64,000 nucleotides of DNA, from the NCBI RefSeq assembly GCF_009674825.1, contig NZ_WKJH01000030.1, positions 434,001 to 498,000 of the forward strand, written 5' to 3'. Made by a program: the position numbers and the translations under genes. Of the stretch, positions 1 to 64,000 are shown one piece after another. Numbering within the stretch: the first letter of the stretch is position 1; every line of letters starts with the position of its first letter. The notes beneath the pieces are model-generated. The model made no database searches. It was not told the DNA's origin and saw only the letters and a list, made by a program, of their open reading frames with translations. Source of the DNA: Maribacter luteus. GTDB taxonomy: Bacteria; Bacteroidota; Bacteroidia; Flavobacteriales; Flavobacteriaceae.

Positions 1-214
1 GCCCAACCAAAACCAGCTCTACTTCATCTATCTCTTCCATACTATCACCAACGATCCTACGAACCCCTTTTCCATTTAAAATAAAATTCAGTTCAAACTC
101 TGGATGAAAATGTATAGGGTAATCAAAAAACTCTTTGGTACGATCCTCCACTAAAAAACTATCCTCTGAAGACAGGGTAACGATTTCCCTGTGAATTTTT
201 TTAAGAATATCCAT
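1..214 (-). CDS. AraC-type regulator, N-terminal part (cut by window edge)
   Basis: The translation starts at the ATG at 214 (MDILKKIHREI...) and runs off the left edge, so only about 71 residues are visible. They contain a cupin-like sensor segment with the pattern PIHFHPEFELNFI followed by GKGVRRIVGD, which is typical of the ligand-binding half of AraC/XylS regulators in Bacteroidetes. The HTH half is outside the window, so the class is an inference from the cupin half. An ATG 29 bases upstream is out of frame and gives only nine codons. The gene reads away from the neighbouring efflux operon, and nothing here shows its target. Confidence 0.7.
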   Translation of the reverse strand, partial: MDILKKIHREIVTLSSEDSFLVEDRTKEFFDYPIHFHPEFELNFILNGKGVRRIVGDSMEEIDEVELVLVG

Positions 215-301
215 CACTTGCGGTTGTTTTTGAAGTAATACATTACCCAAATGACAAAATATTGGAACTAAACCCTAACTTATTTATTTAGATTTGAATA
301 G

Positions 302-572
302 GTAATGTATTTAATGCTATTTGGTCTAAGCAATTTAATGAATTTTTCTCTAAATATCACTTTTTAGACAAATAGAGTTGTCTTTTGATTATATTGGATC
401 GAATAATTTTTGCTAATAATCAATGAAATAACAATAAAAACAAGGCATTCTGCACACAACTTACCACATAAATGACAAAATTGAGTAAGAATGTAATCAT
501 AATTTTTGCATTGAGTTAGTTTTTTGTTTAACCACAACACCTTTGCCCATAATGGACAAAGGTGTTGTTTTT
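302..572 (+). ncRNA. Possible small RNA or tiny-peptide transcript in the 215-673 gap
   Basis: The 459-bp gap has no recognisable gene, but its plus strand holds a full match to the Bacteroidetes -7 box (TAGATTTG, 289-296). A TTG lies 24 bp before it at 262-264, which is a slightly long spacing. A strong terminator follows at 534-568. No plus-strand gene explains that terminator, so a transcript of about 270 nt is plausible. It could encode 15 residues (MTKLSKNVIIIFALS, 472-519) or 20 hydrophobic residues starting near 304, but neither has support beyond being open. Confidence 0.25.
534..568 (+). terminator. Intrinsic terminator
   Basis: Perfect 12-bp inverted repeat: ACAACACCTTTG (534-545) and CAAAGGTGTTGT (557-568) around an 11-nt loop. 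It is followed on the plus strand by TTTTATA. On the minus strand the trailing sequence is GGTTAAAC rather than a T-run, so plus-strand use is favoured, although it could also end the efflux operon at 674. Confidence 0.6.
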
Positions 573-673
573 ATAATTTGCCGTTAAAAACCAAAGCCGC
601 ATAGGAGCTTGGATAACTACTCAAAGAATCAAAAAAAAGTTTATTGCCTAAAGATTTGAATTCCCACCAAAAT

Positions 674-859
674 TTATTTTTCAACCCCGAGCTTTAATAA
701 TATGGATTCTAACAAACACCATTTCGTAAATGCGGATTGAATCATATTGGCACCAATGAACACGGTAAACCACAACCAATTAATATTCACATAAACTGCC
801 AATACAACACTTAATAGAATGAAACTACCAACAATAACCCTAAAATACTTATTCAACAT
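674..859 (-). CDS. DUF2892-family small membrane protein
   Basis: This 61-residue protein has two hydrophobic segments (about residues 8-24 and 28-44) and an N-terminal NKYFRVIVG pattern. It also has a conserved cysteine (WCLLESIL) near the end, matching the DUF2892/YgaP-like membrane domain. It starts 22 bp after the stop of the PII-like gene and is the last gene of the RND operon. DUF2892 proteins often sit beside rhodanese or metal and redox genes; their molecular role is unknown. The start is the only ATG in the frame. Confidence 0.7.
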   Translation of the reverse strand: MLNKYFRVIVGSFILLSVVLAVYVNINWLWFTVFIGANMIQSAFTKWCLLESILLKLGVEK

Positions 860-881
860 GTTATACGTTTTTTAATTTAAC

Positions 882-1187
882 TTAAATACTTTTTTCAACG
901 GGAACAACAATCGCCTTAATAGGATTATTGGTTTCCAGATTTTCATTGAACTCCTTGATCAGTTCAAAAAGTACATCGATTTTGTTTGACTCGGTAAATG
1001 AAAAAAACAGACTCGACTCAACACCTCCCTTTACATTGGGAAACCATGTAGATTTCATCATAAGGGAAATAGGATTTTTATAGCCATCAATATCAGAACC
1101 GCTGAAATTCTCTATTTCGGCTTTTTTAAAAAGGTCCATTACCTTTTTCTCATACTGCTCAACCACAGTTACCATTAATAGCTTCAT
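882..1187 (-). CDS. PII-like signalling protein of the RND operon
   Basis: This 101-residue soluble protein has a ferredoxin-like PII/CutA layout. An initial strand (MKLLMVTVVEQ) and helix are followed by a SGSDIDGYK stretch where PII proteins carry the T-loop, and a last strand (IKAIVVPVEK). It lies 70 bp downstream of the pump gene in the same orientation. PII-like and DUF3240 proteins are known companions of metal and RND exporters and are thought to sense small ligands or gate the pump. The classical uridylylation tyrosine context of GlnB is not visible, so nitrogen signalling is unlikely. The assignment rests on fold pattern and context. Confidence 0.55.
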   Translation of the reverse strand: MKLLMVTVVEQYEKKVMDLFKKAEIENFSGSDIDGYKNPISLMMKSTWFPNVKGGVESSLFFSFTESNKIDVLFELIKEFNENLETNNPIKAIVVPVEKSI

Positions 1188-1257
1188 ACCTCTAAAACTT
1201 TTTTGTCATTAATAATTGAATCAATCAAAAAACAAAGCGCTTCTTTTAATTACTCCC

Positions 1258-4200
1258 TTATTTGTAATTCTTGCGCTCTATCATGTAGTAAACCAATGGC
1301 ACCACCAAAAGCGTAAGTACTGTCGATACAATGGTACCTCCCATGAGCGAAATGGCCAATCCTTGGAAAATGGGATCGAACAGAATCACGAATGCTCCGA
1401 TAACAACGGTGCCTGCCGTTAGCAAAATCGGGGTTGTACGTACAGCTCCAGCCTCTATAACCGCTTGTTTAATGGGAATACCCTCTGCCAAACGTAGGTT
1501 TACAAAATCGATCAGCAACACGGAGTTCCTTACCATGATACCTGCTAGGGCAATCATACCAATAAAAGAAGTAGCCGTAAAGAAAGCCCCCAATAACCAG
1601 TGTCCCAACACAATACCCACTAAAGAAAGTGGAATGGCCACCATCATTACAACAGGTGCCTTAAAGTTCTGGAACCAACCAACTATCAAAATGTAAATGA
1701 TAACTATAACCCCAAGGAAAGCGATACCCAAATCACGAAACACCTCCAAGGTTATTTGCCATTCACCATCCCATTTTACTGTATAATCATCTTCAAAATC
1801 GGGCTGTTTTATATAAAGTTCGTCTATTGCATAACCTTCGGGAAGGTTCAATTCTTTCAATTTATCTGTCATTCCTAAAATGGCGTATACGGGACTTTCC
1901 AATTCCCCGGCCATATCGGCTAAGACATACACTACCCTTTTCTGGTTCTTTCTATAGATACTTTTCGCCCTTGTAGACTTTTGAACTGCTACCAGGTCCC
2001 CGATAGTAACCATGTTACCTTGTTGTGACTTCACTTTTAATTGAGCTATATCACCAATAGTGGATTTCTCCTTTTCGTCCAAAGCCAAAATCAAACCAAC
2101 TTGGGTCGTGGCATCCTCATCGTACAAATTGGTCACGGCCCTTTCTGACAATGCCATATTCATGGTATGCGCGATTTGTTGTGGCGCAACACCGTACAAC
2201 ATGGCTTTTTCCTTATCAATGATAAATTCATATTCGACATGGTCGGCTTCCACCATCCAATCCACATCTACCACATCATCGGTATTTTTCAGGATATTCT
2301 GAACCTGATTGGCAATATCTATCTGTTTATCATAATCAGGACCATAAATTTCACCCACGATGGTCGACATTACCGGAGGCCCTGGTGGCACCTCTACGAT
2401 TTTGACATTCGCGTTGAATTTTTCACCTATCCGTTGGATCTCTGGTCGCAACAAACTTGCTATGTCATGACTTTGTTCACTTCGTTCCCCTTTATCTATC
2501 AAGTTAACTTGAATATCGGCCATATTACTGCCACCACGTAGATCATAATGACGCACAAGTCCATTAAAAGTGATAGGTGCCGATGTTCCCACATAGGTTT
2601 GATAATTGACCACCTCTGGCCTTGTGGCCAAATATTGGGCTATCTCCTTGGCAACCACTCCGGTTCGTTCCAAAGTCGTTCCCTCGGGCATATCAATGAC
2701 CACCTGAAACTCATTCTTGTTATCAAAAGGCAACATTTTCACCGCTACCGATTTGGTAAAGAACAAGGCCACTGACCCAAGTAATAGAAAGAACGTAATC
2801 CCCAAGAACAACCATCTTTTGCTTTTATTCTCGATCAAAGGTTTTTCAAACTTTTCATACATGCGATAAATAAAAGAATCCTGCATGGGTTTCTCCTCTT
2901 TCGCTTCTTCTCCTTTTTTCTCCTTTTCCCTTAAGAAAATATAACCCAAATAAGGGGTAATCGTCAAAGCAACGAACAACGACAATAACATGGCTATCGA
3001 TGCACCTATAGGCATAGGACTCATATAAGGCCCCATTAATCCTGAAACGAAAGCCATGGGCAATACCGAGGCGATTACCGTAAAAGTTGCTAAAATGGTA
3101 GGGTTACCAACTTCGTTGATTGCATACAAAGCCGCCTGTTTAAACGGCAATCTTTTCATTTTAAAATGCCGGTGCATGTTCTCCGCTATAATAATCGAAT
3201 CGTCGACCACGATACCTGTTACGAAAACCAAGGCAAAAAGCGTGATTCTGTTCAGTGTATAATCGAGCATATAGTAGCTCAATAAAGTCAAAGCAAACGT
3301 AATAGGAACAGATAAGAACACGACCAAACCACCTCGCCAGCCCATTGCCAACATAACCACGAAGGTCACGGCGATTATCGCGCCGATCAAGTGCATCAAT
3401 AGCTCAGACACCTTATGGGAGGCCGTTTCCCCATAGTTCCTTGTCACCTCTAAATGAACATCATCAGGAATCAAGGTCTTTTTCAAATGCTCCACTTTAT
3501 CCAAGATGACATCGGAAATTTTCATGGCATCGGCCCCTTTTCGTTTCGCGACCGAAATGGTTACCGCAGGATATTCCGATTTAAAATCCCCGGCTTTTTC
3601 ACTCGCCTGCCCAAATCCAAGGGACACGTAATTTTTTGGAATTTCAGGTCCGTCCTGAATGCTTGCGATCTGCTTTAGGTAAATAGGCCTATTCTGCTGA
3701 ACACCAACCACTAAATTCTCCACATCTTCCGGAGTTTCAAGAAAATTCCCGGTAGTTACGGTAAACTCCGTATCGTTCTTATCAAAAGACCCACCACCCA
3801 ATTGTTGGTTATTGGCCTTGATCATTTGGGCCACGGTTATAAAATCCAATCCGCTTTCGGCCATCTTTTCCTTATCAAGGACCACCCGTAATTGCCTGTT
3901 TCTACCCCCTATTTTCTGTGTGGCCGAAACATCGTTTATCTTTCCGATCTCATCAGTAAGTTCTTGGGCGATTTGCTTAATTCGGTAGTCGTCATAACTC
4001 TCACTCCACAACGTTAAACCCAACATCGGAACATCATCGATAGAACGTGTTTTTACCAATGGGAAAGTCACTCCCTCTGGCATAACGTCCATATGCTTAT
4101 TGATCTCATTATAGAGTTTTACGAATGAACGTTCAATATCTTCCCCAACGTAGAATTGAACGATTACCATTCCCTGCTCTTTCATCGAAGTTGAATACAC

Positions 4201-4452
4201 ATATTCGACCCCTTTTATGTTCGAAATCAATTTTTCGAGCGGTTTGGCCACCCTTGATTCCACTTCGGTCGGACTCGCCCCAGGATACCCTACGAAGATA
4301 TCGGCCATGGGCACATCAATCTGCGGTTCCTCTTCCCTCGGAATCAAAAAGGAGCTGTACACCCCGATGACCATGAATACGATCATCAGAAGTACCGTTA
4401 ATTTGGATCCTATGAATAATTTGGCGATTTTGCCAGCTAATCCTTCCTTCAT
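1258..4452 (-). CDS. RND efflux transporter, inner-membrane permease
   Basis: At 1064 residues this is full length for an AcrB/MdtC-type (HAE) permease. After an N-terminal membrane helix comes the porter motif GYPGASPTEVESRV. TM4 carries the proton-relay acids in GIVVDDSIIIAENMHRHF. The second half has the repeat of the porter domain and TM10 with AGIMVRNSVLLIDF, where Arg takes the place of the usual Lys. The TM4 DD motif and overall sequence fit HAE rather than CzcA heavy-metal pumps, but the substrate cannot be read. The gene follows the adaptor after a 150-bp gap with a GC-rich hairpin and is followed by the PII-like gene. The start ATG at 4452 gives the usual short cytoplasmic N-terminus. 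Confidence 0.9.
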   Translation of the reverse strand: MKEGLAGKIAKLFIGSKLTVLLMIVFMVIGVYSSFLIPREEEPQIDVPMADIFVGYPGASPTEVESRVAKPLEKLISNIKGVEYVYSTSMKEQGMVIVQFYVGEDIERSFVKLYNEINKHMDVMPEGVTFPLVKTRSIDDVPMLGLTLWSESYDDYRIKQIAQELTDEIGKINDVSATQKIGGRNRQLRVVLDKEKMAESGLDFITVAQMIKANNQQLGGGSFDKNDTEFTVTTGNFLETPEDVENLVVGVQQNRPIYLKQIASIQDGPEIPKNYVSLGFGQASEKAGDFKSEYPAVTISVAKRKGADAMKISDVILDKVEHLKKTLIPDDVHLEVTRNYGETASHKVSELLMHLIGAIIAVTFVVMLAMGWRGGLVVFLSVPITFALTLLSYYMLDYTLNRITLFALVFVTGIVVDDSIIIAENMHRHFKMKRLPFKQAALYAINEVGNPTILATFTVIASVLPMAFVSGLMGPYMSPMPIGASIAMLLSLFVALTITPYLGYIFLREKEKKGEEAKEEKPMQDSFIYRMYEKFEKPLIENKSKRWLFLGITFFLLLGSVALFFTKSVAVKMLPFDNKNEFQVVIDMPEGTTLERTGVVAKEIAQYLATRPEVVNYQTYVGTSAPITFNGLVRHYDLRGGSNMADIQVNLIDKGERSEQSHDIASLLRPEIQRIGEKFNANVKIVEVPPGPPVMSTIVGEIYGPDYDKQIDIANQVQNILKNTDDVVDVDWMVEADHVEYEFIIDKEKAMLYGVAPQQIAHTMNMALSERAVTNLYDEDATTQVGLILALDEKEKSTIGDIAQLKVKSQQGNMVTIGDLVAVQKSTRAKSIYRKNQKRVVYVLADMAGELESPVYAILGMTDKLKELNLPEGYAIDELYIKQPDFEDDYTVKWDGEWQITLEVFRDLGIAFLGVIVIIYILIVGWFQNFKAPVVMMVAIPLSLVGIVLGHWLLGAFFTATSFIGMIALAGIMVRNSVLLIDFVNLRLAEGIPIKQAVIEAGAVRTTPILLTAGTVVIGAFVILFDPIFQGLAISLMGGTIVSTVLTLLVVPLVYYMIERKNYK

Positions 4453-4551
4453 GTTTTATATTATTAAGTTTTTTGGCGTTCCTTTCACTCCTTTCATTTG
4501 GTTCAAAACCTTATGAAATTCGTGCAGGCCGGGCTTTTCACTTTTACTCCT

Positions 4552-4571
4552 CCCGCTTTTGCGGATGCGGG
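4552..4571 (-). repeat. GC-rich alternative hairpins between adaptor and pump genes
   Basis: In the 150-bp gap, CCCGC (4552-4556) can pair with GCGGG (4567-4571), or CCGC (4553-4556) with GCGG (4561-4564); the two pairings exclude each other. No T-run follows. It may stabilise or partly attenuate the operon mRNA between adaptor and pump. This is inferred only from base pairing. Confidence 0.3.
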
Positions 4572-4602
4572 GTAACCGCTTCAATCCCTAACGCGGCAAC
4601 AA

Positions 4603-5679
4603 TTATTGAATATTGATTCTGGCTCCGTTATACAATTTACCTTCTGCGGAAACTATATATTGTTCTTCCGGTGACAAACCTGAGAGCACCTCTACCTGAT
4701 CACCCATTGTCCTACCTAATCGCAACCATCTCAATAGGGCCGTTTTACTTTGACTTACCGTATAAATCCCTTTAAGCTCACCATTGGTCACAATGGCCGT
4801 TTGGGGAATCATTACCGAATTAACATTTTCCTTTTTTGCAACGGGAAAACGCACCGTAGCATACATACCCGACAAAATATTCTCTTCGGATTTATCCAGT
4901 ACCACTTTGACCATATATTGCCCTCCCGTATTTTTTGCCGAAGTACTTACTTCCACGACTTTTCCTTTTACAGAAGTATTCAAGGATTTAAGGACTACAT
5001 CTACCTCTGTATTTTCCTTTATGCGAAGAATTTCAGATTCCGGCACCATGGCCAATACCTGGAATTTACCGGGAGATTCAACCTCTAACAAAGGCATACC
5101 GGGATTTGCCATATCACCGACCTTTATAAACTTGTTAGTAACGATTCCACTAAACGGGGCCCGAATATTGGCGTATGAAAATTGTGCATTTACCTCGTTC
5201 TTCATTTGCTTGGCAGCTTCTAACCGCGCTTTTGCCATATTGTAATTGGCCGTTATATCATCCAATTCTTTTTGTGAAGCACTATTTTCCTTAAACAAAG
5301 CTGTAAAACGCTTATAATCTTTTTCAGCATTACCATATGCCGCCGTGGCCTCGGTAATACCCGCGTTCACTTGCGCCAATTTAGCCGATAGGTCCGCATC
5401 ACTTATGCTGATCAATTGTTGGCCTTTTCTTACCTTATCCCCAACATTAACGTATATCCTATCTACAAAACCCATCATTCGGGTACTCAAATTGGCACTG
5501 TTCACCGCTTCAACCTTTCCGCTAGCGGTCAAGAACGAATCACCACTTTCCCCTGATACGGAACTAACTGAAACGTTTATAGCCGGGGAATTGTCCGCAG
5601 TGGCCTTCTTTTCCCCATCTCCACAACCAGCCATTAAAAATGCCAGTGAAAACAACCCTATGATTAATGTATTCTTCAT
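4603..5679 (-). CDS. RND efflux periplasmic adaptor lipoprotein (MFP/HlyD type)
   Basis: The 358-residue protein begins with a lipoprotein signal ending in the lipobox LMAGC (Cys 19), so it should be anchored in a membrane facing the periplasm. Residues about 60-110 form the biotinyl-lipoyl half (VDRIYVNVGDKVRKGQQLISI), and a coiled-coil hairpin spans about 100-170. The second lipoyl half has IRAPFSGIVTNKFIKVGD, then come the beta-barrel and membrane-proximal parts. It bridges the pump to TolC and lies between those two genes in one transcript. Length and domain order are normal. Confidence 0.88.
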   Translation of the reverse strand: MKNTLIIGLFSLAFLMAGCGDGEKKATADNSPAINVSVSSVSGESGDSFLTASGKVEAVNSANLSTRMMGFVDRIYVNVGDKVRKGQQLISISDADLSAKLAQVNAGITEATAAYGNAEKDYKRFTALFKENSASQKELDDITANYNMAKARLEAAKQMKNEVNAQFSYANIRAPFSGIVTNKFIKVGDMANPGMPLLEVESPGKFQVLAMVPESEILRIKENTEVDVVLKSLNTSVKGKVVEVSTSAKNTGGQYMVKVVLDKSEENILSGMYATVRFPVAKKENVNSVMIPQTAIVTNGELKGIYTVSQSKTALLRWLRLGRTMGDQVEVLSGLSPEEQYIVSAEGKLYNGARINIQ

Positions 5680-5706
5680 TTCGATTTATGTTTTTTTTCT
5701 TTTGAG

Positions 5707-7011
5707 TTACTCTTTGGTTAAAAATTGAACATATGCCAAGGCATAATTATGTTGAAAAATAGTCGCGTAATACTCCAACTGCTTTTGGGCAAATTGCGTC
5801 TCTGCCATCAGCAGATCCGTAGTTTTCTCCAACCCTTGTTCAAAGCGGTTGGTTCGGATTCTAAGTGATTCCCCCGATTGTTCCAAGGCCAGAGCCGTAA
5901 GCTCCAAGTTGTTTTTCGCATCCTGAAGCATACGTGTGGCCCTATTCAACTCTACCTGACTTTCTGCTTTATATTGGTTCAGTTCCAATTTAGATTTTTC
6001 ATACTCGGCCCTACTCTTCTTCGTTTTTCCAAATCGTTTTGATCCTTCAAAAATATTCCACTTCAATTCCGCCCCGAAAAGATATCCATCGGCATCACCT
6101 TGAAACACTTCGTCATCATGCAATTCATAAGTACCAAAAGCGTTCAAGCGAGGTAAAAAACCCATTTTATCGGACTTGTACATTTGCCGATACGCTTCAG
6201 AGGCCGAAGACATGGCCAATACATCCTTTCTATTCTCCGGTAAATAGTCAAAATCCACTTCTTGGGTAATTACGGCCAAGGAATCGGTAGGTTGTAAGAT
6301 CCTATAACTATCATCGTTCATTAAAACCGATAATTGGTTCGATGCATTCTTGATGTTACTTTGTGCATATTGTAATTGATTATCAATTTCAGTAACCCGC
6401 ACCTGTACGGCCAACACATCCGATTTTTGTAGATATCCCTGTTTAAAACTATTATCTGCCAATCTTTTGTTCTCAAGGGCGGCTTCCTTGGCTTTTTGCA
6501 ACACCTCTACGGTTTTATACGACAACTGTAATTGCATATAGGCCTTATCTACCATTAACCGAATATAATCTTGCTTACGTTCTGCTTGGTATTGCGTCGC
6601 GTTCAATTTTGCTTTGGCCGCTTTTCGCTGATATAACCCGTCAAAATTCAATAAAGGCTGTTGCACCTCTATGCGAGTGGCATAATCTTCTATTTGACTA
6701 GGCTCATTAAGCAATAAAGGGTCAAAATCACCCGAAGTCAGTATCGCTTGGTTCAATTTTGAACCAAAGGCCATTAGAGGGTTCGTGGTAGCGATCGCGG
6801 TATGCGAAATACTGATATTAGGAAGTAAAATGGCGTTGGTCTGGTTATAATCACCTTTCGCGACCAAAACCTCTTGTTCAGATATCTTCAAGGCATTATT
6901 CCCCTCAAGGACCTGATCAAGAACCTCCTCTTTACTAATCAACACTGCTTCTTGTGCCAGCACACCATATGCAGCACCGAAAAATGTTAGGATCAATACT
7001 AGTTTCTTCAT
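5707..7011 (-). CDS. TolC-family outer-membrane efflux protein
   Basis: The 434-residue protein has a cleavable signal (LILTFFGAAYGVLAQ). Two OEP repeats of long coiled-coil helices follow, for example around residues 145-215 and 330-430, with outer-membrane strands between them. It is the first gene of the efflux operon. The adaptor starts 27 bp after its stop, so the three classical subunits are in the order TolC, adaptor, pump. Transcription probably starts near 7025 from the tandem palindrome promoter described at 7030-7095. Confidence 0.88.
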   Translation of the reverse strand: MKKLVLILTFFGAAYGVLAQEAVLISKEEVLDQVLEGNNALKISEQEVLVAKGDYNQTNAILLPNISISHTAIATTNPLMAFGSKLNQAILTSGDFDPLLLNEPSQIEDYATRIEVQQPLLNFDGLYQRKAAKAKLNATQYQAERKQDYIRLMVDKAYMQLQLSYKTVEVLQKAKEAALENKRLADNSFKQGYLQKSDVLAVQVRVTEIDNQLQYAQSNIKNASNQLSVLMNDDSYRILQPTDSLAVITQEVDFDYLPENRKDVLAMSSASEAYRQMYKSDKMGFLPRLNAFGTYELHDDEVFQGDADGYLFGAELKWNIFEGSKRFGKTKKSRAEYEKSKLELNQYKAESQVELNRATRMLQDAKNNLELTALALEQSGESLRIRTNRFEQGLEKTTDLLMAETQFAQKQLEYYATIFQHNYALAYVQFLTKE

Positions 7012-7029
7012 TATTCAATTAATTTCGGG

Positions 7030-7095
7030 TAAAATTAGAAGGTGGCACAAGACCTGACAGTAACATATGTTACCATGGATTGTAACATATGTTAC
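7030..7095 (-). promoter_or_regulatory. Efflux operon promoter with two class A palindromes
   Basis: Two identical GTAACATATGTTAC palindromes lie at 7060-7073 and 7082-7095, with centres 22 bp apart (two helical turns). On the minus strand a TAATTTTA box (5 of 6 with TAnnTTTG) occupies 7037-7030, so the nearer palindrome is centred about 41.5 bp upstream of the predicted start. That is the class II spacing of Crp/Fnr activators. This is the only tandem pair in the window. Confidence 0.7.
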
Positions 7096-7155
7096 CCCAA
7101 AAAATAGGTAGGAAGAATTAGATAATAAACATGAACCAAAAAGTTTTTGGTTTTC

Positions 7156-7809
7156 TTACAACTTAACTCCGAACGATAGATCACCTGCATCCCCAAGACC
7201 GGGAAGTATATACCCTTTCTTGGTCAGTTCATCGTCGATGGCCGCGATCCATAAATGCGTGCCTTCAGGAAAAACCTTTTCAACATAGTCTACACCCTGT
7301 TTAGAACCGATTACCGAAATAATATGGATCTGTTCAGGTTCACCATGGGTCTTCAGCGCCTTTAAAACATTCTCCAGGGTTCTGCCCGTTGCCAACATGG
7401 GATCGGTTAAAACCAAGGTTTTATTTTCTAGGCTAGGTGCTGCAAAATATTTAACAATGACCTCAAAATCATCTCCTCCGTTTGGGTGATGTCTATAAGC
7501 TGAAATAAAAGCGTTTTCCGCGTGATCTAAATAGTTCAACAATCCATTGTGCAATGGAATTCCGGCCCTTAATACCGAACAGAGTACAAGTTCATTTATG
7601 GGCAATGCAATGTCCTTGGTGCCTAAAGGCGTCTGTACGGTCTTGGTCTCAAAATTCAAGGTCTTACTCATTTCATAACAAAGAATCTCTCCTATACGCT
7701 CAATGTTTCTTCGAAACCGCATTGGATCTTTCTGTATTTCAATATCACGGATTTCCGCAATAAAGCTATTCAACACTGAAAATTCCGATTCAAAATCATG
7801 CAATATCAT
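7156..7809 (-). CDS. upp: Uracil phosphoribosyltransferase
   Basis: This 217-residue enzyme converts uracil and PRPP to UMP in pyrimidine salvage. The PRPP-binding loop is clear (LVLTDPMLATGRTL). The upstream SVLRAGIPLHNGL segment and the C-terminal uracil-binding region (PGLGDAGDLSFG) match Upp. Length is normal for the family. It sits alone between the efflux operon and the OB-fold gene. No class A or B palindrome lies upstream, so it is probably a housekeeping gene outside the local regulon. Confidence 0.95.
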   Translation of the reverse strand: MILHDFESEFSVLNSFIAEIRDIEIQKDPMRFRRNIERIGEILCYEMSKTLNFETKTVQTPLGTKDIALPINELVLCSVLRAGIPLHNGLLNYLDHAENAFISAYRHHPNGGDDFEVIVKYFAAPSLENKTLVLTDPMLATGRTLENVLKALKTHGEPEQIHIISVIGSKQGVDYVEKVFPEGTHLWIAAIDDELTKKGYILPGLGDAGDLSFGVKL

Positions 7810-7886
7810 AAACCTTGGATTTTAGCATCTAAAATACATCATAATCGGTAGTTTGCCTTTACAAATAGAGATAAAAACATTCTTAC

Positions 7887-8342
7887 CTATTGATCATTCT
7901 TTTTCCCGTGTTTTTTTTTCCTCCAACCACTCCAAATGGGAAAACCATTATTATCCCTTAGTTTTAATATATTATCGTTCTTCTCAACTTCTATTACAAC
8001 AATGGCCGGTGCATTTTCAAAGGTTATCCTAGAGCCTGTTATGCGAATTTCATCGCCTTTTTGAAATTGGATATCCTGATTGTCCATATACCAAGTCGGA
8101 CCTAAATGAACGGATATGGTTTCTGTTTCCGTTTTTACTGTCAAAAATAGGCCTTGCGACATTTTGGTATCCTGTACCTTTCTTTCAATCGCTGTAACCG
8201 TACCTACAATGGTTTCGACTGTTTTAGGGTTGTACATTCTACCGTAGTTCGAGTTTTGGCCCCATCCCCTACTTCCTCTTTGGGCCGATAGCATCATGGT
8301 TCCGAGAATAACCAATACCATCGACAGTATTAATTTTTTCAT
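7887..8342 (-). CDS. Secreted OB-fold-like protein of unknown function
   Basis: This 151-residue protein has a signal peptide (LILSMVLVILGTMMLSAQ). An RG-rich stretch is followed by a domain with VETIVGTVTAIERK, SVHLGPTWYMDNQ and KGDEIRITGSRITF. Those segments resemble the small periplasmic OB-fold domains found in NrfJ/MamS-like proteins and near respiratory genes. The tail is Lys/Trp rich (SGWRKKKHGKKND). I do not know its function. It has its own promoter with a class B palindrome (8370-8413), like the sulfide oxidoreductase, ric and fadL genes, which suggests a role in the same response. Confidence 0.6.
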   Translation of the reverse strand: MKKLILSMVLVILGTMMLSAQRGSRGWGQNSNYGRMYNPKTVETIVGTVTAIERKVQDTKMSQGLFLTVKTETETISVHLGPTWYMDNQDIQFQKGDEIRITGSRITFENAPAIVVIEVEKNDNILKLRDNNGFPIWSGWRKKKHGKKNDQ

Positions 8343-8369
8343 CTTACTTAAATTTAATTATTTGAAGGC

Positions 8370-8413
8370 CAAAGTTATCCCTGCTTTAAACTTGGTGCAA
8401 TGACCAGAATCAT
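8370..8413 (-). promoter_or_regulatory. Promoter of the OB-fold gene with class B palindrome
   Basis: The minus strand has a perfect TAnnTTTG box, TAACTTTG (8377-8370), with TTG 20 bp before it. The palindrome ATGATTCTGGTCAT (plus-strand 8400-8413) is centred 8406.5, exactly 29.5 bp before the first base of the box, that is about -41.5 from the start. The predicted 5' leader is about 20 nt. Confidence 0.65.
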
Positions 8414-8466
8414 ATAGATAACCTAACAAACAAAAGGTTGGGTTGAACCGGAATACCCCCATAACA

Positions 8467-8572
8467 TAAAAAGCACTCGCCACAAGGCGAATGCTTTTAT
8501 CAACAACCAAACAAAATTGACCAATGGGCAGCGGTCAATTTAAGTTCAAAAAATTGAAATAATCAATTTCAA
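8467..8572 (-). ncRNA. Candidate small RNA 1 (class A controlled)
   Basis: Read on the minus strand, the RNA would start near 8571 with a 7-bp hairpin (TTGAAAT/ATTTCAA, 8554-8572). Next comes a 9-bp hairpin (AAATTGACC/GGTCAATTT, 8514-8541), then an unpaired stretch TTTGTTTGGTTGTTGA (8515-8500). It ends in a 10-bp terminator (8472-8495) followed by TTTTTA. The class A palindrome at 8606-8619 is centred about 41.5 bp before the predicted start, although the -7 box (TCATATTG) is weak. The terminator ends the unit before the promoter of the OB-fold gene, so this is a separate transcript. It shares the 16-nt unpaired stretch with RNA 2. Confidence 0.5.
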
Positions 8573-8605
8573 CTAGCAATATGATGTTAAAAATCGAGCC
8601 CTACT

Positions 8606-8619
8606 GTCACATTTGTTAC
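8606..8619 (-). promoter_or_regulatory. Class A palindrome upstream of small RNA 1
   Basis: GTCACATTTGTTAC matches GTAAC-N4-GTTAC with one change. It lies between the terminator of RNA 2 (8628-8651) and the start of RNA 1, at class II distance from the predicted start near 8571. Confidence 0.55.
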
Positions 8620-8620
8620 A

Positions 8621-8743
8621 CAAAAAAGACCCTGACAAAAATATCAGGGTCCTTTTTCAACAACCAAACAAATCAATGAAAATCAAGGGGGTCATTGATC
8701 AACCCTACGGGTTCCCCCATGGCCACCAGCAACAATGACCAAT
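8621..8743 (-). ncRNA. Candidate small RNA 2 (class B controlled)
   Basis: On the minus strand the RNA would start near 8743 just before GGTCATTG, which pairs with CAATGACC (plus-strand 8733-8740 with 8690-8697). Inside lies a 5-bp GGGTT/AACCC-type hairpin. The unpaired stretch TTTGTTTGGTTGTTGA (8672-8657), identical to RNA 1, follows. An 8-bp terminator (8628-8651) with a run of six T closes the unit. A -7 box TAAGTTTA lies at 8756-8749. The same terminator may also end the sulfide oxidoreductase mRNA, so a 3'-UTR-derived RNA is the alternative. Confidence 0.5.
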
Positions 8744-8779
8744 ATTTTTAAACTTAAGTAGATGAACTTAAAGAATTGA

Positions 8780-8793
8780 ATGATCGGGTTCAT
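8780..8793 (-). promoter_or_regulatory. Class B palindrome upstream of small RNA 2
   Basis: ATGATCGGGTTCAT has the ATGA-N6-TCAT core. Its centre (8786.5) is 30.5 bp before the first base of the TAAGTTTA box, one base off the spacing at the other class B promoters. It lies in the 3' untranslated part of the sulfide oxidoreductase transcript. Confidence 0.45.
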
Positions 8794-8844
8794 CATTATA
8801 AATCGTTTTGTCTTTGAAATCCTACGAGTCATTTTATATATATT

Positions 8845-10302
8845 TTATTCTGGAATCAGCCACCAAAATGGCCTCATTTTAGCTTTATACAAAAAGGCGT
8901 GGTGCAAGGCCAATTTTAGCCAATGCCCTGCCAATCCTATTTCCCCAAAGGTTTTACCTAAGCGCCTACCGTAAGTATCCGGGTATTTGTTAAAATCGGG
9001 AACTATAGGGAAGGTCGTTATACTTATACCACTTCCTTTGGTTATTCCATAACCTGAAGATGCTATACAGGCAGCTCCCATATTCCCCATTGAACCTTTA
9101 TGACGCAATGATGGTTTTTTATTATTTATGGTGTCTATGATATTATCCGCCACCAATTTGGCCGTAATACCCGAAGGCATTCCTGTACGGGGTGGCGCTG
9201 GTGAAATGGGCGTACCGTTTTTACTTACCCTAGGTTTGGATATAGCATGAGGCGGGGCAAATGCGATTCCCGGGGCAAAAATATTGGCATATGAAGGATT
9301 TTGATACGTTTCTGGCCAATCCTGTACAGTCCATTCCTCATAAGGCTTGGGTGTATAGTCAGCATCTACGATCATAAAACCCTTGAACAGTTTGTCCGTT
9401 ATATCTTTGTTATTTTTATCATAGGCCTTGAAACCATGTCCTGAAAATGCAGGAATCAACATCGTAAAATCATAGGTTTCCGTATGGTATTCCCCGTCCA
9501 AGGTTTCATAATGGGCAATCCCATCCTCGATTTTATTGACGCCTGCCCCTATTATCCATTTGATTCCCCGATCTTCGAACACCATTTCTACCAACTCGCT
9601 CGATTTCATGATGTTGCTGCCATAACTAAGGAGCATTCCATCCATACCAAAATCACCCAATTGAGGTTCGTTGGCTATCCATGTGAGTTCGGCCATGTCC
9701 CGTACACCATGTCTGTTCAATTCTTGCTCCACATTCAAAATATATTCAAATGCAGCACCTTGGCATGTAGATTTAGCGTGACCGGTCCCAATCAATATTT
9801 TCTTCTTTTTGCCTTGTTTCATCTCTTGGATCAATTGATCCAAAGCATGCCATGCTTCTGTAGCATGGGTATACGTACAAACTGAATAAGCCTTGTTGGT
9901 TGCGGGTTTTAAACCTTCGGTCATATCAAAGGCCAGCTTTGGACCAGTGGCATTTATAAGGTAATCGTAAGTGACCTTTTCCATCGCTCCGACTGTTTCA
10001 CCAGCAACGTATTCCGCAAGGATATAAGGTTTTTCAATCTCAGTATCCCCTTCCGGATGAAAAGTAACCACTTTAGCCTGTTTATATTCTATTCCTTTTT
10101 TCTTGTATAAAGGCGCCAAAGGAAAAATGATGTCTTTTGGTTGCATACGTCCTGTGCCGACCCAAATATTAGAAGGTACCCATTGATAATTACTATTGGG
10201 GGAAACTACGGTTACCGTATGCTTCTTTGATAGTTTTCTGCGTAAATGGGTCGCTGCAACGTGCCCGGAAATACCGGCACCCAAAACAACAATTCTAGAC
10301 AT
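8845..10302 (-). CDS. sqr: Sulfide:quinone oxidoreductase-type flavoprotein
   Basis: This 485-residue enzyme of the flavoprotein disulfide reductase group would oxidise sulfide to persulfide or polysulfide and pass electrons to membrane quinone. The FAD-binding GxGxxG is at the start (VVLGAGISGHVAA). The three redox cysteines of SQR are in their usual contexts: Cys142 in YSVCTYTHA, Cys180 in STCQGAAFEY and Cys412 in GAACIASSGYG. No signal peptide is seen; SQRs bind the membrane peripherally. It is somewhat longer than classical SQRs, so the subtype is open. Two operator sites lie upstream, one of each class. Neighbours include cytochrome bd and, further on, rhodanese and a sulfite-oxidase-type enzyme, which supports a sulfide-oxidising role. 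Confidence 0.8.
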   Translation of the reverse strand: MSRIVVLGAGISGHVAATHLRRKLSKKHTVTVVSPNSNYQWVPSNIWVGTGRMQPKDIIFPLAPLYKKKGIEYKQAKVVTFHPEGDTEIEKPYILAEYVAGETVGAMEKVTYDYLINATGPKLAFDMTEGLKPATNKAYSVCTYTHATEAWHALDQLIQEMKQGKKKKILIGTGHAKSTCQGAAFEYILNVEQELNRHGVRDMAELTWIANEPQLGDFGMDGMLLSYGSNIMKSSELVEMVFEDRGIKWIIGAGVNKIEDGIAHYETLDGEYHTETYDFTMLIPAFSGHGFKAYDKNNKDITDKLFKGFMIVDADYTPKPYEEWTVQDWPETYQNPSYANIFAPGIAFAPPHAISKPRVSKNGTPISPAPPRTGMPSGITAKLVADNIIDTINNKKPSLRHKGSMGNMGAACIASSGYGITKGSGISITTFPIVPDFNKYPDTYGRRLGKTFGEIGLAGHWLKLALHHAFLYKAKMRPFWWLIPE

Positions 10303-10323
10303 TCTTGGTTATTTAAATTTCAA

Positions 10324-10367
10324 TAAAATTAATCTGGATGTGAAATGAACGCAATGACCATAATCAT
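10324..10367 (-). promoter_or_regulatory. Proximal sqr promoter with class B palindrome
   Basis: ATGACCATAATCAT (10354-10367) is centred exactly 29.5 bp before a TAATTTTA box (10331-10324, 5 of 6). The predicted start is near 10319, giving a leader of about 17 nt. The 20-bp context is nearly the same as that at 8394-8413 in front of the OB-fold gene. Confidence 0.65.
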
Positions 10368-10391
10368 GTACGATCTTTTGCATTACTTCTG

Positions 10392-10435
10392 TAAAGATTA
10401 TATTTTGAGGAAACCTATACTGCCACTTTTGTTAC
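10392..10435 (-). promoter_or_regulatory. Distal sqr promoter with class A palindrome
   Basis: GCCACTTTTGTTAC (10422-10435) is a class A site with a degenerate left half. An AATCTTTA box (4 of 6) lies at 10399-10392, at class II spacing. It stands 68 bp upstream of the class B site, so sqr may respond to two signals. Confidence 0.5.
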
Positions 10436-10499
10436 ACATCCAACAAGTTTATAACTTATTGTGTATAGAAATCATTAAAAAGTCAGTGAAGGGCTTTTT

Positions 10500-11576
10500 T
10501 TAATGTTCCCCGTAGCCAACATCATCCATTTTGCCCTTGAATACACGATATTGTATTACCATATAGAAAATGACCAACACCAATGCTATAAAGAACCAAT
10601 TCATACCAACGGATAAACCATAGTCGTGAGCAGCAACATTATTCAAGGTCAATGAAGGGTTCAAATCATTCGTAGACGGTAATAATTTAGGAAATATGGA
10701 TGCAACGGTTGAAGACAAGCCTCCCAACAAAAACAATGAGGAAAACAAAAATCCCATACCGTGCTTTTTAAAGGTCCTAACTTTGAACAAGCCGAACAAG
10801 CCCACAAAAGTTATAATCGGGAATATCCACATTAAGGGATATTTTATGAAATTATGAAAAGGATCAGGTTCTATTATATGCCAAACCAACAATGAAACAA
10901 CCACTAAGGCCAGCAATACGAAATTCAGGATAAAGACTGTTTTTTTCAATTTTTCATTTATACTGGAATTCGTTTTGAATATAATCCAATTGGCCCCATG
11001 GATGGTCAAGGCCACCACACTAACAACACCCAAGAACAACGTAAACCAATCGATTATACCCAATTGTTCGGCTTGGGGGCTGAATGAAGCGTTCCATAAT
11101 GGCAAAAAGAAATAATGGGCCTCTTGGGTAGAAACCCCATTTTCGACCATTCCTAAATTAACACCCCTTACCACATTACCAAGGGCTACACCAAAGAACA
11201 ACGCCAACAATAAACTGGCAATACCAAAGGCCTTGTCCCAGATCAATTCCCATAAACTATTATGCACCTGCCCCCTCAACTCCAAGCCTATGGCCCTAAA
11301 AATAAGCAACCATAGAATCATGATCAATGGTAGGTAAAATCCGCTGAAAGAAGAAGCATAAAGTGTAGGGAACGCAAAAAACAATACGCCCCCGGCTGCA
11401 ATCAACCAAACCTCATTTGCGTCCCAAAAAGGTCCGATAGCACTGGTAATGGCTTTTTTGTCCTTCTCTTTTTTTGCAAAAAACAAATGAACTATTCCTG
11501 CTCCGAAATCATAGCCATCGAGAACCACATAGATGGCCAACATTGTTACTAAAACGATATACCAAAATAATTCCAT
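10500..11576 (-). CDS. cydB: Cytochrome bd oxidase subunit II
   Basis: This 358-residue membrane protein starts with the typical CydB segment (VLDGYDFGAGIVHL) and has about nine hydrophobic helices. With CydA it forms the quinol oxidase that reduces oxygen with high affinity and resists sulfide and NO. I chose the ATG at 11576, two bases after the cydA stop; an overlapping TTG at 11582 would add two residues. It lies downstream of cydA and about 200 bp before sqr, with a stop at 10500. Confidence 0.93.
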   Translation of the reverse strand: MELFWYIVLVTMLAIYVVLDGYDFGAGIVHLFFAKKEKDKKAITSAIGPFWDANEVWLIAAGGVLFFAFPTLYASSFSGFYLPLIMILWLLIFRAIGLELRGQVHNSLWELIWDKAFGIASLLLALFFGVALGNVVRGVNLGMVENGVSTQEAHYFFLPLWNASFSPQAEQLGIIDWFTLFLGVVSVVALTIHGANWIIFKTNSSINEKLKKTVFILNFVLLALVVVSLLVWHIIEPDPFHNFIKYPLMWIFPIITFVGLFGLFKVRTFKKHGMGFLFSSLFLLGGLSSTVASIFPKLLPSTNDLNPSLTLNNVAAHDYGLSVGMNWFFIALVLVIFYMVIQYRVFKGKMDDVGYGEH

Positions 11577-11578
11577 AT

Positions 11579-12910
11579 TCAATGTTTTATAATGTGAGGA
11601 CCTTTATTGATGATTTTACCGACCAGCATTAGGAACAAGAGGCCCAATAACAAGTAAAGCCCTATAAAACCTAACAAAGTAAATAACGTGTTTCCTGAAG
11701 AAACAGTTGGAGAAGCCCCTTCGGACGTACGCAATAGATTATAGACCAACCAAGGTTGGCGTCCCAGTTCCGAAGTATACCATCCTGTAGTATTGGCTAT
11801 ATATGGGAACGGCAGCATGAACAATAACGACCATAATATCCATTTGGTCTTATATAATTTTTTTCGAAATAATTGAACGGTAGCAACAAGCATCAATGCT
11901 ATAAAAATAGTTCCCAAACCGACCATTATATGATACGAATAGTAAAGTCCGGGCACATTGGTAGGGTAATCCTTGGCATCAAATTCGTTTAGTCCTTTGA
12001 TCTCTGCATTCCAATCCTGATAGGTTAAAAAGCTCAAGATATTGGGAACCGCTATTTTATTGTCCAATTTTTTCTCGAGCATATTGGGTTGACCGATCAG
12101 TACGATTTCCGACCCTCCTTGTTCGGTCTCGAAAATACCTTCCATGGCCGCAAAGGTCACTGGCTGGTATTTTACCACATTTTTAGCAACCATATCACCC
12201 GTTGGGAAGGCTACCAGTATGCTGGATATGAGACCAAAAACAACCCCGGTTTTCACGAACAACTTACCGAACTCACTATGCTTATTATTCAGAATATAAA
12301 AAGCCCCAATTGCCGCTACGACAAAAGATGATGTAATTACCGAAGCCAATTGATTATGTAGGTATGACGGCCATAACCAAGGATTAGAAAATAGGGCAGA
12401 AAAGTTATTGAGTACGAATTTTCCGTTCTCCAAAATCTCATAACCCACAGGAAATTGCATCCAGGAGTGGGTGGCGATAATGAGGAAGCCACTTGCCCAA
12501 GAGCCTAAAAAGACCATTAAACCGGTCACAAAATGCAATTTATGCCCTAACAGCTTTTCACCAAAAAGAAACAGGCCCAAAAAAGAGGACTCCAAAAAGA
12601 AGGAGAACATACCCTCCATTGCCAAAGTTTGCCCGATAATGCCTCCGGTCAGTTCGGAAAACTTGGCCCAGTTGGTTCCAAATTGAAACTCCATCGGAAT
12701 TCCGGTAACGACCCCCATCGCAAAATTGAGGGCGAAAATCCTCATCCAGAATTTTGCCGCTTCATTGTATTTCTCCAATTTAGACCTAAGGAACTTCCAT
12801 TTGAAATAGACGATCATCAAGGACAGCCCCATGGTCAATTGTGGAAAGAGATAGTGAAAGGTAATCGTGAACGCAAATTGCATCCTGTCATAAAAAAGCA
12901 TGTCTTCCAT
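11579..12910 (-). CDS. cydA: Cytochrome bd oxidase subunit I
   Basis: The 443-residue subunit carries the hemes. His19 (TFHYLFPQLTMG) matches the b595 ligand position, SYLHNQL carries the second conserved His, and the GRQPWLVYNLLRT signature is present. The region between them is short, so this is the short-Q-loop form of bd oxidase. It acts at the inner membrane as a quinol oxidase. The promoter at 12972-13015 has a strong class A palindrome, which suggests induction under low oxygen, NO or sulfide. cydB follows after two bases. Confidence 0.95.
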   Translation of the reverse strand: MEDMLFYDRMQFAFTITFHYLFPQLTMGLSLMIVYFKWKFLRSKLEKYNEAAKFWMRIFALNFAMGVVTGIPMEFQFGTNWAKFSELTGGIIGQTLAMEGMFSFFLESSFLGLFLFGEKLLGHKLHFVTGLMVFLGSWASGFLIIATHSWMQFPVGYEILENGKFVLNNFSALFSNPWLWPSYLHNQLASVITSSFVVAAIGAFYILNNKHSEFGKLFVKTGVVFGLISSILVAFPTGDMVAKNVVKYQPVTFAAMEGIFETEQGGSEIVLIGQPNMLEKKLDNKIAVPNILSFLTYQDWNAEIKGLNEFDAKDYPTNVPGLYYSYHIMVGLGTIFIALMLVATVQLFRKKLYKTKWILWSLLFMLPFPYIANTTGWYTSELGRQPWLVYNLLRTSEGASPTVSSGNTLFTLLGFIGLYLLLGLLFLMLVGKIINKGPHIIKH

Positions 12911-12971
12911 ACCAGAAATTCTTTAAATGAATGTATATAAAATAGAGCTTGAATCCATGTTAAGAAGCATC

Positions 12972-13015
12972 AAATGTCACTTATCAATAAGAGAAAAACC
13001 GTAACCTTTGTTACA
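12972..13015 (-). promoter_or_regulatory. cydAB promoter with class A palindrome
   Basis: GTAACCTTTGTTAC (13002-13015) is centred exactly 29.5 bp before a GACATTTG box (12979-12972, 5 of 6 with TAnnTTTG). The predicted start is near 12967, giving a leader of about 57 nt. Confidence 0.7.
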
Positions 13016-13106
13016 ATAATGTAAAATTAAAAAAAGTTGTCACGGCAAGTGCATTCAAACCTAATAATTTGAAAATAAATTGGTCATTGAAAAACTACCC
13101 GTTTCC

Positions 13107-13142
13107 ATAAAAAAAGCCCTATGAATTAAATTCACAGGGCTT
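13107..13142 (-). terminator. Terminator of the ric operon
   Basis: AAGCCCT (13114-13120) and AGGGCTT (13136-13142) form an arm, with an inner TGAAT/ATTCA pairing. On the minus strand seven T residues follow. It sits about 50 bp beyond the stop of the hemerythrin/PAS gene. Confidence 0.8.
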
Positions 13143-13192
13143 AACGTCATCAATAAAAAAATCCTATTTAAAACAAAACATGGGACAAACGA

Positions 13193-14167
13193 TTAATCCC
13201 AATCCAACAATCTTTTTTGTCCTTCCAACTTTTGGATATCAGTTATATCCTGGGACATTTCAATGACCCCTTTATAGTTTTTGTCATTATCCCGTATAGC
13301 GAAGTATCTGATATGAATGACCCTTCCTTTAAAATTGAACCAAAATTCTGCCACATCTTTGGTGCCTGCCTTAAATTCAGCTACAATCCTCAACACCATA
13401 TCAACACTCTTGGGCGGATGACAAAAACGGACTTCCCTACCAATAATACCTTTACTCCTGGCAAATACCCTATCATCTCCCCTATTATAGAAAATCACTT
13501 TATCATTTTCATCTACATAAGTAATATCGACAGGTAAAAAACGCAACAATAAATTAACCTGTTCCGGGGTCATATAACCTTCATCATAATGAAAAGTGTT
13601 CTCTAAGGAAAAGGATAAATCCCGCTTTTTAAAATCTTCGCTAGGATGTACGTACTTCTCTTCAATAAAAGGGTAAGGGGATGGTTTCCGCAACAACATC
13701 CATCCAATCTCCTCATCCCCTTGATAAAACTCCTTCCATTCTTCTTCTGTCAATAATTCCATTGCTGTAGGGAACAAACGCATATCCTCGATCCCCATTA
13801 ACCTCTTGATCCCATCAATAAGGTACGGTAGGTTATCAACTATTTTTTCAATGTTTCTTTCAGCATTGTACGTATTGATCAATCGGATCTGGTCCCTTAA
13901 GTTATCGTGAAAAGACCACATTCCTTGGCTCGGGCCGTTCCAACCATGTTTTTCCAAATAAGGAAACAATTGATTTTCCTTACGTTTGAATCTCTTTTCG
14001 ATAGTTGTGAGTTGATTGTAAATATTGAAATACTTTTCAAAATCCTCAACTGGATCGGCCTCGTAAAGTTCCAACAACAAATCATTGATCAAAGCACCTT
14101 CCTCGTAATATACTTTAACAGGATGCCCAACGGGCAATGTTTCAACTGTGGGTAAAAATGAATTCAT
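13193..14167 (-). CDS. Hemerythrin-like plus PAS domain protein (DUF438 type)
   Basis: The 324-residue soluble protein has an N-terminal HHE hemerythrin-like helical bundle (residues about 15-165). His and acidic iron-ligand candidates lie in HPVKVYYEEG, RKENQLFPYLEKHG, WSFHDNLRDQ and GIEDMRLFP. A PAS domain follows (about 215-315, VDITYVDENDKVIFYN through FAIRDNDKNYKGVIEMSQDIT). No output domain follows. Its ATG overlaps the last base of the ric stop (TAATG), so translation is coupled. The pairing suggests sensing or handling of NO, oxygen or iron together with Ric. The role is inferred. Confidence 0.75.
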   Translation of the reverse strand: MNSFLPTVETLPVGHPVKVYYEEGALINDLLLELYEADPVEDFEKYFNIYNQLTTIEKRFKRKENQLFPYLEKHGWNGPSQGMWSFHDNLRDQIRLINTYNAERNIEKIVDNLPYLIDGIKRLMGIEDMRLFPTAMELLTEEEWKEFYQGDEEIGWMLLRKPSPYPFIEEKYVHPSEDFKKRDLSFSLENTFHYDEGYMTPEQVNLLLRFLPVDITYVDENDKVIFYNRGDDRVFARSKGIIGREVRFCHPPKSVDMVLRIVAEFKAGTKDVAEFWFNFKGRVIHIRYFAIRDNDKNYKGVIEMSQDITDIQKLEGQKRLLDWD

Positions 14168-14877
14168 TATGCTATGATTTTTAAAGCTTTAGGTTTCAAA
14201 ATATGTTTTTCGAAGTGCAAGTATTTATGTACCTCATTATCTAATTGTTGTAAACTTTGGTACAAGAATCGGTATGAATTACAAGCATCTTCCGGTGCGG
14301 TGTAGTTCGATGACAGGTCTGATATCTTATTGAACAGATCAACGATGGGCCTTTTCTCCGAAGAAAGGGTTTCTATTGCTCTTTTTAGCGTTTTTATCTG
14401 TTTCATTGTAATTTCTGCCCTAGGATGGTCCAACCTCAATATATCATCGATTGCTGGAAAAAAGCTATCCAAAGTACTTGCGATTGTCCTATTTGTATAC
14501 GCTCTAATTTTCTGAAGATGTTCATTTATTGCCACAACCTCAATATGACGATCACCATGCACATCGGCAACTTTAGAGGCCAATGGCATTATAAGTTCAA
14601 AACTATTATTTATGGTTCGATGGTATTCATTTTTCGCCATTTGCATAAGCGAACCAAGGTCATGATCGGTTAGGCTGCCCGTTCCATTGATTTTGTCGTT
14701 AACCGATTCAATCTCATGCTTTAAGACTTCAAATGCAATATCTTTTTCCTTACATACTGCTTCCAAGGTCATACCTCCCCCACAGCAAAAATCTATTTTA
14801 TATTTACTGAAAATATGATCTGACCCCAAATTTTTGGAGACTACTTCAGCGACTGTATTTTCTTTTACTATTCCCAT
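14167..14877 (-). CDS. ric: Iron-sulfur cluster repair di-iron protein (RIC/ScdA/YtfE)
   Basis: This 236-residue cytoplasmic protein has the N-terminal DUF542 (ScdA_N) domain with the signature KYKIDFCCGGG, then a hemerythrin-like di-iron domain with conserved His/Glu (NEYHRTINN, DVHGDRHIE, LDHPRAEI and LHFEKHIL). The family repairs Fe-S clusters damaged by NO or peroxide. Length is normal. It is first in a two-gene unit with the PAS protein. Its promoter carries a class B palindrome, so it is likely induced by nitrosative stress through a Crp/Fnr-type regulator. Confidence 0.93.
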   Translation of the reverse strand: MGIVKENTVAEVVSKNLGSDHIFSKYKIDFCCGGGMTLEAVCKEKDIAFEVLKHEIESVNDKINGTGSLTDHDLGSLMQMAKNEYHRTINNSFELIMPLASKVADVHGDRHIEVVAINEHLQKIRAYTNRTIASTLDSFFPAIDDILRLDHPRAEITMKQIKTLKRAIETLSSEKRPIVDLFNKISDLSSNYTAPEDACNSYRFLYQSLQQLDNEVHKYLHFEKHILKPKALKIIA

Positions 14878-14912
14878 AGCATAGTTTTTAGTAGTATATT
14901 TATTAAAGATTA

Positions 14913-14978
14913 AAAGACTTGTTTGTCTTTAATACAAAGAAAACAGTCTTTATAAATCTAAATTATGATAAATATCAG
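14913..14978 (-). promoter_or_regulatory. ric promoter with class B palindrome and a second inverted repeat
   Basis: ATGATAAATATCAG (14965-14978) is centred exactly 29.5 bp before a TTTCTTTG box (minus strand 14942-14935, 5 of 6). Just downstream lies AAAGAC-N6-GTCTTT (14913-14930), a perfect inverted repeat at or after the predicted start that could bind a repressor. On the plus strand a perfect TAACTTTG box (14999-15006) points at the gene starting at 15011. Confidence 0.6.
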
Positions 14979-15010
14979 TTTATGAATAAAAGTTGCCTTA
15001 ACTTTGTATT

Positions 15011-15388
15011 GTGAACAAATATCGCAGGACCATAACGACCTTATTCTTGGTTTTAACCCTCGCCAGTAGTTTAAAAGTTGCCGGCACCCTTGGCTATTAT
15101 GCACTGTTCACCGATGATTTTATTGAGCGCTATTGTGAAAATAAAGAGCGGCCCGAACTACATTGTGACGGCAAGTGTTATTTGGCGAAAATGCTCTTGC
15201 AAGAATCCAATGATGATAATCCGCCCATAAATGTTGAGCTATTAAAAAACGAAACTGTTCTCTTTTTAGAAAAAAGTCCTGTTTTTGAGTTTATAGGTGA
15301 CAAAGATTCGGTTATAGCCAATTATCAGTACACGAATCACTACGAATACAACTACCAAAAAAAGCCCACCCACCCACCACGCATGTAG
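15011..15388 (+). CDS. Small membrane-anchored CxxxC protein beside the copper receptor
   Basis: This 125-residue protein has one N-terminal hydrophobic segment (TTLFLVLTLASSLKVAGTLGYY). A short periplasmic part with CENKERPELHCDGKCYLAKML follows, so three cysteines lie within about 16 residues, including CDGKC. The tail is basic and proline/histidine rich (KKPTHPPRM). The start is a GTG at 15011, right at the start expected from the TAACTTTG box, so the mRNA may be leaderless. The family is uncharacterised. The Cys/His content and the copper receptor 90 bp downstream suggest copper handling, which is an inference. Confidence 0.6.
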   Translation: MNKYRRTITTLFLVLTLASSLKVAGTLGYYALFTDDFIERYCENKERPELHCDGKCYLAKMLLQESNDDNPPINVELLKNETVLFLEKSPVFEFIGDKDSVIANYQYTNHYEYNYQKKPTHPPRM

Positions 15389-15477
15389 CATTTATTCCAA
15401 TTCTTTTCTATGGTGGGCAGTACATTTTAACGTATTGTCCCTCAGCCTTGTTTTAACTATACTAAAAAGAATCAACA

Positions 15478-17754
15478 ATGAATGCAAAACATTTAATGGT
15501 GATTACTTGTACCCTGTTAGGTCACTGGATAAGTGCCCAAAATTTTAAGGGGCAGGTCTTTAACCAAAAGAATAACGTACCCGTACAAGAAGCTCATATA
15601 TTATTGAACAACAAACCCGTTGGCCATTCGGATGCCGATGGATATTTTGAGATTACCCTCCCAGTGAAAGGTGCCGATTTAACCATATCCCATATTGGAT
15701 ATGAATCTGTTGAAAAACGGGTTACCCCACAGAAAAAGGTGGAATCTTTCTATCTTAAAGAAGCGCCCATCAGTATTTCGGGTGTTATTGTAAGCGGAAA
15801 TTCTAAAATGGATCCTGTTTTCACTTTAGAAACCAATGACTATGTAAAGAAGATCGTGCAGCCCAGAAATGTTGCCGACCTCTTTACGGATGTTAACGGT
15901 TTTGCTTTGATAAAAAGGGGCAATTATGCGATTGACCCTAGTTTTAGGGCTTCCCAATATGAACAATTGAATGTTCAGTTCGATGGTGGTACTAAGGCCA
16001 TGCACGCCTGTCCCAATAGAATGGACCCCATTACCACACATGTGATCCCTGAAGAAATTGAAAAAATAGAGATTATCAAAGGTCCGTACACGGTTCGTTA
16101 CGGAGCTACTTTCGGGGGCATAGTCAACCTGGTCACCACTGTACCGGATGCCAGTGATTACGGTCTGCATGGCAGTGTACATGGTGGTTATGAGAGTAAC
16201 GGGGGGTCCTTGGTTTCTATGGCCCGTTTACAACAGGCCACAGAAAAATACGATATTATGGGGAATATAGGCTTCAGGGATTTCGGGAATTATGAAGATG
16301 GGGATGGTATCGAGATTCCTTCTTCTTTCCGAAGTTTGGATTATGGATTGAAAGCCGGCTATAATTTTACGCCCAACCAACGCTTGCAAGCCCACTGGAG
16401 ACAGTCTTTCGGAAGGGATGTTCTGCATGCCGGATTACCTATGGATACTGATTTGGACGACAGCAGTATCCTATCTCTGGATTATAGGTTGACCGGTCTA
16501 CAAGGCATGCTAAAAACCATAGATGCCAAACTATATTATAGCTATGTAGACCATATTATGAGCAATGCGAACAGACCAAGTTTTATGATGACGGATGCCG
16601 TTTCTAAAATCAATGCTACAACTGCAGGGGGAAAAATCGAATTCAAACTGAAACCTAGTGAAAAAACAATGTTTTTTACAGGATTGGATGCCATGCACAT
16701 TGCCCGAGATGGGAACCGAACACGGATAATTCAAAGTTCAATGATGGAATTCACTGATAAAGTGTGGCAAGACTCTTACATAAATGACCTGGGGCTTTTT
16801 GCCGAAGGCAAATACAATTTAACCCAAAACACCATACTTACCGCAGGATTGCGCTATGATTTGGTTGTTTCGGAAATCAGAGACCCGGAAGCTGATTTTG
16901 CGGCCTTATACCCAGATTTGGATAAAAGAAACGAACATAATTTAAGTAGTACGGTCTCTCTAAAATATGTTCCCAATAATCAATTTATAATGGAATTGGC
17001 CTATGGTAGAGGTGTTAGATCAGCCAATATGATCGAACGTGTTATCAATCATTTTACTGTTGGTCAAGATTCTTATGAATATATAGGTAACCCTAATTTG
17101 GATGCAGAGGTCAACAATCAATTCGAGATTGGGTTTTCCGGTAGGCTTCCATTATCCCAAAATTCAACCGATCACTTTAACTATAGCAGTTCTTTCTATT
17201 ATTCTTTTTATGACAACTATATCGTAGCGGTAATCGATGAAAGCCAAACCCGAAAGTTCATGCCAACCAGCGAACCTGTAAACCCCAAGGTTTTCAGGAA
17301 CTTGAACAAGGCTTACAAAACCGGATTCGAGATTTCCGCTGGGGTCGATTTTCTAAATGATTTCAACTTTACATCTGAATTGGCTTATGTCTATGCCAAA
17401 AACAAGGATTTGAACGAATCATTACCCCTTGTGCCTCCTTTGACCACTAGTTTCAAAATAGGGTTTGAGAAAGAAAAATTTTGGGTGAATGCCACATATA
17501 GAATTACTTCTAAACAGGATAATATTTCTTTATCCTTTGGAGAAACCACTACTCCGGGCTATGAGATCATGGATCTTCGTTTGGGTGTTGTACCATACAA
17601 AAACCTGACTTTGGGGGTTGCTGCACTCAATGTCTTTGATGAGACCTATTACAACCATTTGAATTTCTCATTCAATAATCAAGCGGATTTTACCAGAACT
17701 CCAATTAACGACCCTGGTCGTAATTTAACCGCTTTTGTACAGTATAAATTTTAA
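15478..17754 (+). CDS. TonB-dependent copper receptor (OprC/NosA-like)
   Basis: The 758-residue outer-membrane receptor has a signal peptide and a carboxypeptidase-like regulatory domain (about residues 22-95). The plug (about 120-225) contains KGPYTVRYGATFGGIVNLVT, and a 22-strand barrel ends in FVQYKF. The plug carries MHACPNRMDP, with Cys178 and Met182 in the CxxxM arrangement that binds copper in OprC. Copper import for bd-independent oxidases or other cuproenzymes is therefore likely. It follows the CxxxC protein in the same direction, and no class A or B palindrome lies directly in front of it. Confidence 0.82.
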   Translation: MNAKHLMVITCTLLGHWISAQNFKGQVFNQKNNVPVQEAHILLNNKPVGHSDADGYFEITLPVKGADLTISHIGYESVEKRVTPQKKVESFYLKEAPISISGVIVSGNSKMDPVFTLETNDYVKKIVQPRNVADLFTDVNGFALIKRGNYAIDPSFRASQYEQLNVQFDGGTKAMHACPNRMDPITTHVIPEEIEKIEIIKGPYTVRYGATFGGIVNLVTTVPDASDYGLHGSVHGGYESNGGSLVSMARLQQATEKYDIMGNIGFRDFGNYEDGDGIEIPSSFRSLDYGLKAGYNFTPNQRLQAHWRQSFGRDVLHAGLPMDTDLDDSSILSLDYRLTGLQGMLKTIDAKLYYSYVDHIMSNANRPSFMMTDAVSKINATTAGGKIEFKLKPSEKTMFFTGLDAMHIARDGNRTRIIQSSMMEFTDKVWQDSYINDLGLFAEGKYNLTQNTILTAGLRYDLVVSEIRDPEADFAALYPDLDKRNEHNLSSTVSLKYVPNNQFIMELAYGRGVRSANMIERVINHFTVGQDSYEYIGNPNLDAEVNNQFEIGFSGRLPLSQNSTDHFNYSSSFYYSFYDNYIVAVIDESQTRKFMPTSEPVNPKVFRNLNKAYKTGFEISAGVDFLNDFNFTSELAYVYAKNKDLNESLPLVPPLTTSFKIGFEKEKFWVNATYRITSKQDNISLSFGETTTPGYEIMDLRLGVVPYKNLTLGVAALNVFDETYYNHLNFSFNNQADFTRTPINDPGRNLTAFVQYKF

Positions 17755-17763
17755 TACAATTGA

Positions 17764-17787
17764 AAACGGGGGCCAGTGCCCCCGTTT
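17764..17787. terminator. Bidirectional terminator between receptor and FadL genes
   Basis: A perfect 10-bp stem AAACGGGGGC / GCCCCCGTTT with a CAGT loop lies between two convergent genes, with T-rich sequence after it on the plus strand and a short T stretch on the minus strand. Confidence 0.85.
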
Positions 17788-17809
17788 ATTTTCCCCTTTA
17801 TTTGTTTAT

Positions 17810-19123
17810 TCATTTTTTAAAGGTATAGGCAACCCCGAACATGATCATATCGGTGGTCATGTCATAAGAAACCTCGCTTCCTGGTATGGCCCCATAAGGA
17901 GGATATGCCTGAACGAACATAGGATTCAATAGGGGTCCACTTGTTGCATCACCACTAGCTCCATGATGATAAACGGCATCCAACGAAAAATTATCGTTTA
18001 TTTCATATGAAAAACCAACTTGATAAGCATTTTTAATTACTGCCGTTGCCGGAATATTGAAAAAGGTAACCTCATCGTTGATTGGATTACTACTGTAGGT
18101 ATATCCCAAGCGAATCGGGAATCTATCAATACCCTTATACTGTATTCCCGCTGAGATGATCGAAATATTTTCCCATCCAAAACCAGCGACAGATGCAGTT
18201 TCTGTCCATCCTGTTGTAGAAAAACCATCCGTATTTTCATAGTCCACCATTCGATAATCCAAGGCCAAATCAACATTACCTAACGAGTACCCTAAACCAA
18301 GGGAGTATATCGCGGGATAATCCATATTAAAATCGTTAGTTCCGGTAGCCCCATCTAAATAGGTGTTATCGAACTCGAAATCCCCAAAAGATTGAGTGGT
18401 CTTATACGAAGCCCCTGCTTTAAATCCTTTGCCCGAATCATAAAAAACACCGAATTGTGCCCCAAAACCAAGAGCAGTTGCCTTGTCCGTTGAGGGGTAA
18501 CCTGCGGTTTGACTTGGATTTGCTGTCGGATTCGGCATTAATTCCAAGGTTGCATAATTCATGGTCGGCTCAATACCTACCGAAAACCTTTCTGAAATTT
18601 CATAAGCATATGTGAACCCTATTTGCAACAAAATGTAATCGGATTCAATGGCTCCAAAACCTCCCATACTTTGCGGCATGTTAATAGGATTACTGGTACT
18701 TTCAGGAAAAGTAACACCAAAACCACTGATACCGAATGCCGATGCCCCAAAAGTATGTTTACTTCCCTCTTTGCCCCAGACCATTGCAAGGGCCGGCATA
18801 GGGGAAACACCCCTGTCATCCTCAGTTGTACCACTGAAAAAATTACCGGTAGGTTGGCCTTCCCCATCAAATTCGGGAACGGTTGAATAAAGTTGGGGAG
18901 ATGAAAAGAACAGCCCCATATCGAACTTTATTATTTTATCATCAAAAGTTGAAATGGAAGCAGGGTTCCATTGTAGTGCTCCGGATATATCCAAGGGTTG
19001 GGCTGTAGCAGCTCCTCCCATAGACATATTAACAGCTCCTACACCTTGCATAATATGGCCCGACTGGGCCAAGGCAGCAGTTGCGAAAATCAAAAAAAAG
19101 GAATTCAGGAATAATCGTTTCAT
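17810..19123 (-). CDS. FadL/TodX-family outer-membrane channel
   Basis: This 437-residue protein has a signal peptide (FLIFATAALAQ) followed by GHIMQGVGAVNMSMGGAATAQ and LQWNPAS, the N-terminal hatch pattern of OMPP1/FadL channels. The rest alternates as a barrel and ends in MFGVAYTFKK with the terminal aromatic expected of outer-membrane proteins. Such channels import hydrophobic compounds such as fatty acids. It has a class B promoter (19218-19261), linking it to the respiratory regulon, although its cargo here is unknown. It is convergent with the copper receptor and divergent from the molybdoenzyme. Confidence 0.85.
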   Translation of the reverse strand: MKRLFLNSFFLIFATAALAQSGHIMQGVGAVNMSMGGAATAQPLDISGALQWNPASISTFDDKIIKFDMGLFFSSPQLYSTVPEFDGEGQPTGNFFSGTTEDDRGVSPMPALAMVWGKEGSKHTFGASAFGISGFGVTFPESTSNPINMPQSMGGFGAIESDYILLQIGFTYAYEISERFSVGIEPTMNYATLELMPNPTANPSQTAGYPSTDKATALGFGAQFGVFYDSGKGFKAGASYKTTQSFGDFEFDNTYLDGATGTNDFNMDYPAIYSLGLGYSLGNVDLALDYRMVDYENTDGFSTTGWTETASVAGFGWENISIISAGIQYKGIDRFPIRLGYTYSSNPINDEVTFFNIPATAVIKNAYQVGFSYEINDNFSLDAVYHHGASGDATSGPLLNPMFVQAYPPYGAIPGSEVSYDMTTDMIMFGVAYTFKK

Positions 19124-19217
19124 AAGAGTTTGATTTTAGTGGAACAACCTGTGTGGTTATACAACGATATAACTGTTGCCCAATCATCACAAGTTGTCGG
19201 TTTAGTTTTGTATTAAA

Positions 19218-19261
19218 TAAATATATAAAACATAACTATCTGATATAATGACATTTATCAT
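19218..19261 (-). promoter_or_regulatory. fadL promoter with class B palindrome
   Basis: ATGACATTTATCAT (19248-19261) is centred exactly 29.5 bp before TATATTTA (minus strand 19225-19218, 5 of 6). The predicted start is near 19213, with a leader of about 90 nt. Confidence 0.65.
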
Positions 19262-19371
19262 AGACCCAAATTAGAAGGGCCGAATCCTTGGCATAGCTGT
19301 ATTTTACTACTATTTTAGGATACACCGAAAAACGGTTTTAGGGTATAGGCATAGATGCATCAAACATTTTT

Positions 19372-19385
19372 GTAACAAATGTTAC
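19372..19385. promoter_or_regulatory. Class A palindrome in the fadL/molybdoenzyme gap
   Basis: GTAACAAATGTTAC is a perfect class A site in the 590-bp gap. No -7 box stands at class II distance on either strand, so it may be a repressor, remote activator or unused site. Apart from this site, the fadL promoter and the site at 19646, I see nothing else in the gap. Confidence 0.5.
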
Positions 19386-19645
19386 AAAGAACATTGGATT
19401 GTAATTTAACCGATTAACCTGCTTTCCTAAAATTAAAAACCGGTCTTACTGCTAATCTTCATAAATTAATGATTAAAAAACGGGTGTTTATTACATGGAT
19501 CTTTATTGTTTTTAAACTTAAAACGGTTTTTTCAATCCTAAATAACATCAATGAAATTCCGCTTAAAACGTACCTCAACCGGGTTTTTGTCAATGAGCCC
19601 CGTCATGGGGAAAAAACAACCATTTAACTATCTTTATGATTAAGT

Positions 19646-19690
19646 GTAACTTTTGTTACAGAGTTTACCCTTAAAATATACCTATCTTAA
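19646..19690 (+). promoter_or_regulatory. Molybdoenzyme promoter with class A palindrome
   Basis: GTAACTTTTGTTAC (19646-19659) is followed by TATCTTAA (19683-19690, 4 of 6), one base further than the exact class II spacing. The predicted start is near 19695, about 20 nt before the ATG at 19714. Confidence 0.6.
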
Positions 19691-19713
19691 AACCTTGAAT
19701 CTCAACCCATAAG

Positions 19714-20934
19714 ATGAAAAGAAGAAATTTTGTTACTAGAACTGCTTTAGGCTCATTAAGTCTGTTGATCGGAGCAGAGGTCGTCTTTGCCGATACAATG
19801 CCCAAGGGTTATCGACCACTGGCCATACAGGATCCTGACCCCTTTAAAATGTTCAACAAGGACAAGGGCATGGAAGTTCTTAACGATAAACCATGGAATA
19901 TCGAAGCAAAAGCCCATTTGCTGGATGATAAGATAACGCCGAATTCATCAATGTTCATTCGTAACAATGGCTTAATTCCAGAGAACATAGATGCGAGTAC
20001 ATGGACATTGACCATAGACGGGGAATCGGCAAATGAATCGAAAACCTATTCCTTGGCAGAATTGAAAACAAAGTTTCGACAATATACCTATCAATTGACT
20101 TTGGAATGTGGCGGAAATGGCAGAAGTGAATTTGACCCTCCCGCTAAAGGGAACCAATGGACGGTCGGTGCCGTATCCTGTGCCAATTGGACGGGAATTC
20201 GTCTGCGCGATGTACTTGAAGATGTCGGTATAAAAAGTGATGCCGTTTATATAGGTTACCACGCTGCCGATGTTCACCTTAGTAGAGACCCTCAAAAAGA
20301 ACCTATATCAAGGGGCGCGCCTATGCCAAAAGCCATGCAGGACGAAACCCTTATCGCTTTTAAAATGAACGGAAAGGATATTCCATTGGCTCATGGCTAC
20401 CCATTAAGATTGGTGGCAGGTGGTTGGCCTGCTTCAGTCTCAGGTAAATGGCTTACCAGAATCAGTGTAAGGAACATAGTACATGACGGTACCAAAATGA
20501 CCGGTACGGCTTATCGGGTTCCTTGTAATCCCGTTGCTCCCGGAGAAAAGGTAAAAGACGAGGATATGTGCATCATAGAGTCAATGCCCGTTAAGTCCCT
20601 GATTACTTATCCCAAAACCGGAGCAACCATTAAAGAAGGAAAATCTTTGAATATCCGTGGACATGCTTGGGCAGGGGAATTGGAAGTATCAAAAATGGAA
20701 TACTCGATAGACTTTGGATCTACTTGGAGCGATTGCGACCTTGAACAGCCCACGAATAGATTGGCCTGGCAACATTTTTCGGCAAACGTGGATTTTCCTA
20801 AAAAAGGATATTATGAAGTTTGGGCCAGGGCAATGGATTCCCAAGGAATAAGTCAACCCATGTTGTTACCGGGCTGGAATCCTAAAGGATACTTGAACAA
20901 TGCTTGCCATAGAATTGCTATAAAAGTAGTATAG
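19714..20934 (+). CDS. Sulfite-oxidase-family molybdoenzyme (sulfite dehydrogenase-like)
   Basis: The 406-residue protein begins with a twin-arginine-type signal (KRRNFVTRTA followed by a hydrophobic stretch), fitting export with a bound cofactor. Residues about 95-265 form the molybdopterin domain. Cys132 in LTLECGGNGRSEF is the Mo ligand position of sulfite oxidases, and HGYPLRLVAGGWP also matches. A Mo-co dimerisation domain follows (about 285-405). The next gene, one base junction away (TAGATG), encodes a cytochrome c, as in SorAB and SoxCD pairs. Sulfite is the likely substrate given the sulfide oxidoreductase nearby, but other oxyanions or sulfoxides are possible. Confidence 0.83.
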   Translation: MKRRNFVTRTALGSLSLLIGAEVVFADTMPKGYRPLAIQDPDPFKMFNKDKGMEVLNDKPWNIEAKAHLLDDKITPNSSMFIRNNGLIPENIDASTWTLTIDGESANESKTYSLAELKTKFRQYTYQLTLECGGNGRSEFDPPAKGNQWTVGAVSCANWTGIRLRDVLEDVGIKSDAVYIGYHAADVHLSRDPQKEPISRGAPMPKAMQDETLIAFKMNGKDIPLAHGYPLRLVAGGWPASVSGKWLTRISVRNIVHDGTKMTGTAYRVPCNPVAPGEKVKDEDMCIIESMPVKSLITYPKTGATIKEGKSLNIRGHAWAGELEVSKMEYSIDFGSTWSDCDLEQPTNRLAWQHFSANVDFPKKGYYEVWARAMDSQGISQPMLLPGWNPKGYLNNACHRIAIKVV

Positions 20935-21420
20935 ATGGAGGATCAAACGAAATTCAAACTACAAGTAAAGGCCATATATCGATTGCTATTAGGTATTTTC
21001 GGTTTGTTCGCCATTGCCGCTTTTACCATTCTGGTTATTCTATTGAACCCGAATATGCTTAAAAAATCAAATTCCCAGATTGAAGAAATTGCGGTGGAAT
21101 ATACAGCGGTACCTTCGGAAGAAGATTTTGACAAAATAGAAAACGGGATACATGTACGCACCGGTTTGGTCGATGCAGAAGGATTAATGACCGTAGTGAA
21201 CAATTGTACCAATTGCCATTCAGCTAAATTGGTTACCCAAAACAAGATGAATAAAGAACGGTGGATATCGACTATACGTTGGATGCAGGAAACCCAGAAT
21301 TTATGGGATTTGGGGCCTAACGAAGACATTATCATTAATTACTTGGTAACCAATTATCCACCGACAAAAAAAGGTAGAAGGGAAAATTTGAAGAATATTG
21401 AGTGGTACACCCTAAATTAG
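20935..21420 (+). CDS. Membrane-anchored monoheme cytochrome c, partner of the molybdoenzyme
   Basis: The 161-residue protein has one N-terminal transmembrane helix (about 13-38, LLLGIFGLFAIAAFTILVIL) and a single heme c site CTNCH in VVNNCTNCHSAKLV. A MQ/MW-rich stretch could provide the axial Met. It starts directly after the stop of the molybdoenzyme gene, so the two are surely cotranscribed. It would take electrons from the periplasmic enzyme to the respiratory chain, like SorB. Confidence 0.82.
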   Translation: MEDQTKFKLQVKAIYRLLLGIFGLFAIAAFTILVILLNPNMLKKSNSQIEEIAVEYTAVPSEEDFDKIENGIHVRTGLVDAEGLMTVVNNCTNCHSAKLVTQNKMNKERWISTIRWMQETQNLWDLGPNEDIIINYLVTNYPPTKKGRRENLKNIEWYTLN

Positions 21421-21487
21421 AAAATATAACCGTATCAATTCTCTCCTAGTTTCCTAAACACAAAAAACAATTATAAATAGCCACGAT

Positions 21488-21547
21488 ATGGGCCGTAATT
21501 CACAAAATAAGCAGGCCAATATGGGCAATGAAAACAGTTCAACTTAA
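21488..21547 (+). CDS. Possible 19-residue peptide
   Basis: A short open frame (MGRNSQNKQANMGNENSST) lies between the cytochrome and the desaturase-family gene, with the next gene starting 11 bp after its stop. It has no recognisable motif; its only support is position in an otherwise tight operon. It could as well be untranslated spacer. Confidence 0.15.
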   Translation: MGRNSQNKQANMGNENSST

Positions 21548-21558
21548 ATAAAAATGCT

Positions 21559-22437
21559 ATGGAAAAATATGTAGACGCCTTTGTAAACTCCTTTTTAGGG
21601 AGTGTTGATTGGACCTGGAAGTCCATTATCTTTGAAGTTCCCTGGTACACGAATTATTTCTGGGGATTAACCGTTATCTCTTTGGTTGTATGGGGACTTG
21701 AAATCGCCTTTCCTTGGAGAAAGGAGCAATCGATATTTCGTCGAGATTTTTGGTTGGATGGTTTTTATATGTACTTTAACTTTTTCCTGTTCGCTATTGC
21801 CATAAGTGGTTTTTATAAATTATTGGGATTGCTATTCAATGATTTGGGAATTTCCTCTAAAAGTCTTACCATCTTAGACCTTTCATCACTTCCCATGTGG
21901 GGCCAGTTGATAATTTTCTTTATCATTCTAGATTTTGTTCAATGGTTTACCCATGTATTATTGCACAAATATCCTTTTCTATGGAAGTTTCATAAAGTGC
22001 ACCATTCAGTAAAAGAAATGGGATTTGCCGCACATCTTCGTTATCACTGGATGGAAAACATTATCTATAAGCCTTTAAAAACCCTTGGGGTAATGGTCTT
22101 GGGAGGCTTTGAACCCGAACAAGCATATATTGTTCATTTTGTGGCCATTACAATAGGTCATTTCAACCATGCCAATATCAAAATAACCTGGGGACCATTA
22201 AAGTATATTATCAATAACCCAGTGATGCATTTATATCATCATGCCTATACATTGCCCAAGGGGACATATGGCATCAATTTTGGCATTAGCCTTAGCTTAT
22301 GGGATTACATATTCAAAACCAATTATGTTCCAGAAGACAGTGGTAATCTAGAATTGGGATTCCCTGGGGATGACAAGTTTCCGCAGGATTTCTTTCACCA
22401 AAATATTTATGGCTTTGGTAAAAAGAAAAAAGAATGA
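21559..22437 (+). CDS. Sterol desaturase / fatty acid hydroxylase-family membrane protein
   Basis: This 292-residue protein has four or more membrane helices. The di-iron histidine clusters of the family are visible: HVLLH, HKVHHSVKEMG and HLYHHAY, plus HFNH between them. These integral membrane enzymes oxidise lipids or ether bonds with oxygen. It lies 138 bp downstream of the cytochrome gene in the same direction and may belong to the same transcript. The substrate is unknown. Confidence 0.85.
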   Translation: MEKYVDAFVNSFLGSVDWTWKSIIFEVPWYTNYFWGLTVISLVVWGLEIAFPWRKEQSIFRRDFWLDGFYMYFNFFLFAIAISGFYKLLGLLFNDLGISSKSLTILDLSSLPMWGQLIIFFIILDFVQWFTHVLLHKYPFLWKFHKVHHSVKEMGFAAHLRYHWMENIIYKPLKTLGVMVLGGFEPEQAYIVHFVAITIGHFNHANIKITWGPLKYIINNPVMHLYHHAYTLPKGTYGINFGISLSLWDYIFKTNYVPEDSGNLELGFPGDDKFPQDFFHQNIYGFGKKKKE

Positions 22438-22470
22438 AAGTTGAATCTAAAGCTTCTTTTCGATAAACGA

Positions 22471-23271
22471 TTAATTGCCCGTAACATATAGTTCCCTGCC
22501 ATTCTGGGGCTGTTCATTCCTATAATTGTTTATGGGCATTAATTCTTTTAGGAGGTTGACCTGCTCCAAAGAGACCGTGATAGGTTCTTTTAAGATATAC
22601 CAATTAACACCTTCGGTGCAAGGGGGCGTTGTCAGGGAACCGGTATAGAAGAAGTAATCTTTATTCTCCGGTAAATTGTGGTTCATATTAAAAGGGCGAT
22701 CCACCTTTTTGTTCTCCCCCGCTTTAAGTGGTAAAAAACTTTCCAGAAAATCGAAAGGTAAACTGCTGGCACCTTCCTTGGCCATAACCGAAATAACGGT
22801 ATACTGTCCAGAATCGTTGATATGTACCAAATGCATTTCCAACGGATAACGGACCCCATCAATAGTATGCTCCGATGGTTCATGAAAATGCACTTGTTTT
22901 AAATCGTATTTTAAACCATTTACCATGATATAATCACCTGATTCGAAATTATATTGAATACTATGGCCGTTATTGGTAACATCATGTATTTTAGTCTCCT
23001 CCGCGTAATGTAGGTCTATACGCTTCAAACTATTGTTTTCTTTGTAATTCACCATATTAATGGGGGATTGAAACTTCCCGTTACAATCAGATTCAACCTC
23101 TATCTCTGCCCAATGTTCCGGACCTGTTTCACCTGCATAGCTCCAATGTTTATGGGCTTTACCATGTTCAGGATTTTCAATTTCGGAAGTACTTTGAGGG
23201 GTAGTTGATCTGTTTTCTTTACAGGCACCCAACACTATTAAGAGAATGAGGGTGTAAATAGAATATTTCAT
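22471..23271 (-). CDS. Alpha-type carbonic anhydrase lipoprotein
   Basis: The enzyme (266 residues from the ATG at 23271) begins with a lipoprotein signal ending in IVLGAC. A longer frame to 23307 would add 12 residues before the signal and is less likely. The zinc-site segment QVHFHEPSEHTIDG and EMHLVHIN give the His ligands, and HWSYAGETGPEHW and SPINM match alpha carbonic anhydrases. It hydrates CO2 in the periplasm. It stands between the desaturase gene (convergent) and the cytochrome gene. Confidence 0.92.
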   Translation of the reverse strand: MKYSIYTLILLIVLGACKENRSTTPQSTSEIENPEHGKAHKHWSYAGETGPEHWAEIEVESDCNGKFQSPINMVNYKENNSLKRIDLHYAEETKIHDVTNNGHSIQYNFESGDYIMVNGLKYDLKQVHFHEPSEHTIDGVRYPLEMHLVHINDSGQYTVISVMAKEGASSLPFDFLESFLPLKAGENKKVDRPFNMNHNLPENKDYFFYTGSLTTPPCTEGVNWYILKEPITVSLEQVNLLKELMPINNYRNEQPQNGRELYVTGN

Positions 23272-23377
23272 TAGGTAATACGTATTTAATACTAGGATAA
23301 AATTCACTTTGAATAACCCAATAATGGAAATCCGAATCGAAATTAAATCTATTATTTAAGTATTAAAAGCGTTAAGG

Positions 23378-24397
23378 TTACTTTTTATCAAAAACAATAC
23401 TCCATACGCCCCTTACTTGGTTCTCATTATAGCCAAGGGCTTGATCTTTAGGATAGAAAGCCTTTAATGTACTTAAGGTTTCCCCTGTCACTTTTTCGTT
23501 AGGCACACCATGACACTGAAGGCACATGGTATTCGTGGTTATGGGATAATAAAAATGTACTTCATTATTTATTTCATCTATCATGGGACTGATATCCTTA
23601 CCATCTGCAACCATTTGTTTAAAGGCCGTGATATACCCAAGCTCTTTGGAATTTGCCATATTATCAGGGTTTCTAGGTTTATCGGAAACCCTTTTTATTT
23701 TTGCTCCATGAACCGTTGCCATACTATCGGTTAATTTAATGGCCCTAACGTTACAGAATTCAACAGCACCCACAGTTCCTTTCTTTTCAATTGCCGTTAT
23801 CAGGTTTTTACCTAATTGTGCCTTGGTCGAAAGGGCATATTTCATACCCAAGGCATTATAATCGATAGTATTCTGACCGGTACCCATACGCATTTGTCTA
23901 CCCATTCCGTTACCATTGCCCATTCCCCTTCCCATACCTTGGCCCCTGCCATGGTTCTTTTGATAATGTTCCTCGAACCATTCTGGTTGGTCAATATCGT
24001 TTTCATAAAGATAATCGGCTATGAGTTTTATATCTTCTTTGGGATATGGCAAATAGGGCATTACGCCAAATCGTTGAACGGCTCCCGGCATTTTCGATTT
24101 TTCCAATGTTGGTTTATCGGCCCAATCCAAAAAATCATCTATAAATTCATTCTTGTCCGAAACACCCATTAGGTATCGCATTTTAACAGCGGCCATAGGT
24201 GGTGCCAATCGACTTTCTTCAGGAGTGGTCGCATCATGGCACGCATAACATTTGGTTTCCATGATTTTCTTTCCTGGATGGTCGGAAATCATGGTTGCTG
24301 TTTCGGGGGTGTTGTCTATTGCTGTTGTCTCATTTTTCTTCGAATCCTTGCAACCGATAAACAAGAGGATAATGGCAATATGATATAGTGTTTTCAT
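23378..24397 (-). CDS. Diheme cytochrome c lipoprotein with DUF3365 domain
   Basis: The 339-residue lipoprotein (lipobox LFIGC, Cys16) has a first heme site CYACH (Cys50, Cys53, His54) in a small cytochrome c domain. A Gly/Met/Arg-rich linker follows (about 150-178, repeats of GMGRG/GNGMG). The DUF3365 (Tll0287-like) domain has VEFCNVRAIKLTD, RNPDN and a second heme site CLQCH near residue 299. DUF3365 domains sense redox state or ligands. It overlaps the HMA gene by four bases, in the rhodanese operon, so it may report or transfer electrons from sulfur chemistry. Confidence 0.8.
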   Translation of the reverse strand: MKTLYHIAIILLFIGCKDSKKNETTAIDNTPETATMISDHPGKKIMETKCYACHDATTPEESRLAPPMAAVKMRYLMGVSDKNEFIDDFLDWADKPTLEKSKMPGAVQRFGVMPYLPYPKEDIKLIADYLYENDIDQPEWFEEHYQKNHGRGQGMGRGMGNGNGMGRQMRMGTGQNTIDYNALGMKYALSTKAQLGKNLITAIEKKGTVGAVEFCNVRAIKLTDSMATVHGAKIKRVSDKPRNPDNMANSKELGYITAFKQMVADGKDISPMIDEINNEVHFYYPITTNTMCLQCHGVPNEKVTGETLSTLKAFYPKDQALGYNENQVRGVWSIVFDKK

Positions 24398-24666
24398 TCT
24401 TTCGCCATTTTACCTGTAGCACAACTTACAAAAGATTTTGCCTTAGAAGCCAGGGTGTTTTTACTATCAATGGAAGGATACCCCAAGTGCTGAAGTTTAT
24501 CCTCGACTTTTGAAAGATCATCCGCCGTACCATAGGTAAATGTTACGGAAGAGTCTTCGGGTACAACCGTTACTTCTGAAATATTCTCTAATTCGGACAG
24601 TTTATTGGTAATGGTTCTGGCGCATCCGCCACATTTCAAGTTCTGAACTATAATCGTTTTTTTCAT
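24394..24666 (-). CDS. Heavy-metal-associated (HMA) domain protein
   Basis: This 90-residue protein carries the metal-binding loop LKCGGCARTI (Cys12, Cys15) and the beta-alpha-beta layout of copper chaperones. There is an extra Cys near the end (FVSCATGKM). It lies between rhodanese and the diheme cytochrome and overlaps the latter by four bases. Copper or another soft metal is the likely ligand, and persulfide-related chemistry is possible given the operon. Confidence 0.85.
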   Translation of the reverse strand: MKKTIIVQNLKCGGCARTITNKLSELENISEVTVVPEDSSVTFTYGTADDLSKVEDKLQHLGYPSIDSKNTLASKAKSFVSCATGKMAKE

Positions 24667-24723
24667 TGCTGAAATTATTTAATTTGGTTGTTTAATCTTT
24701 TAACATTAGGATAAATGGGTTTA

Positions 24724-25065
24724 TCACCATTGCATATAACCTCCTTTAAGATCATATACTTTTTCGAACCCCATATCCAAAACTTTGCGTGCCGCTTTTC
24801 TACTTCTGGCCCCTGATCTGCAATACAGATAAACAGGTTTGCCCTTATCCAATTTTTCAAAAGAAGACCTAAAGCTTTGCCTCTGGAAAAGGTCTATGTT
24901 CACGGCTTTTCCAATATGTCCAGCCCTATATTCTCCAGGTGTACGAACATCTACCAATTGAACTTTTTTATTTTTTACGGCCGATTTAAAGGCTTTTGCA
25001 TCAAGTACTTTGAACTTATCCGGGTCAAGGGCTTTTCCCCCAAAGAGTGAACTTAAAAATGACAT
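24724..25065 (-). CDS. Rhodanese-like sulfurtransferase
   Basis: This 113-residue single-domain rhodanese has the active loop CRSGARS with Cys82, and CH2-type motifs LVDVRTPGEYRAGHI and KGGYMQW. No signal peptide is seen. It would move sulfane sulfur, for example from the product of the sulfide oxidoreductase. It is the first gene of an operon with the HMA protein and diheme cytochrome, behind a class A promoter. Confidence 0.9.
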   Translation of the reverse strand: MSFLSSLFGGKALDPDKFKVLDAKAFKSAVKNKKVQLVDVRTPGEYRAGHIGKAVNIDLFQRQSFRSSFEKLDKGKPVYLYCRSGARSRKAARKVLDMGFEKVYDLKGGYMQW

Positions 25066-25238
25066 TTGTTTCTTTTTTAATGAATCGATTCCGATTCAGA
25101 TTAAAACAAGGGAACGACAGTAATGAATGTGTCCCTCCCTTGCTATCAACTAACTGCTTTTATAGGCACTTCTACATGATTATAGGACCTTATAAACGAG
25201 TTCTACAACCTTACAAAAGGTCTAAAATACCAATGAGT

Positions 25239-25282
25239 TAAAAGTATAATCGTTTCCCCGGTTATTAAGTAACATAGGTTAC
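25239..25282 (-). promoter_or_regulatory. Rhodanese operon promoter with class A palindrome
   Basis: GTAACATAGGTTAC (25269-25282) is centred exactly 29.5 bp before TACTTTTA (minus strand 25246-25239, 5 of 6). The predicted start is near 25234. This leaves a leader of about 170 nt to the ATG at 25065, unusually long for the region; it contains an ACCTT-TTGT-AAGGT hairpin (25207-25220). The rest of the gap to 25381 shows nothing else. Confidence 0.65.
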
Positions 25283-25381
25283 AAAGTTCATTACAATATG
25301 CATCCGTTACCTTGATCTCACCCCGCTTATCCCGAGCTTATTCAAAACCGCGTTATCAAAAAAATGAAGAACTTACGTTTT

Positions 25382-26014
25382 TTAAATGTTAACCAGCCTA
25401 ATTTGATTTCTATGAAGTTCTATCTCTCCCAAGTTTTCAAGTTTTTTCAATAATCTTGAGATTACAACCCGGGAAGTATGTAATTCATAGGCAATTTGTT
25501 GATGAGTGGTACTGATATCGTTATCATTGGTTACTCTGGCCTTATCCCTTAAATATTTTAAAAGACGATCATCCATCCGCAAGAAAGCAATGCTATCAAT
25601 GGTCTCTAACATCTCATTCAATCTATTGTGGTAGCTAAGAAGAACAAAATTTCGCCAGCTGGTATACTTCGCCAACCACTCCTCCATTTTTTGTATAGGG
25701 ATCATGATCAATTTGGCATTGGTTTCCGCTATCGCCCTGATCTCGCTCTTGGTGTGCCCCATGCAACAGTTGAGGGTCATGGCACAAGTATCGCCATGTT
25801 CCAAGAAATATAACAATAATTCATCGCCATCACCATCCTCACGCAGCACTTTTATGACACCGGAAATCAACAAGGGCATAGACTTTACATATTCGCCGAT
25901 TTCCATGAGTTTATGACCTTCATGAACCTCTCTATATGTTCCTGTCTGGTTAATTTCATTGATTAATTCCTCTTCAAAAATATGTCCGTAATTCGCTTGC
26001 AGTTCTTTAATCAT
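25382..26014 (-). CDS. Crp/Fnr-family transcription regulator, candidate master of the island
   Basis: From the ATG at 26014 (210 residues; a GTG at 26044 would add 10) the protein has a cyclic-nucleotide-type sensor barrel (about 20-115). The C-terminal winged helix contains HQQIAYELHTSRVVISRLLKKLE as its HTH. The sensor holds Cys77, Cys83 and Cys84 (DTCAMTLNCCMGH), which could respond to thiol chemistry or bind a metal. The four-Cys pattern of oxygen-sensing Fnr is absent. It lies amid nine class A palindromes at class II positions and is the only Crp/Fnr gene in the window. No palindrome is found in front of its own gene. Confidence 0.85.
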   Translation of the reverse strand: MIKELQANYGHIFEEELINEINQTGTYREVHEGHKLMEIGEYVKSMPLLISGVIKVLREDGDGDELLLYFLEHGDTCAMTLNCCMGHTKSEIRAIAETNAKLIMIPIQKMEEWLAKYTSWRNFVLLSYHNRLNEMLETIDSIAFLRMDDRLLKYLRDKARVTNDNDISTTHQQIAYELHTSRVVISRLLKKLENLGEIELHRNQIRLVNI

Positions 26015-26191
26015 ACGATTATTGCCGAGATTTAAATTGTACACTAGGAGCGTATCAAAAATAACCCTCTAATTTTAAATTCTAAACCTTTAACCCGATT
26101 ACTTTTTAAAAATCCATTGATTTTTTGGTAGAATTTTATAAAAAAACTGAAAAGCTTTTAATTCTGTAGATTCAACTCTTAAAAATGTACC

Positions 26192-27694
26192 CTAATCCTT
26201 AAACCAGGAGTTGACCAAACTTTGCTCATTTTGGTTTCCTTTTATATGTTCAAATTCGTTCTTGGCCAGATTATGTGTATAATCCTTACTCCATTCCTTA
26301 TGGTTTTGGGCTATTTGAGCAATCGCGTCGCAGATAAAATCAATTTCGTGATTGGTCATTGTAGGGTGAATGGACATTCGGATCCAACCTGGTCTTTCCA
26401 TTAAACAACCTTCCAAAATCATTTTTTCGATGGCTTTTGAGGTCAATTGGTCTACATGCAATAGAAAGTGCCCATAAGTTCCCGCACATGAACACCCTCC
26501 CCTTGTTTGAATACCGAATCTGTCATTCAAAAGCCGAACGATCAAATTATAATGGGCATCATCAATATAAAACGAAAAAATACCCAGCCTATCCTTATGT
26601 TCTTCGGCAAGTATGTGCAAGTTTTTAATTTTACCCAACTGCTGAAAAATTCGGCTATTCATCTCATTTTCACGAGCATGGATATTCTCCACACCCATTT
26701 TCTCCTTTAACCGAATAGCCAATGCCGTTCTAATGGCCTGTAAAAAACCAGGGGTCCCCCCATCTTCCCGAGTTTCGATATCATCTATATAATCATGGTC
26801 TCCCCAAGGATTCGTATAAGTAACCGTGCCTCCTCCCGGGTTGTCGGGAATAAGGTTTTTATATAACTTTTTATTGAATACCAGAACCCCACTGGAGCCC
26901 GGCCCTCCTAAAAATTTATGCGGAGAAAAAAAGATGGCATCCAAATATTCTTCTTCATTTTCAGGGTGCATATCAATATTCACATAGGGTGCCGAACAGG
27001 CAAAATCGACAAAACAAAGTCCATTATTGGCATGTATCATCTTTGCGATCCTATGATAATCGGTCTGTATGCCCGTAACATTGGAACATGCTGTTATTGA
27101 AGCTATCTTTAGTGGGTGATCATAATATTTAGCCAATAAGTCTTGAAAACTGTTATAACAAATAAGTCCTTCTTCATTACAGGGTATCACTTCAACCTGG
27201 GCGATGGTTTCTAACCAAGAGGTCTGGTTAGAATGGTGTTCCATGTGGGAAACAAAGACAATAGGTCTTAATTCTTCAGGAATCTCGGTATGCTTGCGCA
27301 GGTTTTCAGATACTTTTAGACCTAAAATACGTTGAAATTTATTCACCGCACCTGTCATACCACTACCTACCGTAATCAACACGTCATCAGAATTCGCATT
27401 TACATGTTGCTTTATTTTTTTGCGTGCTTCATGGTAACCCATGGTCATCACCGAGCCCGTAAAAGAAGTTTCCGTATGGGTATTGGCTACATAAGGGCCG
27501 ATCATTACCGCTAGTTTATCCTCAATAGGACCGTACAGCCTTCCACTTGCTGTCCAATCCGCGTATAGTATCTTCTGTTCTCCATAGGGGGATAAAAAAG
27601 ATTGCCCTACCCCAACAATATGTGACCTAAATTGTTGAAAGTATTCTTCCAATCCCGAAGTTGTTTGCTTTGCACTGGTCGCTGTTCTTCCCAT
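26192..27694 (-). CDS. Class V aminotransferase, cysteine-desulfurase-like
   Basis: The 500-residue PLP enzyme has the lysine segment FFSPHKFLGGPGSSG (Lys near residue 260) and upstream VDFACSAPY. A late cysteine-rich loop GIQTRGGCSCAGTYGH (around residue 400) matches the catalytic cysteine of SufS/IscS-type desulfurases. It is longer than SufS (about 405 residues), so it is a divergent subgroup. Sulfur release from cysteine or a related thiol is likely. It starts 276 bp from a divergent class A gene and follows the regulator's direction. No partner scaffold is nearby. Confidence 0.78.
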   Translation of the reverse strand: MGRTATSAKQTTSGLEEYFQQFRSHIVGVGQSFLSPYGEQKILYADWTASGRLYGPIEDKLAVMIGPYVANTHTETSFTGSVMTMGYHEARKKIKQHVNANSDDVLITVGSGMTGAVNKFQRILGLKVSENLRKHTEIPEELRPIVFVSHMEHHSNQTSWLETIAQVEVIPCNEEGLICYNSFQDLLAKYYDHPLKIASITACSNVTGIQTDYHRIAKMIHANNGLCFVDFACSAPYVNIDMHPENEEEYLDAIFFSPHKFLGGPGSSGVLVFNKKLYKNLIPDNPGGGTVTYTNPWGDHDYIDDIETREDGGTPGFLQAIRTALAIRLKEKMGVENIHARENEMNSRIFQQLGKIKNLHILAEEHKDRLGIFSFYIDDAHYNLIVRLLNDRFGIQTRGGCSCAGTYGHFLLHVDQLTSKAIEKMILEGCLMERPGWIRMSIHPTMTNHEIDFICDAIAQIAQNHKEWSKDYTHNLAKNEFEHIKGNQNEQSLVNSWFKD

Positions 27695-27906
27695 GACACA
27701 TATTAATGATTGATAGGTAAATTTCCTTTATACTATTTGATAGATTAAAAAGTCAAAAATACCAATAGCATTTTAAAAATAGGTAAAACTTTTCACCTAC
27801 ACTTTTAATGTCTCTTTTTGATGCCTTTAAAATGCAACCAATATTATGATTTTCATATTAAAATGAAACCTAAAACACTGAAATTATGCTAATTAAATAA
27901 AAGAAT

Positions 27907-27950
27907 GTAACAAATGTTACAAATAAAAAGGACTGTTTCCAATACATTGA
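27907..27950 (+). promoter_or_regulatory. Class A promoter of the unknown membrane protein
   Basis: GTAACAAATGTTAC (27907-27920) precedes TACATTGA (27943-27950, 4 of 6) at exact class II spacing. The start would be near 27955, giving a leader of about 16 nt before the ATG at 27971. Confidence 0.6.
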
Positions 27951-27970
27951 AGAAATCAAAATAAAGAATT

Positions 27971-28651
27971 ATGAAAAAAGATTTCGAAACAAAGATTATC
28001 GGATGGGCCTTTATCGTATCGGCCATATTGCTATGGGGGGGATGGTTCTTTTCGCCCCATCATTTGGGTGAATATATTGTGGCTTCTGACTTTGAAGAGA
28101 TCAATAAAAACTTATGGACATGGATATGGTTATATCGTGTACATATCTTTGGATGGGTAATTATGGGCATTGCCATGTTCGCATTGACCGGAATAGCAAC
28201 TAAGAAACCTTATCGTGTATTGATCTACCCTGGAACCGGAATGATAATCGTCGGTACCTTTACATTGGCGATAGCAGCCGCTTTTTATTATACGTTCGGA
28301 GCCTGGGGTGTTGGCAATACAATGGGCAAAACACCCGAAGAGACCCAACAGATTATGGATGGATTACTATTTACGAACCATTATGTAACCTGTTTTGTTC
28401 GTTTTGGACGTGTATTTTCCGGTGTAGGACTGGTTATTTTAGGGTCGGCATTTGTAAAATGGAATATCTTGAACAAAGGATTAGGTTGGTTGACCATTGT
28501 TATGGGAATTGCCGCTATGGGCATTATAATGGGCATTCCTGATAACTTTGAAATATATAAGCCCATATTCCATGTTAAGGTTATTTGGCTTGTGTTAATG
28601 GGATTAACCTTATTGACCAAAGGCATAAACCTTCCAGATGTTAAGGATTAG
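27971..28651 (+). CDS. Unknown multi-pass membrane protein in the class A regulon
   Basis: This 226-residue protein has about six hydrophobic helices, with Trp/His-rich loops (WGGWFFSPHHLGEY, WIWLYRVHIFGW, TNHYVTCFVRFGR). Several histidines lie in or near helices (His-His in the first loop, RVHIF, TNHY, IFHVK), as in heme-binding membrane proteins. No family was recognised. It has its own class A promoter and terminator, so it probably acts alone in the same response, perhaps as a quinone- or heme-linked protein. That is a guess. Confidence 0.6.
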   Translation: MKKDFETKIIGWAFIVSAILLWGGWFFSPHHLGEYIVASDFEEINKNLWTWIWLYRVHIFGWVIMGIAMFALTGIATKKPYRVLIYPGTGMIIVGTFTLAIAAAFYYTFGAWGVGNTMGKTPEETQQIMDGLLFTNHYVTCFVRFGRVFSGVGLVILGSAFVKWNILNKGLGWLTIVMGIAAMGIIMGIPDNFEIYKPIFHVKVIWLVLMGLTLLTKGINLPDVKD

Positions 28652-28670
28652 AACTTTTATATACCTATTA

Positions 28671-28704
28671 AAAAAAGTCCCGAAAACTTCTTCGGGACTT
28701 TTTT
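28671..28704. terminator. Bidirectional terminator
   Basis: AAAAAAGTCCCGAA (28671-28684) pairs with TTCGGGACTTTTTT (28691-28704) around a 6-nt loop. It lies between convergent genes and gives a T-run in both directions. Confidence 0.9.
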
Positions 28705-28745
28705 TGCAATGAAAATCTAGGTTTTAATTAAACTGGTAGTCAAAG

Positions 28746-31040
28746 TCATTTGTATTTATCCACTCTATCATCTTTAATTACCCCGCTCCAATTTAAGCCA
28801 AATGCAAAGTCATAAAGATTACCATCGGCATCTTCATAAGGTTCCATATCCCTTGGTACATCTTCGAATTGGGTTTCAACAGTCTTCATATCAACCGGCA
28901 TTTGAAAAGGAAGTAATGCCGAAGGCTCTTTGTTACCCGAAATAATTTCTAATAAAGCCTGATCCTGAACACCCATGTGAATCAAAATGGCGCTTGCACT
29001 CTTCTCTATTTCAGAAAAGACCATAGGTTTCGAAACGTGAACTACTACGATTACCGGCTTATTTCCCATTTTTGATTTTGTATCATTGACCAAAGCCATA
29101 TCCGTGGTATTATTGGTTTTTACCGATTTACCTTTGTACGAACGATTGGTAAAATCTTCAAACGGACTACCTCCTGCCAAACTTGTTTCCCTGGCATGGG
29201 TTGCCGTATAAGGACTATATTGTAAACTAATAGGTACGTACCCATTACCGCCTTTGTCCAAATCGGCCTTATCATAACCAACACCACCATCGGGACTATT
29301 AATACCCACCATGGCAAAATCAGCTTCATCGGCACTTTCTACTATTTCAAAATATTTGGCCACGACCTCATTGTTAAAAGGTGATTCGGTTTTTTCCGGT
29401 GTTACGACACCCCACCAATTGGTACTTGGTGCAATATATCTTTTTGGAATAAAAACCTTCTTTTTAGTCTTAATGGGAAGTACTTTATTTTGATTTTTAA
29501 GCATGATCACTGAACGCAATTGAGCTTCGAAACCAGCCGTCATAAATTCCGGATTGCCTACGGTTTTTTCTGTTTCCGTAATCTCTAAATAGGGATTTTC
29601 AAACAACCCTATCCTAAAAATATTCTTTAGTAAACGTACCGCAGAAGCTTCAAATCGTTGACGCATATAAGTTTCCCCATGCTCGGCAACACCCATTTTA
29701 TAGGCTTCCAATATGGGTCCCATAGCATTATTCCCACCAAATTGGTCCATACCTGCCTCAATAGCTTTATAATGCCGCTCTGCTACTGAAATGGTTTCTA
29801 CTCCCCAACTTTTACCTTCAAATTTATCAACCGATGAAACATCCCTAGTAATGGCCCAATCCGTACATAATACACCATCATAGCCGTAATCCCCACGTAA
29901 TACATCGGTAATCAAATATTTATTGAAGCCGTTCCCAACCTTTTCACCTTCACCGGATGAAATGGTATAATACGGCATAACCGCAGCTGCCTTTTGGGTA
30001 GGCCCATCTAATTTAAATGCTCCTTCGATAAAGGTTTGCATGTGATCCTTTATGTTCTTTCTAGGATAAACGGCATAGGCCCCATAACCAAAATGGGCAT
30101 CCCTACCTCCTTCTTCCGGTCCGCCGCCTGGCCAATGTTTTACCATGGCATTGACACTTTCAGTACCCCAATTTCCATCTTTACTAGACTGGAAACCGTC
30201 TACATATGCCCTTGCCATATCCGTTGCCATATCAGGGTCTTCACCCATGGTGCCATCAAAGCGGCTCCAACGGGGTTCGGTTCCCAAATCTATTTGGGGT
30301 GAAAGAGCGGTAGCAATGCCTAAGGCACGATATTCTTTAGATGCTATTTCACCAAATTTTCGCATCAACATTGGGTCAAAAGATGCCGCAATACCAAGCG
30401 TTCCCGGCCACATTGAGATAGCCCCACCTGCACCGGCATTGAATTCAGCATACGAATCACTGCCATGTCTAGGGTCCGAACTGGTATTAACTGGAATACC
30501 AAAACCAATGCCCTCAACATAAGCTTGAGCATTATTATTCCATTGAGCAGCAATTGCAGGGGTTTCCACTTTAGTAATTAGAACATGTCTCAAATGATCT
30601 TCTTTTAGGAATTTCATTTGCTCATCTGAAAGATCACTAGGCATAGCACCACTTTCAGGAAAGGGTTTGCCACCGTAGTTTGATGAACCAAAACCATGAC
30701 TTGCACCAGGTATGGATTGATGGGAACTATATAACATAAGCCCGGAAATATCTTCCAAAGTCATCTTGGAAGCCAAATCCTTTGCCCGTTCGTCAGCGGA
30801 TAAACGCCAATCCTCATAAGGATCCAACCCTCCATTTTTGTTCAAGTCTTTGAAAGCGTATTTATCTACTGTTAAAAGGGTAACACCGGATTCAGGGGTA
30901 TACCCCAATTCTGTTGCGCCTTTGTTCTTAACACTTACATAACCGTCTTTTTGTTCTGTGGTGAAATTATTTCCACAACTGCCCAGAACAAGTAGAATTG
31001 AAGAAATTCCTATAGCGTAAATTCTTTTGTATTGACACAT
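28746..31040 (-). CDS. Glycoside hydrolase family 3 lipoprotein
   Basis: The 764-residue enzyme has a lipobox LVLGSC (Cys22). An EF-hand-like loop (DLNKNGGLDPYED, about 62-74) precedes the GH3 TIM barrel. The nucleophile segment GYDGVLCTDWAI has its Asp near residue 395, and MVKHWPGGGPEEGGRDAH matches the family. The C-terminal half is the alpha/beta sandwich. A fibronectin-like domain is not evident. It should cleave beta-glycosidic bonds at the cell surface or periplasm. It is followed in the same direction by nothing, and preceded by the isomerase-like gene 26 bp away. Confidence 0.93.
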   Translation of the reverse strand: MCQYKRIYAIGISSILLVLGSCGNNFTTEQKDGYVSVKNKGATELGYTPESGVTLLTVDKYAFKDLNKNGGLDPYEDWRLSADERAKDLASKMTLEDISGLMLYSSHQSIPGASHGFGSSNYGGKPFPESGAMPSDLSDEQMKFLKEDHLRHVLITKVETPAIAAQWNNNAQAYVEGIGFGIPVNTSSDPRHGSDSYAEFNAGAGGAISMWPGTLGIAASFDPMLMRKFGEIASKEYRALGIATALSPQIDLGTEPRWSRFDGTMGEDPDMATDMARAYVDGFQSSKDGNWGTESVNAMVKHWPGGGPEEGGRDAHFGYGAYAVYPRKNIKDHMQTFIEGAFKLDGPTQKAAAVMPYYTISSGEGEKVGNGFNKYLITDVLRGDYGYDGVLCTDWAITRDVSSVDKFEGKSWGVETISVAERHYKAIEAGMDQFGGNNAMGPILEAYKMGVAEHGETYMRQRFEASAVRLLKNIFRIGLFENPYLEITETEKTVGNPEFMTAGFEAQLRSVIMLKNQNKVLPIKTKKKVFIPKRYIAPSTNWWGVVTPEKTESPFNNEVVAKYFEIVESADEADFAMVGINSPDGGVGYDKADLDKGGNGYVPISLQYSPYTATHARETSLAGGSPFEDFTNRSYKGKSVKTNNTTDMALVNDTKSKMGNKPVIVVVHVSKPMVFSEIEKSASAILIHMGVQDQALLEIISGNKEPSALLPFQMPVDMKTVETQFEDVPRDMEPYEDADGNLYDFAFGLNWSGVIKDDRVDKYK

Positions 31041-31066
31041 ATATCTATTTTAAAGATTTTACCTGC

Positions 31067-31942
31067 CTATTTAAATCCAATCTTCTGTAACCCTTCATGG
31101 CTAACTTTTATGGCTTCAAGTGGTTCCATATTAAAGGTCTTATCTTGTTCTACCATGTAGTATTTCATACCTGATAATTTCTTGTTCGCCAAAATCCTTG
31201 CAAAATCGATATGGCCGTTACCTACAGGGGCGAACCTTCCTTGATCATCCATATCCTTAACATGCCAGATTTTAAATCTTTTAGGGTATTTGTTGAAATA
31301 AGCGACTGGATCGGCACCCGCTTTGGTGACCCAATACAGATCCATTTGAAAGTTTACATATTTAGGATCGCAATTTTCCAATAGATAATCAATGGGTATT
31401 ATGCCATCGGCATCTTTTTTGTATTCAAAATCATGATTATGATAAAGCAACTTAAGTCCGGCTTTTTTAGCTTTTTTCCCAAGTGTCGTAAGTATGTTGG
31501 CCAAATTCTCTGCCCCACCGGACATTCCCATGGTTCTAGTTTCCTTATCAACCTTAAACAGGCCCATAGGAGGTACCGGTACCACAAAATACTTAAACCC
31601 AGCCGCTTTTACATCGGCCATCATGGCATCGGCATTATCCAAAGTAACCGAACCTTGGTGGGTACTGATAGGGTTAAGCCCGAGTTCTTTTACAAAAGCT
31701 TTGAATTCCAAAGGTGTCATATTATAAAACTTACCATCGGAATAGCCAGCAGCCTCAATGTTTTCATATCCTGCATCGGCCACGGCCTTTAGGGTTTCCT
31801 TGGCATCCTCTCCCATGGCATCACGTACGGTATAGAGCGCCAATCCGCCAAATTTTTCCTGGGCGTTGGTCGCAAGAACCCCAAAAAGCATACAGGCAAG
31901 CAATAATCCCTTGAATTTACTATTCAGTCTTAAATTTTTCAT
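31067..31942 (-). CDS. Secreted sugar phosphate isomerase/epimerase-like (xylose isomerase-like barrel)
   Basis: The 291-residue protein has a signal peptide (GLLLACMLFGVLATNAQ) and then an AP-endonuclease-2/xylose-isomerase-like barrel. Segments YENIEAAGY, LLYHNHDFEY, VNFQMDLYWV and KIWHVKDMD carry the metal-ligand His/Asp/Glu. The family in Bacteroidetes acts on keto-sugars or 3-keto glycosides in the periplasm. It lies in a run with the GH3 enzyme and the Nudix-type regulator, suggesting a shared sugar pathway. Confidence 0.85.
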   Translation of the reverse strand: MKNLRLNSKFKGLLLACMLFGVLATNAQEKFGGLALYTVRDAMGEDAKETLKAVADAGYENIEAAGYSDGKFYNMTPLEFKAFVKELGLNPISTHQGSVTLDNADAMMADVKAAGFKYFVVPVPPMGLFKVDKETRTMGMSGGAENLANILTTLGKKAKKAGLKLLYHNHDFEYKKDADGIIPIDYLLENCDPKYVNFQMDLYWVTKAGADPVAYFNKYPKRFKIWHVKDMDDQGRFAPVGNGHIDFARILANKKLSGMKYYMVEQDKTFNMEPLEAIKVSHEGLQKIGFK

Positions 31943-31975
31943 ATTAGTAATTGTTTTAAAGTTGATTATTCTAGT

Positions 31976-32713
31976 TTAAATAATTTTCTCTGATTTGAAA
32001 CTATATAGATATGGCGCTTTATGGGCTTTTCCCTGAAACAACTTATCGTGCCGTTCAAGGATATCCATACTTAAAATACGCCTTTGGAAAGTAGTCCTTC
32101 TCAAATTTTCACCCAAAATGGCCTCATAAACCTGTTGCAATTGTTTCATGGTAAATTTGGGAGGCAGAAGGTTCATGCCTATCAATTTCTTTTCCAAATT
32201 TTCGCGCAATACCTGCAATGCTTTTTCTACGATTTTTTTATGATCCATCATCAATGCAGGCAATTCATCGATAGAATACCAGCTTATACTATCCGATAAC
32301 TTATCGGGCCTAGGTGTCACCTCATCGTAATTAATAAGTGCGTAATAGGCTACGGTAAGAAACCTATCCAACATCCACTGATTGGTCTTCAGATCCATTC
32401 CATTCTCTTCAAGTATGCGCATCATGGCTTCTGAATCGGAGCGTTCTATGTCCCCGAAGGTATGAAACTGTTCAAGGTAAATCCGATCTAAACCGGTACG
32501 GTGCCTCACTCCTCTTTTAACGGCATCATCCAAACTTTCATTTCGTCTGACAAAACCACCTGGCAAAGCAAAAAAACCGGTGTTATGATATTCTAAAATT
32601 AATATTTTCAGCTGCTTACCATTAAACCCAAAAATGACGGAATCGTAAGAAAGGTTGGGCATAAACTTCTTACTTTCAGTTATTTCCGATTCATTTTTAA
32701 TTTTTTCTGCCAT
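31976..32713 (-). CDS. Nudix-domain transcription regulator (NrtR/AraR-like)
   Basis: The 245-residue protein has a Nudix fold (residues about 20-150). Its box reads GGFVRRNESLDDAVKRG then VRHRTGL, so the catalytic REUXEE acids are largely missing and hydrolysis is unlikely. The C-terminal part is a winged helix (about 165-240, PPKFTMKQLQQVYEAILGENL then RRTTFQRRIL). Proteins of this kind in Bacteroidetes control arabinose, xylose or other sugar genes. It faces the GH2 gene across 211 bp with a perfect inverted repeat between. Confidence 0.85.
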   Translation of the reverse strand: MAEKIKNESEITESKKFMPNLSYDSVIFGFNGKQLKILILEYHNTGFFALPGGFVRRNESLDDAVKRGVRHRTGLDRIYLEQFHTFGDIERSDSEAMMRILEENGMDLKTNQWMLDRFLTVAYYALINYDEVTPRPDKLSDSISWYSIDELPALMMDHKKIVEKALQVLRENLEKKLIGMNLLPPKFTMKQLQQVYEAILGENLRRTTFQRRILSMDILERHDKLFQGKAHKAPYLYSFKSEKII

Positions 32714-32755
32714 AACCTTATCAAATTAAAGACAAAACTTCCACAAAACAAAGTA

Positions 32756-32780
32756 TTATTGTCACTAAATGAGACAATAA
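32756..32780. promoter_or_regulatory. Operator-like inverted repeat between regulator and GH2 genes
   Basis: Perfect arms TTATTGTC (32756-32763) and GACAATAA (32773-32780) around 9 bp, centred at 32768 in the divergent gap. A likely site for the Nudix-type regulator, which would also control itself. A plus-strand -7 box TAACTTTA lies at 32867-32874, with the start near 32881. Confidence 0.6.
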
Positions 32781-32924
32781 AAAATAATCTTGTTTATTTT
32801 TTGATTTTCACTGCCCTTTTTATAGAATTATCAGTCATATTAAAACCTATAATCAAATCATTATTTTAACTTTACAGGACACCAGACCCTATTAAAACTT
32901 AATCCATACCAATCCCTTTAAGAA

Positions 32925-35900
32925 ATGAACAAAACCATATCCATTTCCATCTTTCTTTTGTTTGTTGTTCCTGCAATGGTCATTTCCCAAGAGGTACTAT
33001 TTTCTCCTAATGACTGGCAAGACCCTTCTATTTTCGAGAAAGGACAAACGGCACCCCACGCATTCCATGTTTCCTTTGACACAGAATCGGCAGCTTTAAA
33101 AAATGACCCATCGGAAAGTAAAAACTATCATTTACTCAATGGCGAATGGGATTTTAAATGGGTAGCCACAGTAGATAAAGTTCCCGAAGGTTTTTGGCTT
33201 CCAAGTTTCAATACCATTGAGTGGGATAAAATAAAGGTGCCGAGTAATTGGCAAATGGAAGGTTACGGACATGCAAAATTCAGAAATATCAGTTTGTCCT
33301 TTGAGAGCGACCCTCCCCATATACCTTCTTATTATAATCCCGTTGGCTGCTATCGTAAACCTTTTGATATTCCCGAAACTTGGGAAGGCAAGAATATAAA
33401 ATTACGTTTTGAAGGTGTAAAATCGGCCTCCTATATCTGGATAAACGGAAAACGTGTTGGATATAACCAGGGTGGTTTTGAACCTGCAGAGTTCGATATT
33501 TCATCATTTGTTACAACCGGTAAGAACATTTTGGCCGTACAAGTCATTCGGTTTAGTGATGGTTCTTACTTGGAAAATCAAGATATGTGGCGCTTATCGG
33601 GGATTTTCAGGGATGTTAAACTATACGCCCAACCCAAAACCATGATTCGGGACCATTATGTGGTTACCGATTTGGACGGGGCATACGAAAACGCTACCCT
33701 AAGCCTATCAACAATTACTGGGAACCTAGAAGATACCGCAAAAAAAATACAACTTGAAATCGATGTCTTTGATGACAATAACAACTCCATCCTTGGAAGA
33801 AAGGCCAAATCAGGTCTCTTGAACGTGCATCCAAACGCATCGGAAAAAATAGATATTACCGTACAGGTTCAACATCCTAAAAAGTGGTCGGCAGAAATGC
33901 CGAATCGTTATACCCTTTTAGTGAATTTAAAAGATAACGACGGCAATCTGTTAGAATCCTTTTCTGAAAAAATTGGTTTCCGAGAAGTGGAGTATACAAA
34001 CAATGTCTTAACGGTAAATGGTATACCGATCAAACTCAATGGCATAAACAGTCATATGCATCATCCAGAAAAAGGTCAGGCCGTGCCGATCGCCACCCTT
34101 AGAAAAGATCTTGAAATCATGAAACGGTTCAACCTGAATTGTGTAAGAACCTGCCACTACCCTCCCACCCCGGAGTATTTAGACCTTGCCGATGAATTGG
34201 GAATCTATGTGGTAGATGAAGTTGGCGATGAGGCCCATGCCAATATTCAGCAGTCCGAAAATCCAAAATGGACAGAGATGTACAAAGACCGAAGCAGGAA
34301 ATTGGTGTATAGGGACAGAAACCATCCTTCAGTGATTATATGGAGTGCCGGTAATGAATCTGGGAGCGGGGAAAATATAAAGGCCGTAATTGAAACCGGA
34401 AAAGAAATAGACCCAAGTAGACCTGCATGGATGTACGGAGGGAACACCTTCTATATCCCTTTTGAGGATATTGTCGGGCCTCGATATTATATCCCCTTAG
34501 GTTTACGCCATGTCGTAAAAGGTGATATGTTGCCCAAAGATGACGACCGCTCTTCTTTTATGGATGAATACTTGGCGCCAACAGGAAATAGCTTGGGTGG
34601 ATTAGATGAATATTGGAAAGTAATACGACGTTCCCCGAAATCAATGGGCGGTGCCATTTGGGATTTTGTTAGCCCAGGTATCAACACTCCTCGCTGGACA
34701 TTACCAGATAAATCACCCAAAAAGAATGACGGACAAATTATGGGAAGACCTTCTTTTGTTGAAGGAAAACATGGCAGAGGTCTACAGTTCTCAGGACATG
34801 ATGATTGGGTGGAGTTTTATCGAGACCCATCTCTTGATATTACCGGTAAGGCCCTTGCCATAGGTTTCTGGGTTAAGCCTTCGAAAATTCCACAAACCAA
34901 TGTGTTCTTGAGTAAAGGAATTGAGCAATATGGCATACAAATGCGAGATTCAGAAACCTTGGAATTTTATGTGAATTCAAAAAATGCAACTAATTACTTG
35001 ATCAATGATAGGGTTTCGGCCAAAGTAAAGGTAGGACCTGATTTTTATGATAAATGGCACCATATAGCTGGGATATATGATGGCCAATATTTGAAATTAT
35101 ATGTAGATGAAAAAGTTGTATCGCAAACGCAATTTTCAAGAAACATATCCACCACAGCTTTTCCACTAGGTATAGGAAGGGAAGCAGAAAAACAGGATCA
35201 AGGGGAATATAGTGGACGCATGTCTAGCATGATCATTGATGATGTTCGGATCTTTGACCACCCAGTTTCCTTATTACAGTTACAAAATAACATACAGGAT
35301 GCCGTTTTGGCATTGGATTTTGATACTGATACAAAAGGTGAGGACTTTTATGCTGTTGGATTGGGGGGAAGAAGCTATGGGGTAATTTGGCCAGATCGCA
35401 CCGTACAACCTGAAATTCATCAAATAAAAAAATCTGGTCAACCTATTAGCCTCGAGCTGATTGACGCTTTAACATATAAGGTTAAAATAACCAATTACCA
35501 TCATTTTAAAAACCTCAACCAATTGAATGGTTATTGGTCCCTATTGGAAGATGGTAAAGAAATTGAAAACGGAAGCCTTTCCTTAGACCTAGCTGCCCAA
35601 AAATCAAGCGAAATCAATATTCCATGTAAAACGAAATCGGGCCAAGGAGAGCTTATTTTAACCATAGGATTCACTTTGAAGGAAAATGAAAGTTGGGCGA
35701 ACAACAGCCATGAAGTTGCCTGGGAACAATTCATTTTGAAAAAGGCCAATACACCGGAACCGGTAATATCGGTTTCAGAAAAAATAAAAATTAATGAAAG
35801 TAGTACGGAAATAGAGATCTACAACAAGGATTTCACTTATATATTCAATAAGGAAAATGGCAAATGGACGTCCTTTTTGTTTAAAGGCTCCGAGTATTTG

Positions 35901-36722
35901 GAAAATGGTCCGGATTTTAAGGTTTGGCGCGCTCCGTTGGCAAATGACGTTGATCCTTGGGGAGCTTATAAATATCCTAGCAAGAACATGACCCCTGGTT
36001 ATGGTAGATCCATAGATAATCAGTTGCGTACTCTAGGGCTGCGCGATTTGCATAACCTAGTTGATTCTATTGACATTACAAAAAGTCCTAAAGAAGTTAG
36101 GGTGAAAGTGAAGATTTGGTCTGCATCATCCTTAGACCCTTATACTTCGATAAAACAAAGCAACGACGTTTCTGCTTTTGAGCGAGATGAAACCTGGACA
36201 ATATACCCTGACGGAACCTTGGAACTGGATCAAGAAATAACCCCTCATGGCCCCATGCCGGATATTCTCCCAAAAGAAGGGTTACAGTTTCAATTACCAA
36301 AGAGCTTTAATCAAGTTTCTTGGTACGGAAGAGGGCCTTTTGAAACCTATCCCGATAGAAAGACCGGGGCTAAATTCGGAGTGTATGATTCAAATGCCAA
36401 TGAAATGTACGTGCCATATATCTTGCCTCAGGATTATGGCAACCGTACCGATGTTAGGTGGTTGAAAGTTAGTGACGAAAAAGGAAATGGATTATTGATT
36501 TCGGGTGATCTACCACTGAATTTCAGTTTACACAAATATGACACCGATAACCTCTCTCGTGCCGTTTACACCTATCAACTAAAAGAATCATCAAATATCA
36601 TATTGAATATTGACCATAAAGTTTCAGGGGTCGGTGGCACTGCTATAAGACAGTTACAAACCTATCGTGAAAAAGCGACAAGCGGTCATTATAAACTAAA
36701 AATAAAACCATTTACTAAATAG
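32925..36722 (+). CDS. Glycoside hydrolase family 2 (beta-galactosidase type) with inserted LamG domain
   Basis: The 1265-residue secreted enzyme has a signal peptide (FLLFVVPAMVISQ). A jelly-roll N domain (about 70-240) includes IWINGKRVGYNQGG, then come the Ig-like domain and the TIM barrel. The acid/base Glu is in IWSAGNESG (near residue 476), and the nucleophile region is MDEYLAPTGNSLGG (near 547). At about 600-790 a concanavalin-like LamG domain is inserted (GLQFSGHDDWVEF ... IAGIYDGQYLKLYVD). Standard GH2 domain 4 and the small-chain domain follow. The insert splits the barrel region from the C-terminal domains, which may add carbohydrate binding. Confidence 0.9.
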   Translation: MNKTISISIFLLFVVPAMVISQEVLFSPNDWQDPSIFEKGQTAPHAFHVSFDTESAALKNDPSESKNYHLLNGEWDFKWVATVDKVPEGFWLPSFNTIEWDKIKVPSNWQMEGYGHAKFRNISLSFESDPPHIPSYYNPVGCYRKPFDIPETWEGKNIKLRFEGVKSASYIWINGKRVGYNQGGFEPAEFDISSFVTTGKNILAVQVIRFSDGSYLENQDMWRLSGIFRDVKLYAQPKTMIRDHYVVTDLDGAYENATLSLSTITGNLEDTAKKIQLEIDVFDDNNNSILGRKAKSGLLNVHPNASEKIDITVQVQHPKKWSAEMPNRYTLLVNLKDNDGNLLESFSEKIGFREVEYTNNVLTVNGIPIKLNGINSHMHHPEKGQAVPIATLRKDLEIMKRFNLNCVRTCHYPPTPEYLDLADELGIYVVDEVGDEAHANIQQSENPKWTEMYKDRSRKLVYRDRNHPSVIIWSAGNESGSGENIKAVIETGKEIDPSRPAWMYGGNTFYIPFEDIVGPRYYIPLGLRHVVKGDMLPKDDDRSSFMDEYLAPTGNSLGGLDEYWKVIRRSPKSMGGAIWDFVSPGINTPRWTLPDKSPKKNDGQIMGRPSFVEGKHGRGLQFSGHDDWVEFYRDPSLDITGKALAIGFWVKPSKIPQTNVFLSKGIEQYGIQMRDSETLEFYVNSKNATNYLINDRVSAKVKVGPDFYDKWHHIAGIYDGQYLKLYVDEKVVSQTQFSRNISTTAFPLGIGREAEKQDQGEYSGRMSSMIIDDVRIFDHPVSLLQLQNNIQDAVLALDFDTDTKGEDFYAVGLGGRSYGVIWPDRTVQPEIHQIKKSGQPISLELIDALTYKVKITNYHHFKNLNQLNGYWSLLEDGKEIENGSLSLDLAAQKSSEINIPCKTKSGQGELILTIGFTLKENESWANNSHEVAWEQFILKKANTPEPVISVSEKIKINESSTEIEIYNKDFTYIFNKENGKWTSFLFKGSEYLENGPDFKVWRAPLANDVDPWGAYKYPSKNMTPGYGRSIDNQLRTLGLRDLHNLVDSIDITKSPKEVRVKVKIWSASSLDPYTSIKQSNDVSAFERDETWTIYPDGTLELDQEITPHGPMPDILPKEGLQFQLPKSFNQVSWYGRGPFETYPDRKTGAKFGVYDSNANEMYVPYILPQDYGNRTDVRWLKVSDEKGNGLLISGDLPLNFSLHKYDTDNLSRAVYTYQLKESSNIILNIDHKVSGVGGTAIRQLQTYREKATSGHYKLKIKPFTK

Positions 36723-36775
36723 TAGATTTATTAAAGCGTTATAATTTTATGTCCGTTTATCCCAGTAAACAATGT

Positions 36776-37606
36776 TCAATCCTTGCTTACAAAAACATTG
36801 GCTACAAGTGCCCCAACAATCATAAGAATACCCAAGAGACTCCATATAGTATATACATCTCCAAACCATAAAACACCTACGGTTAGGGTAAAAATTACTT
36901 CAATATATTTTAATGGCGCCACTAAATTGGTTTTGGCAACTTGAAATGCCTTGGTCATAAATATCTGACCGAAAAAACCAAATATCCCTAAACTTAAAAA
37001 CAACAACCAATCGTTACCTTCAGGATTTTTCCAATTGAATAAACTCAGAACACCCCCGATAACCGTTCCTACGAACATAAAATAATTCACGATTACAATT
37101 GGTTTATCGCTTTTTCCTATCCTACGAATGGCAACATAAACCAAACCACTGAAAACCGAAGCAGCCAATATTAAAACAAGTCCTGTATTATCAATAGCGC
37201 CATCAAATCCTTTCAAAACAAGAACGCCTAAAAAGGCCATGAAAAATAGGGGCCATTGTAGTGGCTTAAGTTTTTCCTTCAACAATATTAGGGCAAAAAA
37301 AGTAGCGAATATGGGAGATAAATACCGAAGGGAAACGGCCGTTCCCACTGATAGATACTTTAATGACATAAAGAAAAGACTCATGGCTGTCAATCCTATA
37401 ATGGACCTTAGTAACATTAATGATCTTTTATTACCCCAAATATCAATGCCTTTCCATAATATAAAAGTAGTTCCCAGAACAAAAGACCCCAAGGATCTGA
37501 AAAAAACAATCTCAAAAGTCGGGAAGCCAGACAGATATTTTACCACCGAATTCATTAAAGTGAATGAAAAGGTGCTGATAATCATATAAAGGATAGCTTT
37601 TTTCAC
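36776..37606 (-). CDS. EamA/DMT-family transporter
   Basis: This 276-residue protein has ten hydrophobic helices in two EamA repeats. Typical pieces are SFTLMNSVVKYLSG, FFRSLGSFVLG and VAPLKYIEVIFTLTVG. Family members export or import amino acids, sugars or nucleotide metabolites across the inner membrane. It ends convergently 53 bp from the GH2 stop. There is no palindrome linking it to the GH genes, so the association may be chance. Confidence 0.88.
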   Translation of the reverse strand: MKKAILYMIISTFSFTLMNSVVKYLSGFPTFEIVFFRSLGSFVLGTTFILWKGIDIWGNKRSLMLLRSIIGLTAMSLFFMSLKYLSVGTAVSLRYLSPIFATFFALILLKEKLKPLQWPLFFMAFLGVLVLKGFDGAIDNTGLVLILAASVFSGLVYVAIRRIGKSDKPIVIVNYFMFVGTVIGGVLSLFNWKNPEGNDWLLFLSLGIFGFFGQIFMTKAFQVAKTNLVAPLKYIEVIFTLTVGVLWFGDVYTIWSLLGILMIVGALVANVFVSKD

Positions 37607-37931
37607 AGTTTAGTTTTGAACGATATAAGCCCAGTTCCTTTTATTTCAAATAGGGAAAAATAAAGGACGAGAATAGAAAATAAGCTTCAAAATTACTGCA
37701 AATTCCCCACTTGTATGATAATTACCCGAGATTTCGGAATTATAACATAATCACGTTATTACATCCACTATCCTTTAAAAAAGGCACATGATATTTGGTA
37801 AAAAGCCAATACTTTTCCTAGTTACATCTTAAAATAGCCTACTTTCAATAATCGAATGAAAATGAAAACCTCTCTTTTAACCTTCAATTACATATAATTT
37901 ATCTCTTCAAATTTGATTTTAAAACAAACAG
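37607..37931. other. Gap with no recognised feature
   Basis: About 325 bp upstream of the EamA gene. It is AT-rich; I see no gene, palindrome of class A or B, or terminator in it. A promoter for the transporter must lie here but I could not place it. Confidence 0.5.
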
Positions 37932-37960
37932 AAAGACCAGCTCCACAGGAACTGGTCTTT
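37932..37960 (-). terminator. Terminator of the galE-rfb operon
   Basis: AAAGACCAG (37932-37940) and CTGGTCTTT (37952-37960), with an extra inner TCC/GGA pairing. On the minus strand it is followed by CTGTTTGTTTT, which fits the end of the minus-strand operon. Confidence 0.8.
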
Positions 37961-37994
37961 ATCAGTAAGATTTGGGGAAACTACTTCTGATAGA

Positions 37995-38123
37995 TTATTG
38001 CATAAGGGTACTCATGGTAATTTCATGGTGTGAAATTTCAATATCGCAAATAAGATGTATTTCATTTGTACCAATGGGTTGCACAAACCCTTTCTCTTGT
38101 ATATGTATTTTATCATCAACCAT
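37995..38123 (-). CDS. Small conserved-looking protein at the end of the galE operon
   Basis: A 42-residue frame starts at the ATG at 38123 (MVDDKIHIQEKG...) and ends at 37995, between galE and the terminator. It is rich in His, Ile and acidic residues (CDIEISHHEITMSTLMQ) with no signal or membrane segment. Codon use looks like that of its neighbours, and its position just before the terminator supports it. I do not recognise a family. A 79-residue frame covering the same bases is judged a shadow. Confidence 0.35.
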   Translation of the reverse strand: MVDDKIHIQEKGFVQPIGTNEIHLICDIEISHHEITMSTLMQ

Positions 38124-38261
38124 AATGTTTCATTGAATATTTGATTCAAAAGTAGAACATTGGGTTGGGGAATAATCGCAAACAACTTTGAATGGATTCC
38201 TTCTTTCGGCGGATGACCAATAACTAAGGATGAATGCTTTTGAATTTTCATTTATCTTAAA

Positions 38262-39293
38262 CTATGAGATTTTGACGGACTTACGTACTTTCTGTTCCCA
38301 ATCCCACGCAGACTTCATAGCTTGGTCCAGTGTAGACTCCGCCTTCCAACCTAAAATATCATTAGCTTTTTTGGTACTCGCATAAGCGGTGATGACATCA
38401 CCCGGTCTACGGTCAACGAGCTTATAATTTAATTTCTTATCCGAAATGCGTTCAAAACTATGGATAACCTCCAGAACGGAACTTCCCTTTCCTGTCCCCA
38501 AATTGAACACTTCATAATTAGCATTATTTTCTTGCTTTAGTAATCGCTTTAAGGCCACAACATGTGCCATTGCCAAGTCAACAACATGAATGTAGTCACG
38601 CACACAAGTACCATCCTCTGTAGGGTAATCATCACCGAAAACGGATAAACATTCGCGTAGTCCAACTCCTGTTTGGGTAATAAAAGGCACTAAATTCTGT
38701 GGAACGCCAATCGGTAATTCACCGATTTCCGCAGAAGGATGGGCGCCCATTGGATTGAAATACCTTAGGGCAATGGCATTGAACCCTTCTTTCACATTGC
38801 ACGTATCACGTAATATTTCCTCCCCGATCTGTTTAGTATTACCATATGGCGATTCGGCCGGTTTTACGGGTGCATTTTCGGTTATTGGCATTTCATCTGC
38901 CTGGCCATAAACGGTGCAGGAAGAACTGAAAATAAAATTAGCCCGGTTTTTATCCTGCAAATGCTGTAAAAGATAAACCAAGGAGCAAATATTGTTTTCA
39001 TAATAAGCCAAGGGTTTTGCCACACTTTCACCTACCGCCTTATAAGCCGCAAAATGAATTACCCCTTCAATGTCAGTATACTTTTTGAAAAAACCATTAA
39101 CACTTGATTTATCCCGTAAATCGATATTTTCGAATATGGCTTCTTTTCCAGTTATCTTTTTTATTCCTTGCAGTACATCTTCCGAGGAGTTACTTAGATC
39201 ATCAATGATCACTACCTCAAACCCTTCATTTTGCAAGGCAACAACGGTATGGGAACCTATGAAACCCAATCCACCTGTGACTAATATTTTCAT
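38262..39293 (-). CDS. galE: UDP-glucose 4-epimerase
   Basis: This 343-residue short-chain dehydrogenase/reductase converts UDP-glucose to UDP-galactose. The NAD motif GGLGFIGSHTVVAL is at the start, the catalytic Ser/Tyr region is SSSCTVYG and YGNTKQIGEEI, and the GalE-specific RYFNPMGAHPSAEIGE is clear. It is the last of the rfb-galE genes, 27 bp after the rfbD stop. UDP-galactose would feed the exopolysaccharide glycosyltransferases. Confidence 0.95.
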   Translation of the reverse strand: MKILVTGGLGFIGSHTVVALQNEGFEVVIIDDLSNSSEDVLQGIKKITGKEAIFENIDLRDKSSVNGFFKKYTDIEGVIHFAAYKAVGESVAKPLAYYENNICSLVYLLQHLQDKNRANFIFSSSCTVYGQADEMPITENAPVKPAESPYGNTKQIGEEILRDTCNVKEGFNAIALRYFNPMGAHPSAEIGELPIGVPQNLVPFITQTGVGLRECLSVFGDDYPTEDGTCVRDYIHVVDLAMAHVVALKRLLKQENNANYEVFNLGTGKGSSVLEVIHSFERISDKKLNYKLVDRRPGDVITAYASTKKANDILGWKAESTLDQAMKSAWDWEQKVRKSVKIS

Positions 39294-39320
39294 TTTATTG
39301 TTTTATGGTTGTTTATTTGG

Positions 39321-40178
39321 TTATTCAAGCGTATTGCAAGCTTTTTTTAAGCTATCCCTCCAATAAGGGATTTCTATTTTTAGTAACTTTTTGATTTTGC
39401 CTTTATCCAGGACACTAAAAGACGGTCTTTTAGCCGGAAGTGGATATGCATCAGTTCGTATAGGTAATAGTTGAACGTCAACCTTATTTATGTCAAAAAT
39501 GGCCTTAGCAAAATCGTACCAACTCGCCACTCCCTCATTACTGTAATGATATATACCATAAGTATCTACCCTACTCCGTAATATCGAAAATATAACTTCT
39601 GCGAGGTCAATGGCATTAGTAGGCGTGCCCACTTGGTCATATACCACGGAAAGACTATCCCTTTCCCTACCGTATTTTAGCATTGATTTCAAAAAATTGG
39701 AACCATGACCAGAATAAAGCCAAGAAGTACGAATGATAAAATACTTATCGCATACAGATTCTATAGCCTGTTCTCCTTTTAATTTTGACCTACCATATTC
39801 CCCTAGGGCATTTGTTGAATCTTTTTCTGAATAAGGTACACTTTGCATACCGTCAAAGACAAAATCAGTAGAAATATGAATCAAAACGATATTATTTTGA
39901 TTACAGACTTCTGCTAAGTTTTTAGGACCTATTTGGTTGACTAGATTTGCATTTTCAATATCTTTTTCCGCTCCGTCTACATTGGTATAAGCAGCGGTAT
40001 TGATACAATAGTGGTAATCTTCTTCTTGGAACGCTTCATAAACAGCATCCCTATCCGTAATATCCAACTCTTTTGAAGATCTATAAACTAAATTGATTGA
40101 ATCCTTATGATTTACTGAAACCTCTTTAATACAGTTCGCTAATTGTCCATTACCGCCCGTAACCAATACTCGTAGCAT
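39321..40178 (-). CDS. rfbD: dTDP-4-dehydrorhamnose reductase
   Basis: The 285-residue enzyme makes the last step to dTDP-rhamnose. The NADPH motif VTGGNGQLANCI, the ISTDFVFDG segment, the catalytic YGRSKLKGEQAI and RTSWLYSGHGSNF match RfbD/RmlD. It lies 10 bp after the rfbC stop, in the order rfbB, rfbA, rfbC, rfbD on the minus strand, so the full pathway is present. Confidence 0.95.
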   Translation of the reverse strand: MLRVLVTGGNGQLANCIKEVSVNHKDSINLVYRSSKELDITDRDAVYEAFQEEDYHYCINTAAYTNVDGAEKDIENANLVNQIGPKNLAEVCNQNNIVLIHISTDFVFDGMQSVPYSEKDSTNALGEYGRSKLKGEQAIESVCDKYFIIRTSWLYSGHGSNFLKSMLKYGRERDSLSVVYDQVGTPTNAIDLAEVIFSILRSRVDTYGIYHYSNEGVASWYDFAKAIFDINKVDVQLLPIRTDAYPLPAKRPSFSVLDKGKIKKLLKIEIPYWRDSLKKACNTLE

Positions 40179-40187
40179 ATAATCGCT

Positions 40188-40751
40188 TTATGATTTAAGA
40201 AGAAGGCCTTCTGTGAATTCCTTATAAGTAGGTAATACTGAATCTTTTTCAGATATAATCAATTTACTCTCTGGAATTTGCCAGTCTATATTAAAAAATG
40301 GATCATTATAGAGCAATCCACCTTCGGATTCCTTGTTATAATAATTATCGCATTTGTATGAGAATATTGCTGTATCACTTAGAGTGACAAAACCATGGGC
40401 ACAGCCTCGAGGTACAAAAATTTGGACATTGTTTTCATCGGATAATTCCATGGAAAACACATTGCCAAAAGTAGATGAATCCCGTCTTAAATCAACGACA
40501 ACATCGAGCACTTTTCCTTGCGGAACACGTACTAATTTTGCTTGGGCGTTTTCTCCTTTTTGAAAATGGAGACCACGCAAAACGCCACGAGTGGACAGTG
40601 ATTGATTATCTTGCACAAAGTTCACATCTTTCCCAGTTGCTTTAACGAACTTATCATGATTATAGCTTTCGAAAAAATACCCACGTTCATCCTTAAAAAC
40701 CCTTGGGGTAATTGTGTAACAATCTATTATATTTGTTTTATTTATTTGCAT
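40188..40751 (-). CDS. rfbC: dTDP-4-dehydrorhamnose 3,5-epimerase
   Basis: The 187-residue cupin has RVFKDERGYFFESYN, the catalytic His in LRGLHFQKG, KLVRVPQGKVLDVVVDLR and RGCAHGFVTLSD, all typical of RmlC. Length is normal. It starts 5 bp after the rfbA stop and is followed by rfbD. Confidence 0.96.
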   Translation of the reverse strand: MQINKTNIIDCYTITPRVFKDERGYFFESYNHDKFVKATGKDVNFVQDNQSLSTRGVLRGLHFQKGENAQAKLVRVPQGKVLDVVVDLRRDSSTFGNVFSMELSDENNVQIFVPRGCAHGFVTLSDTAIFSYKCDNYYNKESEGGLLYNDPFFNIDWQIPESKLIISEKDSVLPTYKEFTEGLLLKS

Positions 40752-40756
40752 TGGTT

Positions 40757-41617
40757 CTAATTTAAAGAATCTATCAAGGTCTTGCTATAACCACTTTTGA
40801 CCAAAGGTAAGGTGAGTTTTTTATATTGTTGTTTTGTTATAAATCCCATTTTAAATGCAGCAGCCTCTATGGATCCGACTTTAAGCCCTTGTCTTTCCTC
40901 TATAACCTGAACGAATTGTGCTGCCTGCATCAAGGAATTGAATGTTCCTGTATCTAACCAAGCCGTACCTCTATCCAAAATACTTACTTGTAATTTCCCC
41001 TGTCTAAGGTATTCTTTGTTCACATCGGTGATTTCCAATTCCCCACGCGCACTTGGTTTTATGTTCTTTGCTATTTCCACAACGTTATTGTCATAAAAAT
41101 ATATGCCAGGTACTGCATAACTAGATTTAGGTTTTTCAGGTTTTTCCTCTATGGATATAGCTTTATTATCTTTATCAAACTCGACCACACCATATCTTTC
41201 TGGATCATTTACATGATATGCATAGATAATACCTCCATCAGGGTCATTATTCGATTGTAAAAGTTTCTCCAATCCCGTTCCATAAAATATATTGTCACCA
41301 AGTATTAAGGCAACCTTATCTTTTCCTATGAATTTCTCTCCAATGATAAAAGCTTCTGCCAAACCGTTCGGTTCGGATTGCACGGCATATTCAAATTTAC
41401 ATCCGTATTTGCTTCCATCTCCCAAAAGTTTTTTGAACATTGGAAGGTCATAAGGTGTAGAAATAATCAATATATCCCATATACCGGATTCAATCAATGT
41501 ACTGAGTGGATAATATATCATCGGTTTGTCATAAACCGGCATCAATTGCTTGCTTACTGCCAAGGTACATGGATGCAATCTGGTTCCTGACCCCCCTGCT
41601 AGAATTATTCCTTTCAT
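40757..41617 (-). CDS. rfbA: Glucose-1-phosphate thymidylyltransferase
   Basis: The 286-residue nucleotidyltransferase starts with [17 protein letters not shown] and has [30 protein letters not shown] and the [19 protein letters not shown] region of RmlA. It makes dTDP-glucose, the entry point of the rhamnose pathway. It is 37 bp after the rfbB stop. Confidence 0.97.
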
Positions 41618-41653
41618 ATCATTTTTTTTAGATTATATAATTGTAGGTCAGAC

Positions 41654-42679
41654 CTATTGAATTTTTGTGGTGTACTTTTCGAGATACCACTGAATAGTTT
41701 TTTCTATACCCGATTCAAAATTTTCATCGGCTTTCCACCCAAGCTTATCTTCTATTTTAGAAGCATCGATGGCGTATCTAAAATCATGTCCTGCACGATC
41801 TTCGACATAAGTTATTAAATCAAGATAACTTTTCCCGTTTTTACGGGGTTCTTTTTTATCCAACAATTCACAAATGGTTGTTGCGATATAAAGATTGGTT
41901 CGTTCGTTCCTTCCTCCTATATTATAGGTTTCGCCTGAAATTCCTTTTTCATATGCCAGGGAGATACCCTTACAATGATCTAATACATAAAGCCAATCGC
42001 GAATATTTTGACCATCACCATAAATAGGAATTGCTTCCTCGGAAATTGCTTTTCGAATGATAGTCGGGATTAATTTCTCGTCATGCTGTTTTGGACCATA
42101 ATTATTTGAACAATTGGTTGTTACAATATTCATTCCAAAGGTATGATGATAACTTCGTACAATAAAATCAGATGAAGCTTTTGAGGCACTATATGGACTA
42201 TTTGGTGCATAGGGAGTAGTTTCTTTAAAAAGGCCTTCTTTACCCAATGTACCATATACTTCGTCTGTAGAAACATGATGAAAACGACAATTCCCATAAT
42301 CTTCTTTATATACACCCGGCGCGGTCATCCAATGATTTTTAGCCACATCTATTAAATTAAATGTACCTAAGATATTGGTCTGCATAAACGCATCAGGACG
42401 TTTTATTGAGTTATCTACATGGGACTCCGCGGCAAAATGTATTACTCCTTTAAAATCATAATCTACGAACAATTGTTCTAACAGACTACGATTACAAATA
42501 TCCCCTTCTACAAAAAAATAACGCTCATGATTTTCGATTTCCTGCAGATTAGATACATCACCAGCATAGGTAAGTGCGTCAATATTCACAATTTTCAGGT
42601 TTGGGTATTCTTCAAGAAAATATGGAATGAAATTAGACCCGATAAAACCGGCACCTCCAGTGATTAATATATGCTCCAT
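41654..42679 (-). CDS. rfbB: dTDP-glucose 4,6-dehydratase
   Basis: The 341-residue SDR enzyme has ITGGAGFIGSNFI, the HFAAESHVDNSI segment, HVSTDEVYG, and YSASKASSDFIVRSYHHTFG with the catalytic Tyr-Lys pair; NCSNNYGP is diagnostic. It is first in the rfb operon, behind the direct-repeat promoter at 42710-42773, with a predicted leader of only about 24 nt. Confidence 0.97.
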   Translation of the reverse strand: MEHILITGGAGFIGSNFIPYFLEEYPNLKIVNIDALTYAGDVSNLQEIENHERYFFVEGDICNRSLLEQLFVDYDFKGVIHFAAESHVDNSIKRPDAFMQTNILGTFNLIDVAKNHWMTAPGVYKEDYGNCRFHHVSTDEVYGTLGKEGLFKETTPYAPNSPYSASKASSDFIVRSYHHTFGMNIVTTNCSNNYGPKQHDEKLIPTIIRKAISEEAIPIYGDGQNIRDWLYVLDHCKGISLAYEKGISGETYNIGGRNERTNLYIATTICELLDKKEPRKNGKSYLDLITYVEDRAGHDFRYAIDASKIEDKLGWKADENFESGIEKTIQWYLEKYTTKIQ

Positions 42680-42709
42680 TTATTTTTAGTTAAGTATTTT
42701 ATTTTTTTG

Positions 42710-42773
42710 TAAATATAATCCTACATTTAAATAAATTTAAAAGATTGTTGTGAAATACGTTTTTAGTGTGGTC
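42710..42773 (-). promoter_or_regulatory. rfb operon promoter with 21-bp-period direct repeat (EPS promoter 1)
   Basis: On the minus strand the -7 box is TATATTTA (42717-42710). Exactly 26 bp before it lies CACAACAAT (42752-42744). Twenty-one bp further upstream is the degenerate copy GACCACACT (42773-42765). The same layout is found at 50617-50680 and 58641-58704. Confidence 0.65.
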
Positions 42774-42922
42774 GAAGAACAATAAGTGACGATGAATCAA
42801 TTGATAAAATTAATGATATTGCCTTTTTAATTGATTGAAAAAATAGACATTAACCTATTTTCATATTATTTTTCCTACTTTTAACACTTCTTAATGCCAA
42901 CCCCTGTTCAATACTTTTTTAA

Positions 42923-44032
42923 ATGAAAAAACCCTTAATCGCTGCAGTTGATGATGAAATAATGAACATAGAATTAATTGGGTTTATTATCAGATCCATT
43001 GATTATGATTATTTCGGTATTCAAAATAGTCGCCTAGTTATTTCTGAATTTCTTAAAAAAACCCCGGACTTAATTTTGTTAGACGTCCAAATGCCACATT
43101 TCACAGGTTTTGAAATTTGTGAACAATTAAAGTCCAATGAGCAATTAAAAGATATACCCATCATATTTCTTACCGGTATGAACAGTACGGAAAACAAAGT
43201 TACCGGTTTTGAACTTGGCGGTGTGGATTACGTAACCAAACCATTTAACAAGCAAGAATTAATTGCCCGTATTCGAACACATGTTAGCCTGGTAAAGGCC
43301 AAACAAAAAATAGAACTACAATCAAAAAAACTTGAACAGGACCTTGTTATCAAGAATCGACTTTTTTCAATTATCGGCCATGACTTACGATCTCCCTTAA
43401 GTGCCATAAAAATGCAATTGGATTTTATCTTACGTGGTATAATTGATCCTTCAGATGATAAATTCGTTGATTCAACAGTTCATAGCCTCGCCAACACAAC
43501 AGATGAGGCTTTTAACCTGCTGGACAATCTGTTAAATTGGGCAAAGTCCGAAAGTGGTGTCTTAAGTATAATCGATGAAAAAATAAACCTAAAGGAAATT
43601 GTTGAACAAAATGAGCGATTGTTAAAAATGGCCTTGGATGACAAACAGATTACATTTAATATCGAAGTACCTGAAGACGCTTTTATTATGGCCGATTTGA
43701 ATATGCTCAAGACCATTCTAAGAAACTTGTTATCAAATGCCCTGAAGTTCACCCCAAAAAAAGGCACGATTACAATTGCAGCAACTCCGAATAAGTCAAA
43801 ATGGTCTATCTCCGTTACTGATAGTGGAACAGGAATGTCTCCTGAAGAGCTCGAAAAAGTAATGGACAAGAATGCCCATTTTTCAAAAGTAGGGACCGAA
43901 CAGGAAGCCGGAACCGGACTAGGGTTGATTCTATGCCAAGATTTTATAAAAAAAAACGGAGGAGAACTAATGGTCGAAAGTACATTGGGAGAAGGCAGTA
44001 GTTTTTCATTCGAAATGCCAGCCGCCAATTAA
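42923..44032 (+). CDS. Receiver-histidine kinase hybrid protein
   Basis: This 369-residue soluble protein starts with a receiver domain: acid pair DD at 10-11, phosphoacceptor Asp54 in LLDVQMP, and Lys106 in VTKPF. A short coiled coil leads to a HisKA domain with His153 in SIIGHDLRSPLS, then the ATPase domain (DSGTGMS and GTGLGLILC). There is no membrane segment. Its gene runs against its neighbours inside the exopolysaccharide locus and ends overlapping the stop of the next glycosyltransferase gene. It may tune polysaccharide production; the input partner is unknown. Confidence 0.88.
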   Translation: MKKPLIAAVDDEIMNIELIGFIIRSIDYDYFGIQNSRLVISEFLKKTPDLILLDVQMPHFTGFEICEQLKSNEQLKDIPIIFLTGMNSTENKVTGFELGGVDYVTKPFNKQELIARIRTHVSLVKAKQKIELQSKKLEQDLVIKNRLFSIIGHDLRSPLSAIKMQLDFILRGIIDPSDDKFVDSTVHSLANTTDEAFNLLDNLLNWAKSESGVLSIIDEKINLKEIVEQNERLLKMALDDKQITFNIEVPEDAFIMADLNMLKTILRNLLSNALKFTPKKGTITIAATPNKSKWSISVTDSGTGMSPEELEKVMDKNAHFSKVGTEQEAGTGLGLILCQDFIKKNGGELMVESTLGEGSSFSFEMPAAN

Positions 44033-45246
44033 GAATCTTGCACAGCTATTTTTTCTGTTTTGCCACGTTGCGCCCGTTCCCAATTCACTGTTTGGTTTCC
44101 TTTTAGATACCTCCCAAACCCCAAGTATACCGACAGGTTCATGATAAAAAAGTAATAAGGGATGAAAAGTGCTTTCAGCCTTATTTTACGATGTTCTAAG
44201 AACCAGCCTAACAAGGCGGCGGCATAAAAAGCAATTTGTCCCCAAAATAGAAAACTATACATTCCGAAACTCAATAATCCTTCGCTTTTTGCCAGAAGAT
44301 AGTTCATGGGTAGAATCAATAATAACAATAAGGGAGTCAATGTCCATCGTAAGACCCTATGCGATATATACTGAAAAGAAAGGATCCCATATTTGAAGAC
44401 ATTCAATAAGGAACGTAGACGTACTACAGATTGTATTCCACCTGCGGATATACGTATTTTACGTTTCAACTCTTCCTTAACATTGGCCGAAGCCGTTTCA
44501 ATAGCAAAAGCATTCGGATTATATTGAATGGTATATCCCGACATGGCCACTCTTAGCGAAATCATAAAATCGTCTAATAATGTATCTTTTTCAACTTCTT
44601 GCCACAGTTCGGTTCTAATAGCGAACAGTTCACCAGCGGCACCAACTACTGAATATAGTTCGGCATCCCATTTTTTTAATTGGGATTCATATTTCCAATA
44701 CATACCCTCGCCTGCTCCAGAAGCACTATCGGCATCGCTTCCATAGATACGTTTCTCACCGGAAACACAACCTACTTTGGGGTTTCTGAATAACCTTACG
44801 ATTTCTTTAATAGACTCTTTTCCAAGATCTGTATTTCCATCGGAAAAAATCACAATAGGGGTTTTTACATGCTTCATTCCCCTGTTCATTGCCGCAATCT
44901 TACCAGCCCGTTCAGGCTGATGCAAAACCTTTATATCATCATAATTCTTTAATATTTCGGGAGTACCGTCGTCGGAACCATCCGTTACCCATAATTGGGT
45001 AACCTTATCTTGCGGATATTCTAGATTTCTCGAATTTTGAATCTTTCTGTCCAAATAATCCTTTTCATTATAAGCAGCAACAAAAAGGGTTACCTCTGGT
45101 TCGTAATCGGTATTCCCAGTAAATTCTTTTGACAAACCTAGGATTCGTCTAATCTTAATAATCAAGAACAATACGATTCCATATCCCAGATATGAATAAA
45201 AAATGATGAAAAGAGAAACCCAGAACAAATATTTCAATACTTCCAT
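44029..45246 (-). CDS. Membrane glycosyltransferase family 2
   Basis: The 405-residue protein has an N-terminal membrane helix, then a GT-A domain. Its markers are LFVAAYNEKDYL, the WVTDGSDDGT loop and FSDGNTDLG as the metal motif; SVVGAAGELFAIR lies further on, and three or four C-terminal helices follow. It looks like a processive or membrane-bound transferase adding sugars on the cytoplasmic side. It is the last gene of the run that begins with the UDP-xylose synthase. Confidence 0.85.
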   Translation of the reverse strand: MEVLKYLFWVSLFIIFYSYLGYGIVLFLIIKIRRILGLSKEFTGNTDYEPEVTLFVAAYNEKDYLDRKIQNSRNLEYPQDKVTQLWVTDGSDDGTPEILKNYDDIKVLHQPERAGKIAAMNRGMKHVKTPIVIFSDGNTDLGKESIKEIVRLFRNPKVGCVSGEKRIYGSDADSASGAGEGMYWKYESQLKKWDAELYSVVGAAGELFAIRTELWQEVEKDTLLDDFMISLRVAMSGYTIQYNPNAFAIETASANVKEELKRKIRISAGGIQSVVRLRSLLNVFKYGILSFQYISHRVLRWTLTPLLLLLILPMNYLLAKSEGLLSFGMYSFLFWGQIAFYAAALLGWFLEHRKIRLKALFIPYYFFIMNLSVYLGFGRYLKGNQTVNWERAQRGKTEKIAVQDS

Positions 45247-45257
45247 ATATTTATTGT

Positions 45258-45896
45258 TTAGACCAAGGCCGGCTTATTATTCTTTACTTTTTCCCATACC
45301 CCTGAATGGCCATTATATTGTTTAACCACTCTTGCCGGGTTTCCTACCGCTACTGAATAATCAGGTATATCTTTAGTAACTACACTACCACCTGCTATGA
45401 CACAATGCCTACCAATGGTGACCCCGGCGACAACAACTGTATTTGCACCGATCCAGGTAGCTTCTCCTACTGTAATCATTTTAGTTGTAACTCCTTGGGC
45501 GTGAATAGGCTGTGAAATATCCTCGTAATTATGGTTTAAGCCAGACAAAACAACGTTCTGTGCCAATCGTACATCATCTTTAATCGTTACCGGACCAATA
45601 AGTGTATTCCCCAACCCTATACGGACTTGATTACCGATAAACACACCTCCTACCCCATTGTTTATGGTGGAAAAATCCTCGATTGTAGATTGATTTCCCA
45701 ATTCGAAAGGATTCCATGGCAACACATCCATACGTGTTCTTTTTCGAATGGAAGAGCCCTTGCCTTTTTTATGGTAGAACGGATTTACGAACCAACTGAC
45801 CCAACGTCTTGGCCTAGCTTGGTTTTTAGGCACCAACAACCAATGAACGAACTTTTTCAGATTGGAATTACCTTTTATTTTATCCTTAAATCCCAT
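45258..45896 (-). CDS. Left-handed beta-helix acyltransferase (WcaF/colanic type)
   Basis: From the ATG at 45896, one base after the stop of the preceding glycosyltransferase, the protein is 212 residues; in-frame ATGs at 45914 and 45932 would overlap that gene. Hexapeptide repeats run from about residue 80 to 190 (VRIGLGNTLIGPVTI, ATWIGANTVVVAGVTIG and VIAGGSVVTKDIPDYSVAVGNPARVV). These fit an O-acetyltransferase that decorates the polysaccharide. The donor would be acetyl-CoA. Confidence 0.85.
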   Translation of the reverse strand: MGFKDKIKGNSNLKKFVHWLLVPKNQARPRRWVSWFVNPFYHKKGKGSSIRKRTRMDVLPWNPFELGNQSTIEDFSTINNGVGGVFIGNQVRIGLGNTLIGPVTIKDDVRLAQNVVLSGLNHNYEDISQPIHAQGVTTKMITVGEATWIGANTVVVAGVTIGRHCVIAGGSVVTKDIPDYSVAVGNPARVVKQYNGHSGVWEKVKNNKPALV

Positions 45897-45897
45897 T

Positions 45898-47103
45898 TCA
45901 AGACTGTATTTCATTAATTTCCTTGAGGGCATTCGCTATAGCGATCACATTGTTTTCCCAAGTATGACTATTTGCGAAAGCAATTCGTTGTTGCTCTAAT
46001 TCTTCTGAGTTCTCTTCAAGTGATTTCTTTATGAGCTGAACATACTCATCCTTGGTAGACCCTAAGTAAACATGGTCGGAAAACATCTCCATAGCCTTTG
46101 TAGCAGTCGCTATTGTGGGTTTTCCCATGGCTAAATACTCATCGATTTTCCTTGGATAATTTCCAATGGTCCAATCATTGACTATTTGGGGGTTCATGGC
46201 GACATCAAATCCTTTTACATAAGCCGGTAGATCGCATTCATCCTTGCTCCCGAAAAAATGTACGTTCTCCATTTGATGCAGTTCCGAATTCTTAAAATCC
46301 TTATCCTCCGGACCTACTAGAACAATACTCCATTCATTGTGATATTTGCCAATGTACTCCAACAACTCAATATCCAACCTCATACTGGTCAGATAACCTA
46401 CATAACCTATGATGGGTTTCTTTATACCTTCGAATTCTAAAGGAATCGCTATGGTATCATCCGCATCGTTAAAAAGGGAAACATCGCACCCTTGACCGAT
46501 CATAAAACTATTCGGATTATATTTTTTCCCGTATTCTTCGTACAGCGTGGAATTATTGACCACAATATCCGCCTCTTTAATGGTTTGGGGTTCTATACGT
46601 TCCCCATGTTTCGCCCAATAGGGAACTTTGACCAAATAATCACGCATGTAGTATACATATTGGGCCGGTTTTAGCAATGATTTGATGTGAAGCCCCAAGA
46701 ACATTGAACTGTCATTGAAAAGTATAATATCCTTAAACCCTAATTTATCAATAGCCTCTTGAATATCTTTGGCAAATTTTACACTGTTTCTTTTATTCAG
46801 TAGTTTGAACAAAGTGTGTGATGGAATCCAGTTTATGGACTCGGTCAAGGATTTAGGATAAAGATTCCAGAAATCGGTATCGATCTCTTCCAATGCATCC
46901 TGTTCCCCATTTTTTATAGCAATTCGCTTCTGGACCTTTTCCTTGTCGGCATCGCGTTTTAACGTGGCCCTATCTAAAGGTGGATTCACATATAACACGC
47001 GATTATTTTTAGCAAACTCCAACGCAATGTTCTTACAATTGCTACCGATTTCTATATCCCAGGCCTGTATGCCGAAAACAACGATATCCCTATTCTTTAT
47101 CAT
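45898..47103 (-). CDS. Glycosyltransferase, GT4-like
   Basis: This 401-residue protein has a two-Rossmann GT-B layout. The N-half includes VVFGIQAWDIEIGSNCKN and IILFNDSSMFLG. The C-half has KPIIGYVGYLTSMRLD, VHFFGSKDECDLPAYVKGFDVAMNP and RKIDEYLAMGKPTIAT, the last corresponding to the nucleotide-binding glutamate region. Its sugar is unknown. It starts 1 bp after the previous GT4 gene, so they are translated together. Confidence 0.82.
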   Translation of the reverse strand: MIKNRDIVVFGIQAWDIEIGSNCKNIALEFAKNNRVLYVNPPLDRATLKRDADKEKVQKRIAIKNGEQDALEEIDTDFWNLYPKSLTESINWIPSHTLFKLLNKRNSVKFAKDIQEAIDKLGFKDIILFNDSSMFLGLHIKSLLKPAQYVYYMRDYLVKVPYWAKHGERIEPQTIKEADIVVNNSTLYEEYGKKYNPNSFMIGQGCDVSLFNDADDTIAIPLEFEGIKKPIIGYVGYLTSMRLDIELLEYIGKYHNEWSIVLVGPEDKDFKNSELHQMENVHFFGSKDECDLPAYVKGFDVAMNPQIVNDWTIGNYPRKIDEYLAMGKPTIATATKAMEMFSDHVYLGSTKDEYVQLIKKSLEENSEELEQQRIAFANSHTWENNVIAIANALKEINEIQS

Positions 47104-47104
47104 C

Positions 47105-48262
47105 TCAGCTCCTTTTTAATTCTAGGTAAACCTCTTGGTACAAGGTCAATACGTTTTCCGACATGGCTTTCCATGAAAAGTTCTTTGCCCTTAGTATGCC
47201 CTTTTCCGCTAACAATTTTGCTAATTGTTTATCATCTACCAAAGTCTCTATGGCAGCTGTGATTTCTTGTGGGTTATGGGGATCTATGATCAAAGCCGCT
47301 TCTTTGCCCGCAACTTCCGGCATAGAAGATGTATTCGATGTAATAACGGGCACTCCGCATGCCATACCCTCCAAAATGGGAATTCCGAAACTCTCCCGTA
47401 ATGACGGATATAAAAATATCTCACATTGACTAATGATTGCCGGAAGTTCGGTATTGGGTACATACCCCAATAAATGAATTTGCTCCCTTATTTCGGGCAT
47501 GCCTATAGATTGCAACAGTTTTTGCAGTTCCTGCTCGTCATAATCCAACATAACCAATGTATATTCCTTATTAGAACGTCTGTTGAAATGCCCGAAAGCC
47601 TCTAACACCCCTTTGGTATTTTTTTTAGGGTCGGTATTGCCAAGAAAAAAGAAGAACTTTTCAGGTAGCCCATATTTATCTTTGATCTCTTTTAATACCG
47701 ATTCATCGGTTATATGCTTAAAATGTTGCCCAACCCCATTATAAATGGCTGTTAGGCGATTATCATTGAAATTGAAATATTTATTGATCCGGTCCTTTTC
47801 GTAATTGGATACCGTGATTACCTTTTTACTTTTCTTAATAACACCCGGCACGAACCATCTTCGGTACATATTACCAAGTTTCTGGTACCATGTGCCTTCC
47901 TTTTTGAAAATACTGATACTTTCCAAGTAGATTATATCATGTAATGTCGTTATAAGAGGTACTGAAGAGAACAATGGCCCGGTATTACTGGTACAATGCA
48001 ATACATCACAGCCTTCTTCCTTAGCGGCTCTCGGTAAAGCAAATTGCTCCCACCCGGGATAGCCGAATTTGGATTCCAACTCAACAATTTTAAAATTAGG
48101 CGCTGAAGGTATACACGTATTGTCCTCATCTGGTTTTACGAAAATCACATATTCATTTACGGTATCTATTTTTTGGAGGTTCTTGATAAGCTCCAAAGCC
48201 ACCATGTCCATTCCATGCTTTTTCTTTCGATATAGGCGTTGCCCCTCTATTCCTATTTTCAT
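47105..48262 (-). CDS. Glycosyltransferase family 4
   Basis: The 385-residue enzyme has GT4 hallmarks: an N-domain beginning KIGIEGQRLYRKKKHGM, KVITVSNYEKDRI in the linker, FFFFLGNTDPKKNTKG, and the E-x7-E region YPSLRESFGIPILEGMACGVPVI. It probably adds one sugar to the growing repeat unit. It follows the GT2 gene at 48275 after a 12-bp gap. Confidence 0.9.
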   Translation of the reverse strand: MKIGIEGQRLYRKKKHGMDMVALELIKNLQKIDTVNEYVIFVKPDEDNTCIPSAPNFKIVELESKFGYPGWEQFALPRAAKEEGCDVLHCTSNTGPLFSSVPLITTLHDIIYLESISIFKKEGTWYQKLGNMYRRWFVPGVIKKSKKVITVSNYEKDRINKYFNFNDNRLTAIYNGVGQHFKHITDESVLKEIKDKYGLPEKFFFFLGNTDPKKNTKGVLEAFGHFNRRSNKEYTLVMLDYDEQELQKLLQSIGMPEIREQIHLLGYVPNTELPAIISQCEIFLYPSLRESFGIPILEGMACGVPVITSNTSSMPEVAGKEAALIIDPHNPQEITAAIETLVDDKQLAKLLAEKGILRAKNFSWKAMSENVLTLYQEVYLELKRS

Positions 48263-48274
48263 AGCATCACGTTG

Positions 48275-49489
48275 TTATGAATTAATGGTACCGTGTTCGG
48301 TATGAATGAATTTTTTATTCGCCCCTTTTAATTTGAAGAGGGAAAGAAACATAAGCCCGAAAGCCTTAGGCAAAGTCAATATAGCTTTAAGAGTATCTAT
48401 AGAATAAAATTTCTTGGGAATGGCCATAAGGAAGGCGAAAACCACTACCAAGAATGTGAAAAACCAAAACTGATAAGGTATTCCCATGAACCCTGAAATA
48501 ACTGGAAACAAAAAATGAATTCCGGCATAGAATAGAGTGATAAGTGTAACTACTCCGGCCAATAAAACCCTTGGCGGCGCAATCATTTGATAAACCTTAT
48601 CAAAGAAATCGATATTGCCCCTTAAGAATAGTTCTTTGATTCCGGAACCTACAAATCTTCTGAAATAAATGAATTGAGCGGATAACCAACGTTTCCTTTG
48701 ATTGGCGAAAACAGCCGCTTTTTGTACTTTTTCATCATAGACGATTGCATGGTGCAAGTATTCTATTTTTTCACCGCTGCGTAAAAGTTTAAGTTCCAAT
48801 TCCTTATCAAAACCGCCAACAGCTTCCACTTGTGCCATTGTTCGCTTAAAAAAAGAATATTCAAAACCCATTCCCGAACCTATTAAGGCCGATGATAGTC
48901 TTAGTGCACGATGCCCTTTTCTGAAAATATGATTATTGACCTCCTCACTTATAGCATCTAAAATAGCAAAAGAGGTATTCGTGTTTTTCGCTACACGATG
49001 CCCTTGAACCACTTTGAATCCGTTTTCAAAAGCATGATCCATTTTTTCAATAAAACCATGCTCCATGATATTGTCCGCATCAAGGACCAGAGCCACATCA
49101 TACCCATCACCTATGGTTTTCATTGCCTTGTTCAAAGCTTTGGATTTGGTACTCACCTCAAAATCTACCTCAACCAATGTTATCGGCATTTTTTCCAGTT
49201 CCGATAAGGTTTCGGGCTTAAAGGAATCTGCAATGACCACCACATCAAATAAAGATTGAGGATAACTTTGGTCCAACGCCTGCTTCGCTACATCCAGAAT
49301 TACGGCATCTTCTTTATAACCCGGAATAAGAACAGCATATTTTCTTGTATACTTAAGTACTTTGACCATAGTTGTCTTCTTTCTAAAAAGACCTGCCAAG
49401 GAAAACAAAAAAATATACAAAGCTCCGATACCCAAATAAAGGGCCAAAAGCCATTCGATGGTAGAAATAAGAAGTTTTACATAATCCAT
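48275..49489 (-). CDS. Membrane glycosyltransferase family 2
   Basis: This 404-residue protein has an N-terminal helix and a GT-A domain with VLIPGYKEDAVILD, LVLDADNIMEHGF as the metal-binding DxD, and QRKRWLSAQFIY. At least four C-terminal helices follow. It resembles processive cellulose/hyaluronan synthase-like enzymes. It starts 27 bp after the UDP-xylose synthase stop. Confidence 0.87.
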   Translation of the reverse strand: MDYVKLLISTIEWLLALYLGIGALYIFLFSLAGLFRKKTTMVKVLKYTRKYAVLIPGYKEDAVILDVAKQALDQSYPQSLFDVVVIADSFKPETLSELEKMPITLVEVDFEVSTKSKALNKAMKTIGDGYDVALVLDADNIMEHGFIEKMDHAFENGFKVVQGHRVAKNTNTSFAILDAISEEVNNHIFRKGHRALRLSSALIGSGMGFEYSFFKRTMAQVEAVGGFDKELELKLLRSGEKIEYLHHAIVYDEKVQKAAVFANQRKRWLSAQFIYFRRFVGSGIKELFLRGNIDFFDKVYQMIAPPRVLLAGVVTLITLFYAGIHFLFPVISGFMGIPYQFWFFTFLVVVFAFLMAIPKKFYSIDTLKAILTLPKAFGLMFLSLFKLKGANKKFIHTEHGTINS

Positions 49490-49516
49490 TGAAAAAGTGT
49501 TGAGGCGTTTTGTTAT

Positions 49517-50485
49517 TTAATTATTGACCTTAATTGTGGTCGCTTTTTCCTTTAATAGTTCATCAAAATAAACAATGGTATCTACCAAACCGGAACGCAA
49601 GGAAACCTTTGGTTCCCAACCTTTCAATTTTTCCTTGGCCAAGGTAATGTCGGGTTTGCGCTGTGTGGGGTCATCCGATGGCAATGGCATGTGGATAATC
49701 TTCGATTTACTATCTGTCAACTCTATGATATTCTGCGCCAATTCCAACATGGTGAACTCAACAGGATTACCGATGTTTACGGGCCCGATGAAATCATCTT
49801 CGGTATCCATCATTTTGATCATACCATCAACCAAATCGCTAACGTATTGAAAACTTCGTGTTTGCGTACCGTCGCCAAAGATGGTTATATCTTGACCCTG
49901 AAGGGCTTGTACTATAAAATTGGAAACCACACGACCATCGTCCGGCTCCATTTTAGGTCCGTATGTGTTGAATATCCTTATGATTTTCACAAGAACGTCG
50001 TTGGAATCGTGGTAATTCACAAAAAGGGATTCCGCACATCTTTTTCCTTCATCATAACAAGAACGTGTTCCTATCGGATTTACATGTCCCCAATAATGTT
50101 CTGGCTGCGGATGCATTTCCGGATCACCATAAACCTCACTTGTAGAGGCCTGCAGTATTTTGGCTCCTGTTCGTTTGGCCAATCCCAACATGTTAATGGC
50201 CCCCATGACAGAAGTTTTGATCGTTTTAATCGGGTTATGCTGATAATGTACCGGTGAAGCCGGACAGGCAAGATTGTATATCTCATCGACTTCAATGAAA
50301 TAAGGCATTGTAATATCATGTCGCACCAATTCAAAATAATGGTTATCCATTAAGTGGGAAATCTTGCTTTTACGCCCTGTAAAGTAATTATCGAGGCAAA
50401 TAACCTCATTGCCTTCATTTAAAAGACGTTCACACAAATGTGAGCCTACAAAGCCAGCGCCGCCTGTTACCAATATTCGTTTCAT
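49517..50485 (-). CDS. UDP-glucuronate decarboxylase (UDP-xylose synthase)
   Basis: This 322-residue SDR enzyme has [16 protein letters not shown] and [11 protein letters not shown], the segment typical of UXS. It also has [16 protein letters not shown] and [14 protein letters not shown] with the catalytic Tyr/Lys, and FNTYGPKM. It should decarboxylate UDP-glucuronate to UDP-xylose for the polysaccharide. It is first in its run, behind the direct-repeat promoter at 50617-50680, with a leader of about 125 nt. Confidence 0.92.
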
Positions 50486-50616
50486 AATTTTCTTTTTATC
50501 TAAGTCGAGACAGGTTACCTCTATAACTGTTATTCCTAAAAATTCAAACTACCTTAAATGAACCTGTTCCTTGTAAAGCAATCTTCAAGTTCAAATTATT
50601 ATTTCATCTAATTTTG

Positions 50617-50680
50617 TAAATATATTCTTACTTTTTTGTTTGGTTGAATTATTGTTGTGAAACAGGTATTTTTCGTTGTC
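50617..50680 (-). promoter_or_regulatory. UDP-xylose synthase promoter with 21-bp-period direct repeat (EPS promoter 2)
   Basis: On the minus strand the -7 box is TATATTTA (50624-50617), followed by CAAA as at promoter 1. CACAACAAT lies exactly 26 bp before the box (50659-50651), and GACAACGAA 21 bp further upstream (50680-50672). Confidence 0.7.
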
Positions 50681-50723
50681 TATTTCCTTTATATCAACCA
50701 ACTAAGCAATTGGCGGGCCAATT

Positions 50724-51620
50724 CTAAGCGGTTTTCAAATGGGTCATATTCCATTTTATTGCATTCCAAAATGCCTTTAAGTGACTAAATTGTTTTTTAA
50801 CCAAAAAGGTTAGGCTATTCTTTGGAATGGATATAAAAACTTGGAACAACATACTAATGACCAAATGGACGGTTTTAAAATTTCGTCGGGCATAAACGAT
50901 TCTGTTTCTCGTGATGTAATAGGTCTTTAGTGGACTCATTTTACCAGTAGATAAAGACTCCTTGTGCAAAATATAGGAAGCTGGTTGATAGTAGGTTTTA
51001 TACCCTGCCCGTTTTATCTGTTCTGCCCAATCATGCTCTTCATAATATAGAAAGTAGATTTCTGTCATCATCCCTACTTCATCAACAACCCTCTTAGGTA
51101 CCATCATTGCAGCACCATGTATGGAAGCGGTTTCTTGGGCAACATCATAGGAACCATCATCTTTTTGGTGATAACCGATACTATTGTTCCTAATGGTAAA
51201 ATGATTCATAGGTGTATAACCGGCAAATTGTATTAGGCTTGGATCCCAATGGAATTTGATTTTCGGACTTACCATACCGATAGTACTATCATCAATCAAA
51301 GTTTTCACTAGAGGCTCGATAAAACCAGCCGGAACTATGGTATCATTGTTTATGAACAAAAGATATTCCCCTTTGGCCACTTTCACCCCTAAATTATTAC
51401 CACCTGCAAAACCCAGGTTTTCTTTACTCTTGATAAGCTGAACCTCTGGATATTGCTCTTTAATAACATCTGGATTATCATTTGGAGATGCATTATCGAC
51501 TACGATGACTTCATAGTTGTTATAGGTAAGCCCCTTCAAAGACTCCAACATATCCAACGTTACCTGCGATTCATTATAATTTATGGTAATAATGGATACC
51601 AATGGATGTTCATTTTTCAT
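50724..51620 (-). CDS. Glycosyltransferase family 2 (rhamnosyltransferase-like)
   Basis: From the ATG at 51620, which overlaps the Wzy stop (ATGA), the protein is 298 residues; the open frame extends 19 residues further upstream without a better start. It has VSIITINYNESQVT, VVDNASPNDNPD, FINNDTIVPAGFIEPL and the GAAMMVPKRVVDEVG segment typical of WbbL-like rhamnosyltransferases. dTDP-rhamnose from the rfb genes is the likely donor. Confidence 0.87.
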   Translation of the reverse strand: MKNEHPLVSIITINYNESQVTLDMLESLKGLTYNNYEVIVVDNASPNDNPDVIKEQYPEVQLIKSKENLGFAGGNNLGVKVAKGEYLLFINNDTIVPAGFIEPLVKTLIDDSTIGMVSPKIKFHWDPSLIQFAGYTPMNHFTIRNNSIGYHQKDDGSYDVAQETASIHGAAMMVPKRVVDEVGMMTEIYFLYYEEHDWAEQIKRAGYKTYYQPASYILHKESLSTGKMSPLKTYYITRNRIVYARRNFKTVHLVISMLFQVFISIPKNSLTFLVKKQFSHLKAFWNAIKWNMTHLKTA

Positions 51621-53092
51621 GCGATTGCTGTTTTTTCTTCGTCTAAACCTTTTTCTTTCATTAATTGCTTGTCCCATTTGGGGGACAAAAACATAAATAC
51701 CATACCAACGTACATTAGAATGGCCGTAGGAAACTGACCAAATATGCCATTACCATATGAGGCCAGCATAATACCCGCCATACCACATACCAAGGCCGAA
51801 ATTTGTCCTTTGAGCCAATCGTCCCTTATTCTATACATAACATTATAAGCGCCCGTAATCAAACAAAAGAAAACGATAAAAAGATGAAGATAGAGCCCCA
51901 CGATTCCCGTATCTGCCCAAATGGCAACATACCAGCTATCGGTGGCCGTATTTCCAAGGAAACTATTGGGGGCAAAACGTTTTCCCCAGTTTCCTGTAGA
52001 TCCGATTCCTCCGCCAAAAGGGCGAGAAGCCAAATACCCTGCAAGTTTTGCCTGATTCTCCTGTCGTACTACCAAAGAGGCATCATTGGGATCAAAAGCG
52101 GTACGCATTCTTCGTATTTGATCGTTACCGTTTCCGATCATGGTATATTTAAAAAAAACGAAAACGCTAATCCCTACCAAAGCACCTAAGATTATACTGG
52201 GCAAATGCTTACGGATCAGAATGAACATTACACCTCCCATGGCCGGTACGGCAATTGCCCCTCGGGTTCCGGAAATCATCATTCCCAAGAATCCGGCCAG
52301 TGCCACAACTCCACAGAATATCTGGAATTTCCTATTCTTTGCAAATAATGCCAATACCCCGAAAACTACACCGGCATGGCCTTGGGCGGCACCGAATTGT
52401 CCCGCATCGGAATAAAATGAGAATATTCGTAATTTACCGAATAGGATATGGGTAACATCACCACCGGCATCTAACCATGCCTGTTCCCAACGATCAACCC
52501 CCAATATCAACTGCATCATCCCCTTCATGGTCGCCAAAAGGGATAGAATGCCCCAGATATACCATAATATCTTTAAGTCGGTATATTTATTGAACAATAT
52601 GAAAACCAAGGGTATCAAAAGAAACTGGTATAATGCCACTCCCCTCATCGCGTAAAACCAGGCAGCAATACTAACAGCCTCAGGATTAACGATTTGAAAT
52701 ACAGCATAACCAAACCATATGGAAACCAATAAGGTCAATTGCGATCTCGCATTGTCCCATGGGATTTTAATGTGGAATGCCTTAAAAAACAAGGCCAGAT
52801 ACATGAGGACCATTAGACCATCCATCAAAAGTCCCCATGTCATAGGAACATAGCGCCCAATTCCCAGAACAATGAAATTAAAAATCAGAATGGTTATTAT
52901 CCCAATTCTGGGGTTTAACAGTATAGCCCCTAAATAGACGATCACAAAAGGGAACATCATTAGGGCCAACCCTACAACCAAACCACGTGTGGCTGTTAAA
53001 TATCCGATAGCAAGAGCCACACCCACCAATAAGAACATAGGTAAGGGTTGCCTTAACCTATCTGCGCCATATGTAGCCTGAAAAGGGTTCAT
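51617..53092 (-). CDS. O-antigen ligase/polymerase-family membrane protein (Wzy-like)
   Basis: The 491-residue protein has about 12 membrane helices and the Wzy_C-type motif MISGTRGAIAVP. A long periplasmic loop follows, with KYTMIGNGNDQIRRMRTAFDPNDAS and RPFGGGIGSTG. It should polymerise lipid-linked repeat units at the periplasmic face. It overlaps the flippase gene by four bases and the next GT2 gene by four. Confidence 0.85.
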   Translation of the reverse strand: MNPFQATYGADRLRQPLPMFLLVGVALAIGYLTATRGLVVGLALMMFPFVIVYLGAILLNPRIGIITILIFNFIVLGIGRYVPMTWGLLMDGLMVLMYLALFFKAFHIKIPWDNARSQLTLLVSIWFGYAVFQIVNPEAVSIAAWFYAMRGVALYQFLLIPLVFILFNKYTDLKILWYIWGILSLLATMKGMMQLILGVDRWEQAWLDAGGDVTHILFGKLRIFSFYSDAGQFGAAQGHAGVVFGVLALFAKNRKFQIFCGVVALAGFLGMMISGTRGAIAVPAMGGVMFILIRKHLPSIILGALVGISVFVFFKYTMIGNGNDQIRRMRTAFDPNDASLVVRQENQAKLAGYLASRPFGGGIGSTGNWGKRFAPNSFLGNTATDSWYVAIWADTGIVGLYLHLFIVFFCLITGAYNVMYRIRDDWLKGQISALVCGMAGIMLASYGNGIFGQFPTAILMYVGMVFMFLSPKWDKQLMKEKGLDEEKTAIA

Positions 53093-54435
53093 ACCGGCAA
53101 ATGGGTTTTTAATTTTTTGATAAATAGAAAGCTTTCGGTTATCATGTCCTTACTATGAATTTCTATCTCTTTACGCAGTAGATAGAACCCCATAAAAATA
53201 CCGATGAGCGTAAACAATACGGTTCCCACAGCGACGAGAACCAAGCTTTCGAAGACGAAAACCGCAATAATGTCGATGAGTATATTAGCCAATGTCATCA
53301 CAATGACCTTATATAGATTATACTTGGGCCTGTTTAAGCTATCCAACAGAACTCCTGTAAACCTATCTAAGGGAAGCAACATTACATACACCGTGAATAT
53401 TCGAAAAATAAATGTCAGTAACGGTAAAGAATCGGCATAATTATCACCTCCTAAGAATAAAACCATTTCTTCCGCCATTATAAAACTGAAAATCGCCACG
53501 GGCAGAAACAATAAGGTAATTATCCCAGTATAGGTATAGAAAATCTTTCGGGCTTCATGCATTTTTCCTTCCAAACAGCTTTTACTCATTCTTGGATAGG
53601 CCGTCATGGTAAAACTATTTAATGGAATTCCCAATAAATCGGTCAGTTTTAACGGAATCGCATACATCGCAATTCCAGCAGAACCTAAAAATGGACTTAA
53701 CCCTATAATAAAAGTATCTGCACTTTTAAGTAAGCTTGAGCTCACTAGAGTCCCCATGGAATATTTACCAAAATGTATAAGTTCTTTTTCTACGGGTTTT
53801 ACGGCGTTTGGTAGGTAAAGGAGTCCGTCCCATTTTCTTAATGTACACCAAAGACTGGAAACCAAATTCACAAAGAGGTTTACCCAGATGATTTCCATTA
53901 GTCCCAATCCCAACCAAAAATGGTTTAAAAGCAAGAAAACAAGAAATAGACCTACATTGAGCAGACGAACGACCATCATCCTATTAAAATTCTGTTCAGC
54001 TTGGAATAGTGCGAGGGCGTTGTTCCATCCTAAATTAGCCAAAGCCAAAATGGGATACCAAATCAAGAATAGTTCATATCCATTATTCACATCAATGACC
54101 AAGAAGTTCAATACCAAGGCCAAGACCCAACAAACGAGGATAATAATGATTAAAAGCCAAAGATTGATTCTATAGGAAGAACCTAAAATCTGTTTTTTCT
54201 CGGTAAACGTCGTACCTGATAATAGGCGAACGGAAGCATTTCTAGTAAGTCCAAAACGTAAAAGATCCACAAAGGTGGATAGTGTTATAAAAAGCACCCA
54301 ATCCCCAAAGGCCTCTTTATCCAATTGTCTTGTCAAAAGCATAAAAGAAAGGAGACCTGCAAAGGCCACACTCACATTGGAGAGCAATGATGACAGGTTT
54401 TTCTCTTTCCCTAATTTTTTGAGCTTACCTACCAT
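53089..54435 (-). CDS. Polysaccharide flippase (Wzx-like, MOP superfamily)
   Basis: From the ATG at 54435, overlapping the stop of the Wzz-like gene by one base (TAATG), the protein has 448 residues; a longer frame to 54489 would overlap by 55 bp. It has 12 to 14 hydrophobic helices, with NVSVAFAGLLSFMLLTRQL at the start. It should move lipid-linked repeat units across the inner membrane for Wzy. Confidence 0.88.
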   Translation of the reverse strand: MVGKLKKLGKEKNLSSLLSNVSVAFAGLLSFMLLTRQLDKEAFGDWVLFITLSTFVDLLRFGLTRNASVRLLSGTTFTEKKQILGSSYRINLWLLIIIILVCWVLALVLNFLVIDVNNGYELFLIWYPILALANLGWNNALALFQAEQNFNRMMVVRLLNVGLFLVFLLLNHFWLGLGLMEIIWVNLFVNLVSSLWCTLRKWDGLLYLPNAVKPVEKELIHFGKYSMGTLVSSSLLKSADTFIIGLSPFLGSAGIAMYAIPLKLTDLLGIPLNSFTMTAYPRMSKSCLEGKMHEARKIFYTYTGIITLLFLPVAIFSFIMAEEMVLFLGGDNYADSLPLLTFIFRIFTVYVMLLPLDRFTGVLLDSLNRPKYNLYKVIVMTLANILIDIIAVFVFESLVLVAVGTVLFTLIGIFMGFYLLRKEIEIHSKDMITESFLFIKKLKTHLPV

Positions 54436-56666
54436 TACGCTACCGATTTTTTGGTGAAGAACCTGAATTGTACCAGCTGCTTTACCCATCGTCTTATGAT
54501 TGACCTCTTTTTGGGCAATTCACCAATTACCGTTTCCATTTCCAGAACCTTGACACCATTCAAAATAATCGTTGGTTCAGGTCCTGTAGTCGCTTCATTG
54601 AACAAGCGCAAGGCATTTTTATCAGATTCGGTCCATGCCCTATTGGCCCTGGTGACCAAAAAAGTATAATCCATGGTCGAAGCCAATTTTACCGGGAACG
54701 GATTCTTGATAATACTTGGGATTTCCAATATCACAAAATCGAAAATATTGTAATCAGGGATCGTGTTTTCCACGTCAAATTCGCCGATAGATGATATTCT
54801 GAAAAGACGATCACTTATCGGATATGTGACTTTACTATACTTTGGATGATCAATAACCAAGTCGGTGGTGTCGTAGGTAACGTGCAAAATGGAATAGTCC
54901 AGTTCACACAGGTTGGCAATCAGGTTTTGGCAGATAAAAGTCTTGCCTTCATCTTCTTGAGTAGAAAAAAGCATGTTTACCACGGGCTTTTCATCTTCAT
55001 TCTTCTTGAACTGATTTAATATGATATTCCGGGAAATAGCGGTAACCGCCTTGTTCTTTATATATTCGTAATCAATATTTTTATCATTGTTCTTGATCAC
55101 CGGGAAAATAGAGGACACTTCCAATCCTATTTTTTCTTCAGCCCTTTTGGCAGTGTTCAAGTTGCCATCAAGAAATTCCAATATAAGAATGGTCAAAGTA
55201 ACCACAATAAATCCGGCCAAAGCGGCAACGATAACCAGTAGTATGCGTTTACTTGGCTTCGGATTGATCGGAAAAAAAGGAGCTTCCGTCAATTTAATGT
55301 TCGATTTTAATTGAACATTCTGTTGTCTGAGTTTTGCAAGCCCCAAGCTGTGTAACAAGCTTAAATATTCGCGCTCGGCAATATCTATTTTACGTTCCAG
55401 TCTTTTCATGGTAGCCCCCAAAGGAGAAAACACCTGATACAGTTTTTCAAACTCGAGCTTTTTCTTTTCCATGACTTTTAACTGGGCCTTGGCATCCTCA
55501 TATTCTATCGTTTTTTGCAACCAATCGCTCAAGATACTTGAAGAAGCAACACCTTTTGTGTCATAATCGGTGTTGTAAATCGTATCTACCTGTGCATTTA
55601 GTTGGTTTTCGATTTCCTTGATATTTTTCTCGGCTTCCAAAATTGAAATTGCGTTCTTTTTCATTGAGGTTGAATCCCTTTCCAGGTTCATTCGCAACAT
55701 TGCCAAATCAAAATTCTTAGTCGAGAGTTCTTTACGCAGGTCTATTATTTTCTGGCTTGCAATACGTTTTTTATCATGGGTCTGTAATTTGGATTCTAAA
55801 ACCTCAAGTACTGCTTTTGCCCCCGAAAACTCACGCTGAACCTGGAAAAATTTTATTTCGAACTCCTCCTTTTCCCCAGCTATATGCTTGGTTTGCTCAT
55901 AGTAATTGATGATGTTATGCTTCTTATTGAATTGAAGTAGGTCGTCTTCAGCATCCCTCAGATGTTCGGTCGATTCACCTAATTGACCTTCAAAGTATTT
56001 AACCACCACATCAGATTGATTAACACCCATTTCAGTATTAAGTCTTACAAAAACATCGCAAAGAATCAATAATGCATTTTGGCAAATCGCAGGATCTTCG
56101 GATTCGTAGGCAATATCAATAAAATCACTGCTCGGTACTCGGTTCAAGCCTATTTTCCCTGAAATCTTTTCTATACTATAAATCGGGTGGTCCAAATTCA
56201 CCAATTCATATATATAATTCTGGTTATCGGAATTCTTGAGTTCAACAAAGTTATCGTAGGTAGCCGAAGGGTTACCTTTAACGACCAGGGCCTTTACCTC
56301 GTCGGGTACCGTTTCTACCAATTCCTCATAATTCTTTACGGAAATTACCCGATTATCGGCACTATCAAGAGCCATATGTTGGGCAAAGAGTTTTAATCCG
56401 ACTATTTCAAGAGTTGACCTGGACTTTATTAAATTAAGTAGGTTACCGTAGGCAATGCCAGTTCCTCTATAATCTATCTTGGTATTCTCGAGATCAATAC
56501 CCGACCCTGAAGATATACCTGTATAAACACGGGCTTTTGAGCTAAATACCTTGGGTTGGTTCTGTGTTAACAGAAAAACCATAACACCCAGTAAAATAGG
56601 AACGCCCACCAATAAACCAATATGGCGAAGCAATAGGCGGATAAAAAATAGCAGGTTAAATTTCAT
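54435..56666 (-). CDS. Wzz/GumC-like chain-length protein with degenerate BY-kinase domain
   Basis: The 743-residue protein has an N-terminal helix (LLLRHIGLLVGVPILLGVMVFLL), a Wzz domain, long coiled coils (about 200-430) and a second helix (LLVIVAALAGFIVVTLTIL, near 475). A C-terminal ATPase-like domain follows. Its Walker A region STQEDEGKTF keeps GKT, but the A' motif reads HVTYDTTDL rather than hhhDxDxR. There is no tyrosine cluster at the end, so kinase activity is doubtful. It probably controls export and chain length with the half-size TolC encoded just upstream. Confidence 0.8.
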   Translation of the reverse strand: MKFNLLFFIRLLLRHIGLLVGVPILLGVMVFLLTQNQPKVFSSKARVYTGISSGSGIDLENTKIDYRGTGIAYGNLLNLIKSRSTLEIVGLKLFAQHMALDSADNRVISVKNYEELVETVPDEVKALVVKGNPSATYDNFVELKNSDNQNYIYELVNLDHPIYSIEKISGKIGLNRVPSSDFIDIAYESEDPAICQNALLILCDVFVRLNTEMGVNQSDVVVKYFEGQLGESTEHLRDAEDDLLQFNKKHNIINYYEQTKHIAGEKEEFEIKFFQVQREFSGAKAVLEVLESKLQTHDKKRIASQKIIDLRKELSTKNFDLAMLRMNLERDSTSMKKNAISILEAEKNIKEIENQLNAQVDTIYNTDYDTKGVASSSILSDWLQKTIEYEDAKAQLKVMEKKKLEFEKLYQVFSPLGATMKRLERKIDIAEREYLSLLHSLGLAKLRQQNVQLKSNIKLTEAPFFPINPKPSKRILLVIVAALAGFIVVTLTILILEFLDGNLNTAKRAEEKIGLEVSSIFPVIKNNDKNIDYEYIKNKAVTAISRNIILNQFKKNEDEKPVVNMLFSTQEDEGKTFICQNLIANLCELDYSILHVTYDTTDLVIDHPKYSKVTYPISDRLFRISSIGEFDVENTIPDYNIFDFVILEIPSIIKNPFPVKLASTMDYTFLVTRANRAWTESDKNALRLFNEATTGPEPTIILNGVKVLEMETVIGELPKKRSIIRRWVKQLVQFRFFTKKSVA

Positions 56667-56667
56667 A

Positions 56668-57408
56668 TTAAATCTTCAAATCGACCCCAACCGTACTTTC
56701 CAAAGTCATAAATGCCTTGTAAAATTCCGATTTCTGGGCCTCTAGAGCCATTTTAGCTTGGTTTATCATTTGTAATAATCTCGTATAATCGGTTACGTTC
56801 ATTATTCCGTCGGCAAATTCCCTTTCAGCTCGTACAGTCTGGGCTTTATAGGTGTCTACGATTGAGTTGTTTATAAAAAGTAATCGGTAAAACTTAATGA
56901 GTTCGTTATACTGCTCGGTTACCTGAAGCCGTAATTCATTCTCGGCTTGCTGTTGTTCATATTTAAAAGTTTCCGCCTCCAGTTTGGTGTTCTTTACCAT
57001 CCTTTTTCTATTCAGTATGGCACTTAGCGGCATTTTTACAGACGCCCCGACACTGTATCTGTTCTGTTCAGAAGTAAAAAGGGTCTGGCTTGATGGGTCA
57101 CCACCTATTTGCGAGTTACTCAAGTTGTCGTAAATACCATAGCCATAGCCGGCATCCAAACTTATATACTCCAACCAAGAGCGTTTTTCAAGTGCCACCT
57201 TACCTTCTCCCAGTTCTTTGGCAGAATCAAAGGATTTTAAGTATGGGTTGTTCTCCCTAGCCCAAGAAATGAGCGAGTCTAACGGAGGTAACTTTTGTGC
57301 TATATCATTTTCTTCCAGTCCTGCTTCAAGGAAATCGGTAACCGACTGCCCGTAGTTTTGGTGGGATAGAAAAAGAACTATTAAAAACAATAGGGTTCTT
57401 TTGTACAT
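56668..57408 (-). CDS. Half-size TolC-like outer-membrane protein
   Basis: From the ATG at 57408, one base after the stop of the transferase gene, the protein has 246 residues; a start at 57417 would overlap. It has a signal peptide (LLFLIVLFLSHQNYGQ) but only one OEP repeat (about residues 30-245), roughly half of a normal TolC. The helix pairs LQVTEQYNELIKFYRLLFINN and QMINQAKMALEAQKSEF are present. The frame is open and tightly spaced, so this looks like a true short form rather than a broken gene. It may act with the Wzz-like protein in export. Confidence 0.75.
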   Translation of the reverse strand: MYKRTLLFLIVLFLSHQNYGQSVTDFLEAGLEENDIAQKLPPLDSLISWARENNPYLKSFDSAKELGEGKVALEKRSWLEYISLDAGYGYGIYDNLSNSQIGGDPSSQTLFTSEQNRYSVGASVKMPLSAILNRKRMVKNTKLEAETFKYEQQQAENELRLQVTEQYNELIKFYRLLFINNSIVDTYKAQTVRAEREFADGIMNVTDYTRLLQMINQAKMALEAQKSEFYKAFMTLESTVGVDLKI

Positions 57409-57409
57409 C

Positions 57410-58612
57410 TTAAACATTTTCTTTTTGAAAAACAGCCTTAAAAGTTCGTAAAACGATCCACATATCGATCATGAACGCTTTATTGCTATGGGAATATTCA
57501 ACATACTTAATATCTAATTGTTTGCGTCCCTCTGGAGACATTTTAGAAGAACGGCCACGAGCCTCAACTTGCCAAAGACCTGTAATACCGGCAGGACCAT
57601 TAAAACGTTCGGTCCATTCATCGGTCGTAAGCATTTCAGCTTCATACAAAGGCAATGGCCTGTTACCTACGATAGACATATCACCTTTTAGCACATTGAT
57701 CAATTGTGGCAATTCATCAATACTCAATTTTCTGATGATCTTGCCTACTTTCGTAATCCTAGGATCATTATCAAACTTTATAAAGGTACTCTTGGCGCTT
57801 TCCTTTTTCTTCTTATTATATTGATTTTCATCTATGCGATCATCATCCCCTATCAACATGGTACCACTGGCCTCTATTGTTTCCCTTTTATCAATGGCCT
57901 CTTTTTGAAGATCTACGGTATCTTCCCCATGTACATATTGATTCAAATGCTCAAACTCTTTAAGTCGTTTATCGGCATCTGGATACATGGAACGAAGTTT
58001 CAAAAAGTTAAAGATCTTGTACCCTGTGCCTACACGTTTCGATATGTAATACACCTTACCTTTGGACTCTAATCGTATGGCTATGATGAATATCAAAAGT
58101 AAAGGAGCCGCGCATATCAACGCTGTACCAGCAACCGCGATATCGAATACCCTTTTAAGAAACTTGGTCTTGTAAGGTTTCACCTCTTCTTTTGAGGTCA
58201 GGATCCTGTTTCTTTTTAAGTTGGACTTCAACTCGTTCAGAAATATAATTCGTCCCTTTAACCGTTCTAATTGCAAAGGTCTGGCGTAAAGGTCGTCTAT
58301 ACCCAATGCAAGTGCTTCCTGTCTAAGTTCATCGGTTTTTTCATCTTCCAAAAGAATAAAGGATATCCCCTTTTCTTCAAATTGCTGCTTAAAAGTCTTA
58401 AAAAATGATGCTCCCGTTTGTCCAGGTAGCTTTGCTTCGCATAATACTGCAGCAATTTTCGAATCCCCCAATATCAACTTTGAAGCTGCTAGGGTGTTTT
58501 TAAAAGGAAGAACCTCTACCTTATCCTGCTCATCGGAAAAAGCAGTGACCACATCAGGATTACTTCCGATGTATACTATTTTTAGACACTCTTGGCTAAC
58601 TTGCAACATCAT
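57410..58612 (-). CDS. Pseudo-receiver fused to polyprenyl-phosphate sugar-1-phosphate transferase
   Basis: The 400-residue protein has a receiver-like N-domain (about 8-130). The site corresponding to the phosphoacceptor is VLCEAKLPGQTG, with Glu in place of Asp, and the conserved Lys motif is replaced by YARPLQ. The C-domain (about 150-400) is a WcaJ/EpsL-type transferase with the membrane-entering helix FDIAVAGTALICAAPLLLIF, SKRVGTG and KLRSMYPDADKRLKE. It also carries SIDELPQLINVLKGDMSIVGNRPLPL and GITGLWQVEARGRS. An insert of about 50 residues sits between KEFEHL and DPRITK. It should start repeat-unit assembly on undecaprenyl phosphate. Confidence 0.85.
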   Translation of the reverse strand: MMLQVSQECLKIVYIGSNPDVVTAFSDEQDKVEVLPFKNTLAASKLILGDSKIAAVLCEAKLPGQTGASFFKTFKQQFEEKGISFILLEDEKTDELRQEALALGIDDLYARPLQLERLKGRIIFLNELKSNLKRNRILTSKEEVKPYKTKFLKRVFDIAVAGTALICAAPLLLIFIIAIRLESKGKVYYISKRVGTGYKIFNFLKLRSMYPDADKRLKEFEHLNQYVHGEDTVDLQKEAIDKRETIEASGTMLIGDDDRIDENQYNKKKKESAKSTFIKFDNDPRITKVGKIIRKLSIDELPQLINVLKGDMSIVGNRPLPLYEAEMLTTDEWTERFNGPAGITGLWQVEARGRSSKMSPEGRKQLDIKYVEYSHSNKAFMIDMWIVLRTFKAVFQKENV

Positions 58613-58640
58613 TTACGGTTTCGTGTTTATTTATTTTCAA

Positions 58641-58704
58641 TAAAAGTAGTCCTAGTACTACATTTTAAATAATTGTTGTTGTGTAAGACACTGTATTTGT
58701 TGTG
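58641..58704 (-). promoter_or_regulatory. Sugar transferase promoter with 21-bp-period direct repeat (EPS promoter 3)
   Basis: On the minus strand the -7 box is TACTTTTA (58648-58641). CACAACAAC lies exactly 26 bp before it (58683-58675), and a clean second copy CACAACAAA is 21 bp further upstream (58704-58696). The predicted start is near 58636, about 25 nt before the ATG at 58612. The rest of the gap to 58902 shows nothing clear. Confidence 0.7.
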
Positions 58705-58902
58705 AATACATACCCATTGCATTGTTCCTTTTACTAATAAAAGGGTACAAAGAACCTTTAGCTTTAAAAAGGAACCATACAACCAGTCTATGAGTTTTGT
58801 GGGAAAGGGTACGATAGATTTTAGTTTCGGTACTAATCGGAAGACCTTAAAATAAAATCAGTTTCAGGGTTCTGAAATTTATCTTTCTTGTAAAGAAGGG
58901 CT

Positions 58903-59268
58903 TTAATTACGAACCAACAACTTTTCAACCCTTATTAAAAGCTCCTCTGGATTAAAGGGTTTTACCATATAATCATCGGCCCCAAGTTTTAAGCACTTTA
59001 TACGATCGGAACTATTATCCCTACAACTTAATACAATGATAGGAATGTCGGTAAAAAAACCACTCTGCTTTAGCTGTGTAATCAACTCAAAACCGTCCAT
59101 TACGGGCATTTCGAGATCGGTTATGATCAAATCCGGGATATTACCCTCTTGTAACCTTTCTAGGGCATCGAATCCGTTTTTTTGGGTTTCAACCGAAAAT
59201 GATTGACCTAAAAATTGGGCTACCATATCACTTAAGGATTGCTTATCATCTACGACTAATATTTTCAT
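58903..59268 (-). CDS. Single-domain response regulator
   Basis: The 121-residue protein is only a receiver domain: acid pair DD at 7-8, Asp51 in IITDLEMPVMDG, and the Lys motif in DYMVKPFNPEEL. It has no output domain and must act on another protein. It lies 48 bp after the glycosyltransferase at 59317 and before the sugar transferase, so a role in controlling polysaccharide synthesis is plausible. Confidence 0.9.
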   Translation of the reverse strand: MKILVVDDKQSLSDMVAQFLGQSFSVETQKNGFDALERLQEGNIPDLIITDLEMPVMDGFELITQLKQSGFFTDIPIIVLSCRDNSSDRIKCLKLGADDYMVKPFNPEELLIRVEKLLVRN

Positions 59269-59316
59269 AATTCGTTAAGGTTTAGTGTTTAATTGAATGC
59301 TCTTTATTTATAACTT

Positions 59317-60150
59317 TTAGTAATTGAGTACCACATCCTTATTTGCAGCTACATCTTGTTCAAGGTATTTTTCATTGCAAAAAGGGAATGGCTTACCGGG
59401 TTCCCTTGCAGGGGGTAGTGCGGTATACGCCGTTGTCGCGATATATTTACTATTACCGGAATTGTTCAAATCAATCGCAACTATACCATCATCACAACCA
59501 GCAACGGCCTTAAGGTCGGTACGATACCCTATATTCAAAAAGGGTTCCCGTCTAAAGGCCAAACAGGCCGCACGGACGAACTTCATTCTTTTTAAAGGAC
59601 CTTGTGACAATCGATACCTGAAATATTGGGTTTTTAGATAATTACGAAACCTCATCTTCGAAGAAAGCGTCATGCCATGCTCATAGCTTATGGTATTTGA
59701 ATAACACAGCACCAATTTACTTTCAAGGAAAAAAGGAAGAGCCATTTTATCTATATAATGCGGTTCATATAAGGTGTCAGGGTCCATGGTACAAACAACC
59801 TCTCCCCTAGCCACTTCCAAGCCTTTTTGTCTTGCGTGGGTTATACCCTGTTTTGCCTCCTTGATCACATTGGCACCTAAATCCTCTAGAATCGAAAGGG
59901 TTTCTTTATTTGCATTATTATCAACGAAAATAATTTCATAAGGTAAAATGGTCTTTAGCTCCATTAAGGAAATGATATGGGCCAAAAGTGTTTTCTCTGC
60001 CCTGAACACGGGAATGACAAGACTGACCATCGGTTTCTCCACTGCCGCCAAAAACTTGAAATAGGATACGAGTTTAATATAATCCTGATCACCTAGTTTA
60101 GAAGGCATTAGATTATAATATTTTTGGAACTTATTAAGCTTCATGGCCAT
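59317..60150 (-). CDS. Glycosyltransferase family 2
   Basis: The 277-residue protein has a GT-A domain with SLVIPVFRAEKTLL, IFVDNNANKET, KQGITHARQKGLEVARGEVVCTMDPDTLYEPH and a middle AACLAFRREPF segment; no membrane helix is obvious. The start is the ATG at 60150, with another two codons later. It is followed by the receiver gene. Sugar and acceptor are unknown. Confidence 0.82.
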   Translation of the reverse strand: MAMKLNKFQKYYNLMPSKLGDQDYIKLVSYFKFLAAVEKPMVSLVIPVFRAEKTLLAHIISLMELKTILPYEIIFVDNNANKETLSILEDLGANVIKEAKQGITHARQKGLEVARGEVVCTMDPDTLYEPHYIDKMALPFFLESKLVLCYSNTISYEHGMTLSSKMRFRNYLKTQYFRYRLSQGPLKRMKFVRAACLAFRREPFLNIGYRTDLKAVAGCDDGIVAIDLNNSGNSKYIATTAYTALPPAREPGKPFPFCNEKYLEQDVAANKDVVLNY

Positions 60151-60696
60151 TTTGGGTTATTAGATAACACTGATAGATTTAATGGAGTTATTAATGATCA
60201 CAGGTTCAAAGATTCTTTCACGTTGAAAATCTATTGAACATGTATATAAAAAGTATCCTAGTAAATCATATTTTAATAACGCCATATTCTTTATTTATTG
60301 TAAGGTTTTTCTTAATTTAATTATATTTCTCCGATAAAACGCAAATTAAATCGACCAAAAACCTATTTTTGGACTTTCCCATGTCAACCTGAAAAGCCAT
60401 ACTTTGGATAAATGATTAACAATTGTTGTCCCATAAGTCATTCACTAATGTCAATATTGCCTATCTACCCTTCAAAAATCGGTTAAACCTTAATTTAAAA
60501 TTGACCGAGGGTGTTTAGTTGTTATTTTCTATAGATGAATGGTAGAACCCTGATGTTGAACAGAAAGGTATCTGAATAAAGACTAAACAGATTTCGCCTA
60601 TAATAATCGCCTACAGGAAACAAAAAAAATAAGTTGATTTTAAACGAATATGCCGAATACTCTATGCCTATTGGAAGTCCTGGATTTAGAACAAAG
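60151..60696. other. 546-bp gap: partial EPS-type repeat and a short direct repeat
   Basis: The gap lies between the LytTR gene and the GT2 gene. It contains ATTGTTGTC (60422-60430), a match to the EPS promoter repeat, with only a weak second copy (60444-60452) and no -7 box at the proper distance. A different direct repeat, TCGCCTA, occurs at 60594-60600 and 60607-60613. I see no gene and no clear terminator. Confidence 0.4.
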
Positions 60697-61395
60697 CTAT
60701 AGTAAATTTAACCGACGCATTAATTCAGGACGATTGGAACGGCTAATGGGAACAACATTCTTGGCAATCAATACGCTATTGTCCTCAATATCGATTATTT
60801 TGGTGAAGTTGATTATGTAGGACCGGTGAATCTGCAAAAAGAGGTTATCAGGTAATTTTTCCTTGATCTTCTTCAAGGTCGTATGAACGCGATGTTCTTC
60901 TTTCTCGGTTTTAACTTTAATGTAATCGCCTTCGGCCTCTATGACCAAAATCTCATCTAACCTTATTTTAATAAGACGCCTATCTATATTGATGTACAAA
61001 TCAGATGTAGGTTCAACCATTGCGGTTGAAACAGGTTTCTGGGAAAGGGACTTCTTTACTTTTTGAATGCATTTTTCAAAACGTTCAAAAGTTATGGGTT
61101 TCACCAAATAATCAACAATGAACTCATATTCATAAGCTGCAATGGCAAATTCAGTATCTGAAGTAGTCAAGACAATTTTAGGTGGGTTCTTAAGTGTCTG
61201 AACAAAATCAATTCCCGTAAATCCAGGCATATGAATGTCTAAAAAAACGACATCAACCTCTTGTTGGTTCAAGAATTTAATAGCCTCTATGGCATTGTCA
61301 AATTCTTGCAGAATATGCAATTCCGGAACCTTTGTACATAATTGCCCTACAATCGCACGGGCTGCAGTTTCGTCGTCAATGATTATACAGTTCAT
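60697..61395 (-). CDS. LytTR-family response regulator
   Basis: From the ATG at 61395 the protein has 232 residues; a TTG at 61401 would overlap the Hpt stop. The receiver domain has DD at 7-8, Asp53 in VFLDIHMPG and Lys in YLVKPITFERF. The LytTR DNA-binding domain follows (about 130-230, VIEAEGDYIKVKTEKEEH ... LQIHRSYIINFTKI ... ISRSNRPEL). LytTR proteins bind direct repeats about 21-22 bp apart, the pattern seen in the three exopolysaccharide promoters. It ends a FIST, kinase and Hpt operon. Confidence 0.93.
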   Translation of the reverse strand: MNCIIIDDETAARAIVGQLCTKVPELHILQEFDNAIEAIKFLNQQEVDVVFLDIHMPGFTGIDFVQTLKNPPKIVLTTSDTEFAIAAYEYEFIVDYLVKPITFERFEKCIQKVKKSLSQKPVSTAMVEPTSDLYINIDRRLIKIRLDEILVIEAEGDYIKVKTEKEEHRVHTTLKKIKEKLPDNLFLQIHRSYIINFTKIIDIEDNSVLIAKNVVPISRSNRPELMRRLNLL

Positions 61396-61397
61396 GG

Positions 61398-61718
61398 TCA
61401 AATACTTTCAATATAGGTATCTACGACCTGCAATATAGCCTTAAATGAAGAATCCATACCAGAATTTCCCTCTAAAAGTTCTTCTTCATAGCGCACAGCG
61501 AACCCATATGCCTCTTGCATACTTAAAATATTGAACTTATGTTTCATTTTATGCACGACCATTGCGGTTTCCTTAAATCTTTGGTTTTTCAGATGATCCA
61601 TATACTCTTCCCTTTCCAAAGGGAATTCAGTTTTGATAATGCCGATAAACTTTTCCCTGAAGGCGACGTCACCTTCTGCCAATTCATCAATATAATTTAG
61701 GTTGGGCTTGTCGTTCAT
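61398..61718 (-). CDS. Hpt phosphotransfer protein
   Basis: The 106-residue helical protein has the Hpt histidine at His56 in MVVHKMKHKFNILSM, with FREKFIGIIKTEFP before and SFKAILQVVDTYIES after. It would carry phosphate between the kinases and a receiver, perhaps the LytTR protein or the lone receiver at 58903. It overlaps the kinase gene by four bases and its stop is followed two bases later by the LytTR ATG. Confidence 0.85.
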   Translation of the reverse strand: MNDKPNLNYIDELAEGDVAFREKFIGIIKTEFPLEREEYMDHLKNQRFKETAMVVHKMKHKFNILSMQEAYGFAVRYEEELLEGNSGMDSSFKAILQVVDTYIESI

Positions 61719-62779
61719 ATCGTCTTCTTTAATGTAAAATAAAAAGTTGCACCCTGGTTTTCTTCAGATTCCATCCAAAGCTTACCATTATAGAAATCCA
61801 CTATTTTCTTAGAAATAGCAAGACCTATGCCTATGGTATTACCATCGTTTTCCAATTTTTTGAACATTTCGAATATTCCTTCTTGATGGCGTTTCGCAAT
61901 ACCTTTTCCGTTATCCGATACTTTTAACTTCCAAAATTCTGGGTCTTCAATATATTCTATCCGTACCAGACCTTGTTCTTTATCTTTCGAAGCTGCTATT
62001 GCGTTTGTAATCAAATTCTTAAATAGCTGTTCTATCCTTGACTTTTCGAATGAAATCGTTGGAAATTCGTTCACATGCACAATCTGGATATTTTCCGGAA
62101 TTTCAATATTTTCTTCAATTTCATTTAAAAGATCTTCAATTGCGAACGTAATTCGCTTTTCATCTGTTTTACCTAAAGTCGCATGGTATAAAATGCCGTT
62201 GATAAGCTTGTCCATTTTTTCAAGGTTCTGGGAAATCAAAGAACAATTCTCCTTACTTTCCTCGGAAAATTTCTCTTTTTCCTCTGCCTGAATCCAATTC
62301 ATCAAAGCATTTATGTTCCGTATCGGTGATTTTAGATCATGGGAAACCATATGCGCATAATTGTTCAAGGATTCGTTTTGGATTTCCAAATTTTTCAACA
62401 ACCTATCCTTTTCCGCTGTCATCCCGGCCATTTGGGCCGCTAACTTACTAATGTTCTTGGCAAGATGTTCTGCATTGAAATTTTCTTTGTCGTTTAAATC
62501 GGTAGAATTGCCATCATCCAAATAAATAGTAAGACTGCCGATGGCTTTCTCCAATGATGCAAGGATATTTTTTTGGCGAACTGCCTCTTTCCGCAATTGC
62601 TGGTTAGCTTCATATAATTCATTGGAACTAATAGTGGAAGCGCGCTGCATCATGGATAGCTTATCATCATAATTATCATATGACTTTTCTATGGCCTCTA
62701 AGAATACGCCCAACCCTGGATCTTGCACATAACTTTCCGGAAGGTATTTTCTCAATTGTCTTTTAAGCAAGGAATGCAT
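61715..62779 (-). CDS. Soluble sensor histidine kinase
   Basis: The 354-residue protein has no membrane segment. A helical N-part and coiled coil lead to a HisKA domain with His147 in YAHMVSHDLKSPIRN. The ATPase domain has DNGKGIAKRHQEGIF and GIGLAISKKIVDFY. It probably gets its signal from the FIST protein, whose gene overlaps its start by one base, and passes phosphate to the Hpt or LytTR proteins. Confidence 0.92.
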   Translation of the reverse strand: MHSLLKRQLRKYLPESYVQDPGLGVFLEAIEKSYDNYDDKLSMMQRASTISSNELYEANQQLRKEAVRQKNILASLEKAIGSLTIYLDDGNSTDLNDKENFNAEHLAKNISKLAAQMAGMTAEKDRLLKNLEIQNESLNNYAHMVSHDLKSPIRNINALMNWIQAEEKEKFSEESKENCSLISQNLEKMDKLINGILYHATLGKTDEKRITFAIEDLLNEIEENIEIPENIQIVHVNEFPTISFEKSRIEQLFKNLITNAIAASKDKEQGLVRIEYIEDPEFWKLKVSDNGKGIAKRHQEGIFEMFKKLENDGNTIGIGLAISKKIVDFYNGKLWMESEENQGATFYFTLKKTI

Positions 62780-63915
62780 TATTCGCTGAATAAGGTTAAT
62801 GTCATAGTCTGGTTATGCAATCTACAAGAATTTCTTTCAAAAAAGGGTGCCATTTCACCATAGGAATAAAACCCGCCTACTATAGCTTTGTCCCCGATAG
62901 CTTCCCTAACTTCCTCAATTTCTTCTTCTGTACGTTGATCCATAACCAATTTTCTTCCGATACAGCTTACCAATAGGGCTAATTCTGGTGCAGTCTGCCG
63001 ACCTTTCATAGCCAAATTTCCTGCACGTTTGGCACCATTGGCAATATCGTCTACCGATGATAACATCAATTGCACCTTAGACCCTTCCGGCACATCACCA
63101 GCCAGAATCATGGTATTGTCAGTTTCATTTATATTGAGTACCGTTCTTACAATAGGGTATTCATCTTCCAAAGTTTGAACACTTAATGGATAAAGCAGTG
63201 CCGATTTGGGCAGTTCTTTCGCCTTCTCCCCTAAATACATTTTATAAAGATCAAGTGCCGGTTTGCCGTCTAACTCATAAAGAACATTTCCTTCAGATTT
63301 TGTAATGATCCTCTCGGGACCAAAAGTTGCCCATCCACAATAGTTGGCACTGGACACCTCTAAACTTTCACCATAGAATCCTATGGCTATTACCTCCCCT
63401 TCCTTGGGGTTTTCATTATACGATGCCAAGGTTCGCTCAAAACGATCATCATCGCCACAAAGACCACCTGAAAGACCAATGGACTTGGCTTTTGTTTTTT
63501 CCAGTCCTTTTATTAGTGCGCTTCCATTTACATTACTTCCTTCAGAAACAACGAATACATGTTTCAGGTCTTCTTGTGGAAAGGTTTCCATTAGGGCTTC
63601 CCCTAGTCGATCATCCTCATTGTTGAACTCGGTTACATTCTTCCTTTTTACCAAAAAAGTACTTTTCTCGAACCCAATGGCAGTTAACACCGCGGTTTCC
63701 TCCTGAACTTCATCTTTTACAATCTCCCCTGCGGTTGACCCAAAAACAATATGCCCTGAGGGAAATAAATCCCTTACTTCTTCATAAATGGAAGGTTCTT
63801 CCAAAATATATCGATTACCGAATACGAATACCAACGGATTCTTTAATTCTGTTGGGTCAAATTGGAGTTCGAAGGGAGTATTGGCCTGTTTTATAGCTTG
63901 TTTTATGATCATCAT
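62779..63915 (-). CDS. FIST sensory domain protein
   Basis: The 378-residue protein has the FIST N domain (HIVFGSTAGEI, VFVVSEGSNVNGSALIKGLE, SIGLSGGLCGDDDRF) and FIST_C (about 220-378, RVLYE-like segment, PLSVQTLED, LLVSCIGRKLVM and FYSYGEMAPF). FIST proteins are thought to bind small ligands such as amino acids and feed kinases. It overlaps the next kinase gene by one base. The start is ATG 63915; the next codon is also ATG. Confidence 0.88.
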   Translation of the reverse strand: MMIIKQAIKQANTPFELQFDPTELKNPLVFVFGNRYILEEPSIYEEVRDLFPSGHIVFGSTAGEIVKDEVQEETAVLTAIGFEKSTFLVKRKNVTEFNNEDDRLGEALMETFPQEDLKHVFVVSEGSNVNGSALIKGLEKTKAKSIGLSGGLCGDDDRFERTLASYNENPKEGEVIAIGFYGESLEVSSANYCGWATFGPERIITKSEGNVLYELDGKPALDLYKMYLGEKAKELPKSALLYPLSVQTLEDEYPIVRTVLNINETDNTMILAGDVPEGSKVQLMLSSVDDIANGAKRAGNLAMKGRQTAPELALLVSCIGRKLVMDQRTEEEIEEVREAIGDKAIVGGFYSYGEMAPFFERNSCRLHNQTMTLTLFSE

Positions 63916-63927
63916 TCAGGTTTTTTG

Positions 63928-64000
63928 TCAGGTATCTAAATTCTTTTTTATGGTAAAATGGAATTGGGTGCCTTTCCCCAAGGTACTATCTACCCAAACT
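63928..64000 (-). CDS. C-terminus of a sensor histidine kinase (cut by window edge)
   Basis: Only the last 23 codons are inside the window. They read VWVDSTLGKGTQFHFTIKK followed by NLDT and a TGA at 63928-63930, the usual end of a HATPase domain (G-x-G-x-x-F). It ends 12 bp before the FIST gene, so it is probably the first kinase of the same operon. Confidence 0.75.
   Translation of the reverse strand, partial: VWVDSTLGKGTQFHFTIKKNLDT

Follow-up and report, generated by a model that had tools for sequence, protein, structure and literature searches.

Two candidate small RNAs with a shared G/U-rich stretch beside an sqr-like gene of Maribacter luteus, and a related motif in Flavobacteriaceae

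What is the role of a 16-nucleotide sequence that occurs twice, each time just before a terminator, downstream of an sqr-like gene in Maribacter luteus? The window, that is, the whole stretch of DNA analyzed here, comprises 64,000 nucleotides. A sequence-only reading of it had proposed two tandem, homologous, stand-alone small RNAs on the minus strand, sRNA1 at 8621-8743 and sRNA2 at 8467-8572, each composed of a 5' hairpin, an identical unpaired 16-mer, AAAAG, and a strong terminator.

The repeated 16-mer and its regulatory setting

A whole-genome scan located exactly two copies of the 16-mer TTTGTTTGGTTGTTGA, at 8672-8657 and 8515-8500 on the minus strand. Both lie within 160 nt of each other, between the sqr-like gene and the gene at 7887-8342, and no copy with one mismatch was found elsewhere in the genome. 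Each copy is directly followed by AAAAG and then by a strong terminator, at about 8656-8622 (minus) for sRNA1 and 8498-8469 (minus) for sRNA2. The proposed 3' architecture was thus confirmed by exact matching and by terminator calls.

Both RNAs folded better than all of 200 dinucleotide shuffles, with z values of -4.5 for sRNA1 and -7.1 for sRNA2. The 16-mer, described as unpaired, was mostly free in the predicted fold of sRNA2, just downstream of a hairpin at 8514-8541 (minus). In the minimum-energy fold of sRNA1, however, its GGUUGUUG part was paired with the upstream CAAUGACC, and in the centroid only partly so. A further stem of sRNA1, stem 3 (8672-8699, minus), pairs 8699-8692 with 8679-8672 and is an alternative to pairing of the 16-mer with approximately 8696-8689. 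Homology of the two RNAs holds for the 3' module of 16-mer, A-run, and terminator, but the 5' parts have no clear homology.

Judged by its sequence, sRNA2 stands alone, downstream of a palindrome of the Crp/Fnr type, and it is kept in genomes G005, G006, and G008. The palindrome GTAACaaatGTGAC (8606-8619), already suspected upstream of the second RNA, lies between the two RNAs and differs from GTAACnnnnGTTAC by one mismatch. It is located 104 nt from the sRNA2 16-mer, likewise in G006; in G005 and G008 it carries two mismatches and lies 165 nt before the sRNA2-type 16-mer. Upstream of the first RNA, for which the sequence-only reading had named a class B palindrome without defining that class, no GTAACnnnnGTTAC-type site with up to two mismatches was present within 300 nt of the 16-mer.

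Exact GTAACnnnnGTTAC occurs at 16 sites in the genome, 7 of which fall into 21 kb of the window (7060-27920), including a tandem pair before a TolC/RND operon. The remaining sites of this cluster are near cydA, FadL-like, molybdopterin-oxidoreductase, and rhodanese genes and the 26192/27971 gene pair. Because sites with one mismatch were not enriched genome-wide (131 per strand versus 433 for the reversed pattern), only the clustering of exact sites was used. The same stretch contains a Crp/Fnr-family gene (25382-26014) together with Ric/ScdA-like, hemerythrin-PAS, cytochrome bd, and sulfite-oxidase-like genes; much of it is kept in G005, G006, and G008 and part of it in G009 and G010. This agrees with the low-oxygen, NO, and sulfur setting that had been proposed, and a response to low oxygen, NO, or sulfur is the natural reading of the signal behind it.

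A small open reading frame overlapping the first RNA

The sqr-like flavoprotein gene (8845-10302, minus) contains a Pyr_redox_2 domain, and its match to the SQR model is far under the cut-off. Twelve nucleotides past its stop codon begins an open reading frame (ORF) of 46 codons, MTRRISKTKRFIMMNPIIQFFKFIYLSLKILVIVAGGHGGTRRVDQ, which extends on the minus strand from the ATG at 8832 to the stop codon at 8694-8692. A profile built from six proteins of this kind found a match in 43 of the 299 GTDB family genomes, or in 39 when only the 249 genomes of good quality are counted; the weakest of these 43 matches, in G124, G179, G303, and G219, the last with an internal stop, are doubtful. The pN/pS ratio of 0.139, calculated from 32 sequences, indicates clear selection at the protein level. 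An sqr gene lies upstream on the same strand in 29 of 30 fetched loci, at a distance of 10 to about 315 nt; at the remaining locus (L063), cydB precedes the small ORF and sqr is absent.

Searches of Pfam, NCBIfam, and PDB returned no match for the small protein, and the open-access literature, judged by titles and abstract starts among the matches listed, yielded no description of a small protein beside sulfide quinone oxidoreductase. As far as these database and literature searches show, the microprotein gene is an undescribed gene of a respiratory operon, and its product is perhaps a small subunit of Sqr or of cytochrome bd. The 46-residue protein has one hydrophobic stretch and a C-terminal GGHGGTR.

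The ORF changes the picture of sRNA1, which overlaps its codons 30 to 46 and continues into the 3' untranslated region (3'UTR) and the terminator. The hairpin taken to mark the start of sRNA1 lies within the conserved 8832-8692 frame and is therefore coding sequence. Hairpins are predicted in the 5' parts of both units as claimed, but those of sRNA1, including hairpin 1 (8720-8741, minus), belong to the coding sequence of the ORF, and the 5' strand of stem 3 carries its stop codon. The proposal of two homologous stand-alone small RNAs is consequently not supported in this form, since sRNA1 overlaps a protein-coding ORF and could be no more than the tail of the sqr mRNA.

Synonymous sites point to a constraint on the RNA in addition to that on the protein. 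Among six Maribacter ORFs, synonymous divergence was 0.563 through codon 29 versus 0.202 from codon 30 onward (permutation P = 0.002), with the split at codon 30 given by the start of sRNA1 as originally placed; with all splits allowed, the best lay after codon 26, at P = 0.021. When the core was cut at codon 24, values of 0.682 and 0.214 were obtained for Maribacter, compared with 0.738 and 0.698 for 26 sequences from other genera. The drop in the overlap is thus about threefold in Maribacter and is absent in the other-genus ORFs. Because this drop is confined to Maribacter, and because copies that have no ORF keep the same RNA (see below), we consider the RNA of sRNA1 itself to be constrained, in line with the earlier reading of this stretch as an RNA.

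sRNA1 may represent the processed 3' end of the sqr mRNA, or it may be the product of an internal promoter. It ends at the terminator of the sqr mRNA, as 3'UTR-derived small RNAs do. A possible -7 box of an internal promoter, TAAGTTTA (8756-8749, minus), is weak, with 5 of the 6 specified bases of TAnnTTTG, a flavobacterial consensus taken from PMC9723704. Its spacing agrees with the one given there for a start near 8743, and it is kept in 6 of 6 Maribacter ORFs. The proposed start at 8743 is therefore compatible with an internal promoter. Since TAnnTTTG-like matches are common, both processing and an internal promoter are retained as origins of sRNA1.

Copies in Maribacter and a wider motif in the family

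Conservation in relatives, which the sequence-only reading had called for, was found in 8 of 12 Maribacter genomes, each carrying one to three copies. No copy was detected in the other four, three of which are less than 85% complete. Ten sRNA1-type copies with the exact 16-mer, from eight genomes, have TTCATTGATTTGTTTGGTTGTTGA in common, and their terminators differ. Because similarity searches and a scan for the 16-mer with at most one mismatch were used to collect the copies, this invariance is partly a selection effect, from which the eight upstream bases are exempt. Four genomes have sRNA2-type copies, in which one hairpin and the 16-mer are preserved. In a wider search, 13 of 60 genomes gave matches, a number of the weaker ones extending only over other segments of the query. 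A third match in the M. luteus genome (L002) was dropped: it spans the unit incompletely, its 16-mer is altered, and a terminator does not directly follow.

Several copies have no ATG-started ORF of this kind. In G010 the gene in front is cydB; in G009, in G007, and for the more diverged copy of G003, it is a COX3-family gene (Pfam was run on the G007 protein). A palindrome of one mismatch lies 118 to 128 nt before the 16-mer in these copies. The G007 copy (L028, about 3050-3110, plus strand) shows an in-frame ATG and possibly a 17-codon remnant of the small protein. In G009 the frame is open and the ATG is missing. These features suggest that decay of the ORF was recent or partial in G007 and G009. 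Copies of the 16-mer with one mismatch are also found behind DUF2202 genes in G006 and G010 (Pfam was run on the G006 protein).

In a structure model of sRNA1 comprising hairpins 1 and 2 and stem 3, 96.9% of cells were paired, compared with 21 to 52% when the model was slid. Only one pair was changed on both sides, and 51 of 500 shuffles did as well; stem 3, moreover, is disrupted in two genomes, G005 and G008. Support from covariation is thus weak, and we do not claim a covariation-proven fold.

Outside Maribacter, the 3'UTR of the same small ORF often bears a TTTTGGTTGGTT-like sequence. In 12 of 26 other-genus loci, 10 or more of the 12 bases matched (shuffles gave a mean of 1.6 and a maximum of 7), and the score was below 9 in 11 of the 26. 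A terminator followed within 35 nt in 13 of 30 family TTTTGGTTGGTT loci, taken one per genome, versus 84 of 1,200 random positions. The 3'UTR in G026 carries an intermediate sequence, TTTTGGTTGGTTGTTGAAAAAG. This intermediate and the shared 3'UTR position suggest that the 16-mer of the window descends from the family motif.

The form TTTTGGTTGGTTAGTT, allowing up to one mismatch, was found 454 times in 149 family genomes, compared with 124 for the reversed control (121 versus 80 genomes). Outside the family, in 192 genomes of the same class, the numbers were 74 and 112. There are only a few sites per genome, and many family copies are situated close behind stop codons; the M. luteus genome has one TTTTGGTTGGTTAGTT-type site (L248). 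For the best match of each of 30 genomes, a terminator directly followed the motif in 25. The sigma-54-like pattern TGGCAY-N4-6-TTG was present 40 to 130 nt upstream in 12 of these 30 loci versus 41 of 2,400 random positions; it should be noted that this pattern was chosen after seeing the sequences, as was the second terminator setting (loop of up to 16). Part of the family motifs may be stand-alone RNAs, since they lie behind such sigma-54-like promoters, and one group appears as a stand-alone RNA with a conserved hairpin box.

Candidates that combine a GTGGTTACTTT box with a TTTTGGTTGGTTAGTT-type motif before a terminator are L135, L144, L172 (known from a summary only), L175, L177, and L179. 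Further GTGGTTACTTT-box candidates are L180, L189, L191, L239, L241, and L250, and in most of the GTGGTTACTTT-box candidates the motif is preceded, at a distance of about 90 nt, by a sigma-54-like promoter. At L163 to L166, L195, and L248, the motif flanks or follows a gene family with "FSVFPDGQFDF", the M. luteus member being that in L248.

Candidate targets, alternatives, and precedents

We favor, with slightly better than even confidence, an explanation in which the locus would yield two trans-acting RNAs with a common G/U-rich pairing stretch and a terminator at their 3' ends. One of them, sRNA2, would be transcribed on its own, at a length of about 100 nt, upon activation by a Crp/Fnr-type regulator bound at 8606-8619. 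The other, sRNA1, would arise at the 3' end of the region that comprises cydAB, sqr, and the small ORF, by mRNA processing or from an internal promoter near 8750, which would give the same bases a coding role and an RNA role. Using UUUGUUUGGUUGUUGA, the two RNAs would base-pair with target mRNAs at A/C-rich start regions and reduce their translation when the sulfur/NO/low-oxygen regulon is on. The sequence itself shows the exact repeat, the terminators, the conservation, the protein-level selection on the ORF, the extra constraint on the overlapping RNA, the ORF-less relatives, and the palindrome; transcription, 5' ends, processing, pairing, targets, and the direction of regulation are inferred. 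A G/U-rich pre-terminator stretch that is kept amid changing flanks has the look of a seed of paralogous small RNAs.

Pairing with A/C-rich leaders, as originally suggested, is plausible, but the target tests were negative or weak. Seventeen matches to the 16-mer with two mismatches in the M. luteus genome were checked as target sites, and five of them (L039, L044, L045, L050, and L052) lie 22 to 48 nt before a start codon in the right orientation. With the reversed pattern, 2 of 10 sites were near starts (16 to 18 nt before), so antisense sites in this genome are not clearly more start-proximal than the control. The best duplex with a leader in the window, of -17.8 kcal/mol, was not significant, being reached by 9 of 100 shuffled seeds; its site is inside the coding part and fails in G006, and it was rejected. 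The duplexes of fadL were the most even, and the weakest of them was reached by 2 of 200 shuffles; it is not claimed as a target because its sites differ among species and 16 genes were tested.

A genus-wide search with the antisense 12-mer gave one attractive leader, that of a lipoprotein gene in G008 (L110), whose M. luteus ortholog (L052) has two mismatches. The best conserved candidate is an HMA-domain gene (24394-24666, minus), the leader of which contains, from -27, the sequence AAACAACCAAAU, complementary to the 16-mer. The site holds in two of four species, being present also in G006 (AAACAACCGAACAAAUA) and absent in G005 and G008. Leaders of Flavobacterium psychrophilum have a median length of 24 nt according to PMC9723704, so a site starting at -27 may fall partly outside the mRNA. 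In other genera, AACCAACCAAAA, the complement of the family motif, occurs before start codons at L167 (twice), L159, L162, and L247. Those at L167 and L247 are directly before the starts of genes for secreted- or membrane-type proteins, in G067 and G028. We regard these leader sites as a lead.

The lack of a target in the own-genome and window-leader tests would fit a role in cis, with the G/U stretch serving as a 3'UTR element, such as a protein-binding site, a determinant of RNA stability, or an aid to termination, and having no trans targets. Its position here, always just before a terminator, and the many family copies close behind stop codons would also be expected of such an element. However, there are stand-alone units with no gene in front, namely, sRNA2, the ORF-less copies, and the group behind sigma-54-like promoters, and a motif with few sites per genome is not a general feature of terminators. 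We therefore judge a purely cis-acting element to be rather unlikely, although it is the best of the alternatives.

Considerably less probable is that sRNA1 is no RNA gene at all, that only the small ORF matters, and that sRNA2 is the only small RNA, the RNA-like features of sRNA1 stemming from coding constraint and local duplication. The clear protein-level selection and the clustering of copies near one another are in its favor. Coding constraint would not account for synonymous constraint restricted to the overlap and to Maribacter, for ORF-less copies that keep the RNA, or for a conserved stretch that runs past the stop codon of the ORF. Functionless 3'UTR and terminator sequence made alike by recent duplication or gene conversion would fit copies lying within a few kilobases in each genome, but it is the least credible reading, given a 24-mer that is unchanged while terminators and spacers diverged and the presence of a related motif in the corresponding position outside the genus.

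The favored explanation, of two trans-acting RNAs, was compared with known RNA families. Searches with Rfam 15 gave no match at the gathering threshold in the window or in 16 related loci, in keeping with the earlier remark that no described family with this sequence was known to the reader. Seventeen sub-threshold rows (E values of up to 5, best 0.0017) were all under the gathering score and were treated as chance. FnrS is an enterobacterial, Hfq-dependent, single-copy small RNA for which Rfam holds a model, and that model gave no match at gathering in the window. The present RNAs resemble FnrS in the low-oxygen setting and in the predicted control by a Crp/Fnr-type regulator, and they differ from it in their multiple copies and in that no Hfq was found. 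Hfq (PF17209) had no match in the 99.96%-complete draft genome of M. luteus (control matches in 5 of 14 genomes), nor had RRM_1 (PF00076; control matches in 2 of 14 genomes, one of them a Bacteroides). No description of this RNA was found in the open-access literature, as judged by titles and abstract starts among the matches listed.

The nearest precedent for paralogous small RNAs with a shared seed may be FopS of Bacteroides thetaiotaomicron, as described in PMC11697453. It likewise comprises several paralogous RNAs per genome with a common seed beside the terminator, in a member of the Bacteroidota without Hfq-type control at the center. According to the same paper, the seed is in a mostly single-stranded stretch, one FopS is 3'UTR derived, and the structure was deposited in Rfam. 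In contrast to the stretch just before the terminator seen here, the FopS R1 seed is at the 5' end; FopS also has the RRM protein RbpB as a binding partner and acts on susC leaders, whereas no RRM_1 was found here. Rfp18 and Rfp36 of F. psychrophilum are flavobacterial regulatory RNAs as well (PMC9723704). Rfp36 is listed there behind a sigma-54 (SM4) promoter, which resembles the sigma-54-like setting of some candidate motif RNAs here; unlike the present RNAs, Rfp18 is predicted to pair via its third stem-loop and affects proteases. MalH of Escherichia coli (PMC8081044) derives from the 3' part of an operon transcript and stops at its terminator, as sRNA1 may do; sRNA1 differs in sharing bases with the last codons of a conserved small ORF and in having ORF-less copies.

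RNA-based control in Flavobacteriaceae is poorly mapped. Tentatively, and with somewhat less than even confidence, we propose a family-wide network of small RNAs that would share one G/U-rich pre-terminator pairing sequence (TTTTGGTTGGTTAGTT and variants) and would be made from mRNA 3' ends or as stand-alone sigma-54 RNAs, with no Hfq or RRM helper. In Maribacter, two of these RNAs would have changed their seed and come under a sulfur/NO regulator of the Crp/Fnr type, one being encoded within the last part of a conserved microprotein gene. If this is true, one short motif would mark regulatory RNAs across the family and would provide a probe, candidate promoters, and a testable seed, and the microprotein codons, overlapping an RNA under constraint, would clearly exemplify how a single sequence can have two functions.
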